DNA of 64,000 bases, from the NCBI GenBank assembly GCA_030041495.1, contig JASHNT010000141.1, positions 186,001 through 250,000 on the forward strand, read 5' to 3'. This stretch comes from Bryobacteraceae bacterium. GTDB lineage: Bacteria > Acidobacteriota > Terriglobia > Bryobacterales > Bryobacteraceae. A program made the position numbers and the translations under genes. The notes beneath the pieces were generated by a model, which worked only from the letters and a program-made list of their open reading frames with translations, had not been told where the DNA came from and did no database searches. Shown piece by piece: positions 1-64,000 of this stretch (position 1 is its first letter; every line of letters starts with the position of its first letter).

Positions 1-816
1 TTCGCCGGCGTAACTGGCGAGCTGCTCCTGGCTAGGATGCGCCGCAGCCTTCGCGGCCGCCACCAAATGCGCGGTGTCCCGCTCATCCTCATTGCACACG
101 TACTCCAACAGGTCCGAGTCCGCCGCATAGTGCACAGCCACGGAAGTCGTCAGCGGCCTGACCAGCGTCTCCGGATCGTCATAGGTGACCTGAACCTGCA
201 TATGCCCGAAATCGGTGCGATGGAATCTTTCGGTCACGTGCAGATACTCCGAATGCGGATGCCCGACCATATCGAGCCAGGTCTTATCATTGAATCCCGC
301 CGACTCGACCACCAGTGTGTCGCCGTCCCAATGACCGGTCGAGTAACCCATCCATGTCGGATTCGGATCCTTGGGCAGCGGGCGGCCATCCGTGTAGATT
401 TGCCGGAAGCCGCTGAGCTCATACAGGAGCGCGATCATGTTTGGAGATTGAACGATACGGTAGAAACGCGTCGACCCGGAAGCAAAAATCGCCGAGGGTC
501 CCGCAGGAAGGCAATGCGTCACAGGATTGCCGCGCCGCAAATCCTCGGCGCGTTTGAGGAACAGGGCTTCCGCAGCCGGGCGAAAAACGTCTTCGTCCTT
601 CAAATCCTGGATCACGTCGAAACGATACGGGCTGGTTTCGGACTCCCACAGCCCTGATAAGTCCGGCCTGCCATCGGGCATCCGAGGCGCGGCAGCGGTG
701 AGGTTCGGTTTACCGTCGGCGGTCCGCGGAATTCCGGGCGTAGGATAGCCGAGCCATTGCGCGGACACAGAAAAAGGCAAAAGAGCCAACGCTGCCGCAA
801 TCGCAATTCTATCCAT
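1..816 (-). CDS. Secreted acidobacterial protein, 'GKPDLxGxW' family, C-terminus cut by window edge
   Basis: The frame is open from an ATG at 816 to the window edge, so the 3' end is missing and 272 codons are visible. The N-terminus is a signal peptide (MDRIAIAAALALLPFSVSAQ). The mature part carries DGRPDLSGLW, WMGYSTGHWDGDTLVVESAG at about residues 154-173, and WLDMVGHPHSEYLHVTERF. The same three blocks occur in the genes at 28000-28725 and 28722-29747, so this is a third paralog. A good Shine-Dalgarno (GGAGAAG) precedes the ATG. The function of this family is not known to me. The invariant His, Asp and Glu residues in the GH-W-D/E-GD and GH-x-H blocks could bind metal or ligand, which is inference. 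Paralogy and export are confident; the role is not. Confidence 0.8.
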   Translation of the reverse strand, partial: MDRIAIAAALALLPFSVSAQWLGYPTPGIPRTADGKPNLTAAAPRMPDGRPDLSGLWESETSPYRFDVIQDLKDEDVFRPAAEALFLKRAEDLRRGNPVTHCLPAGPSAIFASGSTRFYRIVQSPNMIALLYELSGFRQIYTDGRPLPKDPNPTWMGYSTGHWDGDTLVVESAGFNDKTWLDMVGHPHSEYLHVTERFHRTDFGHMQVQVTYDDPETLVRPLTTSVAVHYAADSDLLEYVCNEDERDTAHLVAAAKAAAHPSQEQLASYAGE

Positions 817-949
817 GAGGGCTTCTCCTTCCGTTTGGTAACCCTCGCGGTCCACTTGGGACGCGCCTGCGGCAAGTATACAGCACCTCAACGCGATTCA
901 GCAGGATCGCTCCTTCCCCCGGTATGGCCGATTCGCCGGGCGGCCTCTC

Positions 950-1954
950 TCACGGCGCGGTCAGGAACGTCCGCCACACCGTGTCCACTAGCGCGTGGCA
1001 CCCGGCTGAAGCCATCAGGCTCCGGTGCTTGCGATACGCCAAGCCGTAGAACCAGCCGGCGATCGTCGCCAGCACAACGTAGCGCCAGTTGGGCGCAGGA
1101 GCGTGCGCGATGTGGCTGAAGCCGAAGGCGACGGAGACCATCGCTTGCGCCACGTTGCGGGAGGAGCTGCGCGCGCCAATCGAACCTTCCAATAAATTCT
1201 GGAGCAGGCCGCGGAAGAACAACTCCTCCGCGATCGCCACGAATAGAAGCAGCGTCACGTAATCCGCCGCAAACTGCGGCCCGCCGCGCCAGCGCGGATT
1301 CCACGCTATGAAGCGCATCGCCAAACCCAGCGGAATTCCGATCATGCTGAAGCCGAGAAACGACAGCGCTGCATCACGCAGGATCGCGCCGGACAAGACG
1401 AAATCATAACCCGCGTCCTCGATTCCCCGCACCACCACGAACGCCCAAGCGCCTACTCCCACGACGAACAAGCGAGCCATGAAATCCAAATTCACTGGAA
1501 CGTTCCAGATTCCGGTGGTCAGATGAAATTGCACAGGAAAGTACAGCCACAACAGAGCCAATCCGTCCTGCCAATTCATCCGCCGGCACTCACGAACCGG
1601 CGCAAGCACGAACACGCCCAAAGGTACAATCGCCAGCGCCGCCAGCTTCGCCAACGCAATCCAGCGAAAATCGCGCGCGCCGAAAGAGTAAATCAGATAC
1701 GGCGCCAAGAACGCTACGACGATCCACGCCGCGCGCACCCGTTTCAACCGCGCGCGCACTGCCGCGAAGCCAGGAGCCAGATACAATCCGGCGAGCAGCA
1801 TGAAGCAAGCGTAGATGCTCCATGCCGCGGTGTGGGCCACGGGATAACGCCCGACCTCGATGCGCGCGTACCAGCCGAAGAATGCCGCCAGCGCGGCCCA
1901 TAGCATCGCGAACCGCGCCATATAAACGAACCGGGCCATGTAAAACCGGGCCAT
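950..1954 (-). CDS. CPBP-family intramembrane metalloprotease
   Basis: A multi-pass membrane protein with the CPBP/Abi (Rce1-like) signature in order: EELFFRGLL (the EExxxR motif), then FGFSHIAHAP with the second-motif His, then HALVDTVW near the C-terminus. These are the residues expected for a glutamate/histidine-dependent intramembrane protease. Substrates in bacteria are mostly unknown. The start is uncertain. In-frame ATGs lie at 1954, 1939, 1921 and 1906, and three sit inside a short tandem repeat that encodes repeated MARF. The ATG at 1906 (MLWAALAAFFGW) would begin directly with the first membrane helix and is as likely as 1954. The gene diverges from the rhamnose operon, so its promoter shares that narrow region. 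Confidence 0.8.
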   Translation of the reverse strand: MARFYMARFVYMARFAMLWAALAAFFGWYARIEVGRYPVAHTAAWSIYACFMLLAGLYLAPGFAAVRARLKRVRAAWIVVAFLAPYLIYSFGARDFRWIALAKLAALAIVPLGVFVLAPVRECRRMNWQDGLALLWLYFPVQFHLTTGIWNVPVNLDFMARLFVVGVGAWAFVVVRGIEDAGYDFVLSGAILRDAALSFLGFSMIGIPLGLAMRFIAWNPRWRGGPQFAADYVTLLLFVAIAEELFFRGLLQNLLEGSIGARSSSRNVAQAMVSVAFGFSHIAHAPAPNWRYVVLATIAGWFYGLAYRKHRSLMASAGCHALVDTVWRTFLTAP

Positions 1955-1960
1955 GTAAAG
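1913..1960. repeat. Three tandem CCGGGCCATGTAAA-type repeats
   Basis: Two perfect 14-base units (CCGGGCCATGTAAA) start at 1931 and 1946 with a 15-base period. A third, diverged unit (CCGCGCCATATAAA) starts at 1913. The array lies 18-66 bases upstream of the rhamnose-operon ATG and at the 5' end of the divergent protease gene, where it reads as repeated MARF. It could be a set of regulator sites, or a slippage expansion in the protease N-terminus. Confidence 0.7.
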
Positions 1961-1978
1961 AAGATAATTGATAAGAGT

Positions 1979-4174
1979 ATGCCTGCAACCGCCGTCACGC
2001 AGTACACCCACGTGAACTATCTCTGGGATGACGCCCAAGCCGCCAAGCTTTCGCCGGCCGAGCAACTGATTTATCGCTCGAACCTACTCGGCTCCGATCA
2101 GCGCATCACCAACACCGGCGGCGGCAATACATCCGCGAAGCTGATGGAGCGCGACCCGCTCACCGGCAAGGAAGTCGAGGTGCTGTGGGTTAAAGGCTCG
2201 GGCGGCGACTTGCGCACCAGTGTGCTGGCCAATTTCGCGTCGCTGTATCAGGACAAACTGCTAGCGCTTCAGCCGGTTTACGAGGCGTCTGCCGAGCGCG
2301 GCCCGAAGACGACCGCAGAGGATCGCATGGTGGAACTGTATCCGTACTGTACCTTCAACCTGAATCCGCGCGCAGCGTCCATCGACACGCCGCTGCATTC
2401 TTTTGTTCCAGCCAAGCATGTGGACCACATGCATCCCAACGCCGTGATCGCCGTGGCCGCGGCGCGGCGCTCGCAGGAGCTGACGCGCGAAATTTTCGGC
2501 GACGAGGTCGGTTGGACTCCGTGGCTGCGCCCAGGATTCGAGCTCGGCCTGGAGATTCAGCGCCGCTGCAACACCCAGGTCGGATTGAAAGGCTTGATCC
2601 TCGGCCAGCACGGCCTCATCAACTGGGCCGATAGCGGCAAGGATTGCTACGAGCTAACTCTGGATCTGATCGAAAAAGCCGCGCTGTACATCGAAGCTCG
2701 CGATAAGGGCGCGCGTACGTTCGGCGGCGCACGCTATGAATCACTCGGCGATCGTGAGCGCGACGCGGTTTTATTCGACTTGCTTCCCTGGTTGAGGGGA
2801 GAAGTCTCGACCACGAAGCGCTGCATTGCGACCGTCCAGCATGACGCCGCGATTCTGCGCTTCGTCAACAGCCATGACGCGCCCAGACTCGCCGAACTCG
2901 GAACGTCCTGCCCGGACCATTTCCTACGTACCAAGATCAAGCCTCTGTACGTCGATTGGAGCCCGCGCGGCGGTAACGTCTCGGCGCTAAAGGACTCTCT
3001 CCGCACCGGCCTGGCGCAATACCGGAAAGATTACGCGGCGTATTACAAGCGATGCAATCGTCCCGGCTCTCCTGCGATGCGCGATCCCAACCCGACGGTG
3101 ATTCTGATTCCCGGACTCGGCATGATCGCCTGGGGCAAAGACAAAAGCGAGTCGCGCGGGACCGCCGAGTTTTACAACTGCGCCGTGGAAGTGATGCGCG
3201 GCGCGGAAGCCATCGACGAATATATCGCTCTGCCGCAGCAAGAAGCCTTCGACATCGAATACTGGCAGCTTGAAGAAGCCAAGCTGCGGCGCATGCCTCC
3301 GGAAAAGGAGCTGGCGCGCAACATCGTGCTGGTGGCCGGAGCCGGCCACGGGATCGGTAAGGCCGTCGCGAAGAGGCTGGCGAAAGAAGGCGCGCACGTG
3401 GTGTGCGCCGATGTGCTTTTGCATGCTGCAAGGGAAACGGAGAGCGAACTGATTCACTCGCACGGCGCGGGAATCGGGGTCGCCGGCAGCGGCATCTCCG
3501 CGTGTGGACCGGCCATCGCGCAATCGTGCGATGTAACCGATCGCGACAGCGTTCGCGCCGCGCTGGAGCAAGCGGTACTCGCGTACGGGGGTCTGGACAA
3601 CATCGTGGTCACCGCTGGTGTGTTCGTTCCGCCGGATCGCGAAGGCCGCATCGCGGATGAGCAATGGCGTAACACGTTCGACGTAAACGTAACGGGAACA
3701 CACACGGTCGTCGATGAAGCGCGAAAAATTTTCGAGCGCCAGGGTTTGAGTGGCAGCGTGGTGCTGACCACCAGCGTCAACGCCGTGGTTTCGAAAAAAG
3801 GATCGCTAGCTTACGATGCCTCGAAGGCCGCCGCGAATCATTTGACGCGAGGGCTGGCCGTGGAGCTGGCGCCGCTGGTGCGCGTCAACGCCGTGGCTCC
3901 GGCGACCGTGGTCGAGGGCTCCACCATGTTCCCGCGCGACCGCGTCATCGCTTCGCTGGTCAAATACGGAATCGCGTTTGAGGAAGCAGAAACCACCGAA
4001 GTTCTGCGCGCGCGGTTGGCCGGGTTCTATGCCAACCGGACGTTGACCAAGCGCCCCGTGACTCCCGCAGATCAAAGCGAAGCCGTGTTCTTCCTCATCT
4101 CAGACCGGTCTTCGAAAACCACCGGGCAGGTGCTGACCGTGGACGGCGGCTTGGTGGACGCCTTCCTCAGGTGA
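1979..4174 (+). CDS. rhaEW: Bifunctional rhamnulose-1-phosphate aldolase / lactaldehyde (short-chain) dehydrogenase
   Basis: A 731-residue fusion. Residues 1 to about 430 are a class II aldolase with GGGNTSAK near residue 48 and the metal site HVDHMHPNAV near 145. Residues from about 450 form a short-chain dehydrogenase with the NAD motif GAGHGIGK near 454 and the catalytic YDASK near 611. The family (called RhaD_aldol-ADH, or RhaEW in Bacillus) cleaves L-rhamnulose 1-phosphate to dihydroxyacetone phosphate and L-lactaldehyde and then oxidises or reduces the lactaldehyde. Length matches the family. The stop codon overlaps the rhamnulokinase GTG start by four bases, so the two are translationally coupled. 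No isomerase or transporter for rhamnose is in the window. Confidence 0.93.
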   Translation: MPATAVTQYTHVNYLWDDAQAAKLSPAEQLIYRSNLLGSDQRITNTGGGNTSAKLMERDPLTGKEVEVLWVKGSGGDLRTSVLANFASLYQDKLLALQPVYEASAERGPKTTAEDRMVELYPYCTFNLNPRAASIDTPLHSFVPAKHVDHMHPNAVIAVAAARRSQELTREIFGDEVGWTPWLRPGFELGLEIQRRCNTQVGLKGLILGQHGLINWADSGKDCYELTLDLIEKAALYIEARDKGARTFGGARYESLGDRERDAVLFDLLPWLRGEVSTTKRCIATVQHDAAILRFVNSHDAPRLAELGTSCPDHFLRTKIKPLYVDWSPRGGNVSALKDSLRTGLAQYRKDYAAYYKRCNRPGSPAMRDPNPTVILIPGLGMIAWGKDKSESRGTAEFYNCAVEVMRGAEAIDEYIALPQQEAFDIEYWQLEEAKLRRMPPEKELARNIVLVAGAGHGIGKAVAKRLAKEGAHVVCADVLLHAARETESELIHSHGAGIGVAGSGISACGPAIAQSCDVTDRDSVRAALEQAVLAYGGLDNIVVTAGVFVPPDREGRIADEQWRNTFDVNVTGTHTVVDEARKIFERQGLSGSVVLTTSVNAVVSKKGSLAYDASKAAANHLTRGLAVELAPLVRVNAVAPATVVEGSTMFPRDRVIASLVKYGIAFEEAETTEVLRARLAGFYANRTLTKRPVTPADQSEAVFFLISDRSSKTTGQVLTVDGGLVDAFLR

Positions 4175-5625
4175 CGGAATCGAGCGCGTATCTGGCGATC
4201 GACCTGGGCGCGGAGAGCGGGCGCGCAATACTGGGACGCTTGCGCGGCGGTATCCTCACGGTCGAGGAAGTACACCGCTTCCCCAATGAGCCCCTGCAAC
4301 AGGATGGGTCACTCCGCTGGAACGTGCGCGGATTGTGGACGGAGATCCAGGTGGCACTCAAGCGCGTGAGCGAAATCAAGCTCGACGGAATCGGTGTCGA
4401 TGCCTGGGGAGTGGACTACGCCCTGCTCGATGCAACTGGCGAGCTGGTCGAAAATCCGTACCACTATCGCGACCCACGCAGCAACGGCGCAATGGAAGAA
4501 GTCTTTCGCGTTGTTCCGCGCAAAGAGATTTACCTGGCCACCGGCATCCAGTTCATGCCGATCAACACTCTGTTTCAACTCCATGCGCACAGACGTGACG
4601 ATCGGGCGGCGCTCGCACGTGCGCGCACGCTGCTCACGATCCCCGATCTGTTCCACTACTGGCTGACGCGCCGGAAGGCCTGCGAATACACCAACGCGAC
4701 CACCACTCAGTTGGTCAACGCTCGGACGCGCGCGTGGGATACGGACTTGATGAACCGCCTCGGTCTGCCCGCGGCTCTACCTGCTCCGCTGGTCGATCCC
4801 GGCACAAATCTTGGCGACTACAAAGGGATCCCGGTCATCGCGCCGGCCTCGCATGATACTGCGTCCGCTGTCGCCGCGGTCTCCGCTCGCGGCGATACCG
4901 CGTTCCTGAGTTCGGGGACCTGGTCGCTGGTAGGCATCGAATTGGACGCGCCGGTGATCAACGCGGTGACCCTCGCGTCGAACTTCACCAACGAAGGTGG
5001 CGCGAACCGCGCAACTATGCTGCTCAAGAACGTGATGGGATTGTGGATGCTGCAAGGTTGCCGCCGCGCTTGGTCCGCACAAGGCCGCGACTACACTTAC
5101 GCCGAGCTGATGGAAGCCGCAGCTCAAGCGCCCCGGTTCGCGAGCGTCGTCAATCCGGATGACGCCCGTTTTCTCAACCCTCCCGACATGCCGGAAGCCA
5201 TCGTTTCTTTCTGCTGTGAAACATCGCAGCCGGCGCCATCCGGCACCGGAGCAGTCACGCGCTGCATCCTCGAAAGCCTCGCACTGAAGTACGCGCTGGT
5301 GATCCGAGACCTGGAGCTCGTCACCCAGCGGAGCATCACCCGCATCCGCGTGATCGGCGGAGGCTCGAAGAACAGGCTGCTCAATCAACTCACTGCGGAT
5401 GCCACCGGCAAGCAGGTACTGGCGGGACCCGCGGAGGCGACAGCGCTCGGCAACATCGCCGTGCAGATGGTGGCCAGAGGCGGGGCGTCGTCATTACAAG
5501 ACGCCCGCGCAATCATCGAAAAATCCTTCCCTGCGGAAGCCTTCGAGCCTCGCGATACCGCCGCATGGCAGCCTTACTTCACGGTCATGATGACGGAGCC
5601 GATATGGCGCTCCCATTCAAGCTGA
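4171..5625 (+). CDS. rhaB: Rhamnulokinase
   Basis: A 484-residue FGGY-family sugar kinase. The N-terminal phosphate loop is DLGAESGRAILGRL, followed by GVDAWGVDYALLD. The ATP-side motif SSGTWSLVG is at about 245 and GGGSKNRLLNQ at about 397. The sequence is closest to rhamnulokinases, which convert L-rhamnulose to rhamnulose 1-phosphate, the substrate of the upstream aldolase. The GTG start overlaps the upstream TGA (GTGA). The 3' end overlaps the convergent DUF2911 gene by 52 bases, which is unusual for two conserved genes. Confidence 0.93.
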   Translation: MTESSAYLAIDLGAESGRAILGRLRGGILTVEEVHRFPNEPLQQDGSLRWNVRGLWTEIQVALKRVSEIKLDGIGVDAWGVDYALLDATGELVENPYHYRDPRSNGAMEEVFRVVPRKEIYLATGIQFMPINTLFQLHAHRRDDRAALARARTLLTIPDLFHYWLTRRKACEYTNATTTQLVNARTRAWDTDLMNRLGLPAALPAPLVDPGTNLGDYKGIPVIAPASHDTASAVAAVSARGDTAFLSSGTWSLVGIELDAPVINAVTLASNFTNEGGANRATMLLKNVMGLWMLQGCRRAWSAQGRDYTYAELMEAAAQAPRFASVVNPDDARFLNPPDMPEAIVSFCCETSQPAPSGTGAVTRCILESLALKYALVIRDLELVTQRSITRIRVIGGGSKNRLLNQLTADATGKQVLAGPAEATALGNIAVQMVARGGASSLQDARAIIEKSFPAEAFEPRDTAAWQPYFTVMMTEPIWRSHSS

Positions 5626-6089
5626 AGCTTCACGTTGCCCGAGCCCTGATCTGTCACTGTGTATTTCATCATTTCAATCACCGAAGGCGGCTTGCTCATC
5701 GTCATCCTCACCCGGCCCAGATCCTTGGATGCGTTGTAGGTCAAGCCCCACTGGCCGGTCTCTTTATTCACGATTAGTTCCCACGCATCCGGGTCTTTCA
5801 CCCAGCAGTAAAGCGTGTAGTCACCTTTGGGAACGTTCACTCCGCCGATATCGAGATTGGCGTCTGTGTGAAACGCGGTTGCAGAGTTGGCTCCAGCGCG
5901 CCAGGCGGGATAAGTTGGATCGTTCGAAAGCAACCCGCCCGGCCCGAAAATTTTGCGCCCGCGCACCGAAGGCGCGGAATAGTTGATGGTGATCTTCTTT
6001 CCGCCGATGGTGATGCTGGCGGTTTCAGGAGGGCTCTGCGCGAAGGTGACGGTCGCGAATGACGTAAGCAGGAAGGCGAATAATTTCAT
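5574..6089 (-). CDS. Secreted DUF2911 protein
   Basis: A 171-residue protein beginning at an ATG at 6089 with a signal peptide (MKLFAFLLTSFATVTFAQ). The body shows the DUF2911 pattern: INYSAPSVRGRKIFG, WRAGANSATAFHTD, DYTLYCWV and WGLTYN. Family members are small exported beta-rich proteins of unknown function, common in Acidobacteriota and Bacteroidota. The open frame extends upstream of 6089, but that part lacks a signal peptide and has no family similarity. The last 52 bases overlap the end of rhaB on the other strand. Confidence 0.85.
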   Translation of the reverse strand: MKLFAFLLTSFATVTFAQSPPETASITIGGKKITINYSAPSVRGRKIFGPGGLLSNDPTYPAWRAGANSATAFHTDANLDIGGVNVPKGDYTLYCWVKDPDAWELIVNKETGQWGLTYNASKDLGRVRMTMSKPPSVIEMMKYTVTDQGSGNVKLQLEWERHIGSVIMTVK

Positions 6090-6115
6090 CACCACCAGTT
6101 TACTTCGCGGCGTTT

Positions 6116-7429
6116 CTAGCGCGGCTCGAACAGGTTCCCGCGCCCCAGCAGCCATTGCGGATCGAATCGCCGCTTCACCGCGCGCATGGCTTCGATGTGC
6201 TCCGGCGCATATTGGATCGCGAGCAAATGCGCCTTGCGCTTGCCGAGCCCATGCTCCGCGCCGACCGTCCCGCCCAATGCGACAACGTCTTTTGCGAGCG
6301 CATCCAGTACGGCCTTGGCGCGTGCGTGCTCCTCTTGGTTCGCCGGAAATGTGTTGATGTGCAAGTGCGCGTCGCCGATGTGGCCGTACATCACGTAGGG
6401 GGTTCCCAGATCGCGATCCAGGGTGCCGCGGTACAGCTTGATCACTTCGCGGCATTTATCGCGAGGCGCGGCGTAATCCGTCCCCAGCTTGACGTGGCCG
6501 CCGCGATGGATGCGCGCCTGCACGCCTTCCGCCAAACCGTGCCGGAAGCGGCGGAAGCGCTCGCGATCCGCAGCCGAGGTGCCGAACCACGAAACGTCTT
6601 CCATCGCGCCGGTCATGTCGAGGTCGATCTCGCCCTCCTGCTCCACCATCACTGCGGCGGCTTCCGGGGCATCCTTGATTTGGACCTCCATTATTTCGAG
6701 CGAGCCGTGGTCCAGATATTCGAGCATTCGCAAACCCGGAACGGGTCTCCAGCGCTCGACCGCATCGATCGCGGCTTCTTCGCTAGGGAAAAACACCACT
6801 CCGCCCATGATCTCCTTGGGCGCCGGCAGCAGTTGCAGCTCGGCCTGCGTGACCACGCCAAGGGTGCCTTCGCTGCCGATGAATAAGTCCACGTAGTCCA
6901 TGCCGGGGGCCAGGCGATAACCGGCCGAATGCTTGCTGGTGCGCGGCAAAGGGATCCGCGGTACCTGGAAATCGACCGGCTGGCCGCGCCGATATTCACG
7001 GATACTGCCTTCGATCAAGACCACGCGCAGCGCCAGCACATGGGCTCGCGTGGCTCCGTAACGAAAACTATGTGAACCGCTGGCGTTGGCCGCTATGTTG
7101 CCGCCGATCGAAGAGGTATTTTCGGTCGGGTCCGGCGCGTAGTATTGGCCGGAGGCCGCGGCGGCGGCTTGTACCTCGCGCAGCAGAATCCCGGAGCCGG
7201 CAATGGCCTTGCCGGGCGCGATTTCGAGCTTCCGGAAGTTGGTCATCGACACGCCCCAGCCGCCTTGCGGCGAAGCTCCGCCGGCGAGCCCGGTCATCGC
7301 GCCCATCGGCGTCACCGGGATATTTTCTTTGGATGCGCGAGCCAGAACCTCGGCCAGTTCTTCTTCACCGCGCGGCGAAAACACCTGATCCGCATGACCG
7401 GGGTAACTGGAGGCGTCGGAAATGTCCAC
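6116..7429 (-). CDS. FAD-linked oxidase, glycolate/D-lactate dehydrogenase (GlcD/Dld) type
   Basis: A cytoplasmic flavoprotein of the VAO/PCMH class. The FAD-binding half contains MTGLAGGASP, DPTENTSSIGGNIAANASGS and FIGSEGTLGVVT. The C-terminal cap contains YGHIGDAHLHIN and the typical ending GAEHGLGKRK. Relatives oxidise D-lactate, glycolate or other 2-hydroxy acids. The reading frame is open to 7507, but an ATG there would overlap the divergent antitoxin and its operator. I chose GTG at 7429 (MDISDASSYPG), seven bases after a TAGACT box on the minus strand. The N-terminus is then somewhat short for the family, so the start is the weak point. The rhamnose pathway yields lactaldehyde and lactate, so a functional link is possible but unproven. 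Confidence 0.82.
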   Translation of the reverse strand: MDISDASSYPGHADQVFSPRGEEELAEVLARASKENIPVTPMGAMTGLAGGASPQGGWGVSMTNFRKLEIAPGKAIAGSGILLREVQAAAAASGQYYAPDPTENTSSIGGNIAANASGSHSFRYGATRAHVLALRVVLIEGSIREYRRGQPVDFQVPRIPLPRTSKHSAGYRLAPGMDYVDLFIGSEGTLGVVTQAELQLLPAPKEIMGGVVFFPSEEAAIDAVERWRPVPGLRMLEYLDHGSLEIMEVQIKDAPEAAAVMVEQEGEIDLDMTGAMEDVSWFGTSAADRERFRRFRHGLAEGVQARIHRGGHVKLGTDYAAPRDKCREVIKLYRGTLDRDLGTPYVMYGHIGDAHLHINTFPANQEEHARAKAVLDALAKDVVALGGTVGAEHGLGKRKAHLLAIQYAPEHIEAMRAVKRRFDPQWLLGRGNLFEPR

Positions 7430-7451
7430 GATTTTCAGTCTAACAGGCCGC

Positions 7452-7490
7452 TTGGCAAGGGTTGTGAAATGGACTAGACTTAGTCTAGTC
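7452..7490 (+). promoter_or_regulatory. Promoter with palindromic operator of the toxin-antitoxin locus
   Basis: A -35-like TTGGCA (7452-7457) and a -10-like TAGACT (7475-7480) are separated by exactly 17 bases. A perfect inverted repeat GACTAGACT-T-AGTCTAGTC (7472-7490) covers the -10 box and ends at the base before the antitoxin ATG. Antitoxins of this type usually repress their own promoter, so this is a strong operator candidate. There is no room for a Shine-Dalgarno, so the mRNA should be leaderless or nearly so. Confidence 0.8.
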
Positions 7491-7793
7491 ATGCATGTGA
7501 CCAACATTCACGAAGCCAAGACCCACTTTTCCCGGCTAGTGGAGCGGGCTGCGGCAGGCGAGGAGATCATCATCGGTAAGTCGGGGAGGCCCGTAGCCCG
7601 GCTTGTGAAGTATGAGGCTGCTGCCAAGCCGACTCGGAAGCCCGGCAGCATGAAGGGGAGGATCAGAATACTGCCCGGCTTCTACGAGCCGGATCGCGAA
7701 TTTGAGGCGCTCTTCTATGGCGAACCTTTGGATGCCGGCGGCGTCAAAACTACTGCTCGACACAAACGTCCTGGTATGGTGGGTCGCAGGTAG
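7491..7793 (+). CDS. Phd/YefM-family antitoxin
   Basis: A 100-residue protein beginning MHVTNIHEAKTHFSRLVERA, the classic Phd/YefM N-terminal DNA-binding fold, followed by GEEIIIGKSGRPVARLVKYE. The C-terminal part should wrap the toxin. The frame is open upstream to 7422, but family similarity begins at 7491, directly after the palindromic operator. The 3' end overlaps the toxin frame at 7717 by 77 bases. The toxin is broken, so this antitoxin is now an orphan, unless it still neutralises a related toxin elsewhere. Confidence 0.88.
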   Translation: MHVTNIHEAKTHFSRLVERAAAGEEIIIGKSGRPVARLVKYEAAAKPTRKPGSMKGRIRILPGFYEPDREFEALFYGEPLDAGGVKTTARHKRPGMVGRR

Positions 7794-8099
7794 TAGCAGG
7801 CTTTCGCTCTCGGCTCGCAAAACCATCCAGGACGCGGAGGCGGTCTACGTCAGCGCGGCGACGGCCTGGGAGATCGCGACCAAAGTGCATCAAGGGAAAC
7901 TGGAATTCAATGGTGACTTGCGCGAAGAAATGAGGACCAGTGGATTCCAACCACTGGCGATTCAAATCGAACACGCGGTTGCCGCCGCGACCTTACCGAT
8001 GCATCATCGTGGGTGGCACAGGCCCGGCTGGAGTCGCTTGCGCTCGTAACGGCTGACCGCCATCTCAAAGCGTACGACGTTGATGTTCTTGTGATTTGA
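7717..8099 (+). pseudogene. VapC-type PIN-domain toxin, inactivated by a deletion and frameshift
   Basis: The first frame reads MANLWMPAASKLLLDTNVLV (first PIN acid, Asp15), then SAATAWEIATKVHQGKLEF (the conserved Glu) and up to LPMHHR at 8010. It then runs into unrelated residues and a stop at 8047. From 8010 the next frame reads WVAQARLESLALVTADRHL and ends in VDVLVI at TGA 8097-8099, the normal VapC C-terminus. The family carries a DPFDR-type block between HHR and the WVAQ helix. It is missing here, and the frame offset fits loss of 19 bases (or 19 plus a multiple of three). That block supplies a catalytic Asp, so the toxin should be dead even if the frame were restored. Confidence 0.82.
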
Positions 8100-8123
8100 C
8101 CCGCGGGCGGGTATATTGAAGGC

Positions 8124-8651
8124 GTGACGGGGAAGGCTCTCGCGATGGCGTTGCTTGCCGCTCTCGGCGCGTTCGCCCAGAGCGAGGAGCCGAAGATCGT
8201 GGTAAATCTTGACGGCTTCCGCTATCCGCCAATCGCCAAGCAGGCCCACATAGGGGGCGACGTTGTTTTGAGGCTGAGCGGGCTAGAGGTGGTCTCCGTA
8301 GGAGACCCGTTGTTAGCGCCAGCCGCCAGGGACAATGTGCGGACATGAACACTGCCTCCACTCCGGACAGGCCGCTACAAGGTTACTTATCATTTCGAGA
8401 TCCTCGACCCGCCAAGGCAACATTTGGTCCCGATTGGAAACGGATTTGGACGCTTTTTCCGGCGTCTCGTGGGTGCCCCGACGAAGACAGTTGTCTTTTA
8501 TCGCTGCGAGGAAACTCCGACACCCCCAGACCCCGCACCCCGGTTCACAGTCTCGACGGGATCGGACGTCGCAATCGACGTTTTCGGGGATGGGTATTCC
8601 CCGTGCCGCATGACCCAGGTCTCCGAACTCGACCCCCACTCACACCTCTAA
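8124..8651 (+). pseudogene. TonB C-terminal-like secreted protein interrupted by in-frame TGA
   Basis: The GTG at 8124 opens a frame with a signal peptide (ALAMALLAALGAFAQ) and a TonB-like block: YPPIAKQAHIGGDVVLRLS, then GDPLLAPAARDNVRT. TGA follows at 8346-8348. The same frame then continues without a break for 100 codons: TLPPLRTGRYKVTYHFEI and onward to a TAA at 8649-8651. TonB-family domains normally have Trp after '-NVRT', so TGG to TGA is the simplest explanation. The segment between VVLRLS and GDPLL is also shorter than usual. Its end overlaps the rnj gene on the other strand by 12 bases. Readthrough cannot be excluded. Confidence 0.75.
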
Positions 8652-10310
8652 AATCACCGGCATAATCAGCGGCCGCCGGGAGGTCTGCTTGGTCAGGTAG
8701 CGCTTCAAATCGGCGCGGATTTTTTCCTGGATCACGCCCAGATCGCCGCGCTCCTCGCTGCTCGAGTTGTCCAGCGTCTTCATCACAACCTGGCGCGCAT
8801 TTTGCAGCACCTCGGAGCTATCCTCCATCGACATGAAGCCGCGGCTGACGATCTCGGGCAGCCCCTCGCAACGGCCGGTCTGCTTGTCGATGGCGATGAT
8901 CGGCAGCACGAAGCCGTCTTCAGCCAGGTGACGGCGGTCGCGGATGACCAGATCCTCCACCACTTCATCCAGAGTGCCGGAATCGATGCAGACGCGGCCC
9001 ACCGGCACCGCAGCTCCCTTATGCGCGCCGTCGCCGCCGATCTCCAGCGTCTCGCCGGACTCGAGCAAAAACGTCTCCTTCAATCCCAGATGGTTCAGGT
9101 GCTGCGCAAGCTGTGCGTGCCTGGCCATCTGCCGGTATTCGCCGTGCACCGGCACGAAATATTTCGGCCGGACCAGGTTCAACACCAGCCGCAGCTCCTC
9201 CGCGCTGCCGTGGCCGGAGACGTGAATCGGCGGATTCATGGTGCCGTAAATCACATCCGCGCCGCGGCGGGACATGTGGTTGATCATGCGGTAAATCGCC
9301 TTTTCGTTGCCGGGGATGATGCGCGCGCTCAGCGCTACTACGTCGCCGGGCTCGACTGACAGATGCTTGTGGTTGTCGACGGCCACGCGTGAAAGGGCAG
9401 ACATCGGCTCGCCCTGCGTGCCCGACACCACCGCCACCATCTTGCTGGGCGCGACCTGCATGGCGTCCTGCGGACGCAGCAAGACTCCATTGGGGATGGT
9501 CAGCAGACCCAGGTCGTGAGCGATCTCGGTGGTATTCAGCATGCTACGGCCGAAAAAGCCGACCTTGCGGCCGTATTCGGAAGCCAGGTCCAGAATCTGC
9601 TGCAAACGATGGATGGAGCTACTGAAACAGGAAATCACCAGGCGGCGCGGGGAGCGCGCAAATAAATCCTCCAGGCGCGGCCCCACGGCGCGCTCGCTTT
9701 CGGTGTAGCCGGGACGGTCGACGTTGGTGGAATCGGAGAGCAGCAGCAGTACGCCGCGCTTGCCGTACTCGGCCAGGGTGTGCAGGTCGAAGAGGTTGTT
9801 GTCGGTGGGCGTGGGGTCGACCTTGAAATCGCCGGTATGAATAATGACGCCCAGCGGAGTGGTGATGGCCAGCGCGACGCAACTAACAATGGAATGCGTG
9901 ACGTGGATAAACTCGATCGAGAACGGACCCAGCTCCAGCCGGTCGCCCGGCTTGATCGTGTTCAGGTCGGCTTCGTCCAGCAGTTCATGCTCTTCCAGGC
10001 GCCGCTCCACCAAGGCGAGGGTGAACGCGGTGCCGTACACCGGCACGGTGATTTGATTCAGCAGGAACGGCACGCCGCCGATGTGGTCTTCGTGGCCGTG
10101 GGTCAGGATCAGGCCGCGCACGCGCTCGGCATTCTGTTCCAGGTAGGAGAAGTCAGGGGTGACGATGTCCACTCCCATCAGTTCGGTGTCCGGGAACATC
10201 ATCCCGGCATCGATGACGATAATGTCATCGCCGTAGCGGAGGGCCATGGAGTTCATGCCGAACTCGCCCAGCCCTCCCAAAGGGATGACTTGCAGCTTCT
10301 GGTCTGACAT
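8640..10310 (-). CDS. rnj: Ribonuclease J
   Basis: A 556-residue metallo-beta-lactamase/beta-CASP nuclease. The Zn motif THGHEDHIGG is at residues 70-79, followed by HSIVSC, HTGDFKVDPTPTDN, DSTNVDRPGYTESE, and the beta-CASP HVSGHGSAEELR plus PVHGEYRQMARHA. RNase J degrades and matures RNA with 5' exonuclease and endonuclease activity. The start at 10310 (MSDQKLQVIPLGGLGEFG) matches the family. The frame is open further upstream but without similarity. The gene diverges from the large VWA gene. Confidence 0.95.
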   Translation of the reverse strand: MSDQKLQVIPLGGLGEFGMNSMALRYGDDIIVIDAGMMFPDTELMGVDIVTPDFSYLEQNAERVRGLILTHGHEDHIGGVPFLLNQITVPVYGTAFTLALVERRLEEHELLDEADLNTIKPGDRLELGPFSIEFIHVTHSIVSCVALAITTPLGVIIHTGDFKVDPTPTDNNLFDLHTLAEYGKRGVLLLLSDSTNVDRPGYTESERAVGPRLEDLFARSPRRLVISCFSSSIHRLQQILDLASEYGRKVGFFGRSMLNTTEIAHDLGLLTIPNGVLLRPQDAMQVAPSKMVAVVSGTQGEPMSALSRVAVDNHKHLSVEPGDVVALSARIIPGNEKAIYRMINHMSRRGADVIYGTMNPPIHVSGHGSAEELRLVLNLVRPKYFVPVHGEYRQMARHAQLAQHLNHLGLKETFLLESGETLEIGGDGAHKGAAVPVGRVCIDSGTLDEVVEDLVIRDRRHLAEDGFVLPIIAIDKQTGRCEGLPEIVSRGFMSMEDSSEVLQNARQVVMKTLDNSSSEERGDLGVIQEKIRADLKRYLTKQTSRRPLIMPVILEV

Positions 10311-10367
10311 TAGGTTGAAACTCAAGCGTAGCAGGCTGGAGCGGCGGAGGCATTCGCGCAATCCAAC

Positions 10368-10422
10368 ACCCGGCCGGGTTTGTACCCCCTGCAAAACCTG
10401 GGGCACACGGCCGATGTATACT
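10368..10422 (+). promoter_or_regulatory. Divergent rnj/VWA intergenic region with palindrome and -10 box
   Basis: A perfect 12-base palindrome, ACCCGGCCGGGT, lies at 10368-10379. A -10-like TATACT lies at 10417-10422, about 40 bases before the VWA-gene ATG. No convincing -35 is visible. The same TATACT/TATATT box recurs upstream of other genes here (14320, 18175, 19409), so it is probably the housekeeping -10. The palindrome could be a regulator site for either divergent gene. Confidence 0.45.
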
Positions 10423-10461
10423 GCCTAGAAGCTTTTGTGAGGGTTTCGACTGCGAGGGACC

Positions 10462-13400
10462 ATGAACTCTACCAACCGCCTGTTCGTCTCCGCGGCCGTT
10501 ATGGCTGGCATAGGGTTTGCTCAGATCGCGGTGGCACCGATCGCCGGCTGGAGCACTGTCATCGTCTATGGGAAAGTGACCCTGGAAGACGGCTCTGCGC
10601 CCCCCAAGACCGTCGTAATCCAGCGGACCTGCTCGGATGGAACCGACCCGGATAACGTCGCCAATACGGACAAGCTAGGCCGCTTCACCTGGAAGATGGA
10701 TGTCGACTTCAGCCAGGAACGAAAATGCAACATCGAAGGCATTTTGAAGGGCTACGTATCGACCAGAATTGAGGTTCCATTTCTCACCACCTTCAGCGAC
10801 CCCCATCTTTCCCCCTTGGTGCTGAAGACAAAAGGCGAGAATGCCGACGTGGAGATCCTGGATGATGCCCGCGTTCCCGACCTCGTCCATGACTTGTGGA
10901 TGCAGGCCCAGAAGTCTATCGCTCACAATCAGCTTGCGGAGGCCGATCTGCGGCTGAAGCAGGTGGTCAAGCGTGCTCCGAAGTTCGCGCGCGGATGGGA
11001 CGCGCTGGGCATGGTTGAGGAGCATGAAAGCAAAACCGCCGATGCTGCCGGCAGCTACCACAAGTCAGTCGAAGCCGATCCCAAGTTTCTGGAGGCCTAC
11101 GTTGCTCTAGGCCGCCTCGATCTTGAATTGAAGAATTGGGAAGATGCCGACCGGGTCATGAGCGAATTGGTCGCCCGGGACATGCCGGCGCGCTATCCGG
11201 AAGCGCGCCTGATTCAGGCGATCGCGCGCATCCAACTCAAGAACGTGGATGGCGCAATGGCCAGCGCGTCTGACACCATCCGGCTGGACGCCAAGCTGCA
11301 CAAGTTTCCCTCCGCCGAATACGTTCTCGCACTGGGCCTCATCGCCAAAAAGGACTATTCCGGCGCCAACGACCATGTCAAGCGATACCTGGCGATGCTG
11401 CCGGCACGTTCTCCCGATCTGGAAACAGTCCGGGAGGTATCCGCGAAACTGGATCAAGCGATCGCGTCAGGGACTCAGACGACCGTGGTGGTGCCCGAAG
11501 CTCCGGATGCCGGCTTGGGGCTCGCCGAGTTACCCGGCGCGGGCGTTCCAGGTGAGGCATGGGTTCCGGGCGGGCGTAAGGCTCTGGCCGAGGTGGTCGG
11601 TCTCAAAGACGCGTCCAATTACCAGGATTTTTTCACCGAATATTGCCGTGCCCTGGCCCGTGAAATGACCGTCGGTACCTCGCGAGGCATTCCCGACTAC
11701 CTGGCTACCGTGCGCACCTACATGGCCACAGTCACGGACTTGCTGCCGCTGGGCTCGCGTGAAGGAGATATCACCCGGTTTCATCTCTCGCTGTCCAACG
11801 AGCCCCAGCGCAAGATGGCTGAGCAGATACTCGCGCTGCTGGGTTGGAAGATCGTTTCCAAGGACGGCAAATTCTCGGTGGAGCCCGGCGATCAGCCGGC
11901 CGACGGCCCGCGCCAGCACATCCCCAAGCTCTTCGGCATCGATGAGATCGCCATGCAGGAGGCGCTCGAATCCGGCAAGAGCTTTGATTTCGAGATCCCC
12001 ACGGAAAACGCCCGGCTGGTGGGCGGCAATAGCTGGGCCCCGATCATCAAACAACTTCCCGAGATTCCCGGCGGCATCGCGGCCGCCTTCACGCAGGACG
12101 TCCGCCTTGCCCGCGCCTATGCCGGCTTGGGCGCAATGGGGCAAGATGCGGCGGCGGACGTGCTGGGAAGCGTCGGCGTTTCCGACGTGGTGCTGCAGTA
12201 CGCGGACATCCTGGCCCGCTACGGCGAAGCTCTGTCCGTAGTTCCGGACGGGGCCAAGGAAATGGTCTCCCTCCCCGGTGGAACGGCCGCGGAATCCGCG
12301 TGGCGAAAAGTGGTCGGCGCCAATCCTCACGATCCGCCTGCTTTCTTCCGCGCCCTGATCGGAAAGGGTGACGGCCGCTTGCTGGCCTTCTACCACACCG
12401 TGTGGAGCGCGGATCAAGCGCATCAGAAGTATCTCACCGCCAGCGAAGCGCGCGTCGAAAAATTCTACGCCTTCTATCGCGATTCTCCGGAGTTCAAGTT
12501 CGGCATGACCCGCCACATCGACGGCTGGGCCACGGACCTGCTGTTGAAGCTGCCGCTGGAAGCGGGCAAAGCCCGGCTGCCGGGCGGCCGCGCCGCCTGG
12601 ACGCAATCCACCGCTCCGGACGAAGATGCGCTGCTGAATCTCAAAACGCTGGAAGCGCTGGTACCGGTTGCGCAGCTCGAGGAGCGGCGCAAAACTCCGC
12701 TGGATCAGGCTTCCGTGGCTTTGCTCGCGGCCCATTACGCCGAATGGAAGAGCCTGCTCCCGTACTTCCAAAAACTTCCCGCGCTGGGCCACGATGAGTT
12801 CGCGTCCCTGCAGGCGTTTGCCTCCGCCATCGCCAAGCAGCCGCAGCCGCGCCAGAACCAGGTGATGGGCGAATGGTATTCGCTGGTGGAGCTGGAGGCG
12901 CGCGGCGTCGAGGCCGGTTCGCTCGACGGCCCCAAGAGCGCTCTAGCCTTCCGCAATACTTGCCAGGGACTCTCCGGCGACGATCACGTCTCCAAGGCTC
13001 TCGGGATTCTGCGCGATATCGCACCGGGACCGAACCTGACCCAGGCCGTGGCGGATTTGCTGCGCCTGAGCCCGGATCGCCGCGCCGCCTTCCAAAAGGT
13101 TCTGGAGCTGCAAAACGTTCCGCGCGTCGATTTGAACGCTCCCTCACCCGATCCGGCCAAAGTGGTGGCGGCGTTGAGCGGATACGTCTACGCTGCGTCG
13201 GTCGATCCGGACGCGTTGCTGATCAGCGAGGATCAGCGTCTGCTCAGCCGGCATCAATTCGTCGCCGCGGATTCGGCGAGCAAACTTCCGTTCGTCTTCG
13301 CTCCGGCTGCGCTGGTGGAATCGAATACGCCTCCCGGCTCCTTTCTCAAAGGCGGCTTCGGAAACTTCGATGAAATAGCGCGCTCGCTCGCCAACGGCGG

Positions 13401-14313
13401 CCGCAGCGTTCCGCCGATCAGCATCAAAACCGATGCCAAACCGGAACCAGCCAAATCGCCTGACGACCCTTCGCTCCCGCTCCTGGCGAGTACGGAAATC
13501 GCCGGCGGAGACCTCGTGTTCCGGACCAGCAGCCGCCTGGTGGAAGCCTACGCCACGGTTACCGATTCGCGTGGGCGTTACGTCGACGATCTGACCGCGG
13601 ATCAGTTTACTCTGCTCGACGGACAGCAGGCTCGGCCCTTGGCGGGCTTTGAATCGCACGCCCAGCCGGTTTCGGTTGCGCTGTTGCTGGACACCACCGG
13701 TAGCATGGCCCTGGCTCTGCCGGCGCTTAAGAACGCCGCGCTGAAATTGATCGGCGAGCTTCGCTCAGAAGATTCCGTGGCGGTGTACAGTTTCAACCGC
13801 TCCGTAACGGAGCTTCAGCCTTTCACCACCGATTTGGATTCGGCCAAGCGCGCTGTCCTGAGCACTCAGGCCCTGGGCGAAACCGCGCTGTATGACGCTC
13901 TGGCGCGGGTCGCGCGCGATCTCTCCGGCCGCGCCGGCAAGAAAGTCATCGTGGTGTTTACCGACGGCGACGACAACTCCAGCACGCTCACCACCGACAC
14001 CGCCATTCTCCGCGCCAAGGCCACCGGCGTGCCGCTGTTCACCATTGCCGAAGGCGACGCTTTGAGCAACCGCAATTACCTGGCGCAGCTCGAGGATCTT
14101 TCCAAGGCCACCGGCGGCGAAGCTTTCGCCATCAAGGATTCGAGCGAGATCGAAGCCGTGTTCGCGAAGGTTTCGGAGGATCTCGCTCACGGCTATCTGC
14201 TCGAATTCGAGCCGCCCTCGGGCGACGATCGCGCTTGGCATCCTATTTCCATTCAGGTCAAGGCCCGTGGCGACAAAGTGATTCGCGCGCGCGAAGGGTA
14301 TTATCCGCAGTAG
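10462..14313 (+). CDS. Large secreted TPR and VWFA-related protein (acidobacterial VWFA family)
   Basis: A 1283-residue exported protein. It has a signal peptide (residues 1-26), a carboxypeptidase-regulatory-like beta domain (about 30-120), TPR helices (about 140-300, e.g. WDALGMVEEHESKTADAAGS), a long helical middle without recognisable family, and a C-terminal VWA domain (about 1030-1270). The VWA part has RLVEAYATVTDSRGRYVDDL, a MIDAS DTTGSM near 1076, FTDGDDNS and the C-terminal REGYYPQ typical of TIGR03436. VWA domains bind protein partners through a metal, and this class is expanded in Acidobacteriota with unknown partners. The MIDAS reads DxTxS rather than DxSxS, a tolerated variant. 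Confidence 0.88.
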   Translation: MNSTNRLFVSAAVMAGIGFAQIAVAPIAGWSTVIVYGKVTLEDGSAPPKTVVIQRTCSDGTDPDNVANTDKLGRFTWKMDVDFSQERKCNIEGILKGYVSTRIEVPFLTTFSDPHLSPLVLKTKGENADVEILDDARVPDLVHDLWMQAQKSIAHNQLAEADLRLKQVVKRAPKFARGWDALGMVEEHESKTADAAGSYHKSVEADPKFLEAYVALGRLDLELKNWEDADRVMSELVARDMPARYPEARLIQAIARIQLKNVDGAMASASDTIRLDAKLHKFPSAEYVLALGLIAKKDYSGANDHVKRYLAMLPARSPDLETVREVSAKLDQAIASGTQTTVVVPEAPDAGLGLAELPGAGVPGEAWVPGGRKALAEVVGLKDASNYQDFFTEYCRALAREMTVGTSRGIPDYLATVRTYMATVTDLLPLGSREGDITRFHLSLSNEPQRKMAEQILALLGWKIVSKDGKFSVEPGDQPADGPRQHIPKLFGIDEIAMQEALESGKSFDFEIPTENARLVGGNSWAPIIKQLPEIPGGIAAAFTQDVRLARAYAGLGAMGQDAAADVLGSVGVSDVVLQYADILARYGEALSVVPDGAKEMVSLPGGTAAESAWRKVVGANPHDPPAFFRALIGKGDGRLLAFYHTVWSADQAHQKYLTASEARVEKFYAFYRDSPEFKFGMTRHIDGWATDLLLKLPLEAGKARLPGGRAAWTQSTAPDEDALLNLKTLEALVPVAQLEERRKTPLDQASVALLAAHYAEWKSLLPYFQKLPALGHDEFASLQAFASAIAKQPQPRQNQVMGEWYSLVELEARGVEAGSLDGPKSALAFRNTCQGLSGDDHVSKALGILRDIAPGPNLTQAVADLLRLSPDRRAAFQKVLELQNVPRVDLNAPSPDPAKVVAALSGYVYAASVDPDALLISEDQRLLSRHQFVAADSASKLPFVFAPAALVESNTPPGSFLKGGFGNFDEIARSLANGGRSVPPISIKTDAKPEPAKSPDDPSLPLLASTEIAGGDLVFRTSSRLVEAYATVTDSRGRYVDDLTADQFTLLDGQQARPLAGFESHAQPVSVALLLDTTGSMALALPALKNAALKLIGELRSEDSVAVYSFNRSVTELQPFTTDLDSAKRAVLSTQALGETALYDALARVARDLSGRAGKKVIVVFTDGDDNSSTLTTDTAILRAKATGVPLFTIAEGDALSNRNYLAQLEDLSKATGGEAFAIKDSSEIEAVFAKVSEDLAHGYLLEFEPPSGDDRAWHPISIQVKARGDKVIRAREGYYPQ

Positions 14314-14351
14314 TAGTGATATACTGCCTTGGTTAGTTGCGGGAGGCGAAC

Positions 14352-15065
14352 ATGCGCAAATACAGCTTGAGATTCTTAGCTGTCCTGGTAGTGGTGACGA
14401 GCGCGGCGGTTTTCAGCTCGCTGGCCCAAGAACCAGCCCCCGGCCGCGGCGGCGGAAAAGGCAAGGGCGAGTTCAAGGGCAAGGGCGCAGCCCGGCCTGT
14501 GCTGGTCTTTAAAGAAGAATGGAAGAACTCGGCCGGGAAAGAGCACCCTTACGCTCCCGAAGACGTATCGAATTCTGATCTTGAAATGAAGGTTTACGGG
14601 GTCAAACCGACCGATGTTTTGGTTACCGGAAGCGGCCGCGATGGCGACCCAATCCATCTCTGGACCGGCCTCACTCCCGCCCCCTGCGCCGTCACTCTGA
14701 AAGACAAGAACAGTTACGTGGATCTGACTGGCCTCGCGCGCATCCGCTGGGTCAGCAAGGTTTCCGGCTTCCACGAAGTCCGTCCGGTGATCAAGCTGGC
14801 GGACGGCACGATGTTGGTGGGGGACCACACGGATGAGGCTCGCGCCGACTATCGCGTCAGCGAGTTCAACATCTCCGAAACGCGCTGGATCCGCCTGGAT
14901 CCGGAAAAAGTCCAGACCAAGGGCGACTTCGTCGCCAATCCCGACCTGAGCAAAGTGGATGAAGTCGGCTTCGCCGACCTCACTGCGGGCAGCGGCCACG
15001 GCCCCGGCGGCTGGATCGACGTCGGTGAAATCGAAGTCTACGGCAAGGCCGTTCCGCGCACCTAA
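14352..15065 (+). CDS. Hypothetical secreted beta-sandwich protein
   Basis: A 237-residue protein with a signal peptide (MRKYSLRFLAVLVVVTSAAV) and then a Gly/Lys-rich linker (GRGGGKGKGEFKGKGAA). The body is beta-rich with WTGLTPAPCAVTL, YVDLTGLARIRWVSK and GWIDVGEIEVYGK, reminiscent of carbohydrate-binding or discoidin-like folds. That is a fold impression only. The start is set by a strong Shine-Dalgarno (GGGAGG) nine bases before ATG 14352. A TATACT box lies at 14320-14325. I do not recognise the family. Confidence 0.72.
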   Translation: MRKYSLRFLAVLVVVTSAAVFSSLAQEPAPGRGGGKGKGEFKGKGAARPVLVFKEEWKNSAGKEHPYAPEDVSNSDLEMKVYGVKPTDVLVTGSGRDGDPIHLWTGLTPAPCAVTLKDKNSYVDLTGLARIRWVSKVSGFHEVRPVIKLADGTMLVGDHTDEARADYRVSEFNISETRWIRLDPEKVQTKGDFVANPDLSKVDEVGFADLTAGSGHGPGGWIDVGEIEVYGKAVPRT

Positions 15066-15189
15066 CAGGAACACCAGCTTGCGGCCGCAAAGGGCCGGCC
15101 GCCGCGGTGCGAACCTTCGGAAGGGGTCGAGACCTCGGGCCGCGCCCCGGGCTCCGTTTTGCGGCCGTATTGATATAGTGAAGGCGGCT

Positions 15190-16458
15190 ATGGCCGCCAT
15201 CGGTGTCCCTCCGCTAACCGTCTCCGGCTTCGGCCTCGAACAAGGCTGCCTCTCAGAGAAACAACTTCTTGAAGTCGCGCAAGGTGGCCTGGAGCGGCTC
15301 CCCGTCGATGACGCGCGCGTGCTCGTGCTGATCCCCGACTGCACCCGCAGCATGCCGATGCCGCAGCTCTTCGATATTCTCGAAGGTGAGCTGAATCATC
15401 GCGTCCGCGCGCTCGATTTTCTGGTCGCCCTCGGCACGCATTCGCTGATGAGCGATGAACATCTTTCGCAATTGGTCGGGCGCCGCGTGGAGCACGAACG
15501 CTCCGGCAACCACCGCGTGCTCAATCACCATTGGGAAAGCGCGGAAGCCTTCGCGCATTTGGGCGATATCCCGGCTGAAGAGATCGCTGAGCTGACGGGC
15601 GGTCTGCTGCACGAATCCGTTCCGGTCAAGCTGAATCGCTTGATCCTGGATTACGATCACATCCTGATCTGCGGACCCGTGTTCCCTCACGAAGTTGCCG
15701 GCTTTTCCGGCGGAGCCAAATATTTCTTCCCCGGCATCGGCGGCTGGGAGCTGATCAATCTCACGCACTGGCTGGGCGCGCTTCTCACCAGCTATGACAT
15801 CATCGGCACACGCGAGACCTTGGTGCGCACGCTGATCCACCGCGCTACCGAGATGATTCCGACGCCGCATTCGCTCCTGGCTCCAGTGGTGATGAGCGAC
15901 GGCCTGGCCGGCCTATTCTGCGGCCCGACTATCGAAACCTGGGCCGAAGCCGCCGCGCTTTCTTCCCGCCGCCACATCTTTTGGCTGGACCGTCCGGTGG
16001 AACGCGTACTCTCGCTGATCCCGCACATGTATGACGATCTGTGGACCGGCGCGAAAGGCATGTACAAGACCGAGCCGATTATCGCCGACGGCGGCGAGGT
16101 GGTGCTGTATGCCCCTCACATTCGCGAAGTCAGTAAGGTGCACGGGCGCTTGATTCGCGAGATCGGATACCATTGCCGGGACTACTTCGCTAAACAATGG
16201 GAGCAGTTTCGCCACTACCCCGGCGGCATCCTCGCGCACTCGACGCATTTGAAAGGCAAGGGGAGCTACGATGCGGTGAACGGAATCGAGTCTCCCCGGA
16301 TACGCGTCACGCTCGCCACCGGCATCCCCGAAGACGTCTGCCGCGCGATCAATCTCGGTTATCGCGATCCCGCCACAATCGATCCGGACGCCTGCGCTCG
16401 CCAGGGGTGGTTCGTGGTGCCCCACGCAGGCGAGATGCTGTACCGGCTCAGAGTCTAG
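15190..16458 (+). CDS. LarA-like (DUF2088) nickel-pincer racemase-family protein
   Basis: A 422-residue protein of the lactate racemase LarA family. It has PDCTRS near residue 47 and ALGTHSLMSDEHL near 80. PHEVAGFSGGAKYFFPGIGG around residues 164-183 holds His and Lys at the positions that, in LarA, hold the nickel-pincer cofactor. Relatives racemise or epimerise lactate and other 2-hydroxy acids. The cofactor genes larB, larC and larE are not in the window. ATG 15190 has a short GAAGG five bases upstream, and a TATAGT box at 15174-15179 makes the leader very short. It ends exactly where the convergent TIGR03435 gene ends. Confidence 0.83.
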   Translation: MAAIGVPPLTVSGFGLEQGCLSEKQLLEVAQGGLERLPVDDARVLVLIPDCTRSMPMPQLFDILEGELNHRVRALDFLVALGTHSLMSDEHLSQLVGRRVEHERSGNHRVLNHHWESAEAFAHLGDIPAEEIAELTGGLLHESVPVKLNRLILDYDHILICGPVFPHEVAGFSGGAKYFFPGIGGWELINLTHWLGALLTSYDIIGTRETLVRTLIHRATEMIPTPHSLLAPVVMSDGLAGLFCGPTIETWAEAAALSSRRHIFWLDRPVERVLSLIPHMYDDLWTGAKGMYKTEPIIADGGEVVLYAPHIREVSKVHGRLIREIGYHCRDYFAKQWEQFRHYPGGILAHSTHLKGKGSYDAVNGIESPRIRVTLATGIPEDVCRAINLGYRDPATIDPDACARQGWFVVPHAGEMLYRLRV

Positions 16459-17322
16459 TCAATTATCAGTCGGTGTCTTCGAGATCTGATCCACCACGAT
16501 CATGTCAAGCGGCGCTTTGCGGGCGTCCATCTTAAGGCCCAGCTTCTCCAGGCCGCCGGTCAGCGAGGCGATGGAACCGTTATCCAGAAGCTGCAAGGCC
16601 TGCGGAGGCAGCACCACTCCGGAATTGACTGCGGCGCGAATGAGCATGGTCTGGTAGTCTTCCGGCGTCACTGGGAGATCGAAATCGTAAGTACCCTTCA
16701 GGCCCGTCTGATCCACTAGGGGACGGTCCACGTAGCGTTCCAGAACCCGGACCAGCATGTCCATGGTCACCTTGCGGATCTCGAATTTGTTGTTCGAGAA
16801 GGTGTAATAGGAGCCGCGCCCGAGGTCCACGGACACGCCCGCCTCGTTACCGGCCGCCGTGATGTTGGTCGCGGGGCGGGCTTCCACACCGGCGGCATCG
16901 GGAGCGGACTCGTGCAGGCTCAGCGGCGGCTTGCCGATAATCAGCGCATAGAGCGGCAGTTCCTTCGATGCGCGATGAAACTTGAGGTTAAACCGGTCGC
17001 TCAACAGGGCCGCCACCATGTCGGGAATCTGGTCCGAATTTGAGCCGGCGGGGAGCTTGGCGCTCAGATCGAACTTCTCCGAGGTGATCCAATCCGGCCC
17101 CTCCACCTGATACTGCCTCACGCGGTACGCCATGGCGATGTAATCCCGCATCGTCAGCGACGTGATGCGGACCTGTGCACCGTCCAGATGCAGGCCGACG
17201 GTTACGGCGTTCTGTCCGGAAGTGGCCGAGGGGCGCACGGAGGCGACCTCGAACTGCGGCGGGGAGGGGGTCTGGGCCAGAGCCAGCCCAGCGCCCAGGA
17301 CGGCGAGCAGAATCGGCTTCAT
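16459..17322 (-). CDS. TIGR03435 family soil-associated secreted protein
   Basis: A 287-residue protein starting at ATG 17322 with a signal peptide (MKPILLAVLGAGLALAQ). It has the family landmarks: PQFEVASVRPS after the signal, ITSLTMRDYIAMAYRVRQYQ, LPAGSNSDQIPDMVAALLSD, RFNLKFHRASKELPLYALII, and VDQTGLKGTYDFDL near the end. The family is hugely expanded in Solibacter-like Acidobacteriota. Its function is unknown. Export is clear and the mature part is probably extracytoplasmic. The frame extends upstream of 17322 but without similarity. Confidence 0.9.
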   Translation of the reverse strand: MKPILLAVLGAGLALAQTPSPPQFEVASVRPSATSGQNAVTVGLHLDGAQVRITSLTMRDYIAMAYRVRQYQVEGPDWITSEKFDLSAKLPAGSNSDQIPDMVAALLSDRFNLKFHRASKELPLYALIIGKPPLSLHESAPDAAGVEARPATNITAAGNEAGVSVDLGRGSYYTFSNNKFEIRKVTMDMLVRVLERYVDRPLVDQTGLKGTYDFDLPVTPEDYQTMLIRAAVNSGVVLPPQALQLLDNGSIASLTGGLEKLGLKMDARKAPLDMIVVDQISKTPTDN

Positions 17323-18050
17323 GCCGGATACAACGGTTCCAGGCGGAGAGAAGTTCCGCAAAAAGAAAAGTGGTTCCAAGTGACCCTCAGAACAGATCGT
17401 TCCCCGACCGGCATGCACGGCCGGAACATGGCAGGTGGAAACGGCGTGGCGTAGGCCCTTCGCTCCCCGCAACCGGTTTTGCCCGGCTACGGATCGACGC
17501 TCCAGTGCGCGCCCGCAAACCCTTTCCAATAGAAGCCCGTCTCTCGATGCGGCCTTTCATTCTCCGGCGGCGAGGGCTGGCCTTGCGGCCCGTTCCCGCA
17601 GCCGGGTCGACATTCCCGGCCTACATCTTCGAAACAACCCTGAAACCAATCCCTGACCCGTTCGGCCCCGCACTCCTGCTCCCGTCCGGCCTTTTGCTTG
17701 CCATGGCGGGACGCGATCCACGCGCGAAACCCGTTGCCAGGGTTGACTTCCAGGTTTCCCGTTTGTCTCCAGGCCGCCGCTCCCCTCCAGGACCTCTCGA
17801 TCCTTCGGGATCGTAGCACTCAGCCCGGCTCCAACCGGGAATGCTTGCCCTTCCGAGTCGCCCGATCTTCCTTCGCTCCCCGCCTCGCGTAAATAGTGTT
17901 AATACTCAGCGCGAAACGGATCATCGTTCCAGATCCGCTACTTCCCGTCAGGCTCCCTGTTCCTCGAACCTCTTGGAACCGTCCTCATGATGCACCCATA
18001 TGAGATTCGGGTCAATATGAAACTTGCGTTTCTAACAAGAATATATGCCC
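17323..18050. other. Gene-free G+C-rich stretch with small hairpins
   Basis: About 730 bases with no coding pattern I trust. Open frames on both strands are Pro/Arg/Ser-rich, lack family motifs and have no good start signals. There is a perfect 6-bp stem closed by a UUCG-type loop at 17798-17813 (CGATCC-TTCG-GGATCG) and a 5-bp stem at 17824-17839 (CCCGG/CCGGG). From about 17880 the sequence becomes A+T-richer. It may be a decayed mobile element or a noncoding RNA region. Confidence 0.4.
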
Positions 18051-18128
18051 TGTAAAAACAATGGGTTGCGAGCAACTTCCTGTGAATGCCTTGTGCATAA
18101 AACAGGTCGTTGTCATCGTGTTTTTACA
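18051..18128 (+). ncRNA. Candidate three-way-junction RNA or small MITE
   Basis: A perfect 10-bp closing stem pairs TGTAAAAACA (18051-18060) with TGTTTTTACA (18119-18128). Inside are a hairpin GTTG-CGAG-CAAC (18065-18076) and a second stem CCTGT/ACAGG (18079-18083 with 18102-18106). The second continues, across a GA/AA internal loop, into ATGC-CTTGT-GCAT. It lies 77 bases upstream of the HbpS-like gene, in an A+T-rich patch. It matches no riboswitch class I know. A 78-base miniature element with 10-bp terminal inverted repeats is the alternative; I see no target-site duplication. Confidence 0.45.
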
Positions 18129-18204
18129 TTTCCCGCGGAGTCTCCCGACGGCAGGCTCGGGTGCTCGGATGTGGTATATTCACCGCGTAATGGCAGGAGG
18201 CAGG

Positions 18205-19353
18205 ATGAAAGCTTCAAGTGTTGGCCGGGGTTTGCGGGCGTTGGTGTATAGTGCACTCGCGTGTAGTTCAGTCGCGCTGGCACAGAATGTTCCCGCGCAA
18301 TTCGTGGTGAGCGGTAAGGCCGCCGAAAAGATTCAGGATTTCACCACCATCAATTTCGCGACCGCGGAGCGCATCGCGCAGGTCTGCGAGGATGCTGCCG
18401 CCAAGCAGGGCGTCGACATCAGCATTATGGTGCTTGATAACGACGGCAACCAGGTTTATATGGACCGCATGGACGGCCAGGCCTATCTCGCCATCGCGAC
18501 CGCAGAGATGAAGGCCCGCACCGCCCTCATGGATCGCGAGCCCAGCAAGGCCCTCATGAATCGCGTCATCCAGAACCCCTCGCAAGAAATCGAAGCCATC
18601 CAGCTCGGCCTGTTTTCGAATTCCGGCGGGCTTCCCATCGTCGTCAACAAGCAGTTGATCGGCGCAGTGGGAGTGGGCGGCTCCGCTCCACGTGTGCCTG
18701 TCTGGAGCGATGAGATTTGCGCGCACCAGGCGCTGACCGAAGTGATCGGATCTTCCGTTGCGCCGTTGCTTGAGGACCTTCGGGCTCGCCGCAATCCCAA
18801 CCCTAACCCCGCGCCGGTTCCGCGCTTCAACCCTCCCGCGCCGCCGAAGTCGCCTCTACCGGCGGAATTTGTAGTCAGTGGCAAGGCGGCAGCCGGTATC
18901 TCTGACGCCAATCAAATCTCACTGGCAGCGGCAAAGAAGGTCGCGCGCGCCTGCCGCGACTGGGCGGCGTCAAAGGACAGTACGATGTCGCTCTATATCA
19001 TCGACAACGAGGGCGAGCTAGTGCACATGGAGCGCATGGACGGCCAGGTTTATAACGACATCCGCACCGCTTTGCTAAAAGCCCAGACCGCGCTCAAGAC
19101 TCGCCAGCCGACCTCCATTCGCGACGCGCAGCTCAAGAACGATCCTAGCGGAGCTCCCCGCCAGAACGTCCTCTACGGCTTCTTCACCGGTTCCGGAGGC
19201 CTTCCGATCGTGGTCGACGGGCAGATGATCGGCGCCATGGGCGTCAGCGGAAACTCGAGCGGCAACGAGAGTTGCGCGGTCGAGGGACTGACGGCGGCGT
19301 TCGGCGATCACGTGACCCTGCCGGTTTATCCCGCGCCCGGCGCCGGGCGCTGA
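18205..19353 (+). CDS. Secreted protein with two tandem HbpS/GlcG (DUF336) domains
   Basis: A 382-residue exported protein. After the signal peptide come two homologous halves of about 150 residues, each opening FVVSGKAA. Half one has MVLDNDGNQVYMDRMDGQAY and SNSGGLPIVV-LIGAVGVGG. Half two has YIIDNEGELVHMERMDGQVY and TGSGGLPIVV-MIGAMGVSG. A Pro-rich linker (NPNPAPVPRFNPPAPPK) joins them. HbpS of Streptomyces binds haem and iron outside the cell, while GlcG is of unknown function. A fused dimer of this fold is inferred here. ATG 18205 is chosen for its GGAGG Shine-Dalgarno; ATG 18190 is in frame and also possible. A TATATT box lies at 18175-18180. Confidence 0.83.
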   Translation: MKASSVGRGLRALVYSALACSSVALAQNVPAQFVVSGKAAEKIQDFTTINFATAERIAQVCEDAAAKQGVDISIMVLDNDGNQVYMDRMDGQAYLAIATAEMKARTALMDREPSKALMNRVIQNPSQEIEAIQLGLFSNSGGLPIVVNKQLIGAVGVGGSAPRVPVWSDEICAHQALTEVIGSSVAPLLEDLRARRNPNPNPAPVPRFNPPAPPKSPLPAEFVVSGKAAAGISDANQISLAAAKKVARACRDWAASKDSTMSLYIIDNEGELVHMERMDGQVYNDIRTALLKAQTALKTRQPTSIRDAQLKNDPSGAPRQNVLYGFFTGSGGLPIVVDGQMIGAMGVSGNSSGNESCAVEGLTAAFGDHVTLPVYPAPGAGR

Positions 19354-19408
19354 CACGAGTCCGGCCGCTAACGCCGCCGACCCCTTGATTACCGAGAGGA
19401 GTCTCTTG

Positions 19409-19432
19409 TATACTACTACTCGGTAACCGAGT
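19409..19432 (+). promoter_or_regulatory. -10 box and palindromic operator before decayed permease
   Basis: TATACT at 19409-19414 is followed by the inverted repeat ACTCGGT-A-ACCGAGT (19418-19432), with a further half-site ACCGAGA at 19391. The Shine-Dalgarno GGAGG precedes ATG 19444. The placement resembles a PadR-type operator controlling an acidobacterial orphan permease, but no padR gene adjoins it. Confidence 0.6.
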
Positions 19433-19443
19433 GGAGGTCAGGT

Positions 19444-21458
19444 ATGCGCTGGTTTTAGGCTCTTCGTCTGCGTCTGCGTTCCCCGTTCCGGCGTACACAG
19501 GTTGAGAGCGAATTGCACGCAGAGTTCGAATACCATCTGGATCGCCAGACGGAGCAAAACGCCGCGCGAGGCATAAGCCGCGAAGAGGCCCGCCTCCGCC
19601 GCTCTGCGCGCCCTGGGAAGCATGGAGCAGCGCAAGGAAGAATGCCGCGACCGCCGCCGCGTCGCTTTCTTCGATCAGTTGGCTCAGGATTTGCGTTACG
19701 CCGCAAGAGCCTTGCGCGCCCGGCCCGCCTTTACACTGGCCGCCGTATTTTCACTCGCACTCGGCATCGGCGCCAACACGGCGGTGTTCAGCCTGGTGAA
19801 CTCCCTTTTGCTGACCAAGCTCCCGGTCCGCGACCCTGATAAATTTATATCAACTCATCGCCACACATCGCGTTTACACGCGCAACGCATTTTCGCATCT
19901 CAATTCCCAGAAGCTTCCAGCCAACTTCGGCAACATCTTCGAAGACGTCGCCATCTTCAACCGCGATGACTGGCAATGCCAGGTGGATCAGGCGCAGATG
20001 CCGGTGCACGGAGCTCTGGTCTCCGGCAATTTCTACCAATTCCTGGGCGTCCAGGCGGCGATCGGCCGCTTGTTCGAACCCTCCGACGATACCGCCGGAG
20101 GCGCATCAGTGGCTGTGCTCGGCTACGGGTTCTGGCAGAGCGAGTTTTCGGGTCGCCCCGATGTAATCGGCGAAGTGATTAGGATCGAAGGCGCGCCGTT
20201 CACGGTGATCGGTGTAACACCTCCGGGTTTCGGCGGCGCGGAGATCGATTATCCGCGCGATGTGACGCTCCCCGCGCACGCGCGCAAGCGCTACGACGCG
20301 GCGAGCGACATCCTCGAAAATCCGCCCGACGGCCTGTATCTGCTGGACCTCAATCCCGGCCGCGCGGGAATCCGCGGCGATGCCAGCGTGCGCCTGTACC
20401 GGAATCTTTTGGATGAGCTGAACCGCACGCCCTGGATCGTCTCCGCGGCGCAGTCCCGCGTCACGCCCGTTTCCGGAAGCCGATGGTGGGATTCAGCGAA
20501 CCTTCCGGGCTACATCGCCGCCCGCGACGAAGCCACTACGGTCTACCTGAACCAGGTGACGCCCGGATACTTCAAAACCATGGGAATCCGGATGCTCGAT
20601 GGCCGCGAGTTCACCGCAGCGGACCAAGCAGCCACGCGCCGCGTTGCCGTGGTAAACGAATCTTCCGCGCGCCATTTCTTTCCGGATCCGAAGCGATATT
20701 GGCGGAGCCCGCTCGGGAAAACCTTCAGCGTTGGCCCCGCGGTGAAATCGCCGAATGACCAGCGCCGGGCCATGTATCGGGATCTCGACATCGTCGGCGT
20801 CGCCGCCAATGCCAAGTACACGGAGCCGCGCGAAGCCCGAAAGGACCTCGTGTATCTCGATAGCGAGCAGAGCGGCGGAATCGGCGTCGCAGGAACTCCG
20901 GACGGCCGGGGAGGACGCCTGGGCAACGTGGAGATCCGCGTGGCGGCCGGCGTCACTCAGGCACGGGCTGAATCCGAGGTTCGCCAAATTGTCGACCGCT
21001 TCGGGCGAGGCCTGGATGTTCAATTCCGGCCCTTCGATACGGTTTTCGATCGCAGCATTGATCGCGACCGGTTGGTAGCCGTTCTGTCCGGGCTCTTTGG
21101 CTTGCTTGGACTGGCTCTGGCGTCCGTAGGTCTGTACGGAATCATGACGCAGCCGGGCGCGGCGCGCGCCGGGGAAATCGGGATCCGCATGGCGCTGGGC
21201 GCGCACGCCGGTCAGGTTCAAGGCATCGTTCTGCGCGAGGCTCTATCGCTGGTAGCGGCGGGCGTGTTGATCGGCTTCCCGCTCTCCATCGCCTTCGCAC
21301 AGTTTATGGGCGATCTGTTGTTCGGCATTCGTCCCTGGGATCCCGCTACCCTGCTGAGCGCAGCCGCGCTGATGGCTTTCGTTGCCGCGGCCGCAGCCTG
21401 GCTTCCCGCCCGGCGCGCGTCGAGAATCGACCCCATGGCCGTGCTCCGTCAAGGATGA
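19444..21458 (+). pseudogene. Acidobacterial duplicated orphan permease (MacB/FtsX type), decayed N-terminus
   Basis: The start ATG 19444 is followed by a stop at codon 5 (TAG 19456-19458). The same frame then reads VESELHAEFEYHLDRQTEQ to about 19590. One extra base shifts to a second frame (LGSMEQRKEECRD, then AFTLAAVFSLALGIGANTAV). A further extra base near 19845 shifts to a third frame that runs intact from YQLIATHRVYTRN to the end at 21458. The third frame carries the MacB periplasmic region and a C-terminal FtsX domain (GEIGIRMALGAHAGQV). The whole matches the ADOP family but is shorter than the usual 800-900 residues. Three lesions argue for a true pseudogene. A fragment from 19983 could still be translated. 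Confidence 0.85.
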
Positions 21459-21516
21459 CTGCGGCCGAATCGGCGTTCAGGCGCGTGATAGACTCTTCTT
21501 CCTGAGGAGTCAACTC

Positions 21517-23355
21517 ATGCGCTGCCTTTTAGCGATTGCCCTTACCCTGCCGCTGTTCGGACAAGCCAGGCGCGTCGACGATGCGGCGCTTAAAAATGCC
21601 GCGAAATCCGCCAACGATGGCGATTGGTTGTCCTACGGCCTCACGCCCGGCGAGACGCGCTATAGCCCGCTCACGCTGATCGACGCGTCCAACGTCAAAC
21701 GCCTGGGATTGACGTGGTCGTATGAAGTTGGCGACGGCGGAGGCGATCAGGAAGCCACCCCGCTGGCCTGGAATAACACCATCTTCGGCGTCACCAACTG
21801 GAGCATCGTGTTCGCCGTGGACGCGCGCACCGGCAAAGAGAAATGGCGTTGGGACCCGCTGGTGAATCGCAAGCCCACCGGCGACAAAATGTGCTGCGGA
21901 GTGGTGAACCGCGGCCTGGCGCTGTACCACAACAAGATCTACGTTCCCGTGAACGATGGACGCCTGGAGGCGCTCGACGCGGACACTGGCCGGCCAGTGT
22001 GGGAAGCTCGCGTAAGCTACGTCCAGGACGAACAGACGCTCACCATGGCGCCGCGCATCGCCAAAGGCAAAGTGATCGTGGGAGCGGCGGGTGGCGACCG
22101 TCCCACCCGCGGTTTCTTTGCCGCCTACGACGCCGACACAGGCCGCGAAGCCTGGCGATTCTACACCGTTCCCGGTGATCCCGCGAAAGGTTTCGAGTCG
22201 TCAGCGATGCGCAAGGCGGCCGAGACGTGGGAAGGCGAATGGTGGAAGTTCGGTGGTGGCGGCGCCGTTTGGGATGGAATTTCCTACGACCCCGATAGCG
22301 ATCTCGTCTATGTAGGCACGGGCAATGCCGAGCCATGGCCGCAGGCGCTTCGCACCAAGGATACGAGCTCAGGCCGAGACAACTTATACGTCGCCTCCAT
22401 CGTGGCCGTGCACGTCGACACAGGCGAACTCAAGTGGCACTACCAGATGGTCCCGGGCGATGAGTGGGATTACGATAGCGTGCAGCAGATGGTCCTGGCG
22501 GATTTGAACGTCAACGGCAAGATCCGTAAGGTCATCATGCAGGCCAACAAGAACGGGTTCTTTTACGTGCTGGATCGCGTCACCGGCGAATTCATCTCCG
22601 CTCAACCTTTTTCCAAGGTCACCTGGGCAAAAGGAATCGATCCGAAGACCGGACGTCCCATCATCAATAACGAGGTCAAGTACGGCAGGAATCCCGTTCC
22701 GGTGTCGCCCGGCGGCGGAGGCGCGCATAGCTGGTCGCCGATGTCCTACAATCCGCGGACCGGGCTGGTCTACATTCCCACGCGCGGCTGGGACACCTTC
22801 ACCTACGCCGCCGACCTGGATTTCAAACCGGATCCGACGCGTGCGGGCGGCGCGGGCCAAACCGGACTGAAACTCAACACGCAGGGGCTGACACCGCAGC
22901 CTCCGGCGCCCGCCATCGGCCCAGAGCCGCTTGAAAACGGACAGCTCGGAACGCTGGTCGCCTACGATCCTGTTAAGCAGGAGATCCGCTGGCGCGTCCC
23001 CGTGGGCAACAGCCGCTACGGCGGTACGCTGAGCACGGCGAGCAATTTGCTCTTTCAGGTCGCGCCCAACGGGCACTTGATCGCTTACTCGGCCGAGAAG
23101 GGCGAGAAGCTGCTCGACCTGGCCACCGGCCTGCGGAACGGAATGGGACCGCCCATCACGTTCGCCATCGACGGCAAGCAGTACATCGCGCTGATGGGCG
23201 GCTCCGGCGGCACGCCGAGCCCCGGCCGCGCGGCCGAATCTACCACCCCAATGAAGCCGCGGCTTCTGGTTTTCGGCCTGGACGGCAAGGCCGAGTTGCC
23301 CCAGCAAGGCTCCGCGCCCGCGCCGACTCCGCCGGACTCGCCACATCAGCAATAG
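21517..23355 (+). CDS. PQQ-dependent dehydrogenase (quinoprotein alcohol dehydrogenase type)
   Basis: A 612-residue periplasmic beta-propeller enzyme with a signal peptide (MRCLLAIALTLPLFGQA). It has the tryptophan-docking blade repeats typical of the family (e.g. VFAVDARTGKEKWRWDP, ALDADTGRPVWE) and the adjacent cysteine pair in KMCCGVVNRG near residue 125. In methanol and ethanol dehydrogenases this pair forms the vicinal disulfide over PQQ. No C-terminal haem motif (CxxCH) is present, so electrons would have to leave through a separate cytochrome that is not adjacent. Substrate is unknown. ATG 21517 has GAGGAG upstream and a TAGACT box at 21489. Confidence 0.9.
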   Translation: MRCLLAIALTLPLFGQARRVDDAALKNAAKSANDGDWLSYGLTPGETRYSPLTLIDASNVKRLGLTWSYEVGDGGGDQEATPLAWNNTIFGVTNWSIVFAVDARTGKEKWRWDPLVNRKPTGDKMCCGVVNRGLALYHNKIYVPVNDGRLEALDADTGRPVWEARVSYVQDEQTLTMAPRIAKGKVIVGAAGGDRPTRGFFAAYDADTGREAWRFYTVPGDPAKGFESSAMRKAAETWEGEWWKFGGGGAVWDGISYDPDSDLVYVGTGNAEPWPQALRTKDTSSGRDNLYVASIVAVHVDTGELKWHYQMVPGDEWDYDSVQQMVLADLNVNGKIRKVIMQANKNGFFYVLDRVTGEFISAQPFSKVTWAKGIDPKTGRPIINNEVKYGRNPVPVSPGGGGAHSWSPMSYNPRTGLVYIPTRGWDTFTYAADLDFKPDPTRAGGAGQTGLKLNTQGLTPQPPAPAIGPEPLENGQLGTLVAYDPVKQEIRWRVPVGNSRYGGTLSTASNLLFQVAPNGHLIAYSAEKGEKLLDLATGLRNGMGPPITFAIDGKQYIALMGGSGGTPSPGRAAESTTPMKPRLLVFGLDGKAELPQQGSAPAPTPPDSPHQQ

Positions 23356-23366
23356 CGGCTGCGCAC

Positions 23367-23408
23367 AAAAAAAGCGGTAGTGGGGTTTTCCGCATCGCCC
23401 CACTACCG
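23367..23408 (-). terminator. Rho-independent terminator of the coiled-coil gene
   Basis: Read on the minus strand, an 11-bp perfect stem CGGTAGTGGGG/CCCCACTACCG (23398-23408 with 23375-23385, 12-base loop) is followed by a run of seven T (23373-23367). It sits 50 bases past the stop of the 23458-24366 gene and also separates it from the convergent PQQ gene. Confidence 0.9.
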
Positions 23409-23457
23409 GAAAGTTCCAAGGAGCCTGACCGGCTCATTGAGAGATTGATACGACCGA

Positions 23458-24366
23458 TTACTGGCGGGCCAACTGGACTTTGGGTGTGGCGATGTAGCCG
23501 ATCACTTCGTCCTTCTTCACCTGGTTGACCACGATTTCGTAGGGCTGGCGGCTGTTGTGTACGTACAACTGCACCGGTTCATTGATGGTCCGGTCCTTCT
23601 TCTCCACCAGCTTGTCGTCGGCGTTCACCAGCACGGTGAAGCGGTTGTGCTTGGGATCGGCCTTCTTCAGAGTGAGCACCACATCGCCGATCTTTTTCTG
23701 CGTTTGCGCTTTGCTCAGGTCGAACTCGGTATAATTGCGGTCGCCGAGCTCACGCAGAGCCTGCAGGTCCTTGGCGTTGGTGGCGATCAGGCCGCTCATC
23801 ACGCCCATATCGCCCATGGCGCGTTTCAGGTCCGCGGTGGTCTTGTCGAGGTTGTCCTTGGTACTGGATAGATCGGTCTTGACGCCGGTCACGTCGGTCT
23901 TGACGCCGTCCACATCGGTGGATACCGCGGAGAGCTTGTTATCCGCCGCGCTGGCTGCGCTCTTCAGATCGTTCAGCTCGCCGCTCACCTGTTGCTGCTC
24001 CTGGTCAAGAGACGCGCGCAGTTCCTCGGCCTGCTTCTGCGTCTGCGCGCGAGCCTGCCGCAGTGCGTTCGCCGCGCTCGATTCCGCGCCCTTCATCTGC
24101 GTCGAAATATCCTCGTTTAGAGTAGCCAGGCGCTGATCCAGCAGAGCCGTGGTCGCGTCGCCCAGCTTGGTCATCTGCTGCTGCGTGGCGTCCTGATTCT
24201 GCGCGAGCTGGTCCGTAAGATGATTCGAGCGCACCAGCAACACACCATCCATCACCAGAGCCACCACCAGTCCGATGCCCAAAATCGCGAAGAGACCGGC
24301 ATGGCTCTTGGAGCGCGGTTCTTCGGTGGCCGGCTCCATCTTGTTCTCGGGAAAGTCACTGGACAT
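23458..24366 (-). CDS. Single-pass membrane protein with long coiled coil
   Basis: A 302-residue protein. It has a polar N-terminus, one membrane helix at about residues 25-47 (FAILGIGLVVALVMDGVLLV), then a long Ala/Gln/Asp-rich helical region (about 50-205) and a C-terminal beta-rich domain ending YIATPKVQLARQ. Near 155-175 there are three consecutive 7-residue units (TDVDGVK, TDVTGVK, TDLSSTK), a perfect heptad pattern. No family is recognised. The shape suggests a periplasmic stalk with a globular tip. A GAGGTG Shine-Dalgarno precedes the ATG, and a strong terminator follows the gene. Confidence 0.8.
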   Translation of the reverse strand: MSSDFPENKMEPATEEPRSKSHAGLFAILGIGLVVALVMDGVLLVRSNHLTDQLAQNQDATQQQMTKLGDATTALLDQRLATLNEDISTQMKGAESSAANALRQARAQTQKQAEELRASLDQEQQQVSGELNDLKSAASAADNKLSAVSTDVDGVKTDVTGVKTDLSSTKDNLDKTTADLKRAMGDMGVMSGLIATNAKDLQALRELGDRNYTEFDLSKAQTQKKIGDVVLTLKKADPKHNRFTVLVNADDKLVEKKDRTINEPVQLYVHNSRQPYEIVVNQVKKDEVIGYIATPKVQLARQ

Positions 24367-24703
24367 AAAATTTCACCTCTTGAGTGCCGGGCTTCTAAAA
24401 TCTCGAAGTCTCGCGAAGCGCCTCGGCTCTCTGTGGAGACCCCGGTGCAATCCCTCTGCCACAGTAGTTTCGTGCTCCAAACCCCTGTGTTTGCGAAACA
24501 AAACACGCACGCGCCCGCGTGCTCCGGGTGGTAAGGCTTACAGGGTACCATCCTGCTTTTACGGGCGGCCGCCTGTTGAAGAACTCGCCGGCACAACGGA
24601 GCCTGGCCCGGAGCTCAGGCCACGGTTCCTGTCCGTTTTGGAGGACGGGCCGGCCCTGTGCCGGCTTTTATGGGACACTCGCTCTGAGGTATATCTAGCT
24701 GGT
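24367..24703. other. Divergent intergenic region, no gene seen
   Basis: This 337-base region separates two divergent genes. It holds a possible hairpin GCCGG/CCGGC followed by TTTT at about 24650-24669 (plus strand), which could terminate a short upstream transcript, and a TATATC box at 24690-24695. The box ends nine bases before the ATG at 24704. I found no coding region or known RNA family in it. Confidence 0.4.
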
Positions 24704-25786
24704 ATGACTTTTTCGAAGTCCTCCCAACCTTCCCGCCGCGGATTTCTCGGCGCCCTTTCCGGAGCAATGGCTGGCGCGGCCTTGTTGCCGCTGGCTGAAA
24801 AGAGTCTCGCTCAGCGCGGACCGGCGCCGGCAATCAGCCCCACGCCCGCCCCCCGCGATTGGTCGGGACAAACCCCGATTCAATATCCCGACCCGGACAT
24901 CGTCGCCCTGGACAATCGCTTCCGCAAATACATGATCGGCAACACGGCCATCAAGCGCCTGTACACGGGAACGCTGTGGTCGGAGGGTCCGGCGTGGAAC
25001 GGAGTCGGCCGCTTCCTGGTGTGGAGCGATATTCCCAATAACGTCCAGATGCGCTGGCTGGAAGAAGACGGCCGCGTCACCGTTTTCCGCAGCCCCTCTG
25101 GCTACAGCAACGGCAACACCTTCGACTTCGAAGGCCGCCAGCTTTCCTGCGAGCACGGAGGCCGGCGCGTGGTGCGCTACGAATACAACGGGACCGTCAC
25201 GGTCATCGCCGACAAATTTGAGGGGAAACGTTTAAACTCGCCTAATGATATTGCCGTACATCAGGATGGAAGCATCTGGTTCACCGACCCCACTTACGGC
25301 ATCCAAGGCAACTACGAAGGCTTCCAGGCGGCTCCGGAGCTGAAGCCCGTGGTCTATCGCGCCGATTCGAAGACCGGCCAAGTCGAGAAGGTATCCGAGG
25401 AAGCCAATCAACCCAACGGCATTTGCTTTTCACCGGATTATAAGAAAGTTTATATCGCCGATACCGGTGACGGCGAAACCCGCGTCTATGCGCTCGACGG
25501 CAAGTCGCTCCGCAACGGCAAGCGTTTCGTGAAGCTGCAGGCGCCCGGCGGTGGACCCTCCGCGGCCGACGGCATCCGCTGCGACGTCGACGGGAATCTG
25601 TGGTGCGGCGCGCGGCCCGGCGTGCAGATCGTCGCACCCGATGGAACACAAATCGGCATGATCCGTCTGCCCGAAAATTGCGCCAACATCAGCTTCGGAG
25701 GAACCAAGCGCAATCGCCTGTTCATGGCCGCCAGCCAGTCGCTTTACTCGGTGTACGTGGGAACCACCGGGGCCGCTCCCGCGTAG
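24704..25786 (+). CDS. SMP-30/gluconolactonase-family protein with Tat signal
   Basis: A 360-residue protein whose N-terminus SRRGFLGALSGAMAGAAL is a twin-arginine signal. The body is a six-bladed propeller with EGPAWNGVGRFLVWSDIPNN, GNTFDFEGR, NSPNDIAVHQDGSIWFTDPT and NQPNGICFSPDYKKVYIADT, which include the Glu, Asn and Asp that bind the catalytic divalent metal. Such enzymes hydrolyse sugar lactones in the periplasm. A plausible partner is the nearby PQQ dehydrogenase, whose product could be a lactone; that is inference. A TATATC box makes the leader at most a few bases. Confidence 0.88.
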   Translation: MTFSKSSQPSRRGFLGALSGAMAGAALLPLAEKSLAQRGPAPAISPTPAPRDWSGQTPIQYPDPDIVALDNRFRKYMIGNTAIKRLYTGTLWSEGPAWNGVGRFLVWSDIPNNVQMRWLEEDGRVTVFRSPSGYSNGNTFDFEGRQLSCEHGGRRVVRYEYNGTVTVIADKFEGKRLNSPNDIAVHQDGSIWFTDPTYGIQGNYEGFQAAPELKPVVYRADSKTGQVEKVSEEANQPNGICFSPDYKKVYIADTGDGETRVYALDGKSLRNGKRFVKLQAPGGGPSAADGIRCDVDGNLWCGARPGVQIVAPDGTQIGMIRLPENCANISFGGTKRNRLFMAASQSLYSVYVGTTGAAPA

Positions 25787-25791
25787 CACGC

Positions 25792-26478
25792 CTATTCCCG
25801 GGCCATCCGCTTCACGCCCTCGCGGCCGCCGATGAACGCCTCGCGAGCCATGCCGAGGAACAACCCGTGTTCGACCACCCCGACCGTAGCGTCGAGCCGC
25901 GCCTGCAACTCCTCCGGATGGAGAATTGGGCGGTAGCTGCAGTCGATGATGTAATGGCCTCCGTCGGTCAGGTACGGTTGCCCGTCGCGCACTCGTAGAG
26001 TGGTCTTCGCGCCGGAATCCTTCAAGCGCTTCTCCGTAGCCTGCCAGCCAAACGGAATCACCTCCACCGGAATCGCCCAGCCGGTGCCCAGATGGTCCAC
26101 CACTTTGCTCTCGTCGGCGACGATCACCAGCCGCTTGCTGGACGCGGCGACGATTTTTTCGCGCAACAGGTTTCCGCCGCCGCCCTTGATCAGATTCAGA
26201 GTGCCGATCTCAACCTCATCCGCGCCATCGATGGTCACGTCCACCACTGGATGCTCAGCCAAAGTCGAAAGCGGAATCGCCATGCCGCGCGCCAGTCCCG
26301 CGATTCTTTCCGAAGTCGGAATGCCAATGATACCCAGCCCCTCTTTGACGCGCTTGCCGATCGCGGCCAGCGCCAGCTCCGAGGTGGTGCCCGAGCCGAG
26401 TCCCACAATCAATCCGCTCTCCAGCCGCTCTACGGCGGCATTGGCGGCGATTTCTTTGTACCGATTCACTCGCCTCAT
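25792..26478 (-). CDS. rpiA: Ribose-5-phosphate isomerase A
   Basis: A 228-residue enzyme of normal length. Landmarks are VGLGSGTTSELAL (phosphate loop), VDVTIDGADEVE with the catalytic acids, LIKGGGGNLLREKIVA with the catalytic Lys, and VVEHGLFLGMA near the C-terminus. It interconverts ribose 5-phosphate and ribulose 5-phosphate. The start at 26478 (MRRVNRYKEIAANAA) is set by similarity; the frame is open further upstream without it. It converges on the SMP-30 gene with a five-base gap. Confidence 0.95.
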   Translation of the reverse strand: MRRVNRYKEIAANAAVERLESGLIVGLGSGTTSELALAAIGKRVKEGLGIIGIPTSERIAGLARGMAIPLSTLAEHPVVDVTIDGADEVEIGTLNLIKGGGGNLLREKIVAASSKRLVIVADESKVVDHLGTGWAIPVEVIPFGWQATEKRLKDSGAKTTLRVRDGQPYLTDGGHYIIDCSYRPILHPEELQARLDATVGVVEHGLFLGMAREAFIGGREGVKRMARE

Positions 26479-26642
26479 TCTGACACTGGCTTGGGTGAAG
26501 ACGCCACCAGTCCAGGCGGGAGCGGCGCGAATTCGCGCACGCTCCAGCGGAGGAATAGCTAGAAGCCCTTGATCCGCCTGCCATTTGCCGCGGATGTACC
26601 GTCGGTGCCTGGCTTGCACGTCTACTGTAAAGGAGACTTGTC

Positions 26643-26828
26643 GTGGACCAAGATTTGTCCGCTCCAGCAATTGCGATCCTGGCGGTGCTAGCGATTTGCT
26701 TCGTGGCGATAGTGCTGCTGGTGGTGAGCCTTCCCGGCGTGAAGAAGCTCTTTCAAAGGACGTCGCACACTCCTGGGGAGCACGGCCCGGAAGGTTCGCA
26801 CTTGCACCCTCCGGGACTGCACCCGTAG
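26643..26828 (+). CDS. Small membrane protein with His-rich tail
   Basis: A 61-residue protein starting at GTG 26643, ten bases after a clear AAAGGAG Shine-Dalgarno. Residues 7-30 form one hydrophobic helix (PAIAILAVLAICFVAIVLLV). The tail is His/Pro/Gly-rich (HTPGEHGPEGSHLHPPGLHP) with five His, which could bind a metal. It is likely real because of the ribosome site and composition. No family is recognised. It lies 33 bases before the PrpF-like gene on the same strand. Confidence 0.62.
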   Translation: MDQDLSAPAIAILAVLAICFVAIVLLVVSLPGVKKLFQRTSHTPGEHGPEGSHLHPPGLHP

Positions 26829-26861
26829 CCACCACAGAAAACCGTTAAGCTGGTGGTTTCT

Positions 26862-27977
26862 ATGCCAGAAACCGATATGCTCCGCTGCGCCATTTATCGC
26901 GGAGGAACCAGCAAAGGCGTGATGATCCGGGAAAACGATCTGCCGCGTACCGAAGACCAGCGAACCAAGATCCTGCTCCGCATCTTCGGCAGCCCGGACC
27001 TGAAACAAATCGACGGCCTGGGCGGCGCAACCATGCAGACCTCGAAAGCCATGGTCGTGGGCCCTTCCTCCGCGCCCAATGCCGATGTTCAAATGACCTT
27101 CGGGCAGGTCAGCCTCAAGGACGCGAGCGTAGATTGGTCGAGTGTCTGCGGCAACATGACCAGCGCCGTCGGACCTTTTGCGATTAACGAGGGGATTGTG
27201 CGAGCCACCGAGCCTCTTACCTCCGTCCGCATTTATAGCGTCAACGCCGACAAATACGTCACCGCGCATGTTCCGGTGAAAAATGGCAAAGCCGCCACCG
27301 AAGGCGATTTCGAGATCCCCGGCGTTCCCGGAACCGGCGCGCGCATCGATCTGGAATGGATCGATCCCGCCGGGTCCATTACAGGCAAGCTGCTGCCCAC
27401 CGGCAATCCGCGCGACGAAGTGACGCTGCGCGACGGCCGCCGCTTCACTATTTCGATTGTCGACGCCGGCAACCTGACGGTCTTCTTAAACGCGGCCGAG
27501 CTCGGCCTGCGCGGTACGGAGCTGCCCGCCGAATTTGACGCCAACAAAGAGATCCAGACGACCATCGAGGAGCTGCGCTCGATCGGCGGCGAGATGAGCG
27601 GGCTTGCGCCGAATCCCGGCATGCCCAAGATCGGCTACGTCGCCGCGCGGATGGGCTACACGGGCTTGAGCGGCAAGAAGGTCGCGGCCGAAGACATGGA
27701 CGTTCTGGCTCGCCTGATGTCCGCGCAGTTGATGCACAAATCTTACATGGGAGCAGGAGCGGTCTGCACCTCCGCCGCGGCGGCCATTGAAGGAACCGTG
27801 GTCAACGCCCTGCGCGCCGGAGCTACGCGCGATAGCGAGGTCGTTCGCATCGGCCATCCCGCAGGCGTCATGGATTCGCGTGTGATCGCGCACAAGGAGA
27901 ACGGCGAAACTGTGATCGAAAGCGGATCGTTCGCGCGCACCGCGCGGCGGATCATGGAAGGCTTTGCGTACCTCTGA
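26862..27977 (+). CDS. PrpF-family (2-methylaconitate / oxalomesaconate) isomerase
   Basis: A 371-residue protein of the PrpF fold (two diaminopimelate-epimerase-like halves). Landmarks are CAIYRGGTSKGVMIRENDLP at the N-terminus, DGLGGATMQTSKAMVV, WSSVCGNMTSAVGPFAI, and IGHPAGVMDSRV near the end. Members isomerise unsaturated tricarboxylates, such as 2-methyl-cis-aconitate in propionate degradation or 4-oxalomesaconate in gallate degradation. No prp or gallate genes are adjacent, so the substrate stays open. ATG 26862 is chosen; GTG 26853 and ATG 26877 are in frame. Confidence 0.88.
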   Translation: MPETDMLRCAIYRGGTSKGVMIRENDLPRTEDQRTKILLRIFGSPDLKQIDGLGGATMQTSKAMVVGPSSAPNADVQMTFGQVSLKDASVDWSSVCGNMTSAVGPFAINEGIVRATEPLTSVRIYSVNADKYVTAHVPVKNGKAATEGDFEIPGVPGTGARIDLEWIDPAGSITGKLLPTGNPRDEVTLRDGRRFTISIVDAGNLTVFLNAAELGLRGTELPAEFDANKEIQTTIEELRSIGGEMSGLAPNPGMPKIGYVAARMGYTGLSGKKVAAEDMDVLARLMSAQLMHKSYMGAGAVCTSAAAAIEGTVVNALRAGATRDSEVVRIGHPAGVMDSRVIAHKENGETVIESGSFARTARRIMEGFAYL

Positions 27978-27999
27978 AAAAGTGACATAATTCAGCAGC

Positions 28000-28725
28000 A
28001 TGCAGAAAGTTTGGATGCCGTTTTGGATGCTCATCGCCGCCGGCGCGCTGGCCGCGTACTCCGCAGACATTCCCCGCACCAGCCGGGGCAAACCCGATTT
28101 CAGCGGCTATTGGAACCTTCCTTACTTCCCCAACATGGCCTCCGGCAAAGAGGAGACCATCCCTTACACCGACGCCGGCCGCGCCGCCTACAGGAATCAC
28201 GACGCCAAGGACGATCCCACGTCCAACTGCTGGTTCCCCGGCGTGCCGCGCATCATGCAGTCGCCTTACCCGGCGCAGTTCGTGCAGACCCCGGATCAAC
28301 TGGTGATGCTGTTCGAATACATGCACACCTTCCGCTCCATTCCGCTCAACGGCCGCCCGCATCCTTCGAAGATGGAGCCGGCCTTCATGGGCGATTCAAC
28401 CGGCCACTGGGAGGGCGACACGCTAGTGATCGACACTGCGGGATTGAAGGGACCTCCCTGGACCTGGCTCGACACCGCGGGCCATCAGCATAGCGACCAG
28501 TTGCACGTGATCGAGCGGTTGCGGCGTACGGCTACCTCGATCGGCTACGAATACACGGTGGACGATCCGCCCATGTATTCGCAGCCCTGGACGCAGCAGC
28601 GGACGCTGACGCCGCTAAAGATGACCCCAGGATTGCCGGAATTGCTCGAATACAATTGCGACGAAAATAATCGGGACGTGAAGCACTTGATGAGCACCAA
28701 GCCCGCTCTGGAGTCCGGCAAGTGA
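28000..28725 (+). CDS. Secreted 'GKPDLxGxW' family protein (short form)
   Basis: A 241-residue exported protein with a signal peptide at residues 1-22. Family blocks are GKPDFSGYWNLP, FMGDSTGHWEGDTLVIDTAG and WLDTAGHQHSDQLHVIERL. It shares these with 1-816 and with the next gene, which it overlaps by four bases (GTGA). Coupling to a paralog suggests the two act together, perhaps as a pair. It lacks the C-terminal extension seen in the next gene. The function is unknown to me. Confidence 0.82.
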   Translation: MQKVWMPFWMLIAAGALAAYSADIPRTSRGKPDFSGYWNLPYFPNMASGKEETIPYTDAGRAAYRNHDAKDDPTSNCWFPGVPRIMQSPYPAQFVQTPDQLVMLFEYMHTFRSIPLNGRPHPSKMEPAFMGDSTGHWEGDTLVIDTAGLKGPPWTWLDTAGHQHSDQLHVIERLRRTATSIGYEYTVDDPPMYSQPWTQQRTLTPLKMTPGLPELLEYNCDENNRDVKHLMSTKPALESGK

Positions 28726-29747
28726 GCCGCCTCCGGCTCGCTCTTGTTGCCGCGGCGGTGGCGGCTTGCGCTCCTGCGCAATGGCTCAACTATCCCGCGC
28801 CCGGCATTCCGCGGCTCGCCAACGGCAAACCGGACCTTTCCGCGCCCGTTCCACGCGCCGCCGACGGCAAGCCCGATCTCACCGGAGTCTGGAACGGTCC
28901 AGGCCCAGGAAGCTACGACCGCAACATTGCCCGCGATTTGAAACCCTCCGACATCCAGCCTTGGGCCGAGGCTCTGTATCAGCAGCGCGTCAGCAACATG
29001 GGCAAGGGTGCGCCGCGCGCCAATTGCCTGCCGGACCCGTTCGTCTACTACCATATGGTGGACATCGCGCGCATGGTGCAGACGCCGCAGTTGATCGTCG
29101 TGCTGTATCAGGGCACCACCAACAGCGTGCATCGCACCATCTTCACCGACGGCCGGCCTCTTCCCACGGATCCCAACCCCACTTGGATGGGTTACTCGAT
29201 CGGCCATTGGGACGGCGACACGCTCGTTGTGGAAACCGCGGGATTCAACGACAGAAGCTGGCTCGACATCGAAGGCCATCCCCACACCGAAGCCCTACGC
29301 ATCACGGAGCGCTACCATCGCCGCGACTTCGGGCACCTGGAGCTGGAAGTGACCATCGACGATCCGAAAACCTTCACGCGGCCGTTTTCATTGAAGATCA
29401 CGAAGATGCTGATGCCGGATACGGATCTGCTGGAAAGCGTGTGCGAAGACGACACCTCCGTTCCGCACATGCTCGGCGGGAATCCTGCGCACATTTCCGC
29501 GCAGATTCTTGCGAAATACGCCGGAATTTACGAATACTCTCCCGGACGCGATGCCACCGTCAGCTCGGACGGCGATCTTCTCTATTTACAGGACGGCTCC
29601 AATCCGCTGAAACTGCCGATGGTGCCGACCTCGGAGACGGTCTTCATCTCCCGCACCGAAGGCAACTGGCTGGAATTTATCCCCGGCGGCTCTGCCTTCG
29701 TCTATCACACCGGCGACACGCAGCGCAGAGCCGTCCGCAAGCCGTGA
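28722..29747 (+). CDS. Secreted 'GKPDLxGxW' family protein (long form)
   Basis: A 341-residue exported protein starting at GTG 28722, overlapping the upstream paralog by four bases. After the signal peptide come GKPDLTGVWNGPGPGSYDR, WMGYSIGHWDGDTLVVETAG and WLDIEGHPHTEALRITERY. A C-terminal beta domain follows from about residue 255 (ILAKYAGIYEYSPGRDATVS), resembling the small domain often attached to penicillin-binding-like hydrolases. Paralog of 1-816, which also carries the start of this C-terminal domain at its cut end (SYAGE). Role unknown. Confidence 0.83.
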   Translation: MSRLRLALVAAAVAACAPAQWLNYPAPGIPRLANGKPDLSAPVPRAADGKPDLTGVWNGPGPGSYDRNIARDLKPSDIQPWAEALYQQRVSNMGKGAPRANCLPDPFVYYHMVDIARMVQTPQLIVVLYQGTTNSVHRTIFTDGRPLPTDPNPTWMGYSIGHWDGDTLVVETAGFNDRSWLDIEGHPHTEALRITERYHRRDFGHLELEVTIDDPKTFTRPFSLKITKMLMPDTDLLESVCEDDTSVPHMLGGNPAHISAQILAKYAGIYEYSPGRDATVSSDGDLLYLQDGSNPLKLPMVPTSETVFISRTEGNWLEFIPGGSAFVYHTGDTQRRAVRKP

Positions 29748-29783
29748 CCGATGGCGAACCCGAGCCACGGCTCGGCCAGCTTG

Positions 29784-31112
29784 CTAGTTCAAAAAGAAAG
29801 CGGGGATTGCGTTATGGCAGGTCCCGGAGCCTTTGTCGCTGTAGGTGGCCGGACCGGTTGTCTGTGCAGGGTCCTTCAGTGCCGACTCGAAATCCCACGC
29901 GTAGCCGTTCGGATTGAGCGTCAGGCCCATCACGCCCCAGAACTCGCCGCTTCCCGCCTCGATGTTCTCTGCGTTGAAGTTTGTGTTTCCGCCAGGATCC
30001 TCCATGTTTGTTTCGCCTGAGCCGCTCGTAACGGTGGCTGTGACGACCGTATCGAGTGTCTCGCCACCGGTGCCTACGACGAATTCGCGTATGCCCTTGT
30101 ATGGATCGTAATTCCCGGAGGGGTCAAGCGGGCGGTAGCGGGCATAGAGGTGGTCGTGTCCGTTCAGCACCAGGTCCGCTCCGTACTGGTAGAGCAGTTG
30201 CCAAAAGGCCACCGCGGTAATGCCCTCTTCGCTGATGCTGTTGTTAGGGCTGTACGTGGGCTGGTGCCAGTAGGCCAGCGTGCATGCGGAATGATTCGCC
30301 TGGAGATCGTTTTTCAGCCATTCGAGCTCGGCGGCAAACCAGGAGCCCGTGCTCGAACAGCCGCCCGGCTGCGTCTCGCACTCTATATTGAGCGAGATAA
30401 AGTGCCACGAGCCTAGATTATATGAATACCAGCCATCCCCGACTCCGACGGGGGCCGCGCCGCCGGCCGTGGGGCCGTTTGCATACACGCCGGTTCCGAG
30501 TCCGCCCGTTTGATCGAAGTGCCCCGCCTGTCCATCCGAATACGGCACGGGTTGGGTGAAGGTACCGCCGGTGTCAGGGTTGCCGGAGATCGTAGCCGTC
30601 ATAACGGTTCCATCGGCATTGTGCTGAGTGCCGTTGAAGTAGGAGAAGTAGCCGTAGCCGGCAACGCCGATGGCGCCGTGCTCTGTGTAAAACTCGTGGT
30701 TGCCGGGCGCGGGCCGCGTGATCATTTTGAAAGCGCCATACGTCGTTTCGTACGAGTTCTCAAAGTCCGAGTACTGTCCTACCTGATATTGCTCATCGCC
30801 GACCAGCGCAATGGCGGCAGGCTTCATAGTCTCAATCTGGTTCGCAGTGGCCGCCTGAGATGCATACAGATTCTGAGCGGTGTCCCCGGCGCAATTTTCA
30901 CCCGCCTTCTCACCACTTGGCTCGGTCTCGCCCGGCTGGCAGGCGACGTCGCCAACCACCGCGAGCACAGGCGAGCTGACCGTCGTTGCGTACGGCCACG
31001 TATTGCTTGGCGTCGGATTGCTGTTGAAGCCTTGTGCCATTGCCCCACATGCAAATGCCAGCACCGAGGCCATGAGCACACCCGCGCGGAACCTTCCTTG
31101 GATCGTCTTCAT
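29784..31112 (-). CDS. Secreted calcineurin-like metallophosphatase
   Basis: A 442-residue protein with a signal peptide (VLMASVLAFACGAMAQ) and GGGAGG Shine-Dalgarno before ATG 31112. The metallophosphoesterase motifs appear in order: VVGDVAC, LVGDEQYQ, PGNHEF, YWHQPTYS and NGHDHLYARY. These residues hold the two-metal centre. Relatives are purple acid phosphatase-like or alkaline phosphatase-like enzymes acting outside the cytoplasm. The C-terminal 80 residues form a separate beta-like segment with few charged residues. Substrate is unknown. Confidence 0.87.
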   Translation of the reverse strand: MKTIQGRFRAGVLMASVLAFACGAMAQGFNSNPTPSNTWPYATTVSSPVLAVVGDVACQPGETEPSGEKAGENCAGDTAQNLYASQAATANQIETMKPAAIALVGDEQYQVGQYSDFENSYETTYGAFKMITRPAPGNHEFYTEHGAIGVAGYGYFSYFNGTQHNADGTVMTATISGNPDTGGTFTQPVPYSDGQAGHFDQTGGLGTGVYANGPTAGGAAPVGVGDGWYSYNLGSWHFISLNIECETQPGGCSSTGSWFAAELEWLKNDLQANHSACTLAYWHQPTYSPNNSISEEGITAVAFWQLLYQYGADLVLNGHDHLYARYRPLDPSGNYDPYKGIREFVVGTGGETLDTVVTATVTSGSGETNMEDPGGNTNFNAENIEAGSGEFWGVMGLTLNPNGYAWDFESALKDPAQTTGPATYSDKGSGTCHNAIPAFFLN

Positions 31113-31245
31113 GCAGTTCCTCCCTTTCGGATTTGTAATTGGATGGCTGCCAAGTTGCCGAGTGTATCCCTTCAATATTTCGCGTGTATGTCGAGCGCGT
31201 GACAAAGCCGTATCGCAGGATTGCCGTCTGCGGGCGGCGCGCCGC

Positions 31246-32697
31246 TCAGGCGTAGCGAAAAAGGGCCTTGAAACCAAAGTCCATGTGTTGCTGGATGTGG
31301 CAATGAAACAGCGTGAGGCCCGGCTGGTCGGCCACCAGATCCACGGCGGCGCGTCCAAATGCGGGAACGATCACCGTGTCTTTCTTGATGCCGGAAGTCG
31401 GCTTACCATTGAGCTCGACAAGCTCGAACAGGTGCCGGTGGATGTGCAGCGGGTGCGAATCGTCACTGCGATTGTGAAATACCAGCCGGTAGCGGCGTCC
31501 CTGCCGGAACACGAATTCCCGTTCATGCGGATATTCCTTGCCGTTGACCAGCCAGTGATTAATCCCATGCGGCCCACCCGGCACTTTTTCGAAGACCATG
31601 TCGACGGTCTGGTCCGGCGCGGGATGCGAGGCGGTCTTGCCAAAAATCGTATAGTCCCAGCGCGCCTTCCGCGGCGGACTCCATTGCGCGCGCTGCTGTT
31701 GATTGGCGTACTCCACAACAATGCCCATACCGGATTGCCGCGCGACATTGCGCAGCTCCCCTAAAATCCAGACGCCCGGTTGATTCATCTCCACGATCGC
31801 ATCCACGCGCTCGCCCGGGGCGATCTCAATGACCTCGACCGGCTGAGGCGCGGGCACGGGATTGCCGTCGAGAGCGATCACCTGAAAGCTGTGGCCGGAC
31901 AAGGCCACGCGATGAATCTGCGAAGCGCTGGCGTTGAGCAGATGCATCAGGACGCGCTGACCCGGACGCACGCGGAGGGGTTCCCCCGCGCCGAGCATTT
32001 TGTCGTTGATGGAATAAAGAGGAGCACTGACTTCGAGCCCATTGGGACGCGGATCTGACTTGGCCGGTTTTTCGGGCATCGGGTCATTGGGACCCGGTTG
32101 CTCCTCATCCTGATCCATCGTGCTCAGGTAAGGCTCCCATTCGCGCAGCGCCAGAAAAACTTCTTGATCGTAGAGCCCAGGGTCATTCGCGGGATCGATC
32201 ATGAGAAAGCCGAACTGGCCGGTGTAGGCACCGCGATGCAGATCCAGCATGGCTTCGGTATGCGAGTGGTACCATCGCGAGCCCGCCGGCTTGGCCACGA
32301 ATTGATAACGCCGGCGGCCATGCGGCGGCACCGGGGGCGTTCCTTCTTCCTCCGCCCCGTCCACCTCCGCGGGAACGAACAAACCGTGCCAATGCACGTA
32401 TTCAGGGACGTCCGTGTCGTTCACAACCTCTACGGCGACACGCTGGCCCTCGCGCACCCGCAGGAGGGGACCGGGAACTTTATCGCTGTAGCCGATCGTG
32501 CTGACTACAACCTGCGGGGCCAACTCGACCGTCGTCGGTGCGATTCGCAGGCTGAAATCCGCGGCGTGCCCGGTGGCCTTCGGTTCCAACGTCGACATCG
32601 GATGCGCTGGCGACTGCCCCAAGCCGGGCCGTGGCTTGCCTGCCCCCGCCGCAATCACGGTGGCGTACCCAAGCCGCACAAATTCCCTTCGGTTCAC
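31246..32697 (-). CDS. Multicopper oxidase (three cupredoxin domains)
   Basis: A 483-residue enzyme with all four copper ligand blocks: HWHGLF near residue 100, YHSHTE near 143, HPLHIHRHLFEL near 417, and FHCHIQQHMDFGF near 464 with an axial Met. Both the type 1 and the trinuclear centres look intact. The N-terminus NRREFVRLGYATVIAAG is Tat-like, fitting folded export. Candidates are copper (CueO-like) or phenol oxidation. The start GTG 32697 has AGAGGA just upstream; the frame also opens at TTG 32712. An imperfect inverted repeat (32794-32814, around CAAACACAA) lies in its promoter region. No copper regulator is adjacent. Confidence 0.9.
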   Translation of the reverse strand: MNRREFVRLGYATVIAAGAGKPRPGLGQSPAHPMSTLEPKATGHAADFSLRIAPTTVELAPQVVVSTIGYSDKVPGPLLRVREGQRVAVEVVNDTDVPEYVHWHGLFVPAEVDGAEEEGTPPVPPHGRRRYQFVAKPAGSRWYHSHTEAMLDLHRGAYTGQFGFLMIDPANDPGLYDQEVFLALREWEPYLSTMDQDEEQPGPNDPMPEKPAKSDPRPNGLEVSAPLYSINDKMLGAGEPLRVRPGQRVLMHLLNASASQIHRVALSGHSFQVIALDGNPVPAPQPVEVIEIAPGERVDAIVEMNQPGVWILGELRNVARQSGMGIVVEYANQQQRAQWSPPRKARWDYTIFGKTASHPAPDQTVDMVFEKVPGGPHGINHWLVNGKEYPHEREFVFRQGRRYRLVFHNRSDDSHPLHIHRHLFELVELNGKPTSGIKKDTVIVPAFGRAAVDLVADQPGLTLFHCHIQQHMDFGFKALFRYA

Positions 32698-32918
32698 GTG
32701 ATCCTCTTGCAAACGCCAGCGCGAAGCGACTACCCTCTACAAACGGTGCCGTTACGAAAATCGCCCCAAGCGTTCCGCCCTTTCCCCTGCAGCTTGTGTT
32801 TGGGAGACAAACAAACATTGTAAGGGTTCTTGACATCTTGGGCCACGCTGCGTGGTTGCACACTGCGGCTTCCGGCAGGAGGACACTTGCTAAGCGGGTT
32901 CGGCCGGTCCGCGCGGGG

Positions 32919-34166
32919 TCACGCCTTCCGGAACAGATCGAAGGTCTCGAAATCTCCGTTGAGCAGACCGCGAGTATCGCTATAGCCGAGCCAGCCTGAA
33001 ATCATGCTCGCGTAGACGCGGCGGAAATCCGTGGTGTAGATCAGGTTGTCGCCGGCGTCGAGCTTGGTCAGGCTCGGAATCACGCCGTACTGGCCGCCCT
33101 TCACCTGGCTGCCCACCACGAACATCAGATTCGCGGTGCCATGGTCCGTGCCCAGGTTCACGTTCTCCGGCACGCGCCGGCCAAATTCGGAAAACACCAT
33201 CACCACCACGTCGTCCGCGCGCTTGATGCGCTCCAGGTCGCGGATGAAGGCCGAAACCGCATCGGAGGCGTAAGTCAACAAACGCTTGTGCGTGTCCTCC
33301 TGAAACACGTGCGTATCGAAAGCATTGTTGCGATACGATGTGTAGTAAAGCCGCGTGGGCATGCCCGCGTCAATCAGCGCAACCACCTTCGGCAAATCCA
33401 ATCCGGTGATCCCGTAATCGATGGGCGAGCGATACTTAGCCCACGCCTGGCGCACCAGCGCGGACGCATCCTTGGCGCTGCGGGCCGTATCCAGCAGAAA
33501 CTGCCGCGAGGGATTCGCGACCTTGCCAGTGTCGCGCGGCGCATCCAACACGGGCTTTTCGTCGTAAAACTTCTCTTGCGAAAATTTGTTGGGATCGTCA
33601 AACACGACCGGCACGTGCTTGCGGCTACGTACCGCCAGCGATTGCCGGGTCCCGATATCGACGACGTAATTCGGCGGAGCCGATGGCGCCATTGCGTCCG
33701 CCAGCCTGCCGACCCAGCCGTATTCTTCGCCGCTATTCGGAGCGGCCGTGTGCCAGTACGCCATCGACGTGAAGTGTGAAAACGAAGGATTCTCGTAGCC
33801 GCACCCGTGCACGATGGCCAGCTTGCCGTCTTTATAGAGGCGCTCGAAGCCGGTCATGCCGCCGCTGAAGCCGAAGTGATCGTCAATGACCCGCAGATCT
33901 TTCTTGGGAATTCCCAAGTGCGGGCGATGTTTGTAATACGCGTCGTCGCCATAGGGCACCAGCGTGTTGAGGCCATCGTTGCCGCCGGAGAGTTCCAGCA
34001 CCACCAGGATCTTGCCGTCGGCTTTGCCTTGCGTGGCCAAAGCCGCCGCGGCTTGTGCGAACACCGGCACCGAGAGTGACGAGCCCGCGGTCACGCACAC
34101 GCCATACATTCCCGCGCGCAGCAAATCGCGCCGGGTGGATTTCGAAAACGCAAAACGATCCTTCAT
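32919..34166 (-). CDS. DUF1501 secreted protein
   Basis: A 415-residue protein with a twin-arginine signal (STRRDLLRAGMYGVCVTAG). DUF1501 landmarks are LVVLELSGGNDGLNTLVPYG, LAIVHGCGYENPSFSH, VFSEFGRRVPEN and GTDHGTANLMFVVG. The fold is related to alkaline phosphatase/sulfatase enzymes. It always travels with DUF1800, as here, where the gap is 14 bases. The pair is widespread in Planctomycetes and Acidobacteriota. Its biochemical role is not established. Confidence 0.92.
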   Translation of the reverse strand: MKDRFAFSKSTRRDLLRAGMYGVCVTAGSSLSVPVFAQAAAALATQGKADGKILVVLELSGGNDGLNTLVPYGDDAYYKHRPHLGIPKKDLRVIDDHFGFSGGMTGFERLYKDGKLAIVHGCGYENPSFSHFTSMAYWHTAAPNSGEEYGWVGRLADAMAPSAPPNYVVDIGTRQSLAVRSRKHVPVVFDDPNKFSQEKFYDEKPVLDAPRDTGKVANPSRQFLLDTARSAKDASALVRQAWAKYRSPIDYGITGLDLPKVVALIDAGMPTRLYYTSYRNNAFDTHVFQEDTHKRLLTYASDAVSAFIRDLERIKRADDVVVMVFSEFGRRVPENVNLGTDHGTANLMFVVGSQVKGGQYGVIPSLTKLDAGDNLIYTTDFRRVYASMISGWLGYSDTRGLLNGDFETFDLFRKA

Positions 34167-34180
34167 TTGCGACGGCCTCC

Positions 34181-35911
34181 TTACGCCAATTGATACTCGG
34201 GTTGGCTCATGATCAAGTGCAAGGTCATGCGCAGCGGCTGCTCCATGTAGGTCTGCGCAACGGAAATATCGGAAGTGCCCAACTCGCCGTTGAGAAACGT
34301 CACCAATCTTCCGCGGACTTCATCTCCCGGCGCAACACGCATAAACCGGCCGATCAAGTAATCAACCGTCTGCGTGGTGTTCGCGAGCTTCGCCTCCAGC
34401 ACCATCTCGGACAGCTTGAGCCGCGGCGTTTCGCGGGGAATCGGCTTCACGCGCTCCACCGCCAATTGCGAGCCGCGGAAGCTGCCGTAGCGTGTGTTGA
34501 AGTCCTCGTCGCGGTCCGCGTTCATGTTGGATTGCGCTGTATCGATCTTAGCGTCGTCCTTGGTCGCGGCGGTGATGTCCATGCCTTGGCGAAGCCGCTC
34601 AGCGACACGGCGGATCTCGCCGCCGCCGGTGTAGCGGTCCGGCGGGAGGAAACTGATATCGGTAAACAAGACATCGCGGGCGAAATTGGCGCGCTCCAGC
34701 AACAACCCCGGAGTGATCCACGCCTGCCCCTGCGCCCATCCGGCGACCGTCGGAGGCTGGAATAATTGTTGCCCCAGCGCTCCGGTGACCAAGTTGAAAT
34801 CCGGCACGCCTGGAACGCTAGTCAAGCCCAGCTTCTTATACGTCGCGATCGCCAGCTCCACCGGGCTCTGGATGCGCGTTCCGACCGAAGTATCGCTGTA
34901 AAAATCGCGCGAAAGGAAAATCTTTTCAAGCAGCGGAGTGATTTCGTACTTGTTCTCGCGCAGCACCGTGCCCAACTGCGCCTGAAGCTGCGGCGAGAGA
35001 TCCTGCCGCACGAAATAGCGATATATCTTGCCCGCGATGAAACCGGCCGTGGCGGGCTGCTGCATAATGATGTCGATGATCTCGACGCCGTCGAAGCGCC
35101 CGGCGCGTCCCAGAAAGGTCTTCTCGCTGTCGTCGTGCTGCTCCCGGTTGACCACGAACTTCAAGTCGACGTAGTTCCAGCCGGTAAACGCGCGCGCCGC
35201 CTCGCGAATGTCTTTTTCCGTGTAATGGCCCACGCCCATGGTGAACAGCTCCATGATTTCGCGGGCGAAATTTTCGTTGGAAGCGCCCTTGACGTTGACT
35301 CCGGCATCCAGGAACGACAACATCGCCGGGCCTTGCGCGACGGCTACTGTCAGATCGCGAAAATTCCCGGTGCCCTGCTTCTGGAACAGCTCCAGTTGCC
35401 CCAGCAGTTTGCGGTAATCGCGGACCTTAGCTTCGTTCGACGCGAAGTGGCCGTGCCAGAACAGAGCCATTTTTTCTTCCAGAGGCCTGGGGCTGCTAAG
35501 CATGCGGTTGGCCCACCAATACGCCACGCGATTGGTCTCCAAGACGCTGGCGCGGAGCCAATAAAAGAATTTGTCCACGATCGGCTGCAAGCGCCGGTTG
35601 CCTCCGGCCTTCACCTTGATGCCAAGCGCCTCGCCCTTTTCCTTGGCGAGATCCGTCACTGCCGGACGGCTGGGCGGGAACGGCTCGATCCCCGGATCGT
35701 GTACGCCGGAATGATCGAACGGCGGGAGTGAGCTCGCATCCGCGCCCTCAAATCGCACCAATCGCGCGACCGCCCGCGCCGGACCCATCGCAGCCAGCGC
35801 GTCGATTTCCTCCGGAGTCCCGCCGAAGCCGGTGCGCTCCAGCAAATGCGCCGCGAACTCGCGCTTCCAATCACCAGCGCCGATCGGGGTCAGATCGTTT
35901 TCCCACGCCAT
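34181..35911 (-). CDS. DUF1800 protein
   Basis: A 576-residue protein, first gene of the DUF1800-DUF1501 operon. Landmarks are AHLLERTGFGGTPEEIDAL near the N-terminus, KMALFWHGHFASNEAKV, NENFAREIMELFTMGVGHYT and ARAFTGW. ATG 35911 is preceded by a perfect AGGAGG. No signal peptide is seen, so it may be cytoplasmic or leave with its Tat-exported partner, which is inference. Its long 5' region contains two stable inverted repeats. Confidence 0.92.
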   Translation of the reverse strand: MAWENDLTPIGAGDWKREFAAHLLERTGFGGTPEEIDALAAMGPARAVARLVRFEGADASSLPPFDHSGVHDPGIEPFPPSRPAVTDLAKEKGEALGIKVKAGGNRRLQPIVDKFFYWLRASVLETNRVAYWWANRMLSSPRPLEEKMALFWHGHFASNEAKVRDYRKLLGQLELFQKQGTGNFRDLTVAVAQGPAMLSFLDAGVNVKGASNENFAREIMELFTMGVGHYTEKDIREAARAFTGWNYVDLKFVVNREQHDDSEKTFLGRAGRFDGVEIIDIIMQQPATAGFIAGKIYRYFVRQDLSPQLQAQLGTVLRENKYEITPLLEKIFLSRDFYSDTSVGTRIQSPVELAIATYKKLGLTSVPGVPDFNLVTGALGQQLFQPPTVAGWAQGQAWITPGLLLERANFARDVLFTDISFLPPDRYTGGGEIRRVAERLRQGMDITAATKDDAKIDTAQSNMNADRDEDFNTRYGSFRGSQLAVERVKPIPRETPRLKLSEMVLEAKLANTTQTVDYLIGRFMRVAPGDEVRGRLVTFLNGELGTSDISVAQTYMEQPLRMTLHLIMSQPEYQLA

Positions 35912-35959
35912 AGTCCTCCTTGCGATGCGCGCCTTGAACGATGGTAGTCCCTGCACGCA

Positions 35960-36048
35960 TGGGATTCAACGGGGTAGCGGGACATGCGCCAAGGTGCGCC
36001 GGGATGGCTCTGAATCCCAGCATCGACCGCGGGGAGTACCACCCGCGG
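35960..36048 (-). promoter_or_regulatory. Structured leader of the DUF1800-DUF1501 operon
   Basis: Two inverted repeats lie in order upstream of ATG 35911. A 7-bp perfect stem pairs CCGCGGG (36027-36033) with CCCGCGG (36042-36048). A 9-bp perfect stem pairs TGGGATTCA (35960-35968) with TGAATCCCA (36011-36019) and encloses 42 bases. Neither is followed by a T-run, so they are not simple terminators. They could fold in the mRNA leader or bind proteins as DNA. Confidence 0.4.
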
Positions 36049-36147
36049 CGCGCGAAATACTGAACGGGGTCGATTATCGCCAGCAACAGGGCTGTCCCGT
36101 AGTATCAACTATCTCCGAAAGTTGAAGCTACGCGTCTGAAGCCTCCG

Positions 36148-36425
36148 TCAGTAGCTATCTCCCCGCCGGAGAGAACATGCTTTGAGAAAGACGGCGCTGC
36201 CCTGGATGTCCGGAATCGGCCGCTACGAAGGCGATACTGCCCTTCGCCGGCAGGAACCCCTTCGAGCTTCTTTATCGCGCGCCTCCGCGAGCGGTTGTAC
36301 GGATCGATCTTGAGCGCGGAAGGCCTCAGCGTAATGCGTCGCGAGGTCCGGGTGGCTTTCAAGAGCCGGAGGTAATCGCGTTCGAACCGGGCTGTCACAA
36401 AAACCGAGAATTCGGCAGGTCCCAT
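36148..36425 (-). pseudogene. ParE/RelE-type toxin remnant with several frameshifts
   Basis: The first frame begins VFVTARFERDYLRLLKA and includes DPYNRSRR and KKLEGVPAGEGQYRLRSGR, typical of this toxin family. Between these the frame is scrambled: the neighbouring frame reads HPDLATHYAEAFRA, the expected helix, so one base and then two bases were lost, restoring frame. After QYRLRSGR another shift moves the normal C-terminus (DIQGSAVFLKACSLRRGDSY) into a third frame ending at TGA 36148. The uncorrected frame runs on to 36105. Three lesions mean it is not a working toxin. Confidence 0.75.
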
Positions 36426-36434
36426 TGACCGCGA

Positions 36435-36611
36435 TCAGCGCCTTGCTTTCGCTCTTTTCTTCGCGGTGGAAGACAAGAGGACTTCCGCACGCTTCACCCG
36501 TCCGGCGGCGATGTCCGTGTTGCTTTCCGTGATCGCGCGCCGTACGCCCGCGTCCTGCAATTCGAGCTCGTCTTCGAGTTCATCGGGGGTGAGCTTTGGC
36601 AGTATGGTGAT
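36435..36611 (-). pseudogene. Antitoxin remnant lacking a start codon
   Basis: An open frame of 58 codons reading ILPKLTPDELEDELELQDAG, then RRAITESNTDIAAGRVKRAE, and ending in a Lys/Arg-rich tail at TGA 36435. It ends nine bases before the toxin remnant ATG. This is the size and composition of small antitoxins paired with ParE/RelE toxins. No ATG, GTG or TTG opens the frame; the codon before ITILPK is GCG at 36614, one change from GTG. Both halves of the locus therefore look decayed. Confidence 0.5.
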
Positions 36612-36683
36612 CGCCCGCCCGTATACTCACCCCTAGCAAGTGGCGCCAGAAGGTCAACTGCGGCCTCCCTTTCGGATTCGGAG

Positions 36684-39341
36684 TCACTTGGGCGCCGGAC
36701 CGCGCACCACTTGCACGAAATCTTCCGGGCGGATCCATTTGGCGAACGCAGCTCGCACTTCGTCCGCGGTCATATTGAAATAGCGCTGCGCTGCGCGGAA
36801 CGGCTCATCGAGCGGCAGATCCACATCGACGCGCCGCAAATAACCGCTGGCCGTCGCATCCTCGCTCGCTTCCGATAACGGAATCTGGCGCAGCAGGAGA
36901 GCCTTGGCCTGTTCCAGCTCCTCCGGCGTGACGTTGTCTTTCTGCATCGACGCCAGATCGCGCTGGATCAGCGCCCGCGCCTTAGAGACGTTCGCCGGGT
37001 CGCATCCGTATTCGACCGTGTAATCCGCGCGAGTCTGCGTAGCGCTGAGACGATCGCTTACGTTGTACACATAGCCGTTAATCTGCCGCAGGTCGTGATA
37101 CAGCCGCGTGGCATAAAACCCTCCGCCCAACACGAAATTGCCCACCTGCAGCGGATAATAATCGGGATTCGACCGGTTCATCGGAAGTTCCTCCGCCAGG
37201 TCCACCGAATCCTGCACGGAGCTGGAATCCGGAACGTTGGTCGCAGCGGAGTGGTTGGCCGGCACCGCGGGAAGAACGGTCTGCGGCTTCGCGCCGGAAG
37301 CCGTCCAGTTCCCGAAATATTTTTCGATGGTGGTCTTGGCTTCATCCGGAGTTACATCGCCGATCACGACAATGGTGGTCAGATCCGGACGAAACGTGCT
37401 CGCGTAGTAGTTGTGGACATCGTCGAGCGAGAGCCCGCTCACGCTCTTGGGCGTCGCTTCCCGCAGTTCGGGATCGCCCTTGGGATAAAGCCCCGCGTCG
37501 AGTGCGCGTTGCGCGCGGTATTCCGGACTCATCAGGTTGCCCGCGGTGAATTGCGCCGTCTGCTGCCGCACCACGTTGAACGCCTCCGCAGGGAAGGCCG
37601 GATTCAGCTCGTTATCGGCCAGCAGTTCCACGCCCCGCGAAAAATATTCCTTGAGTACGCGCAGCGAAAAATCCGCGCCGCCGGATTCCGAGGCTCCGAT
37701 ATCGTCCAGAGCCTTCTGAAACGCGATGCGGTCGAGACTCTTCGTGCCGTAGTTGAACAATTGTTCGGTCACGTCGTCTACGCCGTCTTTGCCCGGCGGC
37801 GACTCCAGATCCGGCTCGTGGCGGATCGAAGCCATCACAGTCACCGTGGGCGCAATCTTCACCGTCTGGACGATGAGCCGAATCCCGTTTGCCAGCGTCA
37901 CATCCGAAGGCAGCGTCTCCTGCTTCGGCACGGCGAGCGAATTGAGCGACGCTTTGGCCCAATCCGGCAGCTCCACCGGCTTGGTGGGAGCCGCGGTCAG
38001 AGTCTCTCCCCCGCCAAAACCCCTCGCGGAAACCGGCGCGCCGGAGGGCCGCGGCTTCAGCGTCGCCGTGATCATTTGCGTGTCTACCAGGTAAGCCTTC
38101 GCGATCCGATTCACATCGTCAACAGTGACCTTCTTCATCGCATCGACGTCTTCATCCGGCGACTGGCGTCCTTCGGCGGCCAGCGCCTCCGACCACAGCA
38201 TCGCCAGGCCGGGAATCGATCCGCGCTCAAATTCGGCTTGCGCGATCTCGCTGCGCTTGGCCGCCTCCACCAGATCCGCGGGAACGCCGTTCTTGACGTA
38301 ATCTGCGATGATGCTCTTCATCTGGGCCAGAATCGACGCGGAATCCGCCCCGGCCGGCAGCGCACCCAGAGCGTAGCCGACGCTGGCTTTGGGATAGTTT
38401 TCCGCGATTCCGAACTGCGCCGCCAGAGCCTTGCCTGCCGGCACCAGCGCGTACAGGTCCCCGCGCTGGCTGGCGAGGGCGTCCGCCAGAATCTGCGCCG
38501 CCGCGTAGTCCGGACTATCGGTTCCGGGAAAACGATACGCCAGAAAGGCGAGCGTGTAAGGCAAGTTGCTGTCCAGCGTGAACGTCTCCGCTTTCACCGG
38601 CTGCAAGCTCACGCCGGGATGCGACGGGACCGTGCGCCTGGAAATAGAGCCGTAGATCTTGCGGATGGAAGCAATGGTGGCATCCGGATCGACGTCGCCC
38701 ACCACCACCAGGATCGCGTTATTCGGCGCGTACCAGTGGTTATAAAAATCCGCGAGCATCGTGCCCGTGGTGGCGTCGAAAGACGCCTTGGTTCCGAGAG
38801 CGTCGTGCGCGTAAGGAGTTCCCGCAAACAGATCCTCATTCAGGCGTGTGAGAAAGTTGTAAGTGGGATTAGAAAGATCGCGCGCAACCTCCTGCTCGAT
38901 TGCGCCGCGCTCCTGATCCCACTCTCCCTGCTGGTCATCTACGTGCTGCATGCATGCGGCGTAGAGCCGCAGCGCGACTTCTGTATCCTCAGCGGGCACG
39001 GTCGAAAAATACTGCGTGATGTTCTGTTGGGTGTCCGCGTCGCCATCGCCTCCCAATTGTGCGAAGACCGCCGCAGTCTGGTCCGCGCTGACTCCCATGC
39101 ATCCCCGGAACGCCATGTGCTCCTGCGCGTGCGCGGTGCCCGGGAATCCGGAGGGTGTCTCATCCGCGCCGGTAATGTAGTTGAGATAGACCGTGGCCAC
39201 GTGCGCCAGCGGATTGTGAATCACTACTACACGCAATCCGTTATCCAGAGTCGCGCGCTTGATTTCTGCTTCGGTGTTCTGCGCCTTGTGACAACTCAGC
39301 AGGGCAACCGCCAGCATGCACGGTAACAGTGCTTTCTTCAT
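36684..39341 (-). CDS. M16-family zinc metallopeptidase, lipoprotein
   Basis: An 885-residue protein with lipoprotein signal MKKALLPCMLAVALLSC. The N-terminal M16 half has the inverted zinc motif HAQEH near residue 70 and the downstream Glu in ERGAIEQEVARD. The C-terminal half is a second M16 fold without the motif, as usual. Such proteins degrade peptides, often in the periplasm. The ATG at 39341 lies 22 bases after the stop of the small Cys-rich gene, so they are probably cotranscribed. The opposite strand shows a 743-codon open frame, which is a shadow. Confidence 0.93.
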   Translation of the reverse strand: MKKALLPCMLAVALLSCHKAQNTEAEIKRATLDNGLRVVVIHNPLAHVATVYLNYITGADETPSGFPGTAHAQEHMAFRGCMGVSADQTAAVFAQLGGDGDADTQQNITQYFSTVPAEDTEVALRLYAACMQHVDDQQGEWDQERGAIEQEVARDLSNPTYNFLTRLNEDLFAGTPYAHDALGTKASFDATTGTMLADFYNHWYAPNNAILVVVGDVDPDATIASIRKIYGSISRRTVPSHPGVSLQPVKAETFTLDSNLPYTLAFLAYRFPGTDSPDYAAAQILADALASQRGDLYALVPAGKALAAQFGIAENYPKASVGYALGALPAGADSASILAQMKSIIADYVKNGVPADLVEAAKRSEIAQAEFERGSIPGLAMLWSEALAAEGRQSPDEDVDAMKKVTVDDVNRIAKAYLVDTQMITATLKPRPSGAPVSARGFGGGETLTAAPTKPVELPDWAKASLNSLAVPKQETLPSDVTLANGIRLIVQTVKIAPTVTVMASIRHEPDLESPPGKDGVDDVTEQLFNYGTKSLDRIAFQKALDDIGASESGGADFSLRVLKEYFSRGVELLADNELNPAFPAEAFNVVRQQTAQFTAGNLMSPEYRAQRALDAGLYPKGDPELREATPKSVSGLSLDDVHNYYASTFRPDLTTIVVIGDVTPDEAKTTIEKYFGNWTASGAKPQTVLPAVPANHSAATNVPDSSSVQDSVDLAEELPMNRSNPDYYPLQVGNFVLGGGFYATRLYHDLRQINGYVYNVSDRLSATQTRADYTVEYGCDPANVSKARALIQRDLASMQKDNVTPEELEQAKALLLRQIPLSEASEDATASGYLRRVDVDLPLDEPFRAAQRYFNMTADEVRAAFAKWIRPEDFVQVVRGPAPK

Positions 39342-39362
39342 GGTGTCTTTATTCTCGCCCAA

Positions 39363-39551
39363 TCAGCAGGCAGGCGCGGGTTGATAGCCGGAACAACTCA
39401 GGACCGGCAAGCGGGGATATTTAGGAAACCGTGAATCCGTATCGGAGAGCCCACAGCGGTAGAAAATCGAGCCGCGATCGGAACGGATGATTTGCGCATG
39501 CACGCAATCCGCGCATAAGCCGGGTTCCGGACGGTCAGCGGTGTGCGTCAT
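39363..39551 (-). CDS. Small Cys-rich protein, probable zinc-binding
   Basis: A 62-residue protein with six Cys: CADC near residue 13, YRC near 32, LSC near 53 and the terminal Cys. The core CADCVHAQIIRSDRGSIFYR and FPKYPRLPVLSCSGY looks conserved rather than random. I recall similar small proteins in Acidobacteriota with an RFPKYPxLPVLxC motif. A four-Cys metal site is likely. It lies just upstream of the M16 gene on the same strand. Function unknown. Confidence 0.7.
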   Translation of the reverse strand: MTHTADRPEPGLCADCVHAQIIRSDRGSIFYRCGLSDTDSRFPKYPRLPVLSCSGYQPAPAC

Positions 39552-39636
39552 GGCGAAAACGATTTTAGCGCTCTGTTCTTAGCGGGCGTGCGCAGCATCC
39601 CTCAAACGTGATACCGTCGCCCCTCGGAGGTGCATC

Positions 39637-40722
39637 ATGCAGGTCCGCCCTATCGCGCAACTATTGTTGCTGGCGCCCCTGGCGCTCGCGCAATCCAACG
39701 TTCCTCACATCCCTTTCGAATCCGTTCCGGATTTTCTCAAGCTCCCGCCAGGCATGAACTTCGGCGAGGTGCCGGGAGTCGCGGTCAACTCCAAGGGCCA
39801 CGTCTTCGTGTTTACGCGCTCGAACACGGCCAACGGCCCAGCCTACGGCCCGGCTGCGGCCCAGTTGCTCGAATTCGGCCCCAAGGGCGAGTTCCTGCGC
39901 GAAATCGGCAAGGGCCTGTATGCGTGGTCGGAGGCGCACACCGTGCGCATCGACAAAGACGACAACATCTGGGCCATCGACAAAGGCTCCGATATGGTCA
40001 TCGAGTTCAATCCGGCGGGCCGAGTGAAGATGGTCTTCGGCCGCCGGTCGGAGTCGGCCGATGACGCCAAACCGTGGGCCCATGTCGATCCGCCGCTGCC
40101 CGCCGTCGACGGACTTTTCCGGCAACCCACCGATGTTGCCTGGGATTCGCAAGGCAACATCTACATCACCGACGGCTACATCAATTCCCGCGTCGCCAAA
40201 TACGACAAGAACGGCGACTGGGTGAAGTCCTGGGGCGACAAGGGCACGGCTCCGGGACAGTTCCGCATCCCGCACGCGATTGTCGTCGACCACAACGACA
40301 ATCTGTACGTGGGCGACCGCACCAATCGCCGCATCCAGGTGTTCGATACTGAGGGCCGCTTCCTGCGCATGTTTACCATTGACGTGCCGCCGGAGCCGGG
40401 AACGCATCCGGTTTACGGCAACACTCCCACGGGCGAACGGCTAGCCGAGCTGATCGGCGCCCCGAATTCCATCTGCATCACACCCGGTCCGAACCAGGTG
40501 CTGTACATCGGCGAAAGCACTTTCCCAGGGCGGCTGTTCAAGGTTTCGCTCGACGGCACGGTGCTGGGAGTGATCGGGAGGTCCGGGCGGCAGCTCGGGC
40601 AGTTCTCCGGAATCCATGAGTTGGCGTGCCCTTCGGAGAACGAAGTCTACGCCGCGGAAACGTCCAATTGGCGCGTGCAGAAGTTGATTCTCCATCCCGC
40701 TGGACGCGGCGCAAATCCATGA
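39637..40722 (+). CDS. Secreted NHL-repeat (six-bladed propeller) protein
   Basis: A 361-residue protein with a signal peptide (LLLLAPLALAQ). It has NHL repeats: GEVPGVAVNSKGHVFVFTRS, HTVRIDKDDNIWAIDKGS, QPTDVAWDSQGNIYITDGY, PHAIVVDHNDNLYVGDRTNR and IHELACPSENEVYAAETSN. It resembles peptidyl-alpha-hydroxyglycine lyase-like propellers, but enzymatic activity is not implied by sequence alone. ATG 39637 has CGGAGG seven bases upstream. Confidence 0.86.
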   Translation: MQVRPIAQLLLLAPLALAQSNVPHIPFESVPDFLKLPPGMNFGEVPGVAVNSKGHVFVFTRSNTANGPAYGPAAAQLLEFGPKGEFLREIGKGLYAWSEAHTVRIDKDDNIWAIDKGSDMVIEFNPAGRVKMVFGRRSESADDAKPWAHVDPPLPAVDGLFRQPTDVAWDSQGNIYITDGYINSRVAKYDKNGDWVKSWGDKGTAPGQFRIPHAIVVDHNDNLYVGDRTNRRIQVFDTEGRFLRMFTIDVPPEPGTHPVYGNTPTGERLAELIGAPNSICITPGPNQVLYIGESTFPGRLFKVSLDGTVLGVIGRSGRQLGQFSGIHELACPSENEVYAAETSNWRVQKLILHPAGRGANP

Positions 40723-40836
40723 GGACACATCGGGTTTACGTGGGAAACCGGCTAGGTGCTTACTCCTACGCGGATTGAAACCAAGGTACGCTGGCTGCGG
40801 CGGCGCTCTTCTGCCAATCTTGAGTTGCGAGGATTC

Positions 40837-41205
40837 ATGGACGAACGCAGAAGAGAGGCGAGATTCGACGTGGCTGCCCCCGCCGCGTTGAAGCCGGTAG
40901 GATCGGCCCCAGCCGTGGGCCTGGAGGGCCAGGTGGTGAATGTTTCTTCGCATGGAGTGAGGGTCCGCGTGACCGGGATGGCCGGCGAACTCCCGCAAGT
41001 CGGCGACCTCTATCGAGTCCGGAGTTCCGATGACCGTATGCTGTGCCAGGTCGCCAATTCTCTTTCGGGAATCCACGGGACCGACATCGGCTTCCGGATC
41101 GTTTACTGGAGCGAGACCGGCGCACTGGACCGCGTGATTCTGGACCATTCGCGGCCGGGCTCGCGCAACGTTCTGCGAGAGCTCAGGATTCCACGCCTGC
41201 TGTAG
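40837..41205 (+). CDS. PilZ-domain protein
   Basis: A 122-residue single-domain protein. RRREARFDVAAPAALKPV at the N-terminus carries the RxxxR arginines that bind cyclic-di-GMP, followed by VVNVSSHGVRVRV, the D/NxSxxG motif (here NVSSHG). ATG 40837 is chosen because the domain starts there and CGAGGA precedes it; the frame opens at 40756. It is a likely cyclic-di-GMP effector. No partner is obvious next to it. Confidence 0.82.
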   Translation: MDERRREARFDVAAPAALKPVGSAPAVGLEGQVVNVSSHGVRVRVTGMAGELPQVGDLYRVRSSDDRMLCQVANSLSGIHGTDIGFRIVYWSETGALDRVILDHSRPGSRNVLRELRIPRLL

Positions 41206-41279
41206 ATCCTGCCCGGTTCGACATACAAGCGGTGAGGTTCCGCCAAAGGCTCGCACGCGACCTTCCGTGCCGGCCAAAA

Positions 41280-43463
41280 TCAAACGCGGATTTCTTCGTG
41301 GACTCGCTCCGTGAGATCGCTAACGGACCCGGTCTCCAGGCGCCACAAACCCGGCTGCTTCTCGCTGAAGCCATTGTCGCGATAAATATGCCGGACCCGA
41401 ATATTGCGCGAGGTCTCAACAATTCGCGCGGTCACGGTTTTTGCCCTGGCCGCGACGGAGTCGATCATGTACTTCAGAAATTTGTGTTCAACGCCGAGCC
41501 CCAAAACCCGGCAGCTCAGGACAAATCCCAGGAGTTCCGCATGGTCATCGCAAACCGCGGCGCCCACTAGCCCATAATCGCCGAACCGGTCGGAAACGTG
41601 CAGCGAGAAAAGATCTGCTGAAGGGTTCGAAAGCAGGGTCTTCAGTTCGCCGATTGTGAATTTACGTCCCGTAGTGTTGAATTGCGTCGTGCGCTGGAAT
41701 AGCTCCTCAATCCGAGCGAGATCATCCTCGGACATCACACGCTGCATGCGGCACTTCACTTCGAGTGACTGAATGTAGATTCCCTCATTCATCTCCGCCT
41801 GAAGCTTTTGGCGGCTTAGCTGCGCTTTCACCAGATCCGTGCGCATAGCCGACGCGGAGGTGATCCGCGGCAGTTGCAGCCGCGGGTCATTCAAAAGCGC
41901 TCTTCTCAAACCAAACAAATTTTCTCCCCACACATCCACCTCGGGCAGACACTGGCGAACGCGGTCACGCTCGATCGGATGGTCGTCGATGAATACGAAT
42001 GTGTTGAGCGCAAAACCAAGCTCGCTCGCGATGGACCGAATGTTCTCCGCCTTGTCGTTCCAGTTGATCCGCCAGGTCACGAAGTCGTCAAGGGTCAGCA
42101 GCCGCTCGCGGGGATAAGTCTCGCCGAACTTCCACAGCTCTCGAACCGTTGCTTCGTCGTTCTTACTGACGCAAGCAAGCACAATGCCGCGGCGCTTCAG
42201 ACATCGAAGGGCCTCATGAATGCCGAAGTATGTGCCGGCGAATGAGAAGGGCCCGCTTCTGGTCGAGTCCCAGGCGAACGGAGTGCCCGTCTCGGCCAGC
42301 ACACCGGGCCACAAAACGCCATCCAAATCGACGATGACGCATTTCTTGCGGTCAATCCCGAGCACCGCCACCAGCGCATCCATATGAATTTGCGACATGG
42401 CCTTCTCGCGGATATACGGATCGCCGTGAACCCACTGAACCAGCGGGGTCATCGGCGGAAAGGCATGGTGGACCGACGTCATTTCAGTTTGCGGACGTTG
42501 CAAAAGCCAGCCGGGCGATCCGAAATGCGTGAAGTCCATGTGCCCGTCGTCGAGCAGGTGCTCTGATCCGATGGCTCCAAGTGCCGCGGCAACGTCGATC
42601 AGGTGCACATCTGAAAACTCCGTGACCGTCTCCGCCAGCGCCACGTTCGTCAGCCGGAACCGCATACGGTGGCCGCGAAGACCGCGCTCGGCCAGACCCA
42701 GCGGTTGCACAGTCGGCTCCGGGAGATTGTCGATGAGGATCGGCGCCGAGGTTCGTTCGCGCAGTTCCCGGAGAATCCGTCGCACCTGGTCGATGTAAGG
42801 TTTTTGCGGATGCGATCTGGCCGGCACCTCGCCGGCGATCTCGTGTCGCGCCCGCAGGGCTCCGATCATGATCGCGTCATGCCGGTGCTCGCTCGCAAAA
42901 CTAAGATCGTCCGGGAATGTCGCGGAGAGGACCAGGTTGAGACCGCGTTTAGACGCCTCGCGTCTCAGGAAATCGGACTCCATCTGGATGTCGCAGTCAC
43001 CGAAGAGTACAACGTCGACGCGCCGGGCTGCAGTTCCGATATCGGGTAACCCTTGGGGCGACATGGCGGCCCAATAGGGTTCGGAGCCTTCCCTCATTTC
43101 CCGGCGATAGCGCTCCAGCAGCGCAATCGGATCGCGTCCGTAGGTCTGGCCCAATTCTTTCGTGAATGCAGCGATTTCCTCCTCCGGACTTTGTTCTGTC
43201 AGAATGCCGCGTTTGACCAGGGACTGCACACAGCGGCTCAAGGTATCGCGGTCGTAGGACAAGAACTTTTCGAGCGCTTGGTAAGCCTCGGGCACCTGGC
43301 GCGGCTCGGCAAAAAAAGCGAGGAGGTCGCTGACCTCCTGCGTGATGTTCAGGCGGACATAGTTGATCGCATGAAGCACCAGAATTTGGCCGGGACCGAC
43401 CGGCAACTGGTGGATGAAACGAGACTGGCGCAGGATCATCGCCGATTCTGGGCAGACCCCCAT
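41280..43463 (-). CDS. FkbH-type HAD-IIIC protein with extra N-terminal domain
   Basis: A 727-residue protein. Residues about 9-110 (SRFIHQLPVGPGQILVLHAI, then ITQEVSDLLAFF) resemble the PqqD-like front domain of peptide-maturase enzymes. Residues about 150-330 are the SGNH-like region usual before FkbH. The HAD domain follows with IVDLDGVLWPGVL near 379, CVSKN and FIDDHPIERDRVRQ, then a GNAT-like domain (SDRFGDYGLVGAAVCDDHAE). FkbH enzymes load glyceryl units from 1,3-bisphosphoglycerate on carrier proteins. No carrier protein or polyketide gene is adjacent. It lies 54 bases after the TPR-sulfotransferase, so an operon is likely. ATG 43439 is an alternative start. Confidence 0.85.
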   Translation of the reverse strand: MGVCPESAMILRQSRFIHQLPVGPGQILVLHAINYVRLNITQEVSDLLAFFAEPRQVPEAYQALEKFLSYDRDTLSRCVQSLVKRGILTEQSPEEEIAAFTKELGQTYGRDPIALLERYRREMREGSEPYWAAMSPQGLPDIGTAARRVDVVLFGDCDIQMESDFLRREASKRGLNLVLSATFPDDLSFASEHRHDAIMIGALRARHEIAGEVPARSHPQKPYIDQVRRILRELRERTSAPILIDNLPEPTVQPLGLAERGLRGHRMRFRLTNVALAETVTEFSDVHLIDVAAALGAIGSEHLLDDGHMDFTHFGSPGWLLQRPQTEMTSVHHAFPPMTPLVQWVHGDPYIREKAMSQIHMDALVAVLGIDRKKCVIVDLDGVLWPGVLAETGTPFAWDSTRSGPFSFAGTYFGIHEALRCLKRRGIVLACVSKNDEATVRELWKFGETYPRERLLTLDDFVTWRINWNDKAENIRSIASELGFALNTFVFIDDHPIERDRVRQCLPEVDVWGENLFGLRRALLNDPRLQLPRITSASAMRTDLVKAQLSRQKLQAEMNEGIYIQSLEVKCRMQRVMSEDDLARIEELFQRTTQFNTTGRKFTIGELKTLLSNPSADLFSLHVSDRFGDYGLVGAAVCDDHAELLGFVLSCRVLGLGVEHKFLKYMIDSVAARAKTVTARIVETSRNIRVRHIYRDNGFSEKQPGLWRLETGSVSDLTERVHEEIRV

Positions 43464-43517
43464 GTAAGTACTTTTAGTGGCTTCCTCCCAGTTGATCGGC
43501 GTAGGGGAGCCAATTCT

Positions 43518-45692
43518 TTAGAATGCGGGGCGCTCGGCAGCCAATTCGAGCAGTAAGGGGCCCAAACTAGTTTCGTATTTTCGCCAACGGCCGATCGAAC
43601 TGCCGGCTAGAGGCTGCCGGACCTGCACGTTGCTTGCGGTCTTCACCAGCCGTTCCGTCTGGTGGAAGAGAAGGCAGCGAGGGTCCCACGGCAGCCCGCA
43701 AAAACCGATCAAGCGCCGGGCTTGGCCTTCCAGATCATGGACCACATTTTCGTAGGAAACCTCGAGCATGACGCCGGGCGGAAGCACGGCTCGCCAGTGG
43801 GCCATCAATTCTTGGTAGGCGCGGTAATAACGGCCCAGCTCAGCGAGATCGTAGGTGTACGGGAGGCCGTAGGTGAACAGCCTGGAATAACACGAAATGC
43901 ACGTATCCAAAGGGTCGCGCATGGTGTGGATGATCCGGGCATTGGGCAGGATCATCCGGATCAAGCCGATGCTCAGAAAGTTCCCCGGCAATTTGTCGAC
44001 GATGCGAAGAGTGTCTTCCGCGACGGTCGGCAGACTCGCCAGATACGCTCGAGCAAGTTCGCGCAAGCCGTCTTCGTCGAGGGCTAGAACGCATTCCGGG
44101 AATGCAACCGGCGGATCGCCGGCGCTTAACTCGTGAACGGTTTTTTCAAGATGCTCCAACTCCCCCGCCGCGTGAATCTGTGGATGGCTGGCAAGAATCT
44201 GCTCCACCAGCGTGCTGCCCGAACGCGGCATTCCCAGCACGAACACGGGGACGGAGGACGGATCGCCCGATCCACTAAGCCGTTCCAGGAGATCTCGGTC
44301 AAACACAGTCGCAATACGCTTGAACCCCTTGAGCGTAGCTGCTTCGTCGTAATCGATCTGGGCTCGTTTCAAGGCATTGCCGATGCGGAGATGCTCGAAC
44401 GATCGAGCATAGTCTTCCGCATCTTCGAGGGCCTTGGCGAGAGCGAAGTGAAGATGCGGCGATTTTGCTTGGGGTCCTTCGGCTTGGTTAGCCAAAAGTT
44501 CGAGCGCCGCAAGCTCCGGATCGTCGCGGCGGAAGAGCTTGAGTTCCGCGCGATGCAGGCGAGCCTCCGCATAGTCCGCCCGGATTGCGATGGCGCGCGT
44601 GTAATGATCAAATGCCTCCTTAAAATGCCCTTGGGCCTTTAGAATGTTGCCAAGGTTGTTCAAAGCCTCCGCGTTGTTCGGGTCAATCGCGAATGCCCGC
44701 GCGTAGTGCGACATCGCTTCCTCGACCCTGTTCTGATCCGTCAGCACGATCCCGAGATTATTGTGCGCTGCGGCGTGATTTGGATTGATGGCCAGCGCCC
44801 GTTCGTAATGGAACCCCGCCTCCGCCGCCCGGCCTTGCGCCGCAAGGGCGATTCCGAGATTGCTGTGTACATTCGCGTGGTTCGGGTTTAACTCAAGTGC
44901 CCGTTCATACTCCGCGATTGCCTCTGGGATGCGCCCCTGGGCAGCCAAAGCGATGCCGAGATTGCCATGTAGACTTGCATCCTGCGGAGCCAGCGCCAGC
45001 GCGCGCGTGTAATGCGTGACTGCTTCGTCAAGCCGGCCTTGCGCGGCAAGGGCCATCCCCAGGTTGTTGTAGGCGTTCGCATGGCATGGGTTCAACTCGA
45101 TTGCGCGCCGGTAATGGACCATCGCTTCCCCGCTCCGGCCTGCTGCCGCAAGGGCGATGCCAAGGTTATTGTGCGCGTCTGCGTAATCCGGTTTGAGCGC
45201 CAGAGCCCGCTCCAGATATCGCATCGCGTCAACCGCCTCGCCCTGGGTGTAGCGGATGTTTCCCAGGTTGAACCAGCCCTCGGCCAATGCCGGATTGATT
45301 GCGAGAGCACGCTCATAACACTCCTGAGCGTCCCCGGGCCGGCCCTGCTTCTGGCGGACGTTGCCCAGGTTGACATAGGCTTCGGCCAGATCCGGTTTGA
45401 GCGTCAACGCAGCCTTGTAACACCGCTCCGCTTCATCCAGCTTTCCCTGCATCTCCAGGACCGTGCCGAGGTTCAGATGATACTGCGGTTGACTGGCATT
45501 CACCACGATCGCCTGTCGAATCAGGCTGCCGGCCACCTCATGATGGCCGCGTTGGTGTTCCACCATCCCCAGCAGGTGCAGGCTATCGGCGTGACGCGAA
45601 TCCGTGGCCAGGATCTGCTGGTAGATCCGTTCCGCTTCGTTCAACCGGCCGGCGCGATGGTGCTCTAAAGCCCTTGCGATGGTATCGCGCAT
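43518..45692 (-). CDS. TPR-repeat sulfotransferase
   Basis: A 724-residue protein. About 12 consecutive TPR units fill residues 1-410 (e.g. AIELNPCHANAYNNLGMALA repeated with variation). A sulfotransferase domain fills the rest, with the PAPS 5'-phosphosulfate loop GMPRSGSTLVEQILASHP near 485-502 and the 3'-phosphate site IIHTMRDPLDTCISCYSRLF near 590. It transfers sulfate from PAPS to an unknown acceptor, possibly a protein held by the TPR array. Cotranscription with the downstream FkbH-like gene suggests a shared product. The near-identical TPR units give DNA-level repeats that could confuse assembly. Confidence 0.92.
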   Translation of the reverse strand: MRDTIARALEHHRAGRLNEAERIYQQILATDSRHADSLHLLGMVEHQRGHHEVAGSLIRQAIVVNASQPQYHLNLGTVLEMQGKLDEAERCYKAALTLKPDLAEAYVNLGNVRQKQGRPGDAQECYERALAINPALAEGWFNLGNIRYTQGEAVDAMRYLERALALKPDYADAHNNLGIALAAAGRSGEAMVHYRRAIELNPCHANAYNNLGMALAAQGRLDEAVTHYTRALALAPQDASLHGNLGIALAAQGRIPEAIAEYERALELNPNHANVHSNLGIALAAQGRAAEAGFHYERALAINPNHAAAHNNLGIVLTDQNRVEEAMSHYARAFAIDPNNAEALNNLGNILKAQGHFKEAFDHYTRAIAIRADYAEARLHRAELKLFRRDDPELAALELLANQAEGPQAKSPHLHFALAKALEDAEDYARSFEHLRIGNALKRAQIDYDEAATLKGFKRIATVFDRDLLERLSGSGDPSSVPVFVLGMPRSGSTLVEQILASHPQIHAAGELEHLEKTVHELSAGDPPVAFPECVLALDEDGLRELARAYLASLPTVAEDTLRIVDKLPGNFLSIGLIRMILPNARIIHTMRDPLDTCISCYSRLFTYGLPYTYDLAELGRYYRAYQELMAHWRAVLPPGVMLEVSYENVVHDLEGQARRLIGFCGLPWDPRCLLFHQTERLVKTASNVQVRQPLAGSSIGRWRKYETSLGPLLLELAAERPAF

Positions 45693-45815
45693 TTGATAGC
45701 GGGTGGACCTCCCATCTTAAGAAATAACGAAAGTCGTTCGCCCGCGATTACAAATGTGAGGTATGCCGATGGGCCGTACAGCAACCGTGGAACCGAGCCC
45801 AGCAGAGTTGCGAGG

Positions 45816-45892
45816 TGGTGCGCCCGGAGTGATTCGAACACCCGACCTTCTGGTTCGTAGCCAGACGCTCTATCCAACTGAGCTACGGGCGC
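45816..45892 (-). tRNA. tRNA-Arg (anticodon ACG)
   Basis: Read on the minus strand it begins GCGCCCGTAGCTCAGTTGGA. The acceptor stem is GCGCCCG/CGGGCGC, the anticodon arm TCTGG-CTACGAA-CCAGA gives anticodon ACG, and the T arm is GGGTG-TTCGAAT-CACTC. The 3' CCA is encoded (45816-45818). ACG is read as ICG after deamination and decodes CGU, CGC and CGA. Confidence 0.97.
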
Positions 45893-45928
45893 GATAGGTG
45901 AGACTGAACCTCAGTTTAACACACGCCC

Positions 45929-45954
45929 AAAAACGCGGACGGGCGTGATCCGCG
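45929..45954 (-). terminator. Rho-independent terminator after the di-haem gene
   Basis: On the minus strand a 6-bp stem CGCGGA/TCCGCG (45949-45954 with 45934-45939, loop of nine) is followed by five T (45933-45929). An overlapping stem GGGCGTG/CACGCCC is an alternative fold. It lies about 30 bases past the stop at 45985 and before the tRNA. Confidence 0.72.
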
Positions 45955-45984
45955 CACGCCCGCCTGGCTTTCTGAGCCTCTCCG

Positions 45985-47382
45985 CTAAAGCGTGGCCAGG
46001 AATGCGGCTAGGTCCGCTTGCTGTTGCCCGGAAAGATTCAGGTTGAAGCGCTTGTTGTAGAAGGTGACCACCTCGGCGAGCGTTTGCGCGGACCCATTGT
46101 GGAAGTAAGGAGCACGCGCAGCCAGCCCGCGAAGTATGGGCCCTTTCACTTTGCCGATATCCGCCCAAAGGCCGGTCACCATAGCCCGGCCGGGATCGGT
46201 GGTCGATACCACCTCGCCAGTTGTGTTGTTCATCAGGGTAATCACCGGGAGGTAGCTGACATCGAGCGGACTGTTCAAATCCCCCACGCCGATGTTCAAC
46301 GGCGCAGGGTAGGAGTGATTTCCCACATTAGGCGAGTCGTGGCAGGTTCCACAGGTCCCGGTGACCGATGGCCCCAGGACGTCGTTGATGCCCGCTACGC
46401 CGGTAATGGTAATGGAAAGTGAATTGAACAACGCTTCGCCTCGCGCTATGCTGGCTTTCGCAGCCTGCGAGGAGCCGGCCCAGGCCGCATAGAGGTTGAA
46501 GATCATGGCATTGAACGCCTGGCCCGTCGGATTGAAGCCGAAGCTGGACGGGAAGGAATCGTTGATTCCCACGAAGAACGGCTGCGCGGCAAGGGTGATT
46601 GGTCCGCCGCTCGCGCCGCCGGCGCTCAAAGCACCGGCTTGAAAGTCGATCGCCTGCGCGGTCGATAGCGAGGTCTCAAAGTTAACGATCTCCTCAACCT
46701 GCTGCGCGGTGGGCGGAGCCCCTTGTGCATGGGTGGTGGTGGCATCCGTCGCCTGGTGTCCCAGGTCGAAGATCAAATCCCCAGGATTGGTTTGGTACGT
46801 GATCTTCTCTGTCCCGGTTTGCGGAGAAGACTCGCGACCGTCCAACATCACAGTGCTCAGGAACCGGAGGTTGGTGGCGGGCAGCGGCCGCCGGTACATG
46901 GATAGCGTCGTGGTCTCGTTGCAGCCATAAGGATTGTTTACGCTCACCACGGTGAACTCCGCGCCGGCAGGCACTGCCAGTGCAATGCGGATTAGTCCGC
47001 GGCTGGTGAGCAAACTATACGCCGACGCTCTGCCTTCCAGCGTCGAGGTGTCGATGTTGTGGTCGCAGTTAGATCCGTCAACGGTCCGGAAAATCGGGTC
47101 CAGCCCTTGGGTAAACAGAAACCTTAACGCGACTTCAGCGGCCGACACCGTCCAGCCCTCGGTGGGCAAATGACACGATGAGCAGGATCTTCCATTCGTT
47201 CCCAGCGATTGAAAGAACGGTCCGGTAAGATCCAGGGGCTGATTGTTTGTGTTGTAGGTTTCCAGAAAGCCGCTGGGGTTGGGCAGCGGAAGAAGGTTGG
47301 GAAGGGATTGTGCCGCGGCGTGCTGCATGAGCGCGGTAGATGCGGCAATCGTAACGAGGCACATTTCGACTCTCGATCTCAT
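45985..47382 (-). CDS. Di-haem cytochrome c peroxidase / MauG-family protein
   Basis: A 465-residue exported protein with two c-type haem motifs, CSSCH near residue 66 and CGTCH near 344. The C-terminal signature APYFHNGSAQTLAEVVTFYN is typical of the CcpA/MauG family. Long inserts between the haem motifs are unlike classic peroxidases. A signal peptide ends near AAAQ, and GGAGG precedes the ATG. It may reduce peroxide or carry out post-translational oxidation. The substrate is unknown. A terminator follows. Confidence 0.88.
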   Translation of the reverse strand: MRSRVEMCLVTIAASTALMQHAAAQSLPNLLPLPNPSGFLETYNTNNQPLDLTGPFFQSLGTNGRSCSSCHLPTEGWTVSAAEVALRFLFTQGLDPIFRTVDGSNCDHNIDTSTLEGRASAYSLLTSRGLIRIALAVPAGAEFTVVSVNNPYGCNETTTLSMYRRPLPATNLRFLSTVMLDGRESSPQTGTEKITYQTNPGDLIFDLGHQATDATTTHAQGAPPTAQQVEEIVNFETSLSTAQAIDFQAGALSAGGASGGPITLAAQPFFVGINDSFPSSFGFNPTGQAFNAMIFNLYAAWAGSSQAAKASIARGEALFNSLSITITGVAGINDVLGPSVTGTCGTCHDSPNVGNHSYPAPLNIGVGDLNSPLDVSYLPVITLMNNTTGEVVSTTDPGRAMVTGLWADIGKVKGPILRGLAARAPYFHNGSAQTLAEVVTFYNKRFNLNLSGQQQADLAAFLATL

Positions 47383-47533
47383 TAGCTTTCCTCCGAAAGC
47401 GGGCGAAACCCGTGATAGGGCTAGACCGATGGAACATACAGTACTACCGGCTTCCCTGCGGAATGCAGACTATCACAGAGCAAATATCAGGACAATACAA
47501 CTTCCGGCATACGACCAAAGTGGTAAAGGGAGA

Positions 47534-48607
47534 TCATCCGATGCGGCCATCGCGCCGCAGCCGGAGCTCCCGGCCACGCCAAACAACCGAGTTGCCGAAC
47601 AGTGCCACGGCCCACACGGCGGCTCCGAAGAGATCGCGCAGCGGGATCAGGAACCATAATCGCACCACGTCACGGCTGCGCATGACGAACCATCCCGATT
47701 CGATCGCCATCAGCATCCGAGCAGCCAGCACGGCGGCTGCGACGCTCCATCGCCCTCCGCATGCGGCCACCACGGCCCAGAACGTGGCGAAAGTCACAGG
47801 CAATCCCAGATAGCCGCCGAATTTCGACACGCGAATCGTCCGTGCCCAGCGCAGCTGATGCCGCCACACATCGGCCCAGGACCCGCCCAGATGCGTCGCC
47901 ACGATCACCTCGCTCAGCACGCACTTCAAACCCAGCGCGTGCAGCTTCGCGCCAAGCTGATAATCGTCCGCCAGATAATCGGCGATGGAGGCAAAGCCGC
48001 CGATCCTCTCCAGATCGGCTGTTCGAAAAGCCAGCGTCGAGCCCATAGCGAACTCTTCGACGCCCACCATCCGCGCGACCAACGTCGATGGCGCAAATTC
48101 GGTCACCACCCCCAGGCCCTCGAAACGCGCGGCGAAGGTCGAACCCTCCGCCTGATACAGGCAGGTGACCAATCCCACGCCGGGATCTTCGAGAGGAGCG
48201 GTCACCCGCAACAAGTAGTCGGGCTCCACGCGGATATCCGAATCGTTCACCACCAGCAAGGAATAACGGGCTTCGAGCGCCAGGTCCATTAGAACGCCGG
48301 CCTTTTGATTCGGCGCATCCGTGCGGCACTCAACGATGCGCACACGCGGGAACTCGCGCAGCACTGCAACCGCCGGATCGTCCAGCGAACGGACGCCGCA
48401 CAGCAGCTCATATTCGCCCTCCAGCTGGCAGTGGGAGGCGATGGCCTCGCGGAATCCGGAGTCGAGGCCGCGCACCGGCTTGAGAATGGAGACGGGAGGA
48501 GGCGCGGCGCTTTTCTTCAAGATTTGCCCGCCGCGAAACCACAGACACGCGACCGCGGCGAACGCCTGGTATCCGGCTGCGATCGCGCCGATGATCTCCA
48601 AAATCAC
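47534..48607 (-). CDS. hpnI: Hopanoid glycosyltransferase HpnI
   Basis: A 357-residue GT2/GT21-type membrane enzyme. It has an N-terminal membrane helix, PPVSILKPVRGLD, the metal-binding VVNDSDIRVEPDYL (DxD-like), DYLADDYQLG and the acceptor-site QLRWARTIR, then three C-terminal helices. This is the pattern of ceramide glucosyltransferase relatives, and HpnI adds N-acetylglucosamine to bacteriohopanetetrol. The assignment rests on similarity and on the neighbouring hpnJ. The deacetylase hpnK that follows HpnI in the pathway is not in this window. Confidence 0.85.
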   Translation of the reverse strand: MILEIIGAIAAGYQAFAAVACLWFRGGQILKKSAAPPPVSILKPVRGLDSGFREAIASHCQLEGEYELLCGVRSLDDPAVAVLREFPRVRIVECRTDAPNQKAGVLMDLALEARYSLLVVNDSDIRVEPDYLLRVTAPLEDPGVGLVTCLYQAEGSTFAARFEGLGVVTEFAPSTLVARMVGVEEFAMGSTLAFRTADLERIGGFASIADYLADDYQLGAKLHALGLKCVLSEVIVATHLGGSWADVWRHQLRWARTIRVSKFGGYLGLPVTFATFWAVVAACGGRWSVAAAVLAARMLMAIESGWFVMRSRDVVRLWFLIPLRDLFGAAVWAVALFGNSVVWRGRELRLRRDGRIG

Positions 48608-48613
48608 GCTGCT

Positions 48614-48988
48614 CTAGAGCGCCAGTAAGGCCACGCCGCCGGCCACCAAAGCCGCGCCCATCCAGCGCTTGGCGTCGACGCGCTCGCGCAGCACCAGCCG
48701 CGCCAGGATGGTCTCAAATACGAAGCTGGCCGCGGAAGCGGGCACGGCGAAACTCAGATCGGCTTGGGAAACCAGCGTCATGAAGGCGAAGAAGGAGATG
48801 GCCATGCACACGATCGCCAGGATCAGGTACTTCTTCATGGCCAGATTCGCGGCCACGCGGCCCAGGCCGCGCGAGCGAAAGCGAATCTCGCCATGGCGCT
48901 TCATCTCGAAACTTTGCAGAGTATCGCCGGCCACGGTTCCGGCCACGATCAGAGCCACCAGCAACCAGGCTTGCGCTGCGGGCATCAC
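48614..48988 (-). CDS. Small EamA/SMR-like transporter, subunit 2
   Basis: A 124-residue protein with four membrane helices and the SMR/EamA half-fold (ADLSFAVPASAASFVFETIL, then GAALVAGGVALLAL). Its ATG overlaps the stop of the upstream sister gene by four bases (ATGA), so the pair is coupled. It lies seven bases before hpnI. Two dissimilar four-helix genes in tandem suggest a heterodimer like ArnE/ArnF, which flip an aminoarabinose lipid. A role in moving hopanoid or its glycosylated form is inferred from context only. Confidence 0.82.
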   Translation of the reverse strand: MMPAAQAWLLVALIVAGTVAGDTLQSFEMKRHGEIRFRSRGLGRVAANLAMKKYLILAIVCMAISFFAFMTLVSQADLSFAVPASAASFVFETILARLVLRERVDAKRWMGAALVAGGVALLAL

Positions 48989-49410
48989 GAGCGAACCTCC
49001 TCGATCGATGGCCGCGACTCCTCCGGCGTCGTTCGCGACTCAGTCATGCCGACCAGGGCCGTCCCCGCCACGATCAACAAGGTTCCCGACCAGCGCGACA
49101 CGCTGATCTGCTCATTCAGGACCAGGCGCCCCATGGCCGCGGTGATGATGTAGCCCACCGCGGTCAGCGGCAGCACGTAGCTCAAATCCGCCCAGCTCAG
49201 CAAAGCCATGCGCGACAGCAGCCACACGATCAGCAGCACGATACCCACCGCTACGTACGGGCTGAAAATCGCCGTCAGATAGTCCCCCGGCGAGGCGAGC
49301 TCGCGGTGCTTCATGCCAACCGTGAGGGACAAGTTTCCGAGCGGCTGAGAGATGATCACCAGCGCCAGGAACAGGCGCGTCTTCCAGCGCAGCCGTTCGT
49401 CCGCGGGCAT
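48985..49410 (-). CDS. Small EamA/SMR-like transporter, subunit 1
   Basis: A 141-residue four-helix protein with PYVAVGIVLLIVWLLSRM, SWADLSYVLPLTAVGYIITA and GTLLIVAGTALVGM, the same half-fold as its partner, and a charged C-terminal tail. ATG 49410 gives a normal start; upstream open frame lacks similarity. It follows hpnJ by 34 bases and overlaps subunit 2. The aligned SWADLSYVLP and SQADLSFAVP blocks show that the two are diverged duplicates. Confidence 0.8.
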   Translation of the reverse strand: MPADERLRWKTRLFLALVIISQPLGNLSLTVGMKHRELASPGDYLTAIFSPYVAVGIVLLIVWLLSRMALLSWADLSYVLPLTAVGYIITAAMGRLVLNEQISVSRWSGTLLIVAGTALVGMTESRTTPEESRPSIEEVRS

Positions 49411-49444
49411 CAGCGGGACCGTCCCCCTTGAGAACCGGCTCGTC

Positions 49445-50935
49445 TCATTTGAGAACGGGCTCCTCCACCTCCGCTTCCTTGAGCGACGGGTCGACGCCCG
49501 CAGCTTTGTACTCCGCCACATACTTCTTGCGTTTGTGGCGCAGGCTCAGGTAGCTCCTGGCTTCCTTGTACAGGCGCTTCCGCTCCGGACCGTCAAAAAT
49601 CGCTTTCCGGACGATCCTCCAGGCGGCCTTGGGGCGGAAATAATATTCGCCGTAGAAACGCTCTACCCAGTCCACCATTTCGGCGCGATCCAGAATTCCC
49701 GGATAGATTACGTTGGGTAACTGGTGGCCCTGGTTGTCGGCCATGTTGAGCTGCACCAGGTTGTTCTGCTTCGCGTACTGGTAGAACTCGGTGCCCGGAT
49801 AGGCGTGCGCGATGGACACCTGAATCGTCTCGCAATCCAGTTTCTTGGCGAAATCGATGGTGGTGCGGATCGTCTCGCGGGTCTCGCCCGGCATGCCGAT
49901 GATGAAGTCCCCGTGAATCACCAGCCCCAGCTTGTGCGCATTCTCGGTGAAGCGATGCGCCATGTCGATGGTGGCGCCCTTCTTCATGTTCTTCAGGATC
50001 TGCGCGTCGCCGGTCTCGTAGCCGACGATCAGCAGCCGAGCTCCGGCTTCCTTCATCGCCTTCAGCGTTTCGTAATCGGTGGTGACGCGCGAGGTGCAGG
50101 ACCAGGTGAAATCGAGCTTCTGCCTCCGCAACTCCGCGCAAACTTCCAGCGTGCGCTGCTTGCGGTAATTAAACGTGTCGTCGTCGAAGAAGATTTCCTT
50201 CAATCCCGGGAAATTTTCGAGCGAGAACTTCACCTCATTGGCGATGTCCTGCGCCGAACGCAATCTCCAGCGATGTCCCGAATGCGTCTGCGGCCACAAG
50301 CAGAAAGTGCACATCGCCGGACAACCACGGGTGGTGTAAAAGGAGATGTACGGATTCAGCAGGAACGGAACGTTATAGCGGCGGAAATCCAGATCGCGCT
50401 TGTAAACTTTGGTCACCCACGGCAGCTCATCCAGATTCTCGATTTGCGGGCCTTCCGGATTGTGCACGTTCTTTCCATTCGCCCGGTAGCTGACGCCGGG
50501 AAGCTCGGAAAGCGGAGTTCCCTTGGCGTAGTTGGCGATCTGGTAATCGAACTCGCGCCGCACGATGAAGTCGATGGCCTTGGTGGCGTCCAGCACTTTG
50601 TCCGGCTCGATGGCTACCGGAGGTCCCACGAAGCATACCTGCATCTTGGGATTCGAGTCCTTCATCATCTCCGCGATCTTCACGTCGACGTGGAAGCCGG
50701 GCGAGGACGTGAACAGCACCAGCAATTCGAAGTTCTTGGCCTGGGCCACGGTCTCTTCGATGGTGACTCCGTGCGGCGGGGCGTCGAGAACCTTGCTATC
50801 CGGCAGCATGCCCGCCGGGTAACATAGCCACACCGGATACCAGTAGGACTCGATCTCCCGGGTGGAGGGCCAGCGCGATCCTGCGCCGCCGTCGAAGCCC
50901 TGAAAAGAGGGAGGGTTCAGAAATAAGGTTCTCAT
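49445..50935 (-). CDS. hpnJ: Hopanoid-associated B12-binding radical SAM protein HpnJ
   Basis: A 496-residue enzyme. A B12-binding-like N-terminal region precedes the radical SAM domain, which has the cluster motif CPAMCTFCLW near residue 205, followed by EIFFDDDTFN, VGYETGDAQIL and GDFIIGMPGETRETI. The sequence NPPSFQGFDGGAGSRWPSTR at the N-terminus is characteristic of HpnJ. HpnJ converts bacteriohopanetetrol glucosamine to the cyclitol ether form. It is 24 bases downstream of the lipid-carrier-like gene. Confidence 0.92.
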   Translation of the reverse strand: MRTLFLNPPSFQGFDGGAGSRWPSTREIESYWYPVWLCYPAGMLPDSKVLDAPPHGVTIEETVAQAKNFELLVLFTSSPGFHVDVKIAEMMKDSNPKMQVCFVGPPVAIEPDKVLDATKAIDFIVRREFDYQIANYAKGTPLSELPGVSYRANGKNVHNPEGPQIENLDELPWVTKVYKRDLDFRRYNVPFLLNPYISFYTTRGCPAMCTFCLWPQTHSGHRWRLRSAQDIANEVKFSLENFPGLKEIFFDDDTFNYRKQRTLEVCAELRRQKLDFTWSCTSRVTTDYETLKAMKEAGARLLIVGYETGDAQILKNMKKGATIDMAHRFTENAHKLGLVIHGDFIIGMPGETRETIRTTIDFAKKLDCETIQVSIAHAYPGTEFYQYAKQNNLVQLNMADNQGHQLPNVIYPGILDRAEMVDWVERFYGEYYFRPKAAWRIVRKAIFDGPERKRLYKEARSYLSLRHKRKKYVAEYKAAGVDPSLKEAEVEEPVLK

Positions 50936-50959
50936 GAATGTTTAACGTTGACTCACCGG

Positions 50960-51703
50960 TTACGGAGCATCGGCGATCTCCGGCTGCTTTTCTTCACCCG
51001 CGGGCGTTGGCTCGCCGAAGTGGATGTTCAGATCCGCGCGTCCGGCGATGCGCGTATCCACGTGGCATTCGATACGCGAAGGCACGGAAATGCCGTTCTC
51101 CAGTTTGAACTCGTTCACGAACGCGACCTTTTTTAAAAAGATGGAAGGAGTCTTCACCAGCGTGCCCGACTCGCGCAATGGCATGCCCGTGGCCGCGTCG
51201 ATCCACAGCTCACCTTTGAACAATCCGACCGCCTTCTTTTTCGGAGTCAGCTCGAAGACGTACGTGCGGCTGTCGCCTTCCGTCATGCGGGTCTTCAGGC
51301 GGAACTTGTAGTTGTCCGGGGTGATGGCGATGGAAGGATTGTCAGTATTTTCGGTCTGCAGCGCCAGGTAGCGCTCGATCACTTCATGTTGGACCGTGCG
51401 GTCGCCCACGAACTCGCCCAGGCGGTGATAGGTGATCGCGCCCAGGCGTTTCACGATCCGCATCACCTTCATCCGGCCAGTTTCTTTCAGCTTGGGAAGC
51501 TGTGCGTCGATATCCACTTCCATCTGCGTGCCGCGCAGCGCTTCCTGCTGTATCTTACTGGCATCAAGGAACTTAGCTACCAGAGGATTGGTGGCTTCAC
51601 TAGAATCGAAGGCCCACGTGGATCCGGCGAAAACAGTTGCCAGAATGGCCGATCCAAGAATCAGTCCGCGTAGCCGCAATTCAAGCGTCCTCAGGCGAAC
51701 CAC
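50960..51703 (-). CDS. LolA/RseB-fold secreted protein
   Basis: A protein of about 247 residues with signal peptide (RGLILGSAILATVFAGSTWA) and a beta-rich body: GTQMEVDIDAQLPKLKETGR, YVFELTPKKKAVGLFKGELW and GMPLRESGTLVKTP. The last is typical of the half-barrel used by LolA and RseB to bind lipids. Start GTG 51703 is tentative; TTG 51679 has a better GAGGA spacing. It lies 17 bases after comEC and 24 before hpnJ, so it sits at the front of the hopanoid genes. A hopanoid-carrier role is inference. Confidence 0.72.
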   Translation of the reverse strand: MVRLRTLELRLRGLILGSAILATVFAGSTWAFDSSEATNPLVAKFLDASKIQQEALRGTQMEVDIDAQLPKLKETGRMKVMRIVKRLGAITYHRLGEFVGDRTVQHEVIERYLALQTENTDNPSIAITPDNYKFRLKTRMTEGDSRTYVFELTPKKKAVGLFKGELWIDAATGMPLRESGTLVKTPSIFLKKVAFVNEFKLENGISVPSRIECHVDTRIAGRADLNIHFGEPTPAGEEKQPEIADAP

Positions 51704-51720
51704 CTTCTCCGCCCCTAGAG

Positions 51721-54276
51721 CTAGTGTACCAAATCCGCCTGAAACGGGTACCAGGGAGCCCGATCTACAGGATGCCACGCCATCTGGTCGAACCAGAGGT
51801 GTTGGCCGTCGGTTGAGACCGTCACCAAACCGTCAAGATCGGTTCGCAGGACGTCGGCGTGCACGCCCGCCAGGCGCTTTAGAACCTCGGCGTTAGGGTG
51901 ACCGAAGGAGTTCTCGTAACCCGCCGAAATGATCGCCACCGACGGCGATACGGAGTCCAGGAAAGGCTGAATGCTGGAGGTCCGCGAGCCGTGATGGCCG
52001 ACTTTCAGGACATCGGCATGGCCGGCCAAGTCCTCGGTCAGGAGGCGAGCCTCCATGGGTCTCTCAAGGTCTCCGGTGAGGAGAAATGAGCGCGCGCCGT
52101 AGCTCACTCGGAACGCCAGCGAGTCGTTATTACCGAGTTTGGCCGCGAAGTAGTCCGGGGGCGGCGAGACGATGGTGATCGTGGTTCCGGAGAAGGCGAA
52201 CGGTGGCTCCGCGCGCAGTTCGCGCACGCGAATTCCGAGCCGCTCCGCTTGCTGCTCCAGTGCAGCCGATGGATTCGCACCGACCCATAATTCCGTGGGG
52301 CGGAAGTTGTCGAGGATCGCCGGCAAGCCTCCGATGTGATCCTCGTGCGCATGCGTGGCTACAACGACGTCAAGCCTCTTGATCCCGCGCGTCCAGAGAT
52401 ATGGCGAGACCACGTCTTCGCCGATGTTCAGGTTCGCTTTGCGTGTGCGTCCGAACTGGAGCAGCCCTCCTCCATCCACCAGCATGCGAGCCCCTCCCGG
52501 AAACATCAGCAGCAGGCTGTCGCCCTGGCCCACGTCGATGGAAGTGAGCTCGAGCGTGCGCGGCTGCGCCTGGGGCGGCCAGGGATGCCAGATCAGCAGC
52601 GCGAACAGCACCAGCACGATCGCCATCGCCGGAGTCCAGATGATCTTGCGGCGCGCGGCTTCGTTTCGGCCCGCAGCCGCCGCTAGCGCGATCAGCGATA
52701 CTGTGAGCACCGCGGCCAGCCACAAAGGTGGGTCGGGAACGCGCCAGGAAGGCTCCAGAGCGGCGTGCCATTCCGCGATCCGAGCCGACAGCTTCAACAG
52801 CCACCCGGCTAACGCCGCCAGCCAGCGCCAATTGCTAAAGATGGCCGCAAAACCCAGAGGCACCACCGCTTCCATGACAGGACAGATCAAGAGATTCGCT
52901 GTTAACCCAGTAAAAGACACGCGATGGAAATATTCGGCCATGGGCAGAGCCAGGCCGATCTGAATCACCGTGGACAGGATGGCCATCTCCACGGCGAAGA
53001 ATGCGAATCGCGCGCTCCACTCGGTAACCAGCTCGGCACCGCGCCGGGGCAACCGGGTCCACAACGTAATGGTTTCGGCGACCAGCCGCAGTTCGACTCG
53101 CAAGTGCGCCGCGTGGCGGTCCAGATGAACGTCGCGAGCCAGATCGCTGAGCGAGCGGATGCCGCGTGCCAGCGGCACGATGCGCGGATCGAGGATCGGC
53201 GATGCCAGCGCGCCAATCGCAGCCACGGAGAGAAAGGAGAGTTGGAAGCTCGCGTCGAACAGTGAATCGGGGTCCCATAGCGTGTAGAGCAGCGCTATCG
53301 CCGCCAGCAGATTCATGATCCGGGTGCGGCGGAACAGGAACCGGGCGGCCAGGAACAGGCTGAAACCCGCTGCCGCGCGCACCACCGGCGCCGAGAATCC
53401 GGAGACGAAAGCATACAGCCAAGCGGCTGCCGATGTCGCGCCAAGCGCTCCCAGCTCTGGAACACCACAGGCTCGCAGCAGAAACAGCAGCACTCCGGCG
53501 AGCACACTGACATGCACGCCGGAGATCACCAGTGCGTGAAACGTTCCCGTGCGGCGGAAATCTTCGGTCCACACCCGCTCTAGTCCCGAGGTCTCGCCGA
53601 TCAGGATCGCCTCCATCATTGCTGTGGCGTACGGATCGCCCGAATAGAGCTTGTCGAGCCGTTCCAGTGCACCTGTGCGCAGCGCGTACACCATGGCCAT
53701 GAATCTCGATCCGCAACGCCCGGGCAAAATCTTCGCCTGCGTTTCAGGCGTCATGGCGGCAGTCCAGAAAATGTTCTGCCGTGCGAGGTAGCTCACGTAA
53801 TCGAAGCCGCCGGGGTTGTTGTAGTTGTGCGGACTGCGCACGCGAGCTTCTATTTCCACGCGCTGCCCGTAAGCCAGTTTTTGCGGCGGCGCGGAATCGC
53901 CCGCGGCATTTTCGTCCAACGGCAGGCTGACCCGTGCCCGCGCACGCCAATCCAATTCCAGAGTGAACTGCTCCCGCCCGGGAGAGAACACGGTCGGCTC
54001 GACTACACAGCCGTCGAGCAAGACTGTCTCGCGAAACCCGGCATCGATTTGAGGTGGAGGAGGAGGGCGATGCAGCACGTAATCCAGCGTGCCGGCGAAC
54101 ACCAGCGCGCCGCCGATACAGGTCGCCCGCTGCCGGCGCGAGCCTCGCGCCAGGGTCGCCAACAACAGGAACGCCACGATCGGCCACCCGGCCTCGAAGG
54201 GCGTAAAAGACAACCACCGTCCGGCGAGCACGCCGGCAAAAACGGCGGCGAAGGGAAAAACCAGGGGATCGCGCAT
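51721..54276 (-). CDS. comEC: ComEC/Rec2 DNA-uptake channel
   Basis: An 851-residue protein. The N-terminal soluble OB-like region has HNYNNPGGFDYVSYLARQNI. The ComEC membrane domain follows with GTFHALVISGVHVSVLAGVL and FLSVAAIGALASPIL. The C-terminal metallo-beta-lactamase domain has DVGQGDSLLLMFPGG and THAHEDHIGGLP near residue 640. It carries single-stranded DNA through the inner membrane in natural transformation. A dprA gene lies at the window's right edge, which supports competence in this lineage. It is full length. Confidence 0.94.
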   Translation of the reverse strand: MRDPLVFPFAAVFAGVLAGRWLSFTPFEAGWPIVAFLLLATLARGSRRQRATCIGGALVFAGTLDYVLHRPPPPPQIDAGFRETVLLDGCVVEPTVFSPGREQFTLELDWRARARVSLPLDENAAGDSAPPQKLAYGQRVEIEARVRSPHNYNNPGGFDYVSYLARQNIFWTAAMTPETQAKILPGRCGSRFMAMVYALRTGALERLDKLYSGDPYATAMMEAILIGETSGLERVWTEDFRRTGTFHALVISGVHVSVLAGVLLFLLRACGVPELGALGATSAAAWLYAFVSGFSAPVVRAAAGFSLFLAARFLFRRTRIMNLLAAIALLYTLWDPDSLFDASFQLSFLSVAAIGALASPILDPRIVPLARGIRSLSDLARDVHLDRHAAHLRVELRLVAETITLWTRLPRRGAELVTEWSARFAFFAVEMAILSTVIQIGLALPMAEYFHRVSFTGLTANLLICPVMEAVVPLGFAAIFSNWRWLAALAGWLLKLSARIAEWHAALEPSWRVPDPPLWLAAVLTVSLIALAAAAGRNEAARRKIIWTPAMAIVLVLFALLIWHPWPPQAQPRTLELTSIDVGQGDSLLLMFPGGARMLVDGGGLLQFGRTRKANLNIGEDVVSPYLWTRGIKRLDVVVATHAHEDHIGGLPAILDNFRPTELWVGANPSAALEQQAERLGIRVRELRAEPPFAFSGTTITIVSPPPDYFAAKLGNNDSLAFRVSYGARSFLLTGDLERPMEARLLTEDLAGHADVLKVGHHGSRTSSIQPFLDSVSPSVAIISAGYENSFGHPNAEVLKRLAGVHADVLRTDLDGLVTVSTDGQHLWFDQMAWHPVDRAPWYPFQADLVH

Positions 54277-54346
54277 GGCGCTACCCCCCTAGTTAAGATT
54301 TCAGCGGAAAATTCTCAGCCTAGCTTACTTCCAAGCCGGCTTACTC

Positions 54347-55537
54347 TTAAGCCCTCTTGCCGAAAATCCCAGACTCTTTCGTCGGAAGCCGGTCGATGGT
54401 CGCCCGCGAGATGCCGAAGTTGGTCTCCAGGATCGACACCGGATTCCCGCCCAGCCAGTTGCTTAGCGAAATCTCCTGATACACGCCGCTGTTGAACAGC
54501 ACCAGGATTTCGGTCTCTTCGTTGCCGAGCTGCTCGATGTAGTGCCCGTATCCTTGTTTGATGAACGCCACCTGGCCGGGCCCGAACTCCTCTTCCTTGG
54601 CGCGTCCGTGCGAGCCGAAAATGCGCACCCGGGAGCGGCCCTTGACGTAGTACTGCCACTCATCGGCGTGCGGGTGCCAATGCATCTCGCGCAGAGCGCC
54701 CGGCTGCAGCGTCATCTTCACCGCGGTGAGCGTGGTCTGCATCGGAAACTCGACCGAAGACACCACGTACTCCGAGCCGCCCGGATAAACGTGCGGCTTG
54801 ACATGATCCAGCCGGTATTTGTGATTGCCTTGCGCCGGTTGAATATCGGCGTTGCGGAAGGGCTCTAGGTTCTGCGGCGGAACGCGCCCCGGACCGATAT
54901 ACAGCTCCTTTTTGGGGAAAGCTCCGAACGCGCTGGTGGGCAGGCCGAGGTTGCGGCTGAGGATTTCCGGCGGCGTGTTGTTGATCCAATCGGTCGCGCT
55001 GAAGGTGCCGAATTCGGAGAAGTGGCCGTTATCGAAAACCAGCAGGAAGTGGCACGGGCCGGGACCCAGGTTCTGCAGCACGTGGCCGTGCCCGCGCGGA
55101 AAATACCAGGTATCGCCGACGCCGAAATCGGCGATGTCGGCTTGACCCTCCGGCGTGATCACGGTAGCCCGGCAGCGGCCTTCCAGCATGTAGGCCCACT
55201 CCGCGGCTAAGGAATGCCAATGCAACTCGCGAATCGCGCCAGGATCGAGACGCATCGACACACCCGCGATGCTCTGCGAAACCGGAAACTCCTCGACCGT
55301 GGCTTCTTTGGCCGAGCCTCCGGGCCCGACCCAATGCGTCTGTTTTTCGAGATCGTACTTGAACTCTTCGAGCGGCTCGACCTTCTTGCCTTCCTGCGCC
55401 GCCGCTTTCTGCGCCGGCAGACCGGTGAGCGCGGCTCCGCCGATCGCGGCCAATGAGGCCGCATTGAACACCCGGCGGCGGGTCCAGCCCTGCTGATTGG
55501 ACGCTTCCTCGATGATCTCTTTTTGTTCGTCCGGCAT
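54347..55537 (-). CDS. Bicupin oxalate decarboxylase-family protein, exported
   Basis: A 396-residue two-domain cupin with Tat-like leader (WTRRRVFNAASLAAIGGAAL). Both manganese sites are complete: HWHSLAAEWAYMLEG near 104 with FPRGHGHVLQNLG, and HWHPHADEWQYYVKG near 284 with IKQGYGHYIEQL. Oxalate decarboxylase converts oxalate to formate and CO2. The lid that is SENST in Bacillus OxdC reads SEFGT here (near 174): the catalytic Glu is kept but the following Asn and Ser are replaced. That could alter the decarboxylase/oxidase balance. ATG 55537 has CAGGAG upstream. Confidence 0.87.
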   Translation of the reverse strand: MPDEQKEIIEEASNQQGWTRRRVFNAASLAAIGGAALTGLPAQKAAAQEGKKVEPLEEFKYDLEKQTHWVGPGGSAKEATVEEFPVSQSIAGVSMRLDPGAIRELHWHSLAAEWAYMLEGRCRATVITPEGQADIADFGVGDTWYFPRGHGHVLQNLGPGPCHFLLVFDNGHFSEFGTFSATDWINNTPPEILSRNLGLPTSAFGAFPKKELYIGPGRVPPQNLEPFRNADIQPAQGNHKYRLDHVKPHVYPGGSEYVVSSVEFPMQTTLTAVKMTLQPGALREMHWHPHADEWQYYVKGRSRVRIFGSHGRAKEEEFGPGQVAFIKQGYGHYIEQLGNEETEILVLFNSGVYQEISLSNWLGGNPVSILETNFGISRATIDRLPTKESGIFGKRA

Positions 55538-55568
55538 TGGAATTCTCCTGAAAAGTAAGTATACAACT

Positions 55569-55629
55569 GTGGGGCAGACCCCTGGTCTTGTGGGGCGGAC
55601 CCCTGGTCCGCGGGCGACCTCCTGGTCAC
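55569..55629. repeat. Three tandem REP hairpins
   Basis: Units of about 20 bases: GTGGGGCAGACCCCTGGTCT at 55569, GTGGGGCGGACCCCTGGTCC at 55590, and a diverged GCGGGCGACCTCCTGGTCAC at 55610. Each holds a small hairpin; the second extends to GCGGACC-CCT-GGTCCGC. They adjoin a RAYT transposase remnant, the usual partner of REP elements. Confidence 0.8.
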
Positions 55630-56041
55630 CCAGCCTCCCTTTGAGCGCAGCCGGCACTAGACCGACGATACTCAGCCGCACGGCGAACCAGACCCGCGCG
55701 CACTGGATTTTCTTCGATGTAGTGGCGAATCCTCTCAAAGTCCCGCTGGTCACGCGTGAGGTGATCGTAGCTCTCCTCCTGCCAGAAGGGCTTTCCAGTG
55801 GATGCCAGCATCCCAGCATCGCATTGGCCAAGAATATCCTCAACCACCATGTCGGCCAAGCTGACTAACGCAGGTAGAAGGGACCGGTTCGGGCCTTGTC
55901 TAGAAGGCGGTCCAGTGCGCCGAAGACTTGTCCGGAAGCCAACCTACCCCCTCGAAATGGCCGATGCGGAGGCAGACTGCCATGGAGACGCCAAGTCAGA
56001 AATACAGGAGGGAGCCGGCCGCAGAGCAAGGGGTCCGGCCA
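55626..56041 (-). pseudogene. RAYT (REP-associated tyrosine transposase) remnant
   Basis: The N-terminal part reads FLTWRLHGSLPPHRPF, then DRLLDKARTGPFYLR to a TAG at 55865. A frameshift leads to VSLADMVVEDILGQCDAG, then the sequence jumps directly to TGKPFWQEESYDHLTRDQRD and HYIEENPVRAGLV. About 60 residues are missing between these, including the HUH-type His pair and probably the catalytic Tyr region. The element is therefore dead, and it overlaps the REP hairpins at its end. Confidence 0.85.
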
Positions 56042-56047
56042 CATCCA

Positions 56048-56103
56048 CTTCACTTGACAAACTAGTGAAGAGGATGCATACTTCACTTGGATGTCTAGTG
56101 AAA
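56048..56103 (+). promoter_or_regulatory. padR promoter with twin operators
   Basis: TTGACA (56054-56059) and CATACT (56077-56082) are 17 bases apart. Two inverted repeats of identical geometry flank them: CTTCACT-N9-AGTGAAG (56048-56070) over the -35, and CTTCACT-N9-AGTGAAA (56081-56103) over the start codon. Their centres are 33 bases apart, about three helical turns. The ATG at 56091 lies inside the second operator and about nine bases past the -10, so the mRNA should be leaderless. Confidence 0.85.
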
Positions 56104-56435
56104 TTGGAAAAATCGCCCTGTTGCAGGGCACTCTGGACCTGATCGTGCTCCGCACGCTCCAGAGCCTGGGACCGCAACATGCCTACGCGATCGCCACGCG
56201 GCTTGAGCAGGTCTCCAATGATTCGCTCCGCCTCAACCAGGGCACGCTATACCCGGCGCTGGTGCGGCTGGAGCAGCAGGGGCGTATAAAGGGAACCTGG
56301 GGCCGGACTGAATCCAGCCGCGAGGCGAAATTCTACGCCATCACCAATGCCGGCGAGCGGGCCCTCGCCGAAGAAACCCGGCGCTGGCGGAGGATGTCCG
56401 GGCTGGTGGAAAAGTTGCTCACCGAAGGAGCCTGA
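56091..56435 (+). CDS. PadR-family transcriptional regulator
   Basis: A 114-residue winged-helix regulator with the PadR core LLQGTLDLIVLRTLQSLGPQ, HAYAIATRLEQ, LNQGTLYPALVRLEQQGRI and the C-terminal helix AEETRRWRRMSGLVEKLL. PadR next to an orphan permease is a standing acidobacterial arrangement, and the permease starts four bases downstream. It probably represses itself and the permease through the twin operators over its own start. Confidence 0.93.
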   Translation: MSSEIGKIALLQGTLDLIVLRTLQSLGPQHAYAIATRLEQVSNDSLRLNQGTLYPALVRLEQQGRIKGTWGRTESSREAKFYAITNAGERALAEETRRWRRMSGLVEKLLTEGA

Positions 56436-56438
56436 ACC

Positions 56439-58139
56439 GTGCGGCGCGCCTGGGCACGATTCCTAAATCTCTTCCGGCTGAATCATGCCGAGCAGGAAAT
56501 GTCGCGCGAAATCGACGCACATCTGGCGCTGCTCCAGGAAAATTTCGAGCAGCGCGGCATGTCGCCCGAAGAGGCCGCGCTCGCGGCTCGACGCGCTTTC
56601 CGTGAGCATGGGGGCATCGAGCAGGTCAAGGAGCTGCATCGCGAGACGCGCTCCTTTGTGTGGATCGAGCAGTTCTTCAAAGACCTGCGCTACGGCTGGA
56701 CCAATCTGCGCCGCAATCCTGGCTTCACATTGACCGCGGTGATCGCGCTGGCCTTGGGTATCGGAACCAACGCAACTGTTTTCGGCATCTACAACGCCAT
56801 CGCGCTCAAGCAGCTTCCCGTGGCCGATCCAGACCGGGTTGTGCGCCTGGAACGCTGGTTCGTCAGCGGCTCCCGCGGAAACATTCAATACAACTTCGCC
56901 TATCCCGAGTACGAATACCTGCGCGATCAGCACAGCGTGTTCTCCTCGGTCGTCGCCGCGGTGTCCGGCGTGCAGGTGTTCTCGGAAATCGGCGAGACCG
57001 ACGCACCGGCGACCGGCTACGCCGTCTCCGCGAACTATTTCCGCGACCTGGGCGTGAAGCCGCTGCTGGGCCGGACGTTTCTCGCCGACGAGGATCGCGT
57101 TCCCGGAGCGAACCCGGTGGTGGTGCTCGATTATCGCTTCTGGCAGGCGAAATATCATGGCGACGCCCGCGCGCTGGGCCAAAGCATCAAGTTGAACGGC
57201 GTCGCCTACACCATCGTCGGCGTGGCCCCGCGCGAATTTACCGGCACGGAGGCGTACTTTCCCACCGCCTACGACTTCTTTGCACCGATCTCGATGCTGG
57301 ATCAGCTCGACCCGACGTTCGGTCCGGCTGTAGATCCGGGTTGGCGCGGCAAGTGGCGCGATTCCTCGGGCCGCCCGGGCATGGAATTGCTCGCGCGCCT
57401 GAAGCCGGGAGTTTCGCGCTCGCAAGCGCAGGCTGCGGCCGATCTGGCGCTGCGGCGATATCTGGCCGGCCAGAAGGAAATTGACCGCACAACCGCGCTC
57501 GCTCTTCAGAAGGCGAATTATTTCGGATCCACGGATGACTGGCGAGTGCAAGTGTCGGTTGCGGGAGTGCTGCTAGTGGTCAGCCTGGTTCTGCTGGTGG
57601 CTTGCGCCAACGTCGCCAACATGCTGCTGGCGACGGGCATCGCGCGGCAGCGTGAAATCGGCATCCGGCTGGCCCTCGGCGCGGGCCGCGGACGCGTGGT
57701 GCGCCAGTTGTTGACCGAAAGCCTGCTGCTGTCGCTGATCGCCGGAGCCGCGGGCATGCTTCTCTCGGTCTGGGCAGGGCGCGTGGTGTGGGTCGCGTTG
57801 ATCAACGTCATTCAAGGCTTCCACGTCACGATGATCGACCTGGATTTGAGCCTCGACGTCCACGCTTTGCTGTACGGCCTCGCTCTGAGCCTTCTGACCG
57901 GACTCCTGTTCGGACTGACTCCGGCGCTGCAGGCCACGCGCTTCGGCCTGCTCACGGCAATCAAGCAGGATACGCCGGATTCGCGGCCCGGACGCTCCAG
58001 GCTGAGAGGCCTGTTGCTGGGAACCCAGGTAACCGTATCGGTAGTCCTGCTGGTGCTGGGCTTGGCCGTAGCGGGAACGGCCTCTAGTTCGCTCAAGGAC
58101 GATCCGGGTTATGATGCGCGGACACCTACGCGGTTATGA
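56439..58139 (+). CDS. Acidobacterial duplicated orphan permease, N-terminal part
   Basis: A 566-residue product. The cytoplasmic leader has MSREIDAHLALLQENFEQRG and a membrane start FTLTAVIALALGIGTNATVF. The first MacB periplasmic domain spans about 110-330, and the first FtsX domain has REIGIRLALGAGRGRVV at about 405. The first transmembrane helix of the second copy follows near 530, and then the frame ends in YDARTPTRL. A one-base change near 58118 would join it to the next frame as TYAVMMNARP. The sum of both parts, 899 residues, is the usual family length, so a frameshift is the likely cause. Confidence 0.85.
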   Translation: MRRAWARFLNLFRLNHAEQEMSREIDAHLALLQENFEQRGMSPEEAALAARRAFREHGGIEQVKELHRETRSFVWIEQFFKDLRYGWTNLRRNPGFTLTAVIALALGIGTNATVFGIYNAIALKQLPVADPDRVVRLERWFVSGSRGNIQYNFAYPEYEYLRDQHSVFSSVVAAVSGVQVFSEIGETDAPATGYAVSANYFRDLGVKPLLGRTFLADEDRVPGANPVVVLDYRFWQAKYHGDARALGQSIKLNGVAYTIVGVAPREFTGTEAYFPTAYDFFAPISMLDQLDPTFGPAVDPGWRGKWRDSSGRPGMELLARLKPGVSRSQAQAAADLALRRYLAGQKEIDRTTALALQKANYFGSTDDWRVQVSVAGVLLVVSLVLLVACANVANMLLATGIARQREIGIRLALGAGRGRVVRQLLTESLLLSLIAGAAGMLLSVWAGRVVWVALINVIQGFHVTMIDLDLSLDVHALLYGLALSLLTGLLFGLTPALQATRFGLLTAIKQDTPDSRPGRSRLRGLLLGTQVTVSVVLLVLGLAVAGTASSSLKDDPGYDARTPTRL

Positions 58140-59137
58140 TGAACGCTCGTCCCGATCAAGCCCTGGCGCTGCGTGAGCGGCTCGAAAACCTGCCGGAACT
58201 GGCCGGCACGGCTATCGGACGCGTGCCCTTCAATGGCACGCAGACCGTGCCCGCCAAGATCGGCAAGCTGCAGATCCCGACGCTAATAACCCCCTCCTCC
58301 GACGGATTCCTGGAAACCCTTGGAATCCCTCTGCTGCGCGGACGCAGCTACACCCGCGAAGAGGCCAAGCGGAACACGCGCACCGCGGTAGTGAGTGAGT
58401 CCACGGCCAGGCAGTTTTGGCCGGGCCAGGACCCGCTCGGCAAAATCATCTCCTTCGATCTCGACTTTCACAACCAGTTCACGGATTTCGAAGTGATCGG
58501 CGTGGCCAAAGACGCGCGCTTCGTGAGCATTTCGGAGGTCGACCCGTTGCACGTATATCTGCCCGCTGCGGAGGTTCCGAATTCAGGAAAACTCGCGTTC
58601 CGCGTGCGGGGGGATCGCAATGCCGCTCTGGCAGCGGTCCGCTCCGCGGTGGGATCGATGGATTCGAGCCTCCTTCCGAGCCTCGATATGGTCAGCCTGG
58701 ACAGCTTCGTCTCCGCCGAGCGCAGTCTCTACCGCGTGCTGCTCTCGGTTTCTGGGATTCTCGCCGTACTGGCGGTAATCCTCGCGGGAGTCGGAGTGTA
58801 CGGAGTGATGGCCTTCCTGGTCAGCCAGCAAACTCGCGAAATTGGAATCCGTGTAGCGCTGGGCGCGACGGCGCGAAGCGTGCTGAAAACCATCGTGGCT
58901 CGCGGCCTGCGGCCGGTGTTTATCGGGATGGCCGTCGGATTCGCGCTTGGTGCGGCCGCCAATGTGATCGAGCAAGCTACCGAGCCGAGCCGCGTCTCGC
59001 TGCTGCTTGCCGTTTTCGGCGATGTGGCTATCTACGCCTGCCTTGCGTTCATGCTGGCGATCGCCGTCCTGGCGAGCGTCATCCCGGCGCGGCGGGCTCT
59101 GCGCGTCGATCCGGCGGTCGCCCTGCGGCATGAGTGA
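58136..59137 (+). CDS. Acidobacterial duplicated orphan permease, C-terminal part
   Basis: A 333-residue product starting MMNARPDQALALRERL in the second periplasmic domain and ending in the second FtsX domain (TREIGIRVALGATARSV, then AVLASVIPARRALRVDPAVA). Its ATG overlaps the previous stop by four bases (ATGA), so it could be expressed by reinitiation, although the break lies inside a domain. Without its leading helix it would begin in the cytoplasm, so a working split protein is doubtful. A sequencing error, a true frameshift or programmed shifting are all possible. Confidence 0.8.
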   Translation: MMNARPDQALALRERLENLPELAGTAIGRVPFNGTQTVPAKIGKLQIPTLITPSSDGFLETLGIPLLRGRSYTREEAKRNTRTAVVSESTARQFWPGQDPLGKIISFDLDFHNQFTDFEVIGVAKDARFVSISEVDPLHVYLPAAEVPNSGKLAFRVRGDRNAALAAVRSAVGSMDSSLLPSLDMVSLDSFVSAERSLYRVLLSVSGILAVLAVILAGVGVYGVMAFLVSQQTREIGIRVALGATARSVLKTIVARGLRPVFIGMAVGFALGAAANVIEQATEPSRVSLLLAVFGDVAIYACLAFMLAIAVLASVIPARRALRVDPAVALRHE

Positions 59138-59191
59138 AACTGCAAAACCTTTGGCCGCGAATGCACGCGAATCAAAGCCTGCGCCTCACTC

Positions 59192-59404
59192 TCACAAATC
59201 TTCCGGGCGTAGTCCTGTGCTCTTGGCAATTTCGGCGAGCATAACGGAGCCGATTTCTTCGCGGTCGTCCCAGGCAAACCGGTATTGCGGCCAACCGTCG
59301 CGGCGCAGCGTTCGATGGGAACCCGAGGTCCGTACAATACGCCAGCCGATGCGTTGAGGAGCGGTGAGAACTCGCCGTGCCTTCGTGGCAGGCCATCGGC
59401 TCAC
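59192..59404 (-). CDS. hicA: HicA-like toxin
   Basis: A 70-residue protein with the HicA core RIGWRIVRTSGSHRTLRRDG including the catalytic His30, followed by MLAEIAKSTGLRPEDL. It cleaves mRNA in known systems. The GTG start overlaps the hicB stop by four bases (GTGA), giving the order hicB-hicA. No inactivating change is visible. Confidence 0.83.
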   Translation of the reverse strand: MSRWPATKARRVLTAPQRIGWRIVRTSGSHRTLRRDGWPQYRFAWDDREEIGSVMLAEIAKSTGLRPEDL

Positions 59405-59610
59405 GCCGCGATGGAAAAGCGCAGAATGTCAGCAGGTGGTTTCATCTCGCCGTGCTCGATCTCTTCCGCGATGACGCGAAGCGCGAGCGCCTTCGCCTTG
59501 TTGGTCGCCTCTTCGGGCGTCGCACGGTAAACACTCACGCCAGGCAGTTCGGGAACGTCGCCAATCCAGCGGCCATCCGTTTCCCGAAGCAGGCGGATAG
59601 TGAGTTGCAT
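59401..59610 (-). CDS. hicB: HicB-like antitoxin
   Basis: A 69-residue protein with DGRWIGDVPELPGVSVYRAT and EEATNKAKALALRVIAEEIE, the compact HicB fold that binds HicA. It lacks the separate DNA-binding helix-turn-helix or ribbon seen in longer HicB proteins, so repression of its own promoter may be weak or absent. It is coupled to hicA by overlap. Confidence 0.85.
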   Translation of the reverse strand: MQLTIRLLRETDGRWIGDVPELPGVSVYRATPEEATNKAKALALRVIAEEIEHGEMKPPADILRFSIAA

Positions 59611-59672
59611 ACCCCTCTATCCTAACTCGGCCGGGAGCGGGTGCCTCATCTGGTCCCTGACATCATCGAGCC

Positions 59673-60143
59673 ATGATCTGCGCTGCGCGCAAAACGACGC
59701 TTGGATTTGCCCAGAGGACCAAGGAGAACCTCGACTTCATCCGAAGTGCTCGGCGATCCGGCCAGCACGTGCACGAGGTGGTGCAAATTGTAAACTCCCT
59801 CCTCGGTTTGGTGATTTTTCCATGGGAAAAGCACTTCTTTGATGCGATCAAGACCGGGAAGCTGAAGGATCTCGAAGCAAAGGACTGGCCGCGGCTGAAG
59901 ACCGCACTCGGAGCCTGTGAAACGCTCGGAGAACTGATATACCACCTGCGGAATGGCGCTGCACACGGGCATATCAAGTTCCTGAGTGACTCACCTCAGC
60001 CGCGGGAGGTCGCCGTCATTGTCCGTGATCGCCCCATGAAACCCAAGAACGGTCCGTTCACTTTCAGAATTGAGCTCACCTCTGAACAGATGGGCACGCT
60101 TTGCGACAAGATCATCGAATCCGTCGACCAGATTGTCAACTGA
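59673..60143 (+). CDS. HEPN-domain protein, possible RNase
   Basis: A 156-residue mainly helical protein. LGELIYHLRNGAAHGHIKFL holds the RxxxxH motif (Arg93, His98) of the HEPN ribonuclease superfamily. HVHEVVQIVNSLLGLVIFPW is the preceding helix. Many HEPN proteins are toxins or defence nucleases, often paired with a nucleotidyltransferase antitoxin; none is adjacent here. It starts at ATG 59673 without a clear Shine-Dalgarno. Its flank is the HicBA pair on the other strand. Confidence 0.72.
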   Translation: MICAARKTTLGFAQRTKENLDFIRSARRSGQHVHEVVQIVNSLLGLVIFPWEKHFFDAIKTGKLKDLEAKDWPRLKTALGACETLGELIYHLRNGAAHGHIKFLSDSPQPREVAVIVRDRPMKPKNGPFTFRIELTSEQMGTLCDKIIESVDQIVN

Positions 60144-60165
60144 GTGCCTGAGGCGTCGAGACGAT

Positions 60166-60882
60166 TTACTTCCGCGCCGTCACGATCCGCGCTGGCTGGA
60201 TGCCGTACCAGATCATGGGTGAGAGCTCGACGCTCTGTGCTCCGGAGGAGCGCAGCACTTCGGCGTAGCCGCTGACGCCCGTGGTATCGAAGATGGCCAG
60301 CCTCCCGCCGGGCTTGAGAACCCGGAAGATCTCGCGCACCATCAGTTCGCGCACGTCGGATTCACCCAGCCCGCGCAGGGCCAGCGCGCTCACCACCACG
60401 TCGTAGTGATTGTCGGGATAAACCAGTTTGGCAGAAACGCCGGTATCGACGCGCAGCTTCTCGGCCACGCCTTCGATCTTGGCGTTCTCCTTGATGGCCT
60501 CGGCTTCCTCGGATTGATCGAGGCCGGTGACGCGGCCGGATTTAAGCCGCTTGGCCGCGCCGATCGCCATCAGCCCGGTCCCGCAGCCGACGTCGAGCAC
60601 CCGTTCCTCACCGGTTAGCTGGAGCGAGTCCAGAATGCGATCGCGAATCTGGAAGCGCGCGGTCTTGCTCGCCTGGATGCTGATCCAGCCCGCAACGAAG
60701 AATCCCAGAGCGATCAGCCCCAGCACGATGAGGATTCGCGCGGACGGGCCCGGATATTGAGCACGGTTGACGACGAACACGATCAGCGCAAATACCAATG
60801 TCCAGCCGCCGCGGCTGAACATGTGCCGCACCATTAGCGGCGAATCGAGACCGTAATCGGGATGGGTCGCGGCGGCAGCCAT
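60166..60882 (-). CDS. Membrane-anchored class I SAM methyltransferase
   Basis: A 238-residue protein. Two membrane helices fill residues about 28-70. The Rossmann domain follows with RVLDVGCGTGLMAIGAA (motif I), VTGLDQSEEA, YDVVVSALALRG and VLKPGGRLAIFDT. The substrate is unknown; a lipid or quinone would fit the anchor. Its ATG directly follows the topA stop, so it is expressed with topA. Confidence 0.86.
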   Translation of the reverse strand: MAAAATHPDYGLDSPLMVRHMFSRGGWTLVFALIVFVVNRAQYPGPSARILIVLGLIALGFFVAGWISIQASKTARFQIRDRILDSLQLTGEERVLDVGCGTGLMAIGAAKRLKSGRVTGLDQSEEAEAIKENAKIEGVAEKLRVDTGVSAKLVYPDNHYDVVVSALALRGLGESDVRELMVREIFRVLKPGGRLAIFDTTGVSGYAEVLRSSGAQSVELSPMIWYGIQPARIVTARK

Positions 60883-63345
60883 TTAGACTCTGGTCTCCAC
60901 CGGCGTCTCAGCCGATTCCGGAGCGGCCTGCTCCAGCGGCTTCTTAAACTTGCACTCGTTGTTGGGGCACTGCGCGAACGCGCCGGCCTTCAAGTACTTC
61001 TCGATCAAGTAACTGCCGCCGCATTCCGGACAGCGCTCCGGAATGGGTTTGCCCCACGCGACGAAATCGCAATCCGGGTAGCGATTGCAACCGTAGAAGG
61101 TCTTGCCGCGCTTGCTGCGCCGCTCCACCACCTCGCCTTCGGAGCAGTTGGGGCACTTGACCCCGATGGTCTTCTGCTTGACGAATTTGCAAGTGGGGTA
61201 GTTGGAGCACGCCACGAACTCGCCGTAGCGCCCGTACTTCTTGATCAGTTGATTGCCGCATTGCGGGCATTTTTCGTCCAGCGGGACGTCCTTGGGCTTC
61301 TGCGCCTCCCCGAGCTGCTTGGTGGTCTTGCAATCCGGGTAGCCGGAACAGGCCAGGAACTGCCCGAAGCGGCCCTTCTTCAGAACCATCGGACGGCCGC
61401 AGTTGGGGCAATATTCGACTTCGTCCTGCTCGCCCAGATCGGCCTTGCCCTCCTCGATGTCAGGAAGGTCGACCGTAAGCTCGCGCGTGTTCTTGCACTC
61501 CGGATAGCCGGTGCAGGCGACGAAGCTGCCGTGCTTGCCCCACTTGATGACCATGGGCTTGCCGCATTTGTCGCACACCAGATCCGTCGGGCGCTCCATG
61601 CGTTTGATGTCGGTCATGTTGCGCTCGGCGTGCTCCAGGTCTTTCTGGAAGCGCTCGTAGAACTCGCCCATGGAGATGCGCCAATCGACCTTGCCCTCTT
61701 CGATATCGTCCAGCTCGGTCTCCATCCGAGCGGTATACGTAACATCAAAGAGATCCTTGAAGCTTTCGAGCAACAGGTCCGTCACCACCATCCCGAGCTC
61801 GGTGGGGATGAATTTGCCGCCCTCCTTGCGAACGTACTCGCGCTCCTGAATGGTCGAAAGAATCGAAGCGTAAGTCGACGGCCGGCCGACGCCGTCGGCT
61901 TCCAGTTCCTTGACCAAAGTCGCTTCGGTGAAGCGCGGCGGAGGCTCGGTGAAGTGCTGCTCGGGCTCGATGGAGCGGAACTTGAGCGATTCGCCTTCGG
62001 CAACCGCCGGAAGGCGATGCTTCAACTCCTCATCGTCTTCGTCCTTTTGGTCCTTGCCCTCCTCGTAAACCTTGAGGAAGCCGTCGAACTTGGGCACGCT
62101 GCCGGTGGCGCGGAATAGATACGCCGCTCCATCTTTGCCCTTGGCCTCGACGTCGATGGTGGTCTGGTCGAAGACCGCGGGCGTCATCTGCGACGCGACG
62201 AACCTCATCCAGATCAACCGGTACAACTTGAGCTCGTCCTCTTGGAGGAACCTCTCGACGCTCTCCGGCGTCCGCAAGGACGACGTTGGACGAATCGCTT
62301 CGTGCGCGTCCTGCGCTTCCTTTTTGCTCTTGTAAACGTTGGGCGAGGCCGGGCGATACTCCGCGCCGTAGCGCTCGCCGATCATTGCACGCACTTCGTC
62401 CAGCGCGTCGTTGGAGATGCGCGTCGAATCGGTACGCATGTAGCTGATCAATCCGGTGGGGCCTTCGTCCGAGCTCAACTCGACCCCTTCGTACAGTTTC
62501 TGCGCCAGCATCATGGTGCGCTTGACGCTGAACCGCAACTTGCGCGAGGCCTCCTGCTGAAGCGTTGAAGTAATAAACGGCGGCACCGGGTTGCGCCGCT
62601 TTTCGCGGTTGGTGACCGACTTAACCACGTAGCCGGCTCCGTCCAGCGTGCTGAGGATGGCCTGGGCTCCGGCTTCGTTGGAGATTTCGACGTTTTCATT
62701 ATTCTTTTTAGCGAGATGAGCGGAGAGCTGCGGTGGCTTCTTGCCGGCGAGATGAACGTCGATGGTCCAGTACTCGCGCTTCTGGAAGGCGCGAATTTCG
62801 CGCTCCCGGTCGACAATCAAGCGCAAAGCGACGGTCTGCACCCGCCCGGCCGAAAGCCCCCGGCGAACCTTGTCCCACAAAAGCGGCGAAATCTTGTACC
62901 CCACCAGCCGGTCCAGGATGCGCCGGGCTTGCTGCGCGTCCACCAGGTGCAGGTTGACCGTAGCCGGCTTCTCGAATGCCTTCTGAATGGCATTCTTGGT
63001 GATCTCGTTGAACATCACCCGAAAGATCCTGGCGCCGTTCTTCTTATCCCCCAGTTCTTCCTGGAGATGGTAGCAGATGGCTTCGCCTTCCCGGTCTGGG
63101 TCAGCCGCCAGGTAGACGGCGTCGGACTTCTTGGCCTCCTGCTTCAGCTCCGCAATCAGCTTCTTCTTGCCTTCGATGACTTCGTAGATGGGGGTGAAGT
63201 CGTGATCCACATCCACCGCGAGGTCTTTCTTGGGTAGGTCCTTGACGTGGCCCAGCGAGGCTTTGACGACGAAATTCTTTCCCAGGTATTTCCCGATCGT
63301 TTTCGCCTTCGCCGGAGATTCGACGATGACGAGATTCCTTGCCAT
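60883..63345 (-). CDS. topA: DNA topoisomerase I
   Basis: An 820-residue type IA topoisomerase. It has the Toprim start LVIVESPAKAKTIGKYLG, AADPDREGEAICYHL, and the catalytic Tyr in GLISYMRTDSTRIS near residue 300. Five C-terminal zinc ribbons follow (e.g. CDKCGKPMVIKWGKHGSF, CPNCGRPMVLKKGRFGQF, CPQCGNQLIKKYGRYGEF). It relaxes negative supercoils. Five ribbons exceed the usual three or four. Confidence 0.96.
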   Translation of the reverse strand: MARNLVIVESPAKAKTIGKYLGKNFVVKASLGHVKDLPKKDLAVDVDHDFTPIYEVIEGKKKLIAELKQEAKKSDAVYLAADPDREGEAICYHLQEELGDKKNGARIFRVMFNEITKNAIQKAFEKPATVNLHLVDAQQARRILDRLVGYKISPLLWDKVRRGLSAGRVQTVALRLIVDREREIRAFQKREYWTIDVHLAGKKPPQLSAHLAKKNNENVEISNEAGAQAILSTLDGAGYVVKSVTNREKRRNPVPPFITSTLQQEASRKLRFSVKRTMMLAQKLYEGVELSSDEGPTGLISYMRTDSTRISNDALDEVRAMIGERYGAEYRPASPNVYKSKKEAQDAHEAIRPTSSLRTPESVERFLQEDELKLYRLIWMRFVASQMTPAVFDQTTIDVEAKGKDGAAYLFRATGSVPKFDGFLKVYEEGKDQKDEDDEELKHRLPAVAEGESLKFRSIEPEQHFTEPPPRFTEATLVKELEADGVGRPSTYASILSTIQEREYVRKEGGKFIPTELGMVVTDLLLESFKDLFDVTYTARMETELDDIEEGKVDWRISMGEFYERFQKDLEHAERNMTDIKRMERPTDLVCDKCGKPMVIKWGKHGSFVACTGYPECKNTRELTVDLPDIEEGKADLGEQDEVEYCPNCGRPMVLKKGRFGQFLACSGYPDCKTTKQLGEAQKPKDVPLDEKCPQCGNQLIKKYGRYGEFVACSNYPTCKFVKQKTIGVKCPNCSEGEVVERRSKRGKTFYGCNRYPDCDFVAWGKPIPERCPECGGSYLIEKYLKAGAFAQCPNNECKFKKPLEQAAPESAETPVETRV

Positions 63346-63454
63346 AGATGAGTGCGCGACCTTCCTTTTATAAAGAACCCGAACCGGCCCATGACAGCCA
63401 GCCGGCCCTGGAACGAAACAACCGAAATCTTAGCACGAGGAGAACGTGGCCGGT

Positions 63455-64000
63455 TTACTCAGCCCAGACCCTCAGAAAGTTCTTCCCCGGGAGTTGCCTC
63501 ACCAATCCGGTCATCTCCAGATCGAACAAGGCTGCAATCACCTCTGACGGAGAACAGCCCGGAATCGCCTCAATCAGGCGGTCCAACCCTAACGGGCAGT
63601 CTGGCGCAAGCGCCGCCAACACCGCCCTCGCGACGGCTTTCATTGGTTCGGCTTTCAGTGTTTCGGTTGGATAGGATGCAGAATGGGCCCCCGAGGTTAC
63701 AGCCTCCCCGATCTCATTTAGATTCAGTTGCTTGCGGAATCGGTCTCCGAGCCGGCGGCGATCCTCAGCCGCCAGTTCCGCTACCACGTCGTTCCATTCC
63801 TGGACCAGTTTCGCCCCCTGCTTGATGAGCAGATTCGGCCCCCAGCTCATCTTCGAGGTGATGTTGCCGGGAATCGCGAAGATCTCCCGGTTCTGCTCCG
63901 CCGCGAGCTTGGCCGTGATCGCGGAGCCCGAATATTCGCCACCCTCAACTACCAGTACCCCGAGGCTCATTCCGCTGACGACCCGGTTACGGACCGGGAA
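63455..64000 (-). CDS. dprA: DNA processing protein DprA, C-terminal part
   Basis: The frame is open through the right window edge, so the N-terminus is missing and 181 residues are visible. It reads FPVRNRVVSGMSLGVLVVEG, then SGSAITAKLAAEQNREIFAI and NLLIKQGAKLVQEWNDV, the DprA Rossmann fold. A winged-helix C-terminal domain follows (LDRLIEAIPGCSPSEVIAAL). DprA loads RecA on incoming single strands. With comEC in the window, transformation is plausible. It lies upstream of topA on the same strand, a common bacterial arrangement. Confidence 0.93.
   Translation of the reverse strand, partial: FPVRNRVVSGMSLGVLVVEGGEYSGSAITAKLAAEQNREIFAIPGNITSKMSWGPNLLIKQGAKLVQEWNDVVAELAAEDRRRLGDRFRKQLNLNEIGEAVTSGAHSASYPTETLKAEPMKAVARAVLAALAPDCPLGLDRLIEAIPGCSPSEVIAALFDLEMTGLVRQLPGKNFLRVWAE

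Follow-up and report, generated by a model that had tools for sequence, protein, structure and literature searches.

The window analysed here, a stretch of 64,000 nucleotides from a Bryobacteraceae bacterium (Acidobacteriota), carries two adjoining genes for small membrane proteins, SMR1 and SMR2, between the hopanoid genes hpnJ and hpnI. Hopanoids are sterol-like lipids of bacteria. The best explanation for this pair is that it would act as a flippase for hopanoids with a head group, standing in for HpnL, a reading to which a probability of roughly 0.55 is given. Such a flippase had been put forward in an earlier note on this DNA, and the support that it gains here is genomic: gene order, with the pair adjoining hpnJ, conservation, co-occurrence with HpnJ, no locus with both the pair and HpnL, charge asymmetry between the two proteins, ArnE as the best named match, and no HpnN over its cut-off. 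The heterodimer, the substrate and the direction of movement are predictions from sequence. SMR1 and SMR2 would assemble into an antiparallel heterodimer in the inner membrane and, in the manner of ArnE/ArnF, the flippase for an amino-sugar lipid, would move hopanoids with a sugar-derived head to the periplasmic leaflet. The substrate would be BHT-glucosamine and/or BHT cyclitol ether, made at the cytoplasmic face, with HpnI, a deacetylase and HpnJ making the head group. The pair would fill the place that HpnL has in many Proteobacteria, or an HpnL-like protein in two Acidobacteriota loci.

Coordinates of the operon and its upstream neighbour in the window
Feature	Positions	Strand	Description
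LolA/RseB-like protein	50960-51703	-	GTG start; signal-like N-terminus; PF17131 24.0 bits
HpnJ	49445-50935	-	B12-binding radical SAM, last step to BHT cyclitol ether; TIGR03471
SMR1	48985-49410	-	4-TM EamA/SMR-type putative partner of SMR2; PF00892 23.6 bits
SMR2	48614-48988	-	4-TM EamA/SMR-type protein; PF00892 42.5 bits
HpnI	47534-48607	-	glycosyltransferase, taken to add GlcNAc to bacteriohopanetetrol; TIGR03472
ComEC/Rec2	51721-54276	-	upstream neighbour; TIGR00361 256.7 bits, cut-off 190.05

The five-gene co-directional operon with small gaps described in the earlier note is present as described: the order is LolA-like gene, hpnJ, SMR1, SMR2 and hpnI, all in one direction, with gaps of 24, 34, -4 and 6 bases, the 4-base overlap joining the adjoining genes for the two partner subunits. 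HpnJ, at 737.7 bits, is above the curated TIGR03471 cut-off of 577.6, and HpnI scores 309.5 bits as a protein and 310.0 bits in the genome scan against a TIGR03472 cut-off of 310. The absence of HpnK from the neighbourhood, also noted before, is correct for the operon only: a check for hpnK elsewhere in the genome found a YdjC/HpnK-like deacetylase on another contig (C34), directly after MlaE, an ABC ATPase and MlaD and about 22 kb from the squalene-hopene cyclase; since its 165 bits fall below the TIGR03473 cut-off of 232.6, it is not HpnK by the curated test. Further upstream, comEC lies 17 bases from the LolA-like gene and is found in this position in four of five loci of the same genus (the window, L054, L069 and L124, not L125). 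ComEC is not known to act on hopanoids.

This arrangement is not due to chance, because the pair recurs beside HpnJ in 61 of the 67 loci of the window's family (43 plus 25, minus L106, a duplicate of L152; drawn from 150 genomes, 135 with HpnJ over the cut-off). The same is seen in 35 of 42 loci elsewhere in Acidobacteriota, a count that leaves out L084-L087, where HpnJ is partial or below the cut-off, and seven families have the pair next to hpnJ or together with hpnK/hpnI. Among 297 genomes drawn, a strong SMR2 match (at least 129.3 bits, a threshold set after the scores were seen, the next genome scoring 101.8) occurs in 42 of the 45 genomes with HpnJ over the cut-off versus one of the other 252, and this single genome carries HpnJ in pieces. 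Also in favour of the proposed role, a single SMR gene follows HpnI-HpnK in four HpnJ-negative genomes (L291, L293, L314, L315). The three HpnJ genomes without a strong match show an HpnL-like protein beside HpnJ or, where the assembly is broken, a fragment of such a protein. The score gap fails in part of the window's family, where 7 of 17 other HpnJ genomes score only 79-111 bits, a range that runs into the 73-102 bits scored by ten HpnJ-negative genomes.

Several loci depart from this pattern. In the window's family, HpnJ occurs without the pair in L141, where no HpnL was detected next to it, and in L096. Neither the pair nor HpnL accompanies the second HpnJ copies L143 and L158, and L102 has one SMR gene. 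Second pairs also occur away from HpnJ, three of the four with none of the searched hpn genes nearby (L285, L311, L312) and one with an HpnI-like gene about 5 kb off (L286). The stretches read at HpnI-HpnK in L346-L353 (eight loci) and at HpnI in 12 further loci (L354-L365) contain no SMR gene, and HpnI does not adjoin the pair in f2, an Acidobacteriaceae-like family.

HpnL and the pair do not occur together at any locus read. Among 85 Acidobacteriota loci, 75 have SMR genes only, two have HpnL only (G029 and G278, with an HpnL-like protein beside HpnJ instead of the pair), eight have neither and none has both. Of 83 HpnJ loci, mostly from Proteobacteria, none has the pair and 34 have HpnL. 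This sample includes a set of 80, largely proteobacterial, that ranked best among at least 590, and the sequence reaches 5 kb to both sides of HpnJ in just 50 of the 83 loci. The HpnL-like copies of G029 and G278, at 112 and 152 bits, are under the HpnL cut-off of 195.65 (TIGR03476), and unlinked HpnL-like proteins occur in some pair-bearing genomes, the best in the window's genome scoring 87.2 bits on contig C48. As for HpnN (TIGR03480), it is over the cut-off in none of 60 HpnJ-bearing Acidobacteriota, with a best score of 136.6 bits in G029 and 23.3 bits in the window's genome against a cut-off of 751.85; the same model gives 573-1049 bits on six ORFs from non-acidobacterial loci, five of them over the cut-off. 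Should HpnN prove to be truly missing, hopanoids in these Acidobacteriota must reach the outer membrane by a different path. A wider proposal, tentative at this point, is that the pair and HpnL may be interchangeable unrelated flippases, with HpnL serving in Proteobacteria and the pair in Acidobacteriota without HpnN.

SMR2 is over the gathering score of the EamA family (PF00892, 28.2) and SMR1 is under it. For the SMR family itself (PF00893, gathering score 23.7), SMR2 reaches 16.0 bits and SMR1 has no match at E<=0.1. The two proteins fall in separate clades. The best NCBIfam model for SMR2 is ArnE, at 36.1 bits far under the cut-off of 92, and ArnE is also the commonest named match, found for 20 of 22 SMR2 members. 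The K+R bias in the window is -13 for SMR2, as an N-out/C-out protein, and +1 for SMR1. With helix boundaries placed by eye on the alignment, the bias is greater in SMR1 than in SMR2 in 76 of 76 pairs, the signs being strictly opposite in only 42 of 76 and SMR1 itself near zero; this asymmetry is as expected for an antiparallel heterodimer, which the two proteins may form. The single-sequence AlphaFold model of SMR2 shows four helices with low confidence (pLDDT 63.8), and its fold search returned no match at E<=0.001 and no SMR transporter among the matches listed. Since this model and that of the LolA-like protein (pLDDT 46.8) are too poor, no fold claims are made.

Proteins of the EamA/SMR type transport many solutes. 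The same breadth is described for SMR proteins in the parts of PMC9574504 consulted, and weak matches of the SMR profiles to SLC35 and NIPA structures make a solute transporter possible. The pair could then be a small-solute exporter or a membrane-stress protein, co-regulated with hopanoid modification and not touching the lipid, and the unlinked second pairs would fit such a role. This is rather unlikely given the close co-occurrence with one lipid enzyme, the protein with a flippase-like domain that takes the place of the pair at some loci, and the drug-exporter models, each of which matches only one of the 22 members. The predominance of ArnE among the named matches points in another direction, in which the pair would supply a periplasmic ArnT/PMT-type transferase by flipping an undecaprenyl-phosphate amino sugar, the shared sugar being the link with hopanoids. 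The window's genome has on contig C122 (L090) a second pair whose neighbours are an HpnI paralogue and PMT_2, and L041 carries a gene of this cluster close to HpnJ. However, none of seven scanned window proteins is a PMT_2 or Arn enzyme, and this role, which is judged unlikely, does not predict that the pair tracks HpnJ.

The LolA-like gene follows a different pattern from the pair. Its protein is under the PF17131 gathering score of 30, although this family is matched at E<=0.01 by 21 of the 27 members aligned, among them the window's, and its match to PDB 3bk5 has E=0.0042. The fold search with its model gave no match at E<=0.001, with RseB (2v43) and a LolA-superfamily protein (3buu) at E 0.04-0.07. 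In 43 of the 67 family loci the gene precedes hpnJ, a count that takes in L096 and L100, where its ORF overlaps that of HpnJ, and no match to it came up at the 46 Acidobacteriota loci read outside the family. Of 20 HpnJ genomes scanned in the window's family, 9 carry it unlinked, and around eight unlinked copies a distance of about 6 kb contains none of the searched hpn genes. Two HpnJ-negative genomes of the family that are near-complete (G328 and G351) also have the gene. Six genomes of other families reach 91.5 bits at most, and in G418 and G436 the pair is present but no LolA-like match is strong. The dedicated lipid carrier of the earlier note is not borne out: because many copies are unlinked and some genomes have the gene but no HpnJ, a hopanoid carrier was rejected as the main reading. 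A whole-operon route, in which the pair flips the hopanoid and the LolA-like protein carries it across the periplasm, would draw on the upstream position, the weak LolA/RseB family matches and the lack of HpnN over the cut-off, and is quite improbable in view of the same distribution. The LolA-like gene is probably a neighbour rather than an essential part of the operon; its product could help in the window's family but is neither universal nor specific. Cluster c21, a gene that lies divergently next to HpnJ at six other loci, was rejected as a second LolA-like carrier: the one member scanned matches no Pfam family, and there is no profile similarity to the window's LolA-like protein (probability 0.5). 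Its one weak PDB match is 4z48 (E=0.12), a chain also weakly matched by the LolA-like profile.

Most pair-bearing genomes come from two families and are therefore not independent, but a pair that came to lie next to hpnJ in an ancestor and was kept there merely by descent is very improbable given the family-level count (strong SMR2 match in 7 of 10 families with HpnJ versus 0 of 70 without, p=4e-8), the families f10 and f70, in which the HpnJ genomes G259 and G291 have a strong match and the drawn genomes without HpnJ do not (G009 in f10; G235 and G275 in f70), and two genomes whose pair, separated from HpnJ, accompanies HpnK in L284 and sits between HpnK and HpnI in L283.

These Acidobacteriota are common soil bacteria and sources of hopanoids. 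In the parts of the hopanoid literature consulted, no protein is described that would take composite hopanoids away from the cytoplasmic leaflet, and no title on a hopanoid flippase is among those listed by literature searches. Outside this phylum, hpnIJ has been reported in Leptospirillum (PMC7231039, consulted in part), whose hopanoid cluster includes an EamA-like transporter, with no role given in the sections of PMC12654047 consulted. The lipid branch of the SMR family involves undecaprenyl-phosphate aminoarabinose, with hints of other glycolipids (PMC9574504, in part); a hopanoid flippase would add a lipid class to it. Interchangeability, if true, would give a first function to HpnL, stated as not established in the portion of PMC12583986 consulted, and would point to an HpnN-independent hopanoid route to the outer membrane. 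The pattern of the pair and HpnL makes both hopanoid flipping and the function of HpnL testable by gene swaps.

Among known systems, the LolA/RseB fold proteins are linked to the product of the upstream gene by weak family and PDB-sequence matches, with the window protein below the gathering score. The closest parallel for the pair is ArnE/ArnF, the undecaprenyl-phosphate-Ara4N flippase of the SMR lipid subtype, which likewise consists of two adjoining four-helix SMR/EamA genes, overlapping by one base in E. coli and by 4 in the window, within an operon for attaching an amino sugar to a lipid; by analogy, the pair is a putative flippase for hopanoids. Unlike ArnE/ArnF, it has a low score (36 versus 92) and no Arn enzymes among the scanned window proteins, and another lipid would be expected. 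HpnL (TIGR03476; LPG_synthase_TM, PF03706) is found in hpnI/hpnJ/hpnK clusters without the pair, and some members also match a flippase-like model, below the cut-off of that model; unlike the pair, it belongs to an unrelated family and is a single gene for about 320 residues. The RND transporter HpnN is a known hopanoid trafficking protein (PMC12583986, in part) that serves the step to the outer membrane, unlike the inner-membrane role proposed for the pair.

Polar hopanoid heads are made by HpnI, which transfers GlcNAc onto bacteriohopanetetrol, HpnK, which deacetylates the product, and HpnJ, which makes the cyclitol ether, as described in one source (PMC12583986). These enzymes presumably act at the cytoplasmic face, so the head would be built on the inner leaflet and would then need flipping. 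The two SMR/EamA-type proteins encoded beside HpnJ and HpnI, SMR1 and SMR2, would perform this step, with a presumed direction, substrate and energy coupling. Gene context supports the pair as a candidate hopanoid flippase, the strongest found here.

On the minus strand of the window, the genes follow the order comEC, LolA/RseB-like, hpnJ, SMR1, SMR2 and hpnI, separated by 17, 24, 34, -4 and 6 bases, which confirms the operon described in the earlier note; the observation also extends further than stated there. HpnJ scores well above its curated cut-off and HpnI at its own, while SMR2 is above the EamA gathering score, and SMR1 and the LolA-like protein are each below theirs. A promoter and terminator scan returned 1 site (1.1 expected) and 3 sites (3.6 expected), respectively. 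The window also encodes a TPR-repeat protein whose C-terminus, by eye, resembles the sulfotransferase type.

Coordinates of features in the window and in other loci
Feature	Location	Strand
SMR1	window 48985-49410	-
SMR2	window 48614-48988	-
TPR-repeat protein	window 43518-45692	-
MlaE, ABC ATPase, MlaD, then directly YdjC/HpnK-like deacetylase	contig C34 of the window's genome, 53573-57077 (locus L088:5574-9078)	
Second SMR pair adjoining HpnI paralogue and PMT_2 (ArnT-like) gene	locus L090:6232-10088 (contig C122 of the window's genome)	pair opposite to HpnI paralogue/PMT_2
RecJ, RND membrane-fusion protein, TPR protein and TolC-like outer-membrane factor preceding hpnJ	locus L073:2336-7907	
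c21 protein	locus L045:9470-10141	divergent from hpnJ
c21 protein	locus L063:7128-7799	divergent from hpnJ

The pair is conserved well beyond the window, as the neighbourhood survey proposed earlier now bears out. HpnJ is over its cut-off in 45 of 297 Acidobacteriota genomes, 44 of which also match HpnI at E<=1e-70, and DNA was taken around HpnJ of all 45, the window's included, and of a few weaker matches. Of 42 loci from outside the window's family, 35 have the pair on the HpnJ strand, no more than about 2 kb downstream. Elsewhere it is found about 8 kb away (L068), at the end of another contig when HpnJ is on a short one (L057), or on a different contig, either grouped with hpnK or flanked by hpnK and hpnI (L045 and L083); an HpnL-like gene takes its place beside HpnJ in L040 and L041, and in L044, where HpnJ is at a contig end, the genome gives no strong SMR2 match. 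Within the family, HpnJ is over cut-off in 135/150 genomes, and among 67 distinct loci, a set that counts the window itself and its two relatives in the 297-genome draw, 61 have the pair and 63 have HpnI. The loci without a full pair are L141, L143 and L158, L092 (a contig end), L096 (no SMR gene found at HpnJ) and L102 (one SMR gene only); L143 and L158 are second hpnJ copies, the other copy in each genome having the pair.

The association also holds across genomes. An SMR2 profile of 22 members finds a strong match in 43 of the 297 genomes, strong meaning a best score of at least 129.3 bits, with the following genome at 101.8. These are 42 HpnJ genomes (all of the 45 except G029, G278 and G192) and G103, in which HpnJ is in pieces and adjoins a pair. 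At family level, strong matches occur in 7/10 families with HpnJ versus 0/70 without (Fisher p=4e-8), the genome-level value (p=2e-46) coming from genomes that are not independent. The split is not clean. Ten genomes without HpnJ score 73-102 bits. In a second set of family genomes, 10 of 17 with HpnJ reach 132 bits or more and seven only 79-111, of which six still have the pair beside HpnJ (L133, L134, L136, L139, L144, L145), the seventh being G393, whose HpnJ locus was outside the loci read. Among 11 family genomes without HpnJ, G355 (82% complete) and G379 (71%) score 146 and 149 bits, G422 (92%) 121, and G328 and G351 about 79, while six have no SMR2 profile match at E<=1e-12.

HpnL and the pair show a mutually exclusive pattern. 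The hpn genes around hpnJ in Mycetohabitans and Paraburkholderia include an HpnL over cut-off, and HpnL-like proteins adjoin HpnJ in two Acidobacteriota loci that have no pair (G278 and G029; 152 and 112 bits versus a cut-off of 195.65). In G192, HpnJ is at a contig end and a partial HpnL match (72 bits) at the end of another. SMR genes alone occur in 75 of 85 Acidobacteriota loci, HpnL alone in 2 and neither in 8; 83 other HpnJ loci, mostly proteobacterial, give 0/83 for SMR and 34/83 for HpnL, and the two never share a locus in either set. This exclusion is per locus, since pair-bearing G000, G265 and G291 hold HpnL-like matches of 87-94 bits that are unlinked. For HpnN, 0/60 HpnJ-bearing Acidobacteriota genomes exceed the cut-off (best 136.6 bits, G029), its model giving 573-1049 bits on six ORFs from mostly proteobacterial HpnJ loci, five over cut-off.

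The earlier note had proposed a dedicated flip-and-carry route, of which the flippase part is favoured by gene context and the carrier part is weak. The LolA-like gene sits upstream of hpnJ in 43/67 family loci. Its product is assigned a LolA/RseB fold with modest confidence, and the structure model is of too low quality to be informative. A search of 37 genomes with the profile of this gene places it unlinked to hpnJ in 9 of the 20 family genomes that have HpnJ. G328 (98% complete) and G351 (100%) also carry it, neither of them matching HpnJ at E<=1e-100. The pair occurs in G418 and G436, which lack a strong LolA-like match, and six genomes of other families reach 91.5 bits at most. Eight unlinked copies (L303-L310) have none of the searched hpn genes within about 6 kb. 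A carrier role is a weakly indicated option in the window's family rather than a conserved part.

The search for hpnK elsewhere in the genome leads to contig C34, which carries a squalene-hopene cyclase over cut-off and two HpnC/D-like genes; the leading candidate for HpnK is its YdjC protein, below the HpnK cut-off. The Mla genes alongside may represent an Mla-type hopanoid route. A 2017 survey lists subdivisions 1 and 3 with hpnI and hpnJ, without hpnK, and hopanoid clusters containing genes of unknown function (PMC5462960). An HpnK gene, compared with the curated model in one case, separates HpnJ from the pair in six loci (families f32 and f10). In the Acidobacteriaceae-like family f2, four genes identified in L073 precede hpnJ, and the same clusters recur in many sister loci. 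A c21 protein without family match is encoded next to hpnJ, in divergent orientation, in six loci, two of them tabulated.

Second pairs exist away from HpnJ (L285, L286, L311, L312), and L090 holds another in the window's genome. Among other ARRANGEMENTS, a single SMR gene follows hpnI-hpnK in four HpnJ-negative genomes (L291, L293, L314, L315), which may be a homodimeric version, and one follows hpnI in L294; within the stretch read, SMR genes are lacking from another eight hpnI-hpnK loci (L346-L353) and from 12 more loci with hpnI (L354-L365). In L346, L350 and L352, hpnI-hpnK is followed by a gene resembling, by eye, a DegT-type aminotransferase, HpnJ and SMR being absent from the stretch read.

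SMR1 and SMR2 form two clades of an unrooted tree (local support 0.96 and 0.86) with a mean identity of 32% within pairs, and the unlinked pairs split between the same clades, which fits one old duplication. SMR1 exceeds SMR2 in loop K + R count in 76/76 pairs; mean bias is -8.1 for SMR2, N-out/C-out by the positive-inside rule, and +0.6 for SMR1, with strictly opposite signs in 42/76. This asymmetry fits, short of proof, a predicted antiparallel heterodimer. Escherichia coli ArnE and ArnF both fall on the SMR2 side of the unrooted tree, and the ArnE model matches 20/22 SMR2 and 9/22 SMR1 members, DUF6 matching 20/22 SMR1 members. The window's proteins are below both cut-offs, so the pair is not an ArnE/ArnF member by the curated test; its mode of action may be like theirs. 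An EamA-like transporter in the Leptospirillum hopanoid cluster, mentioned in PMC12654047, is a possible parallel in another phylum.
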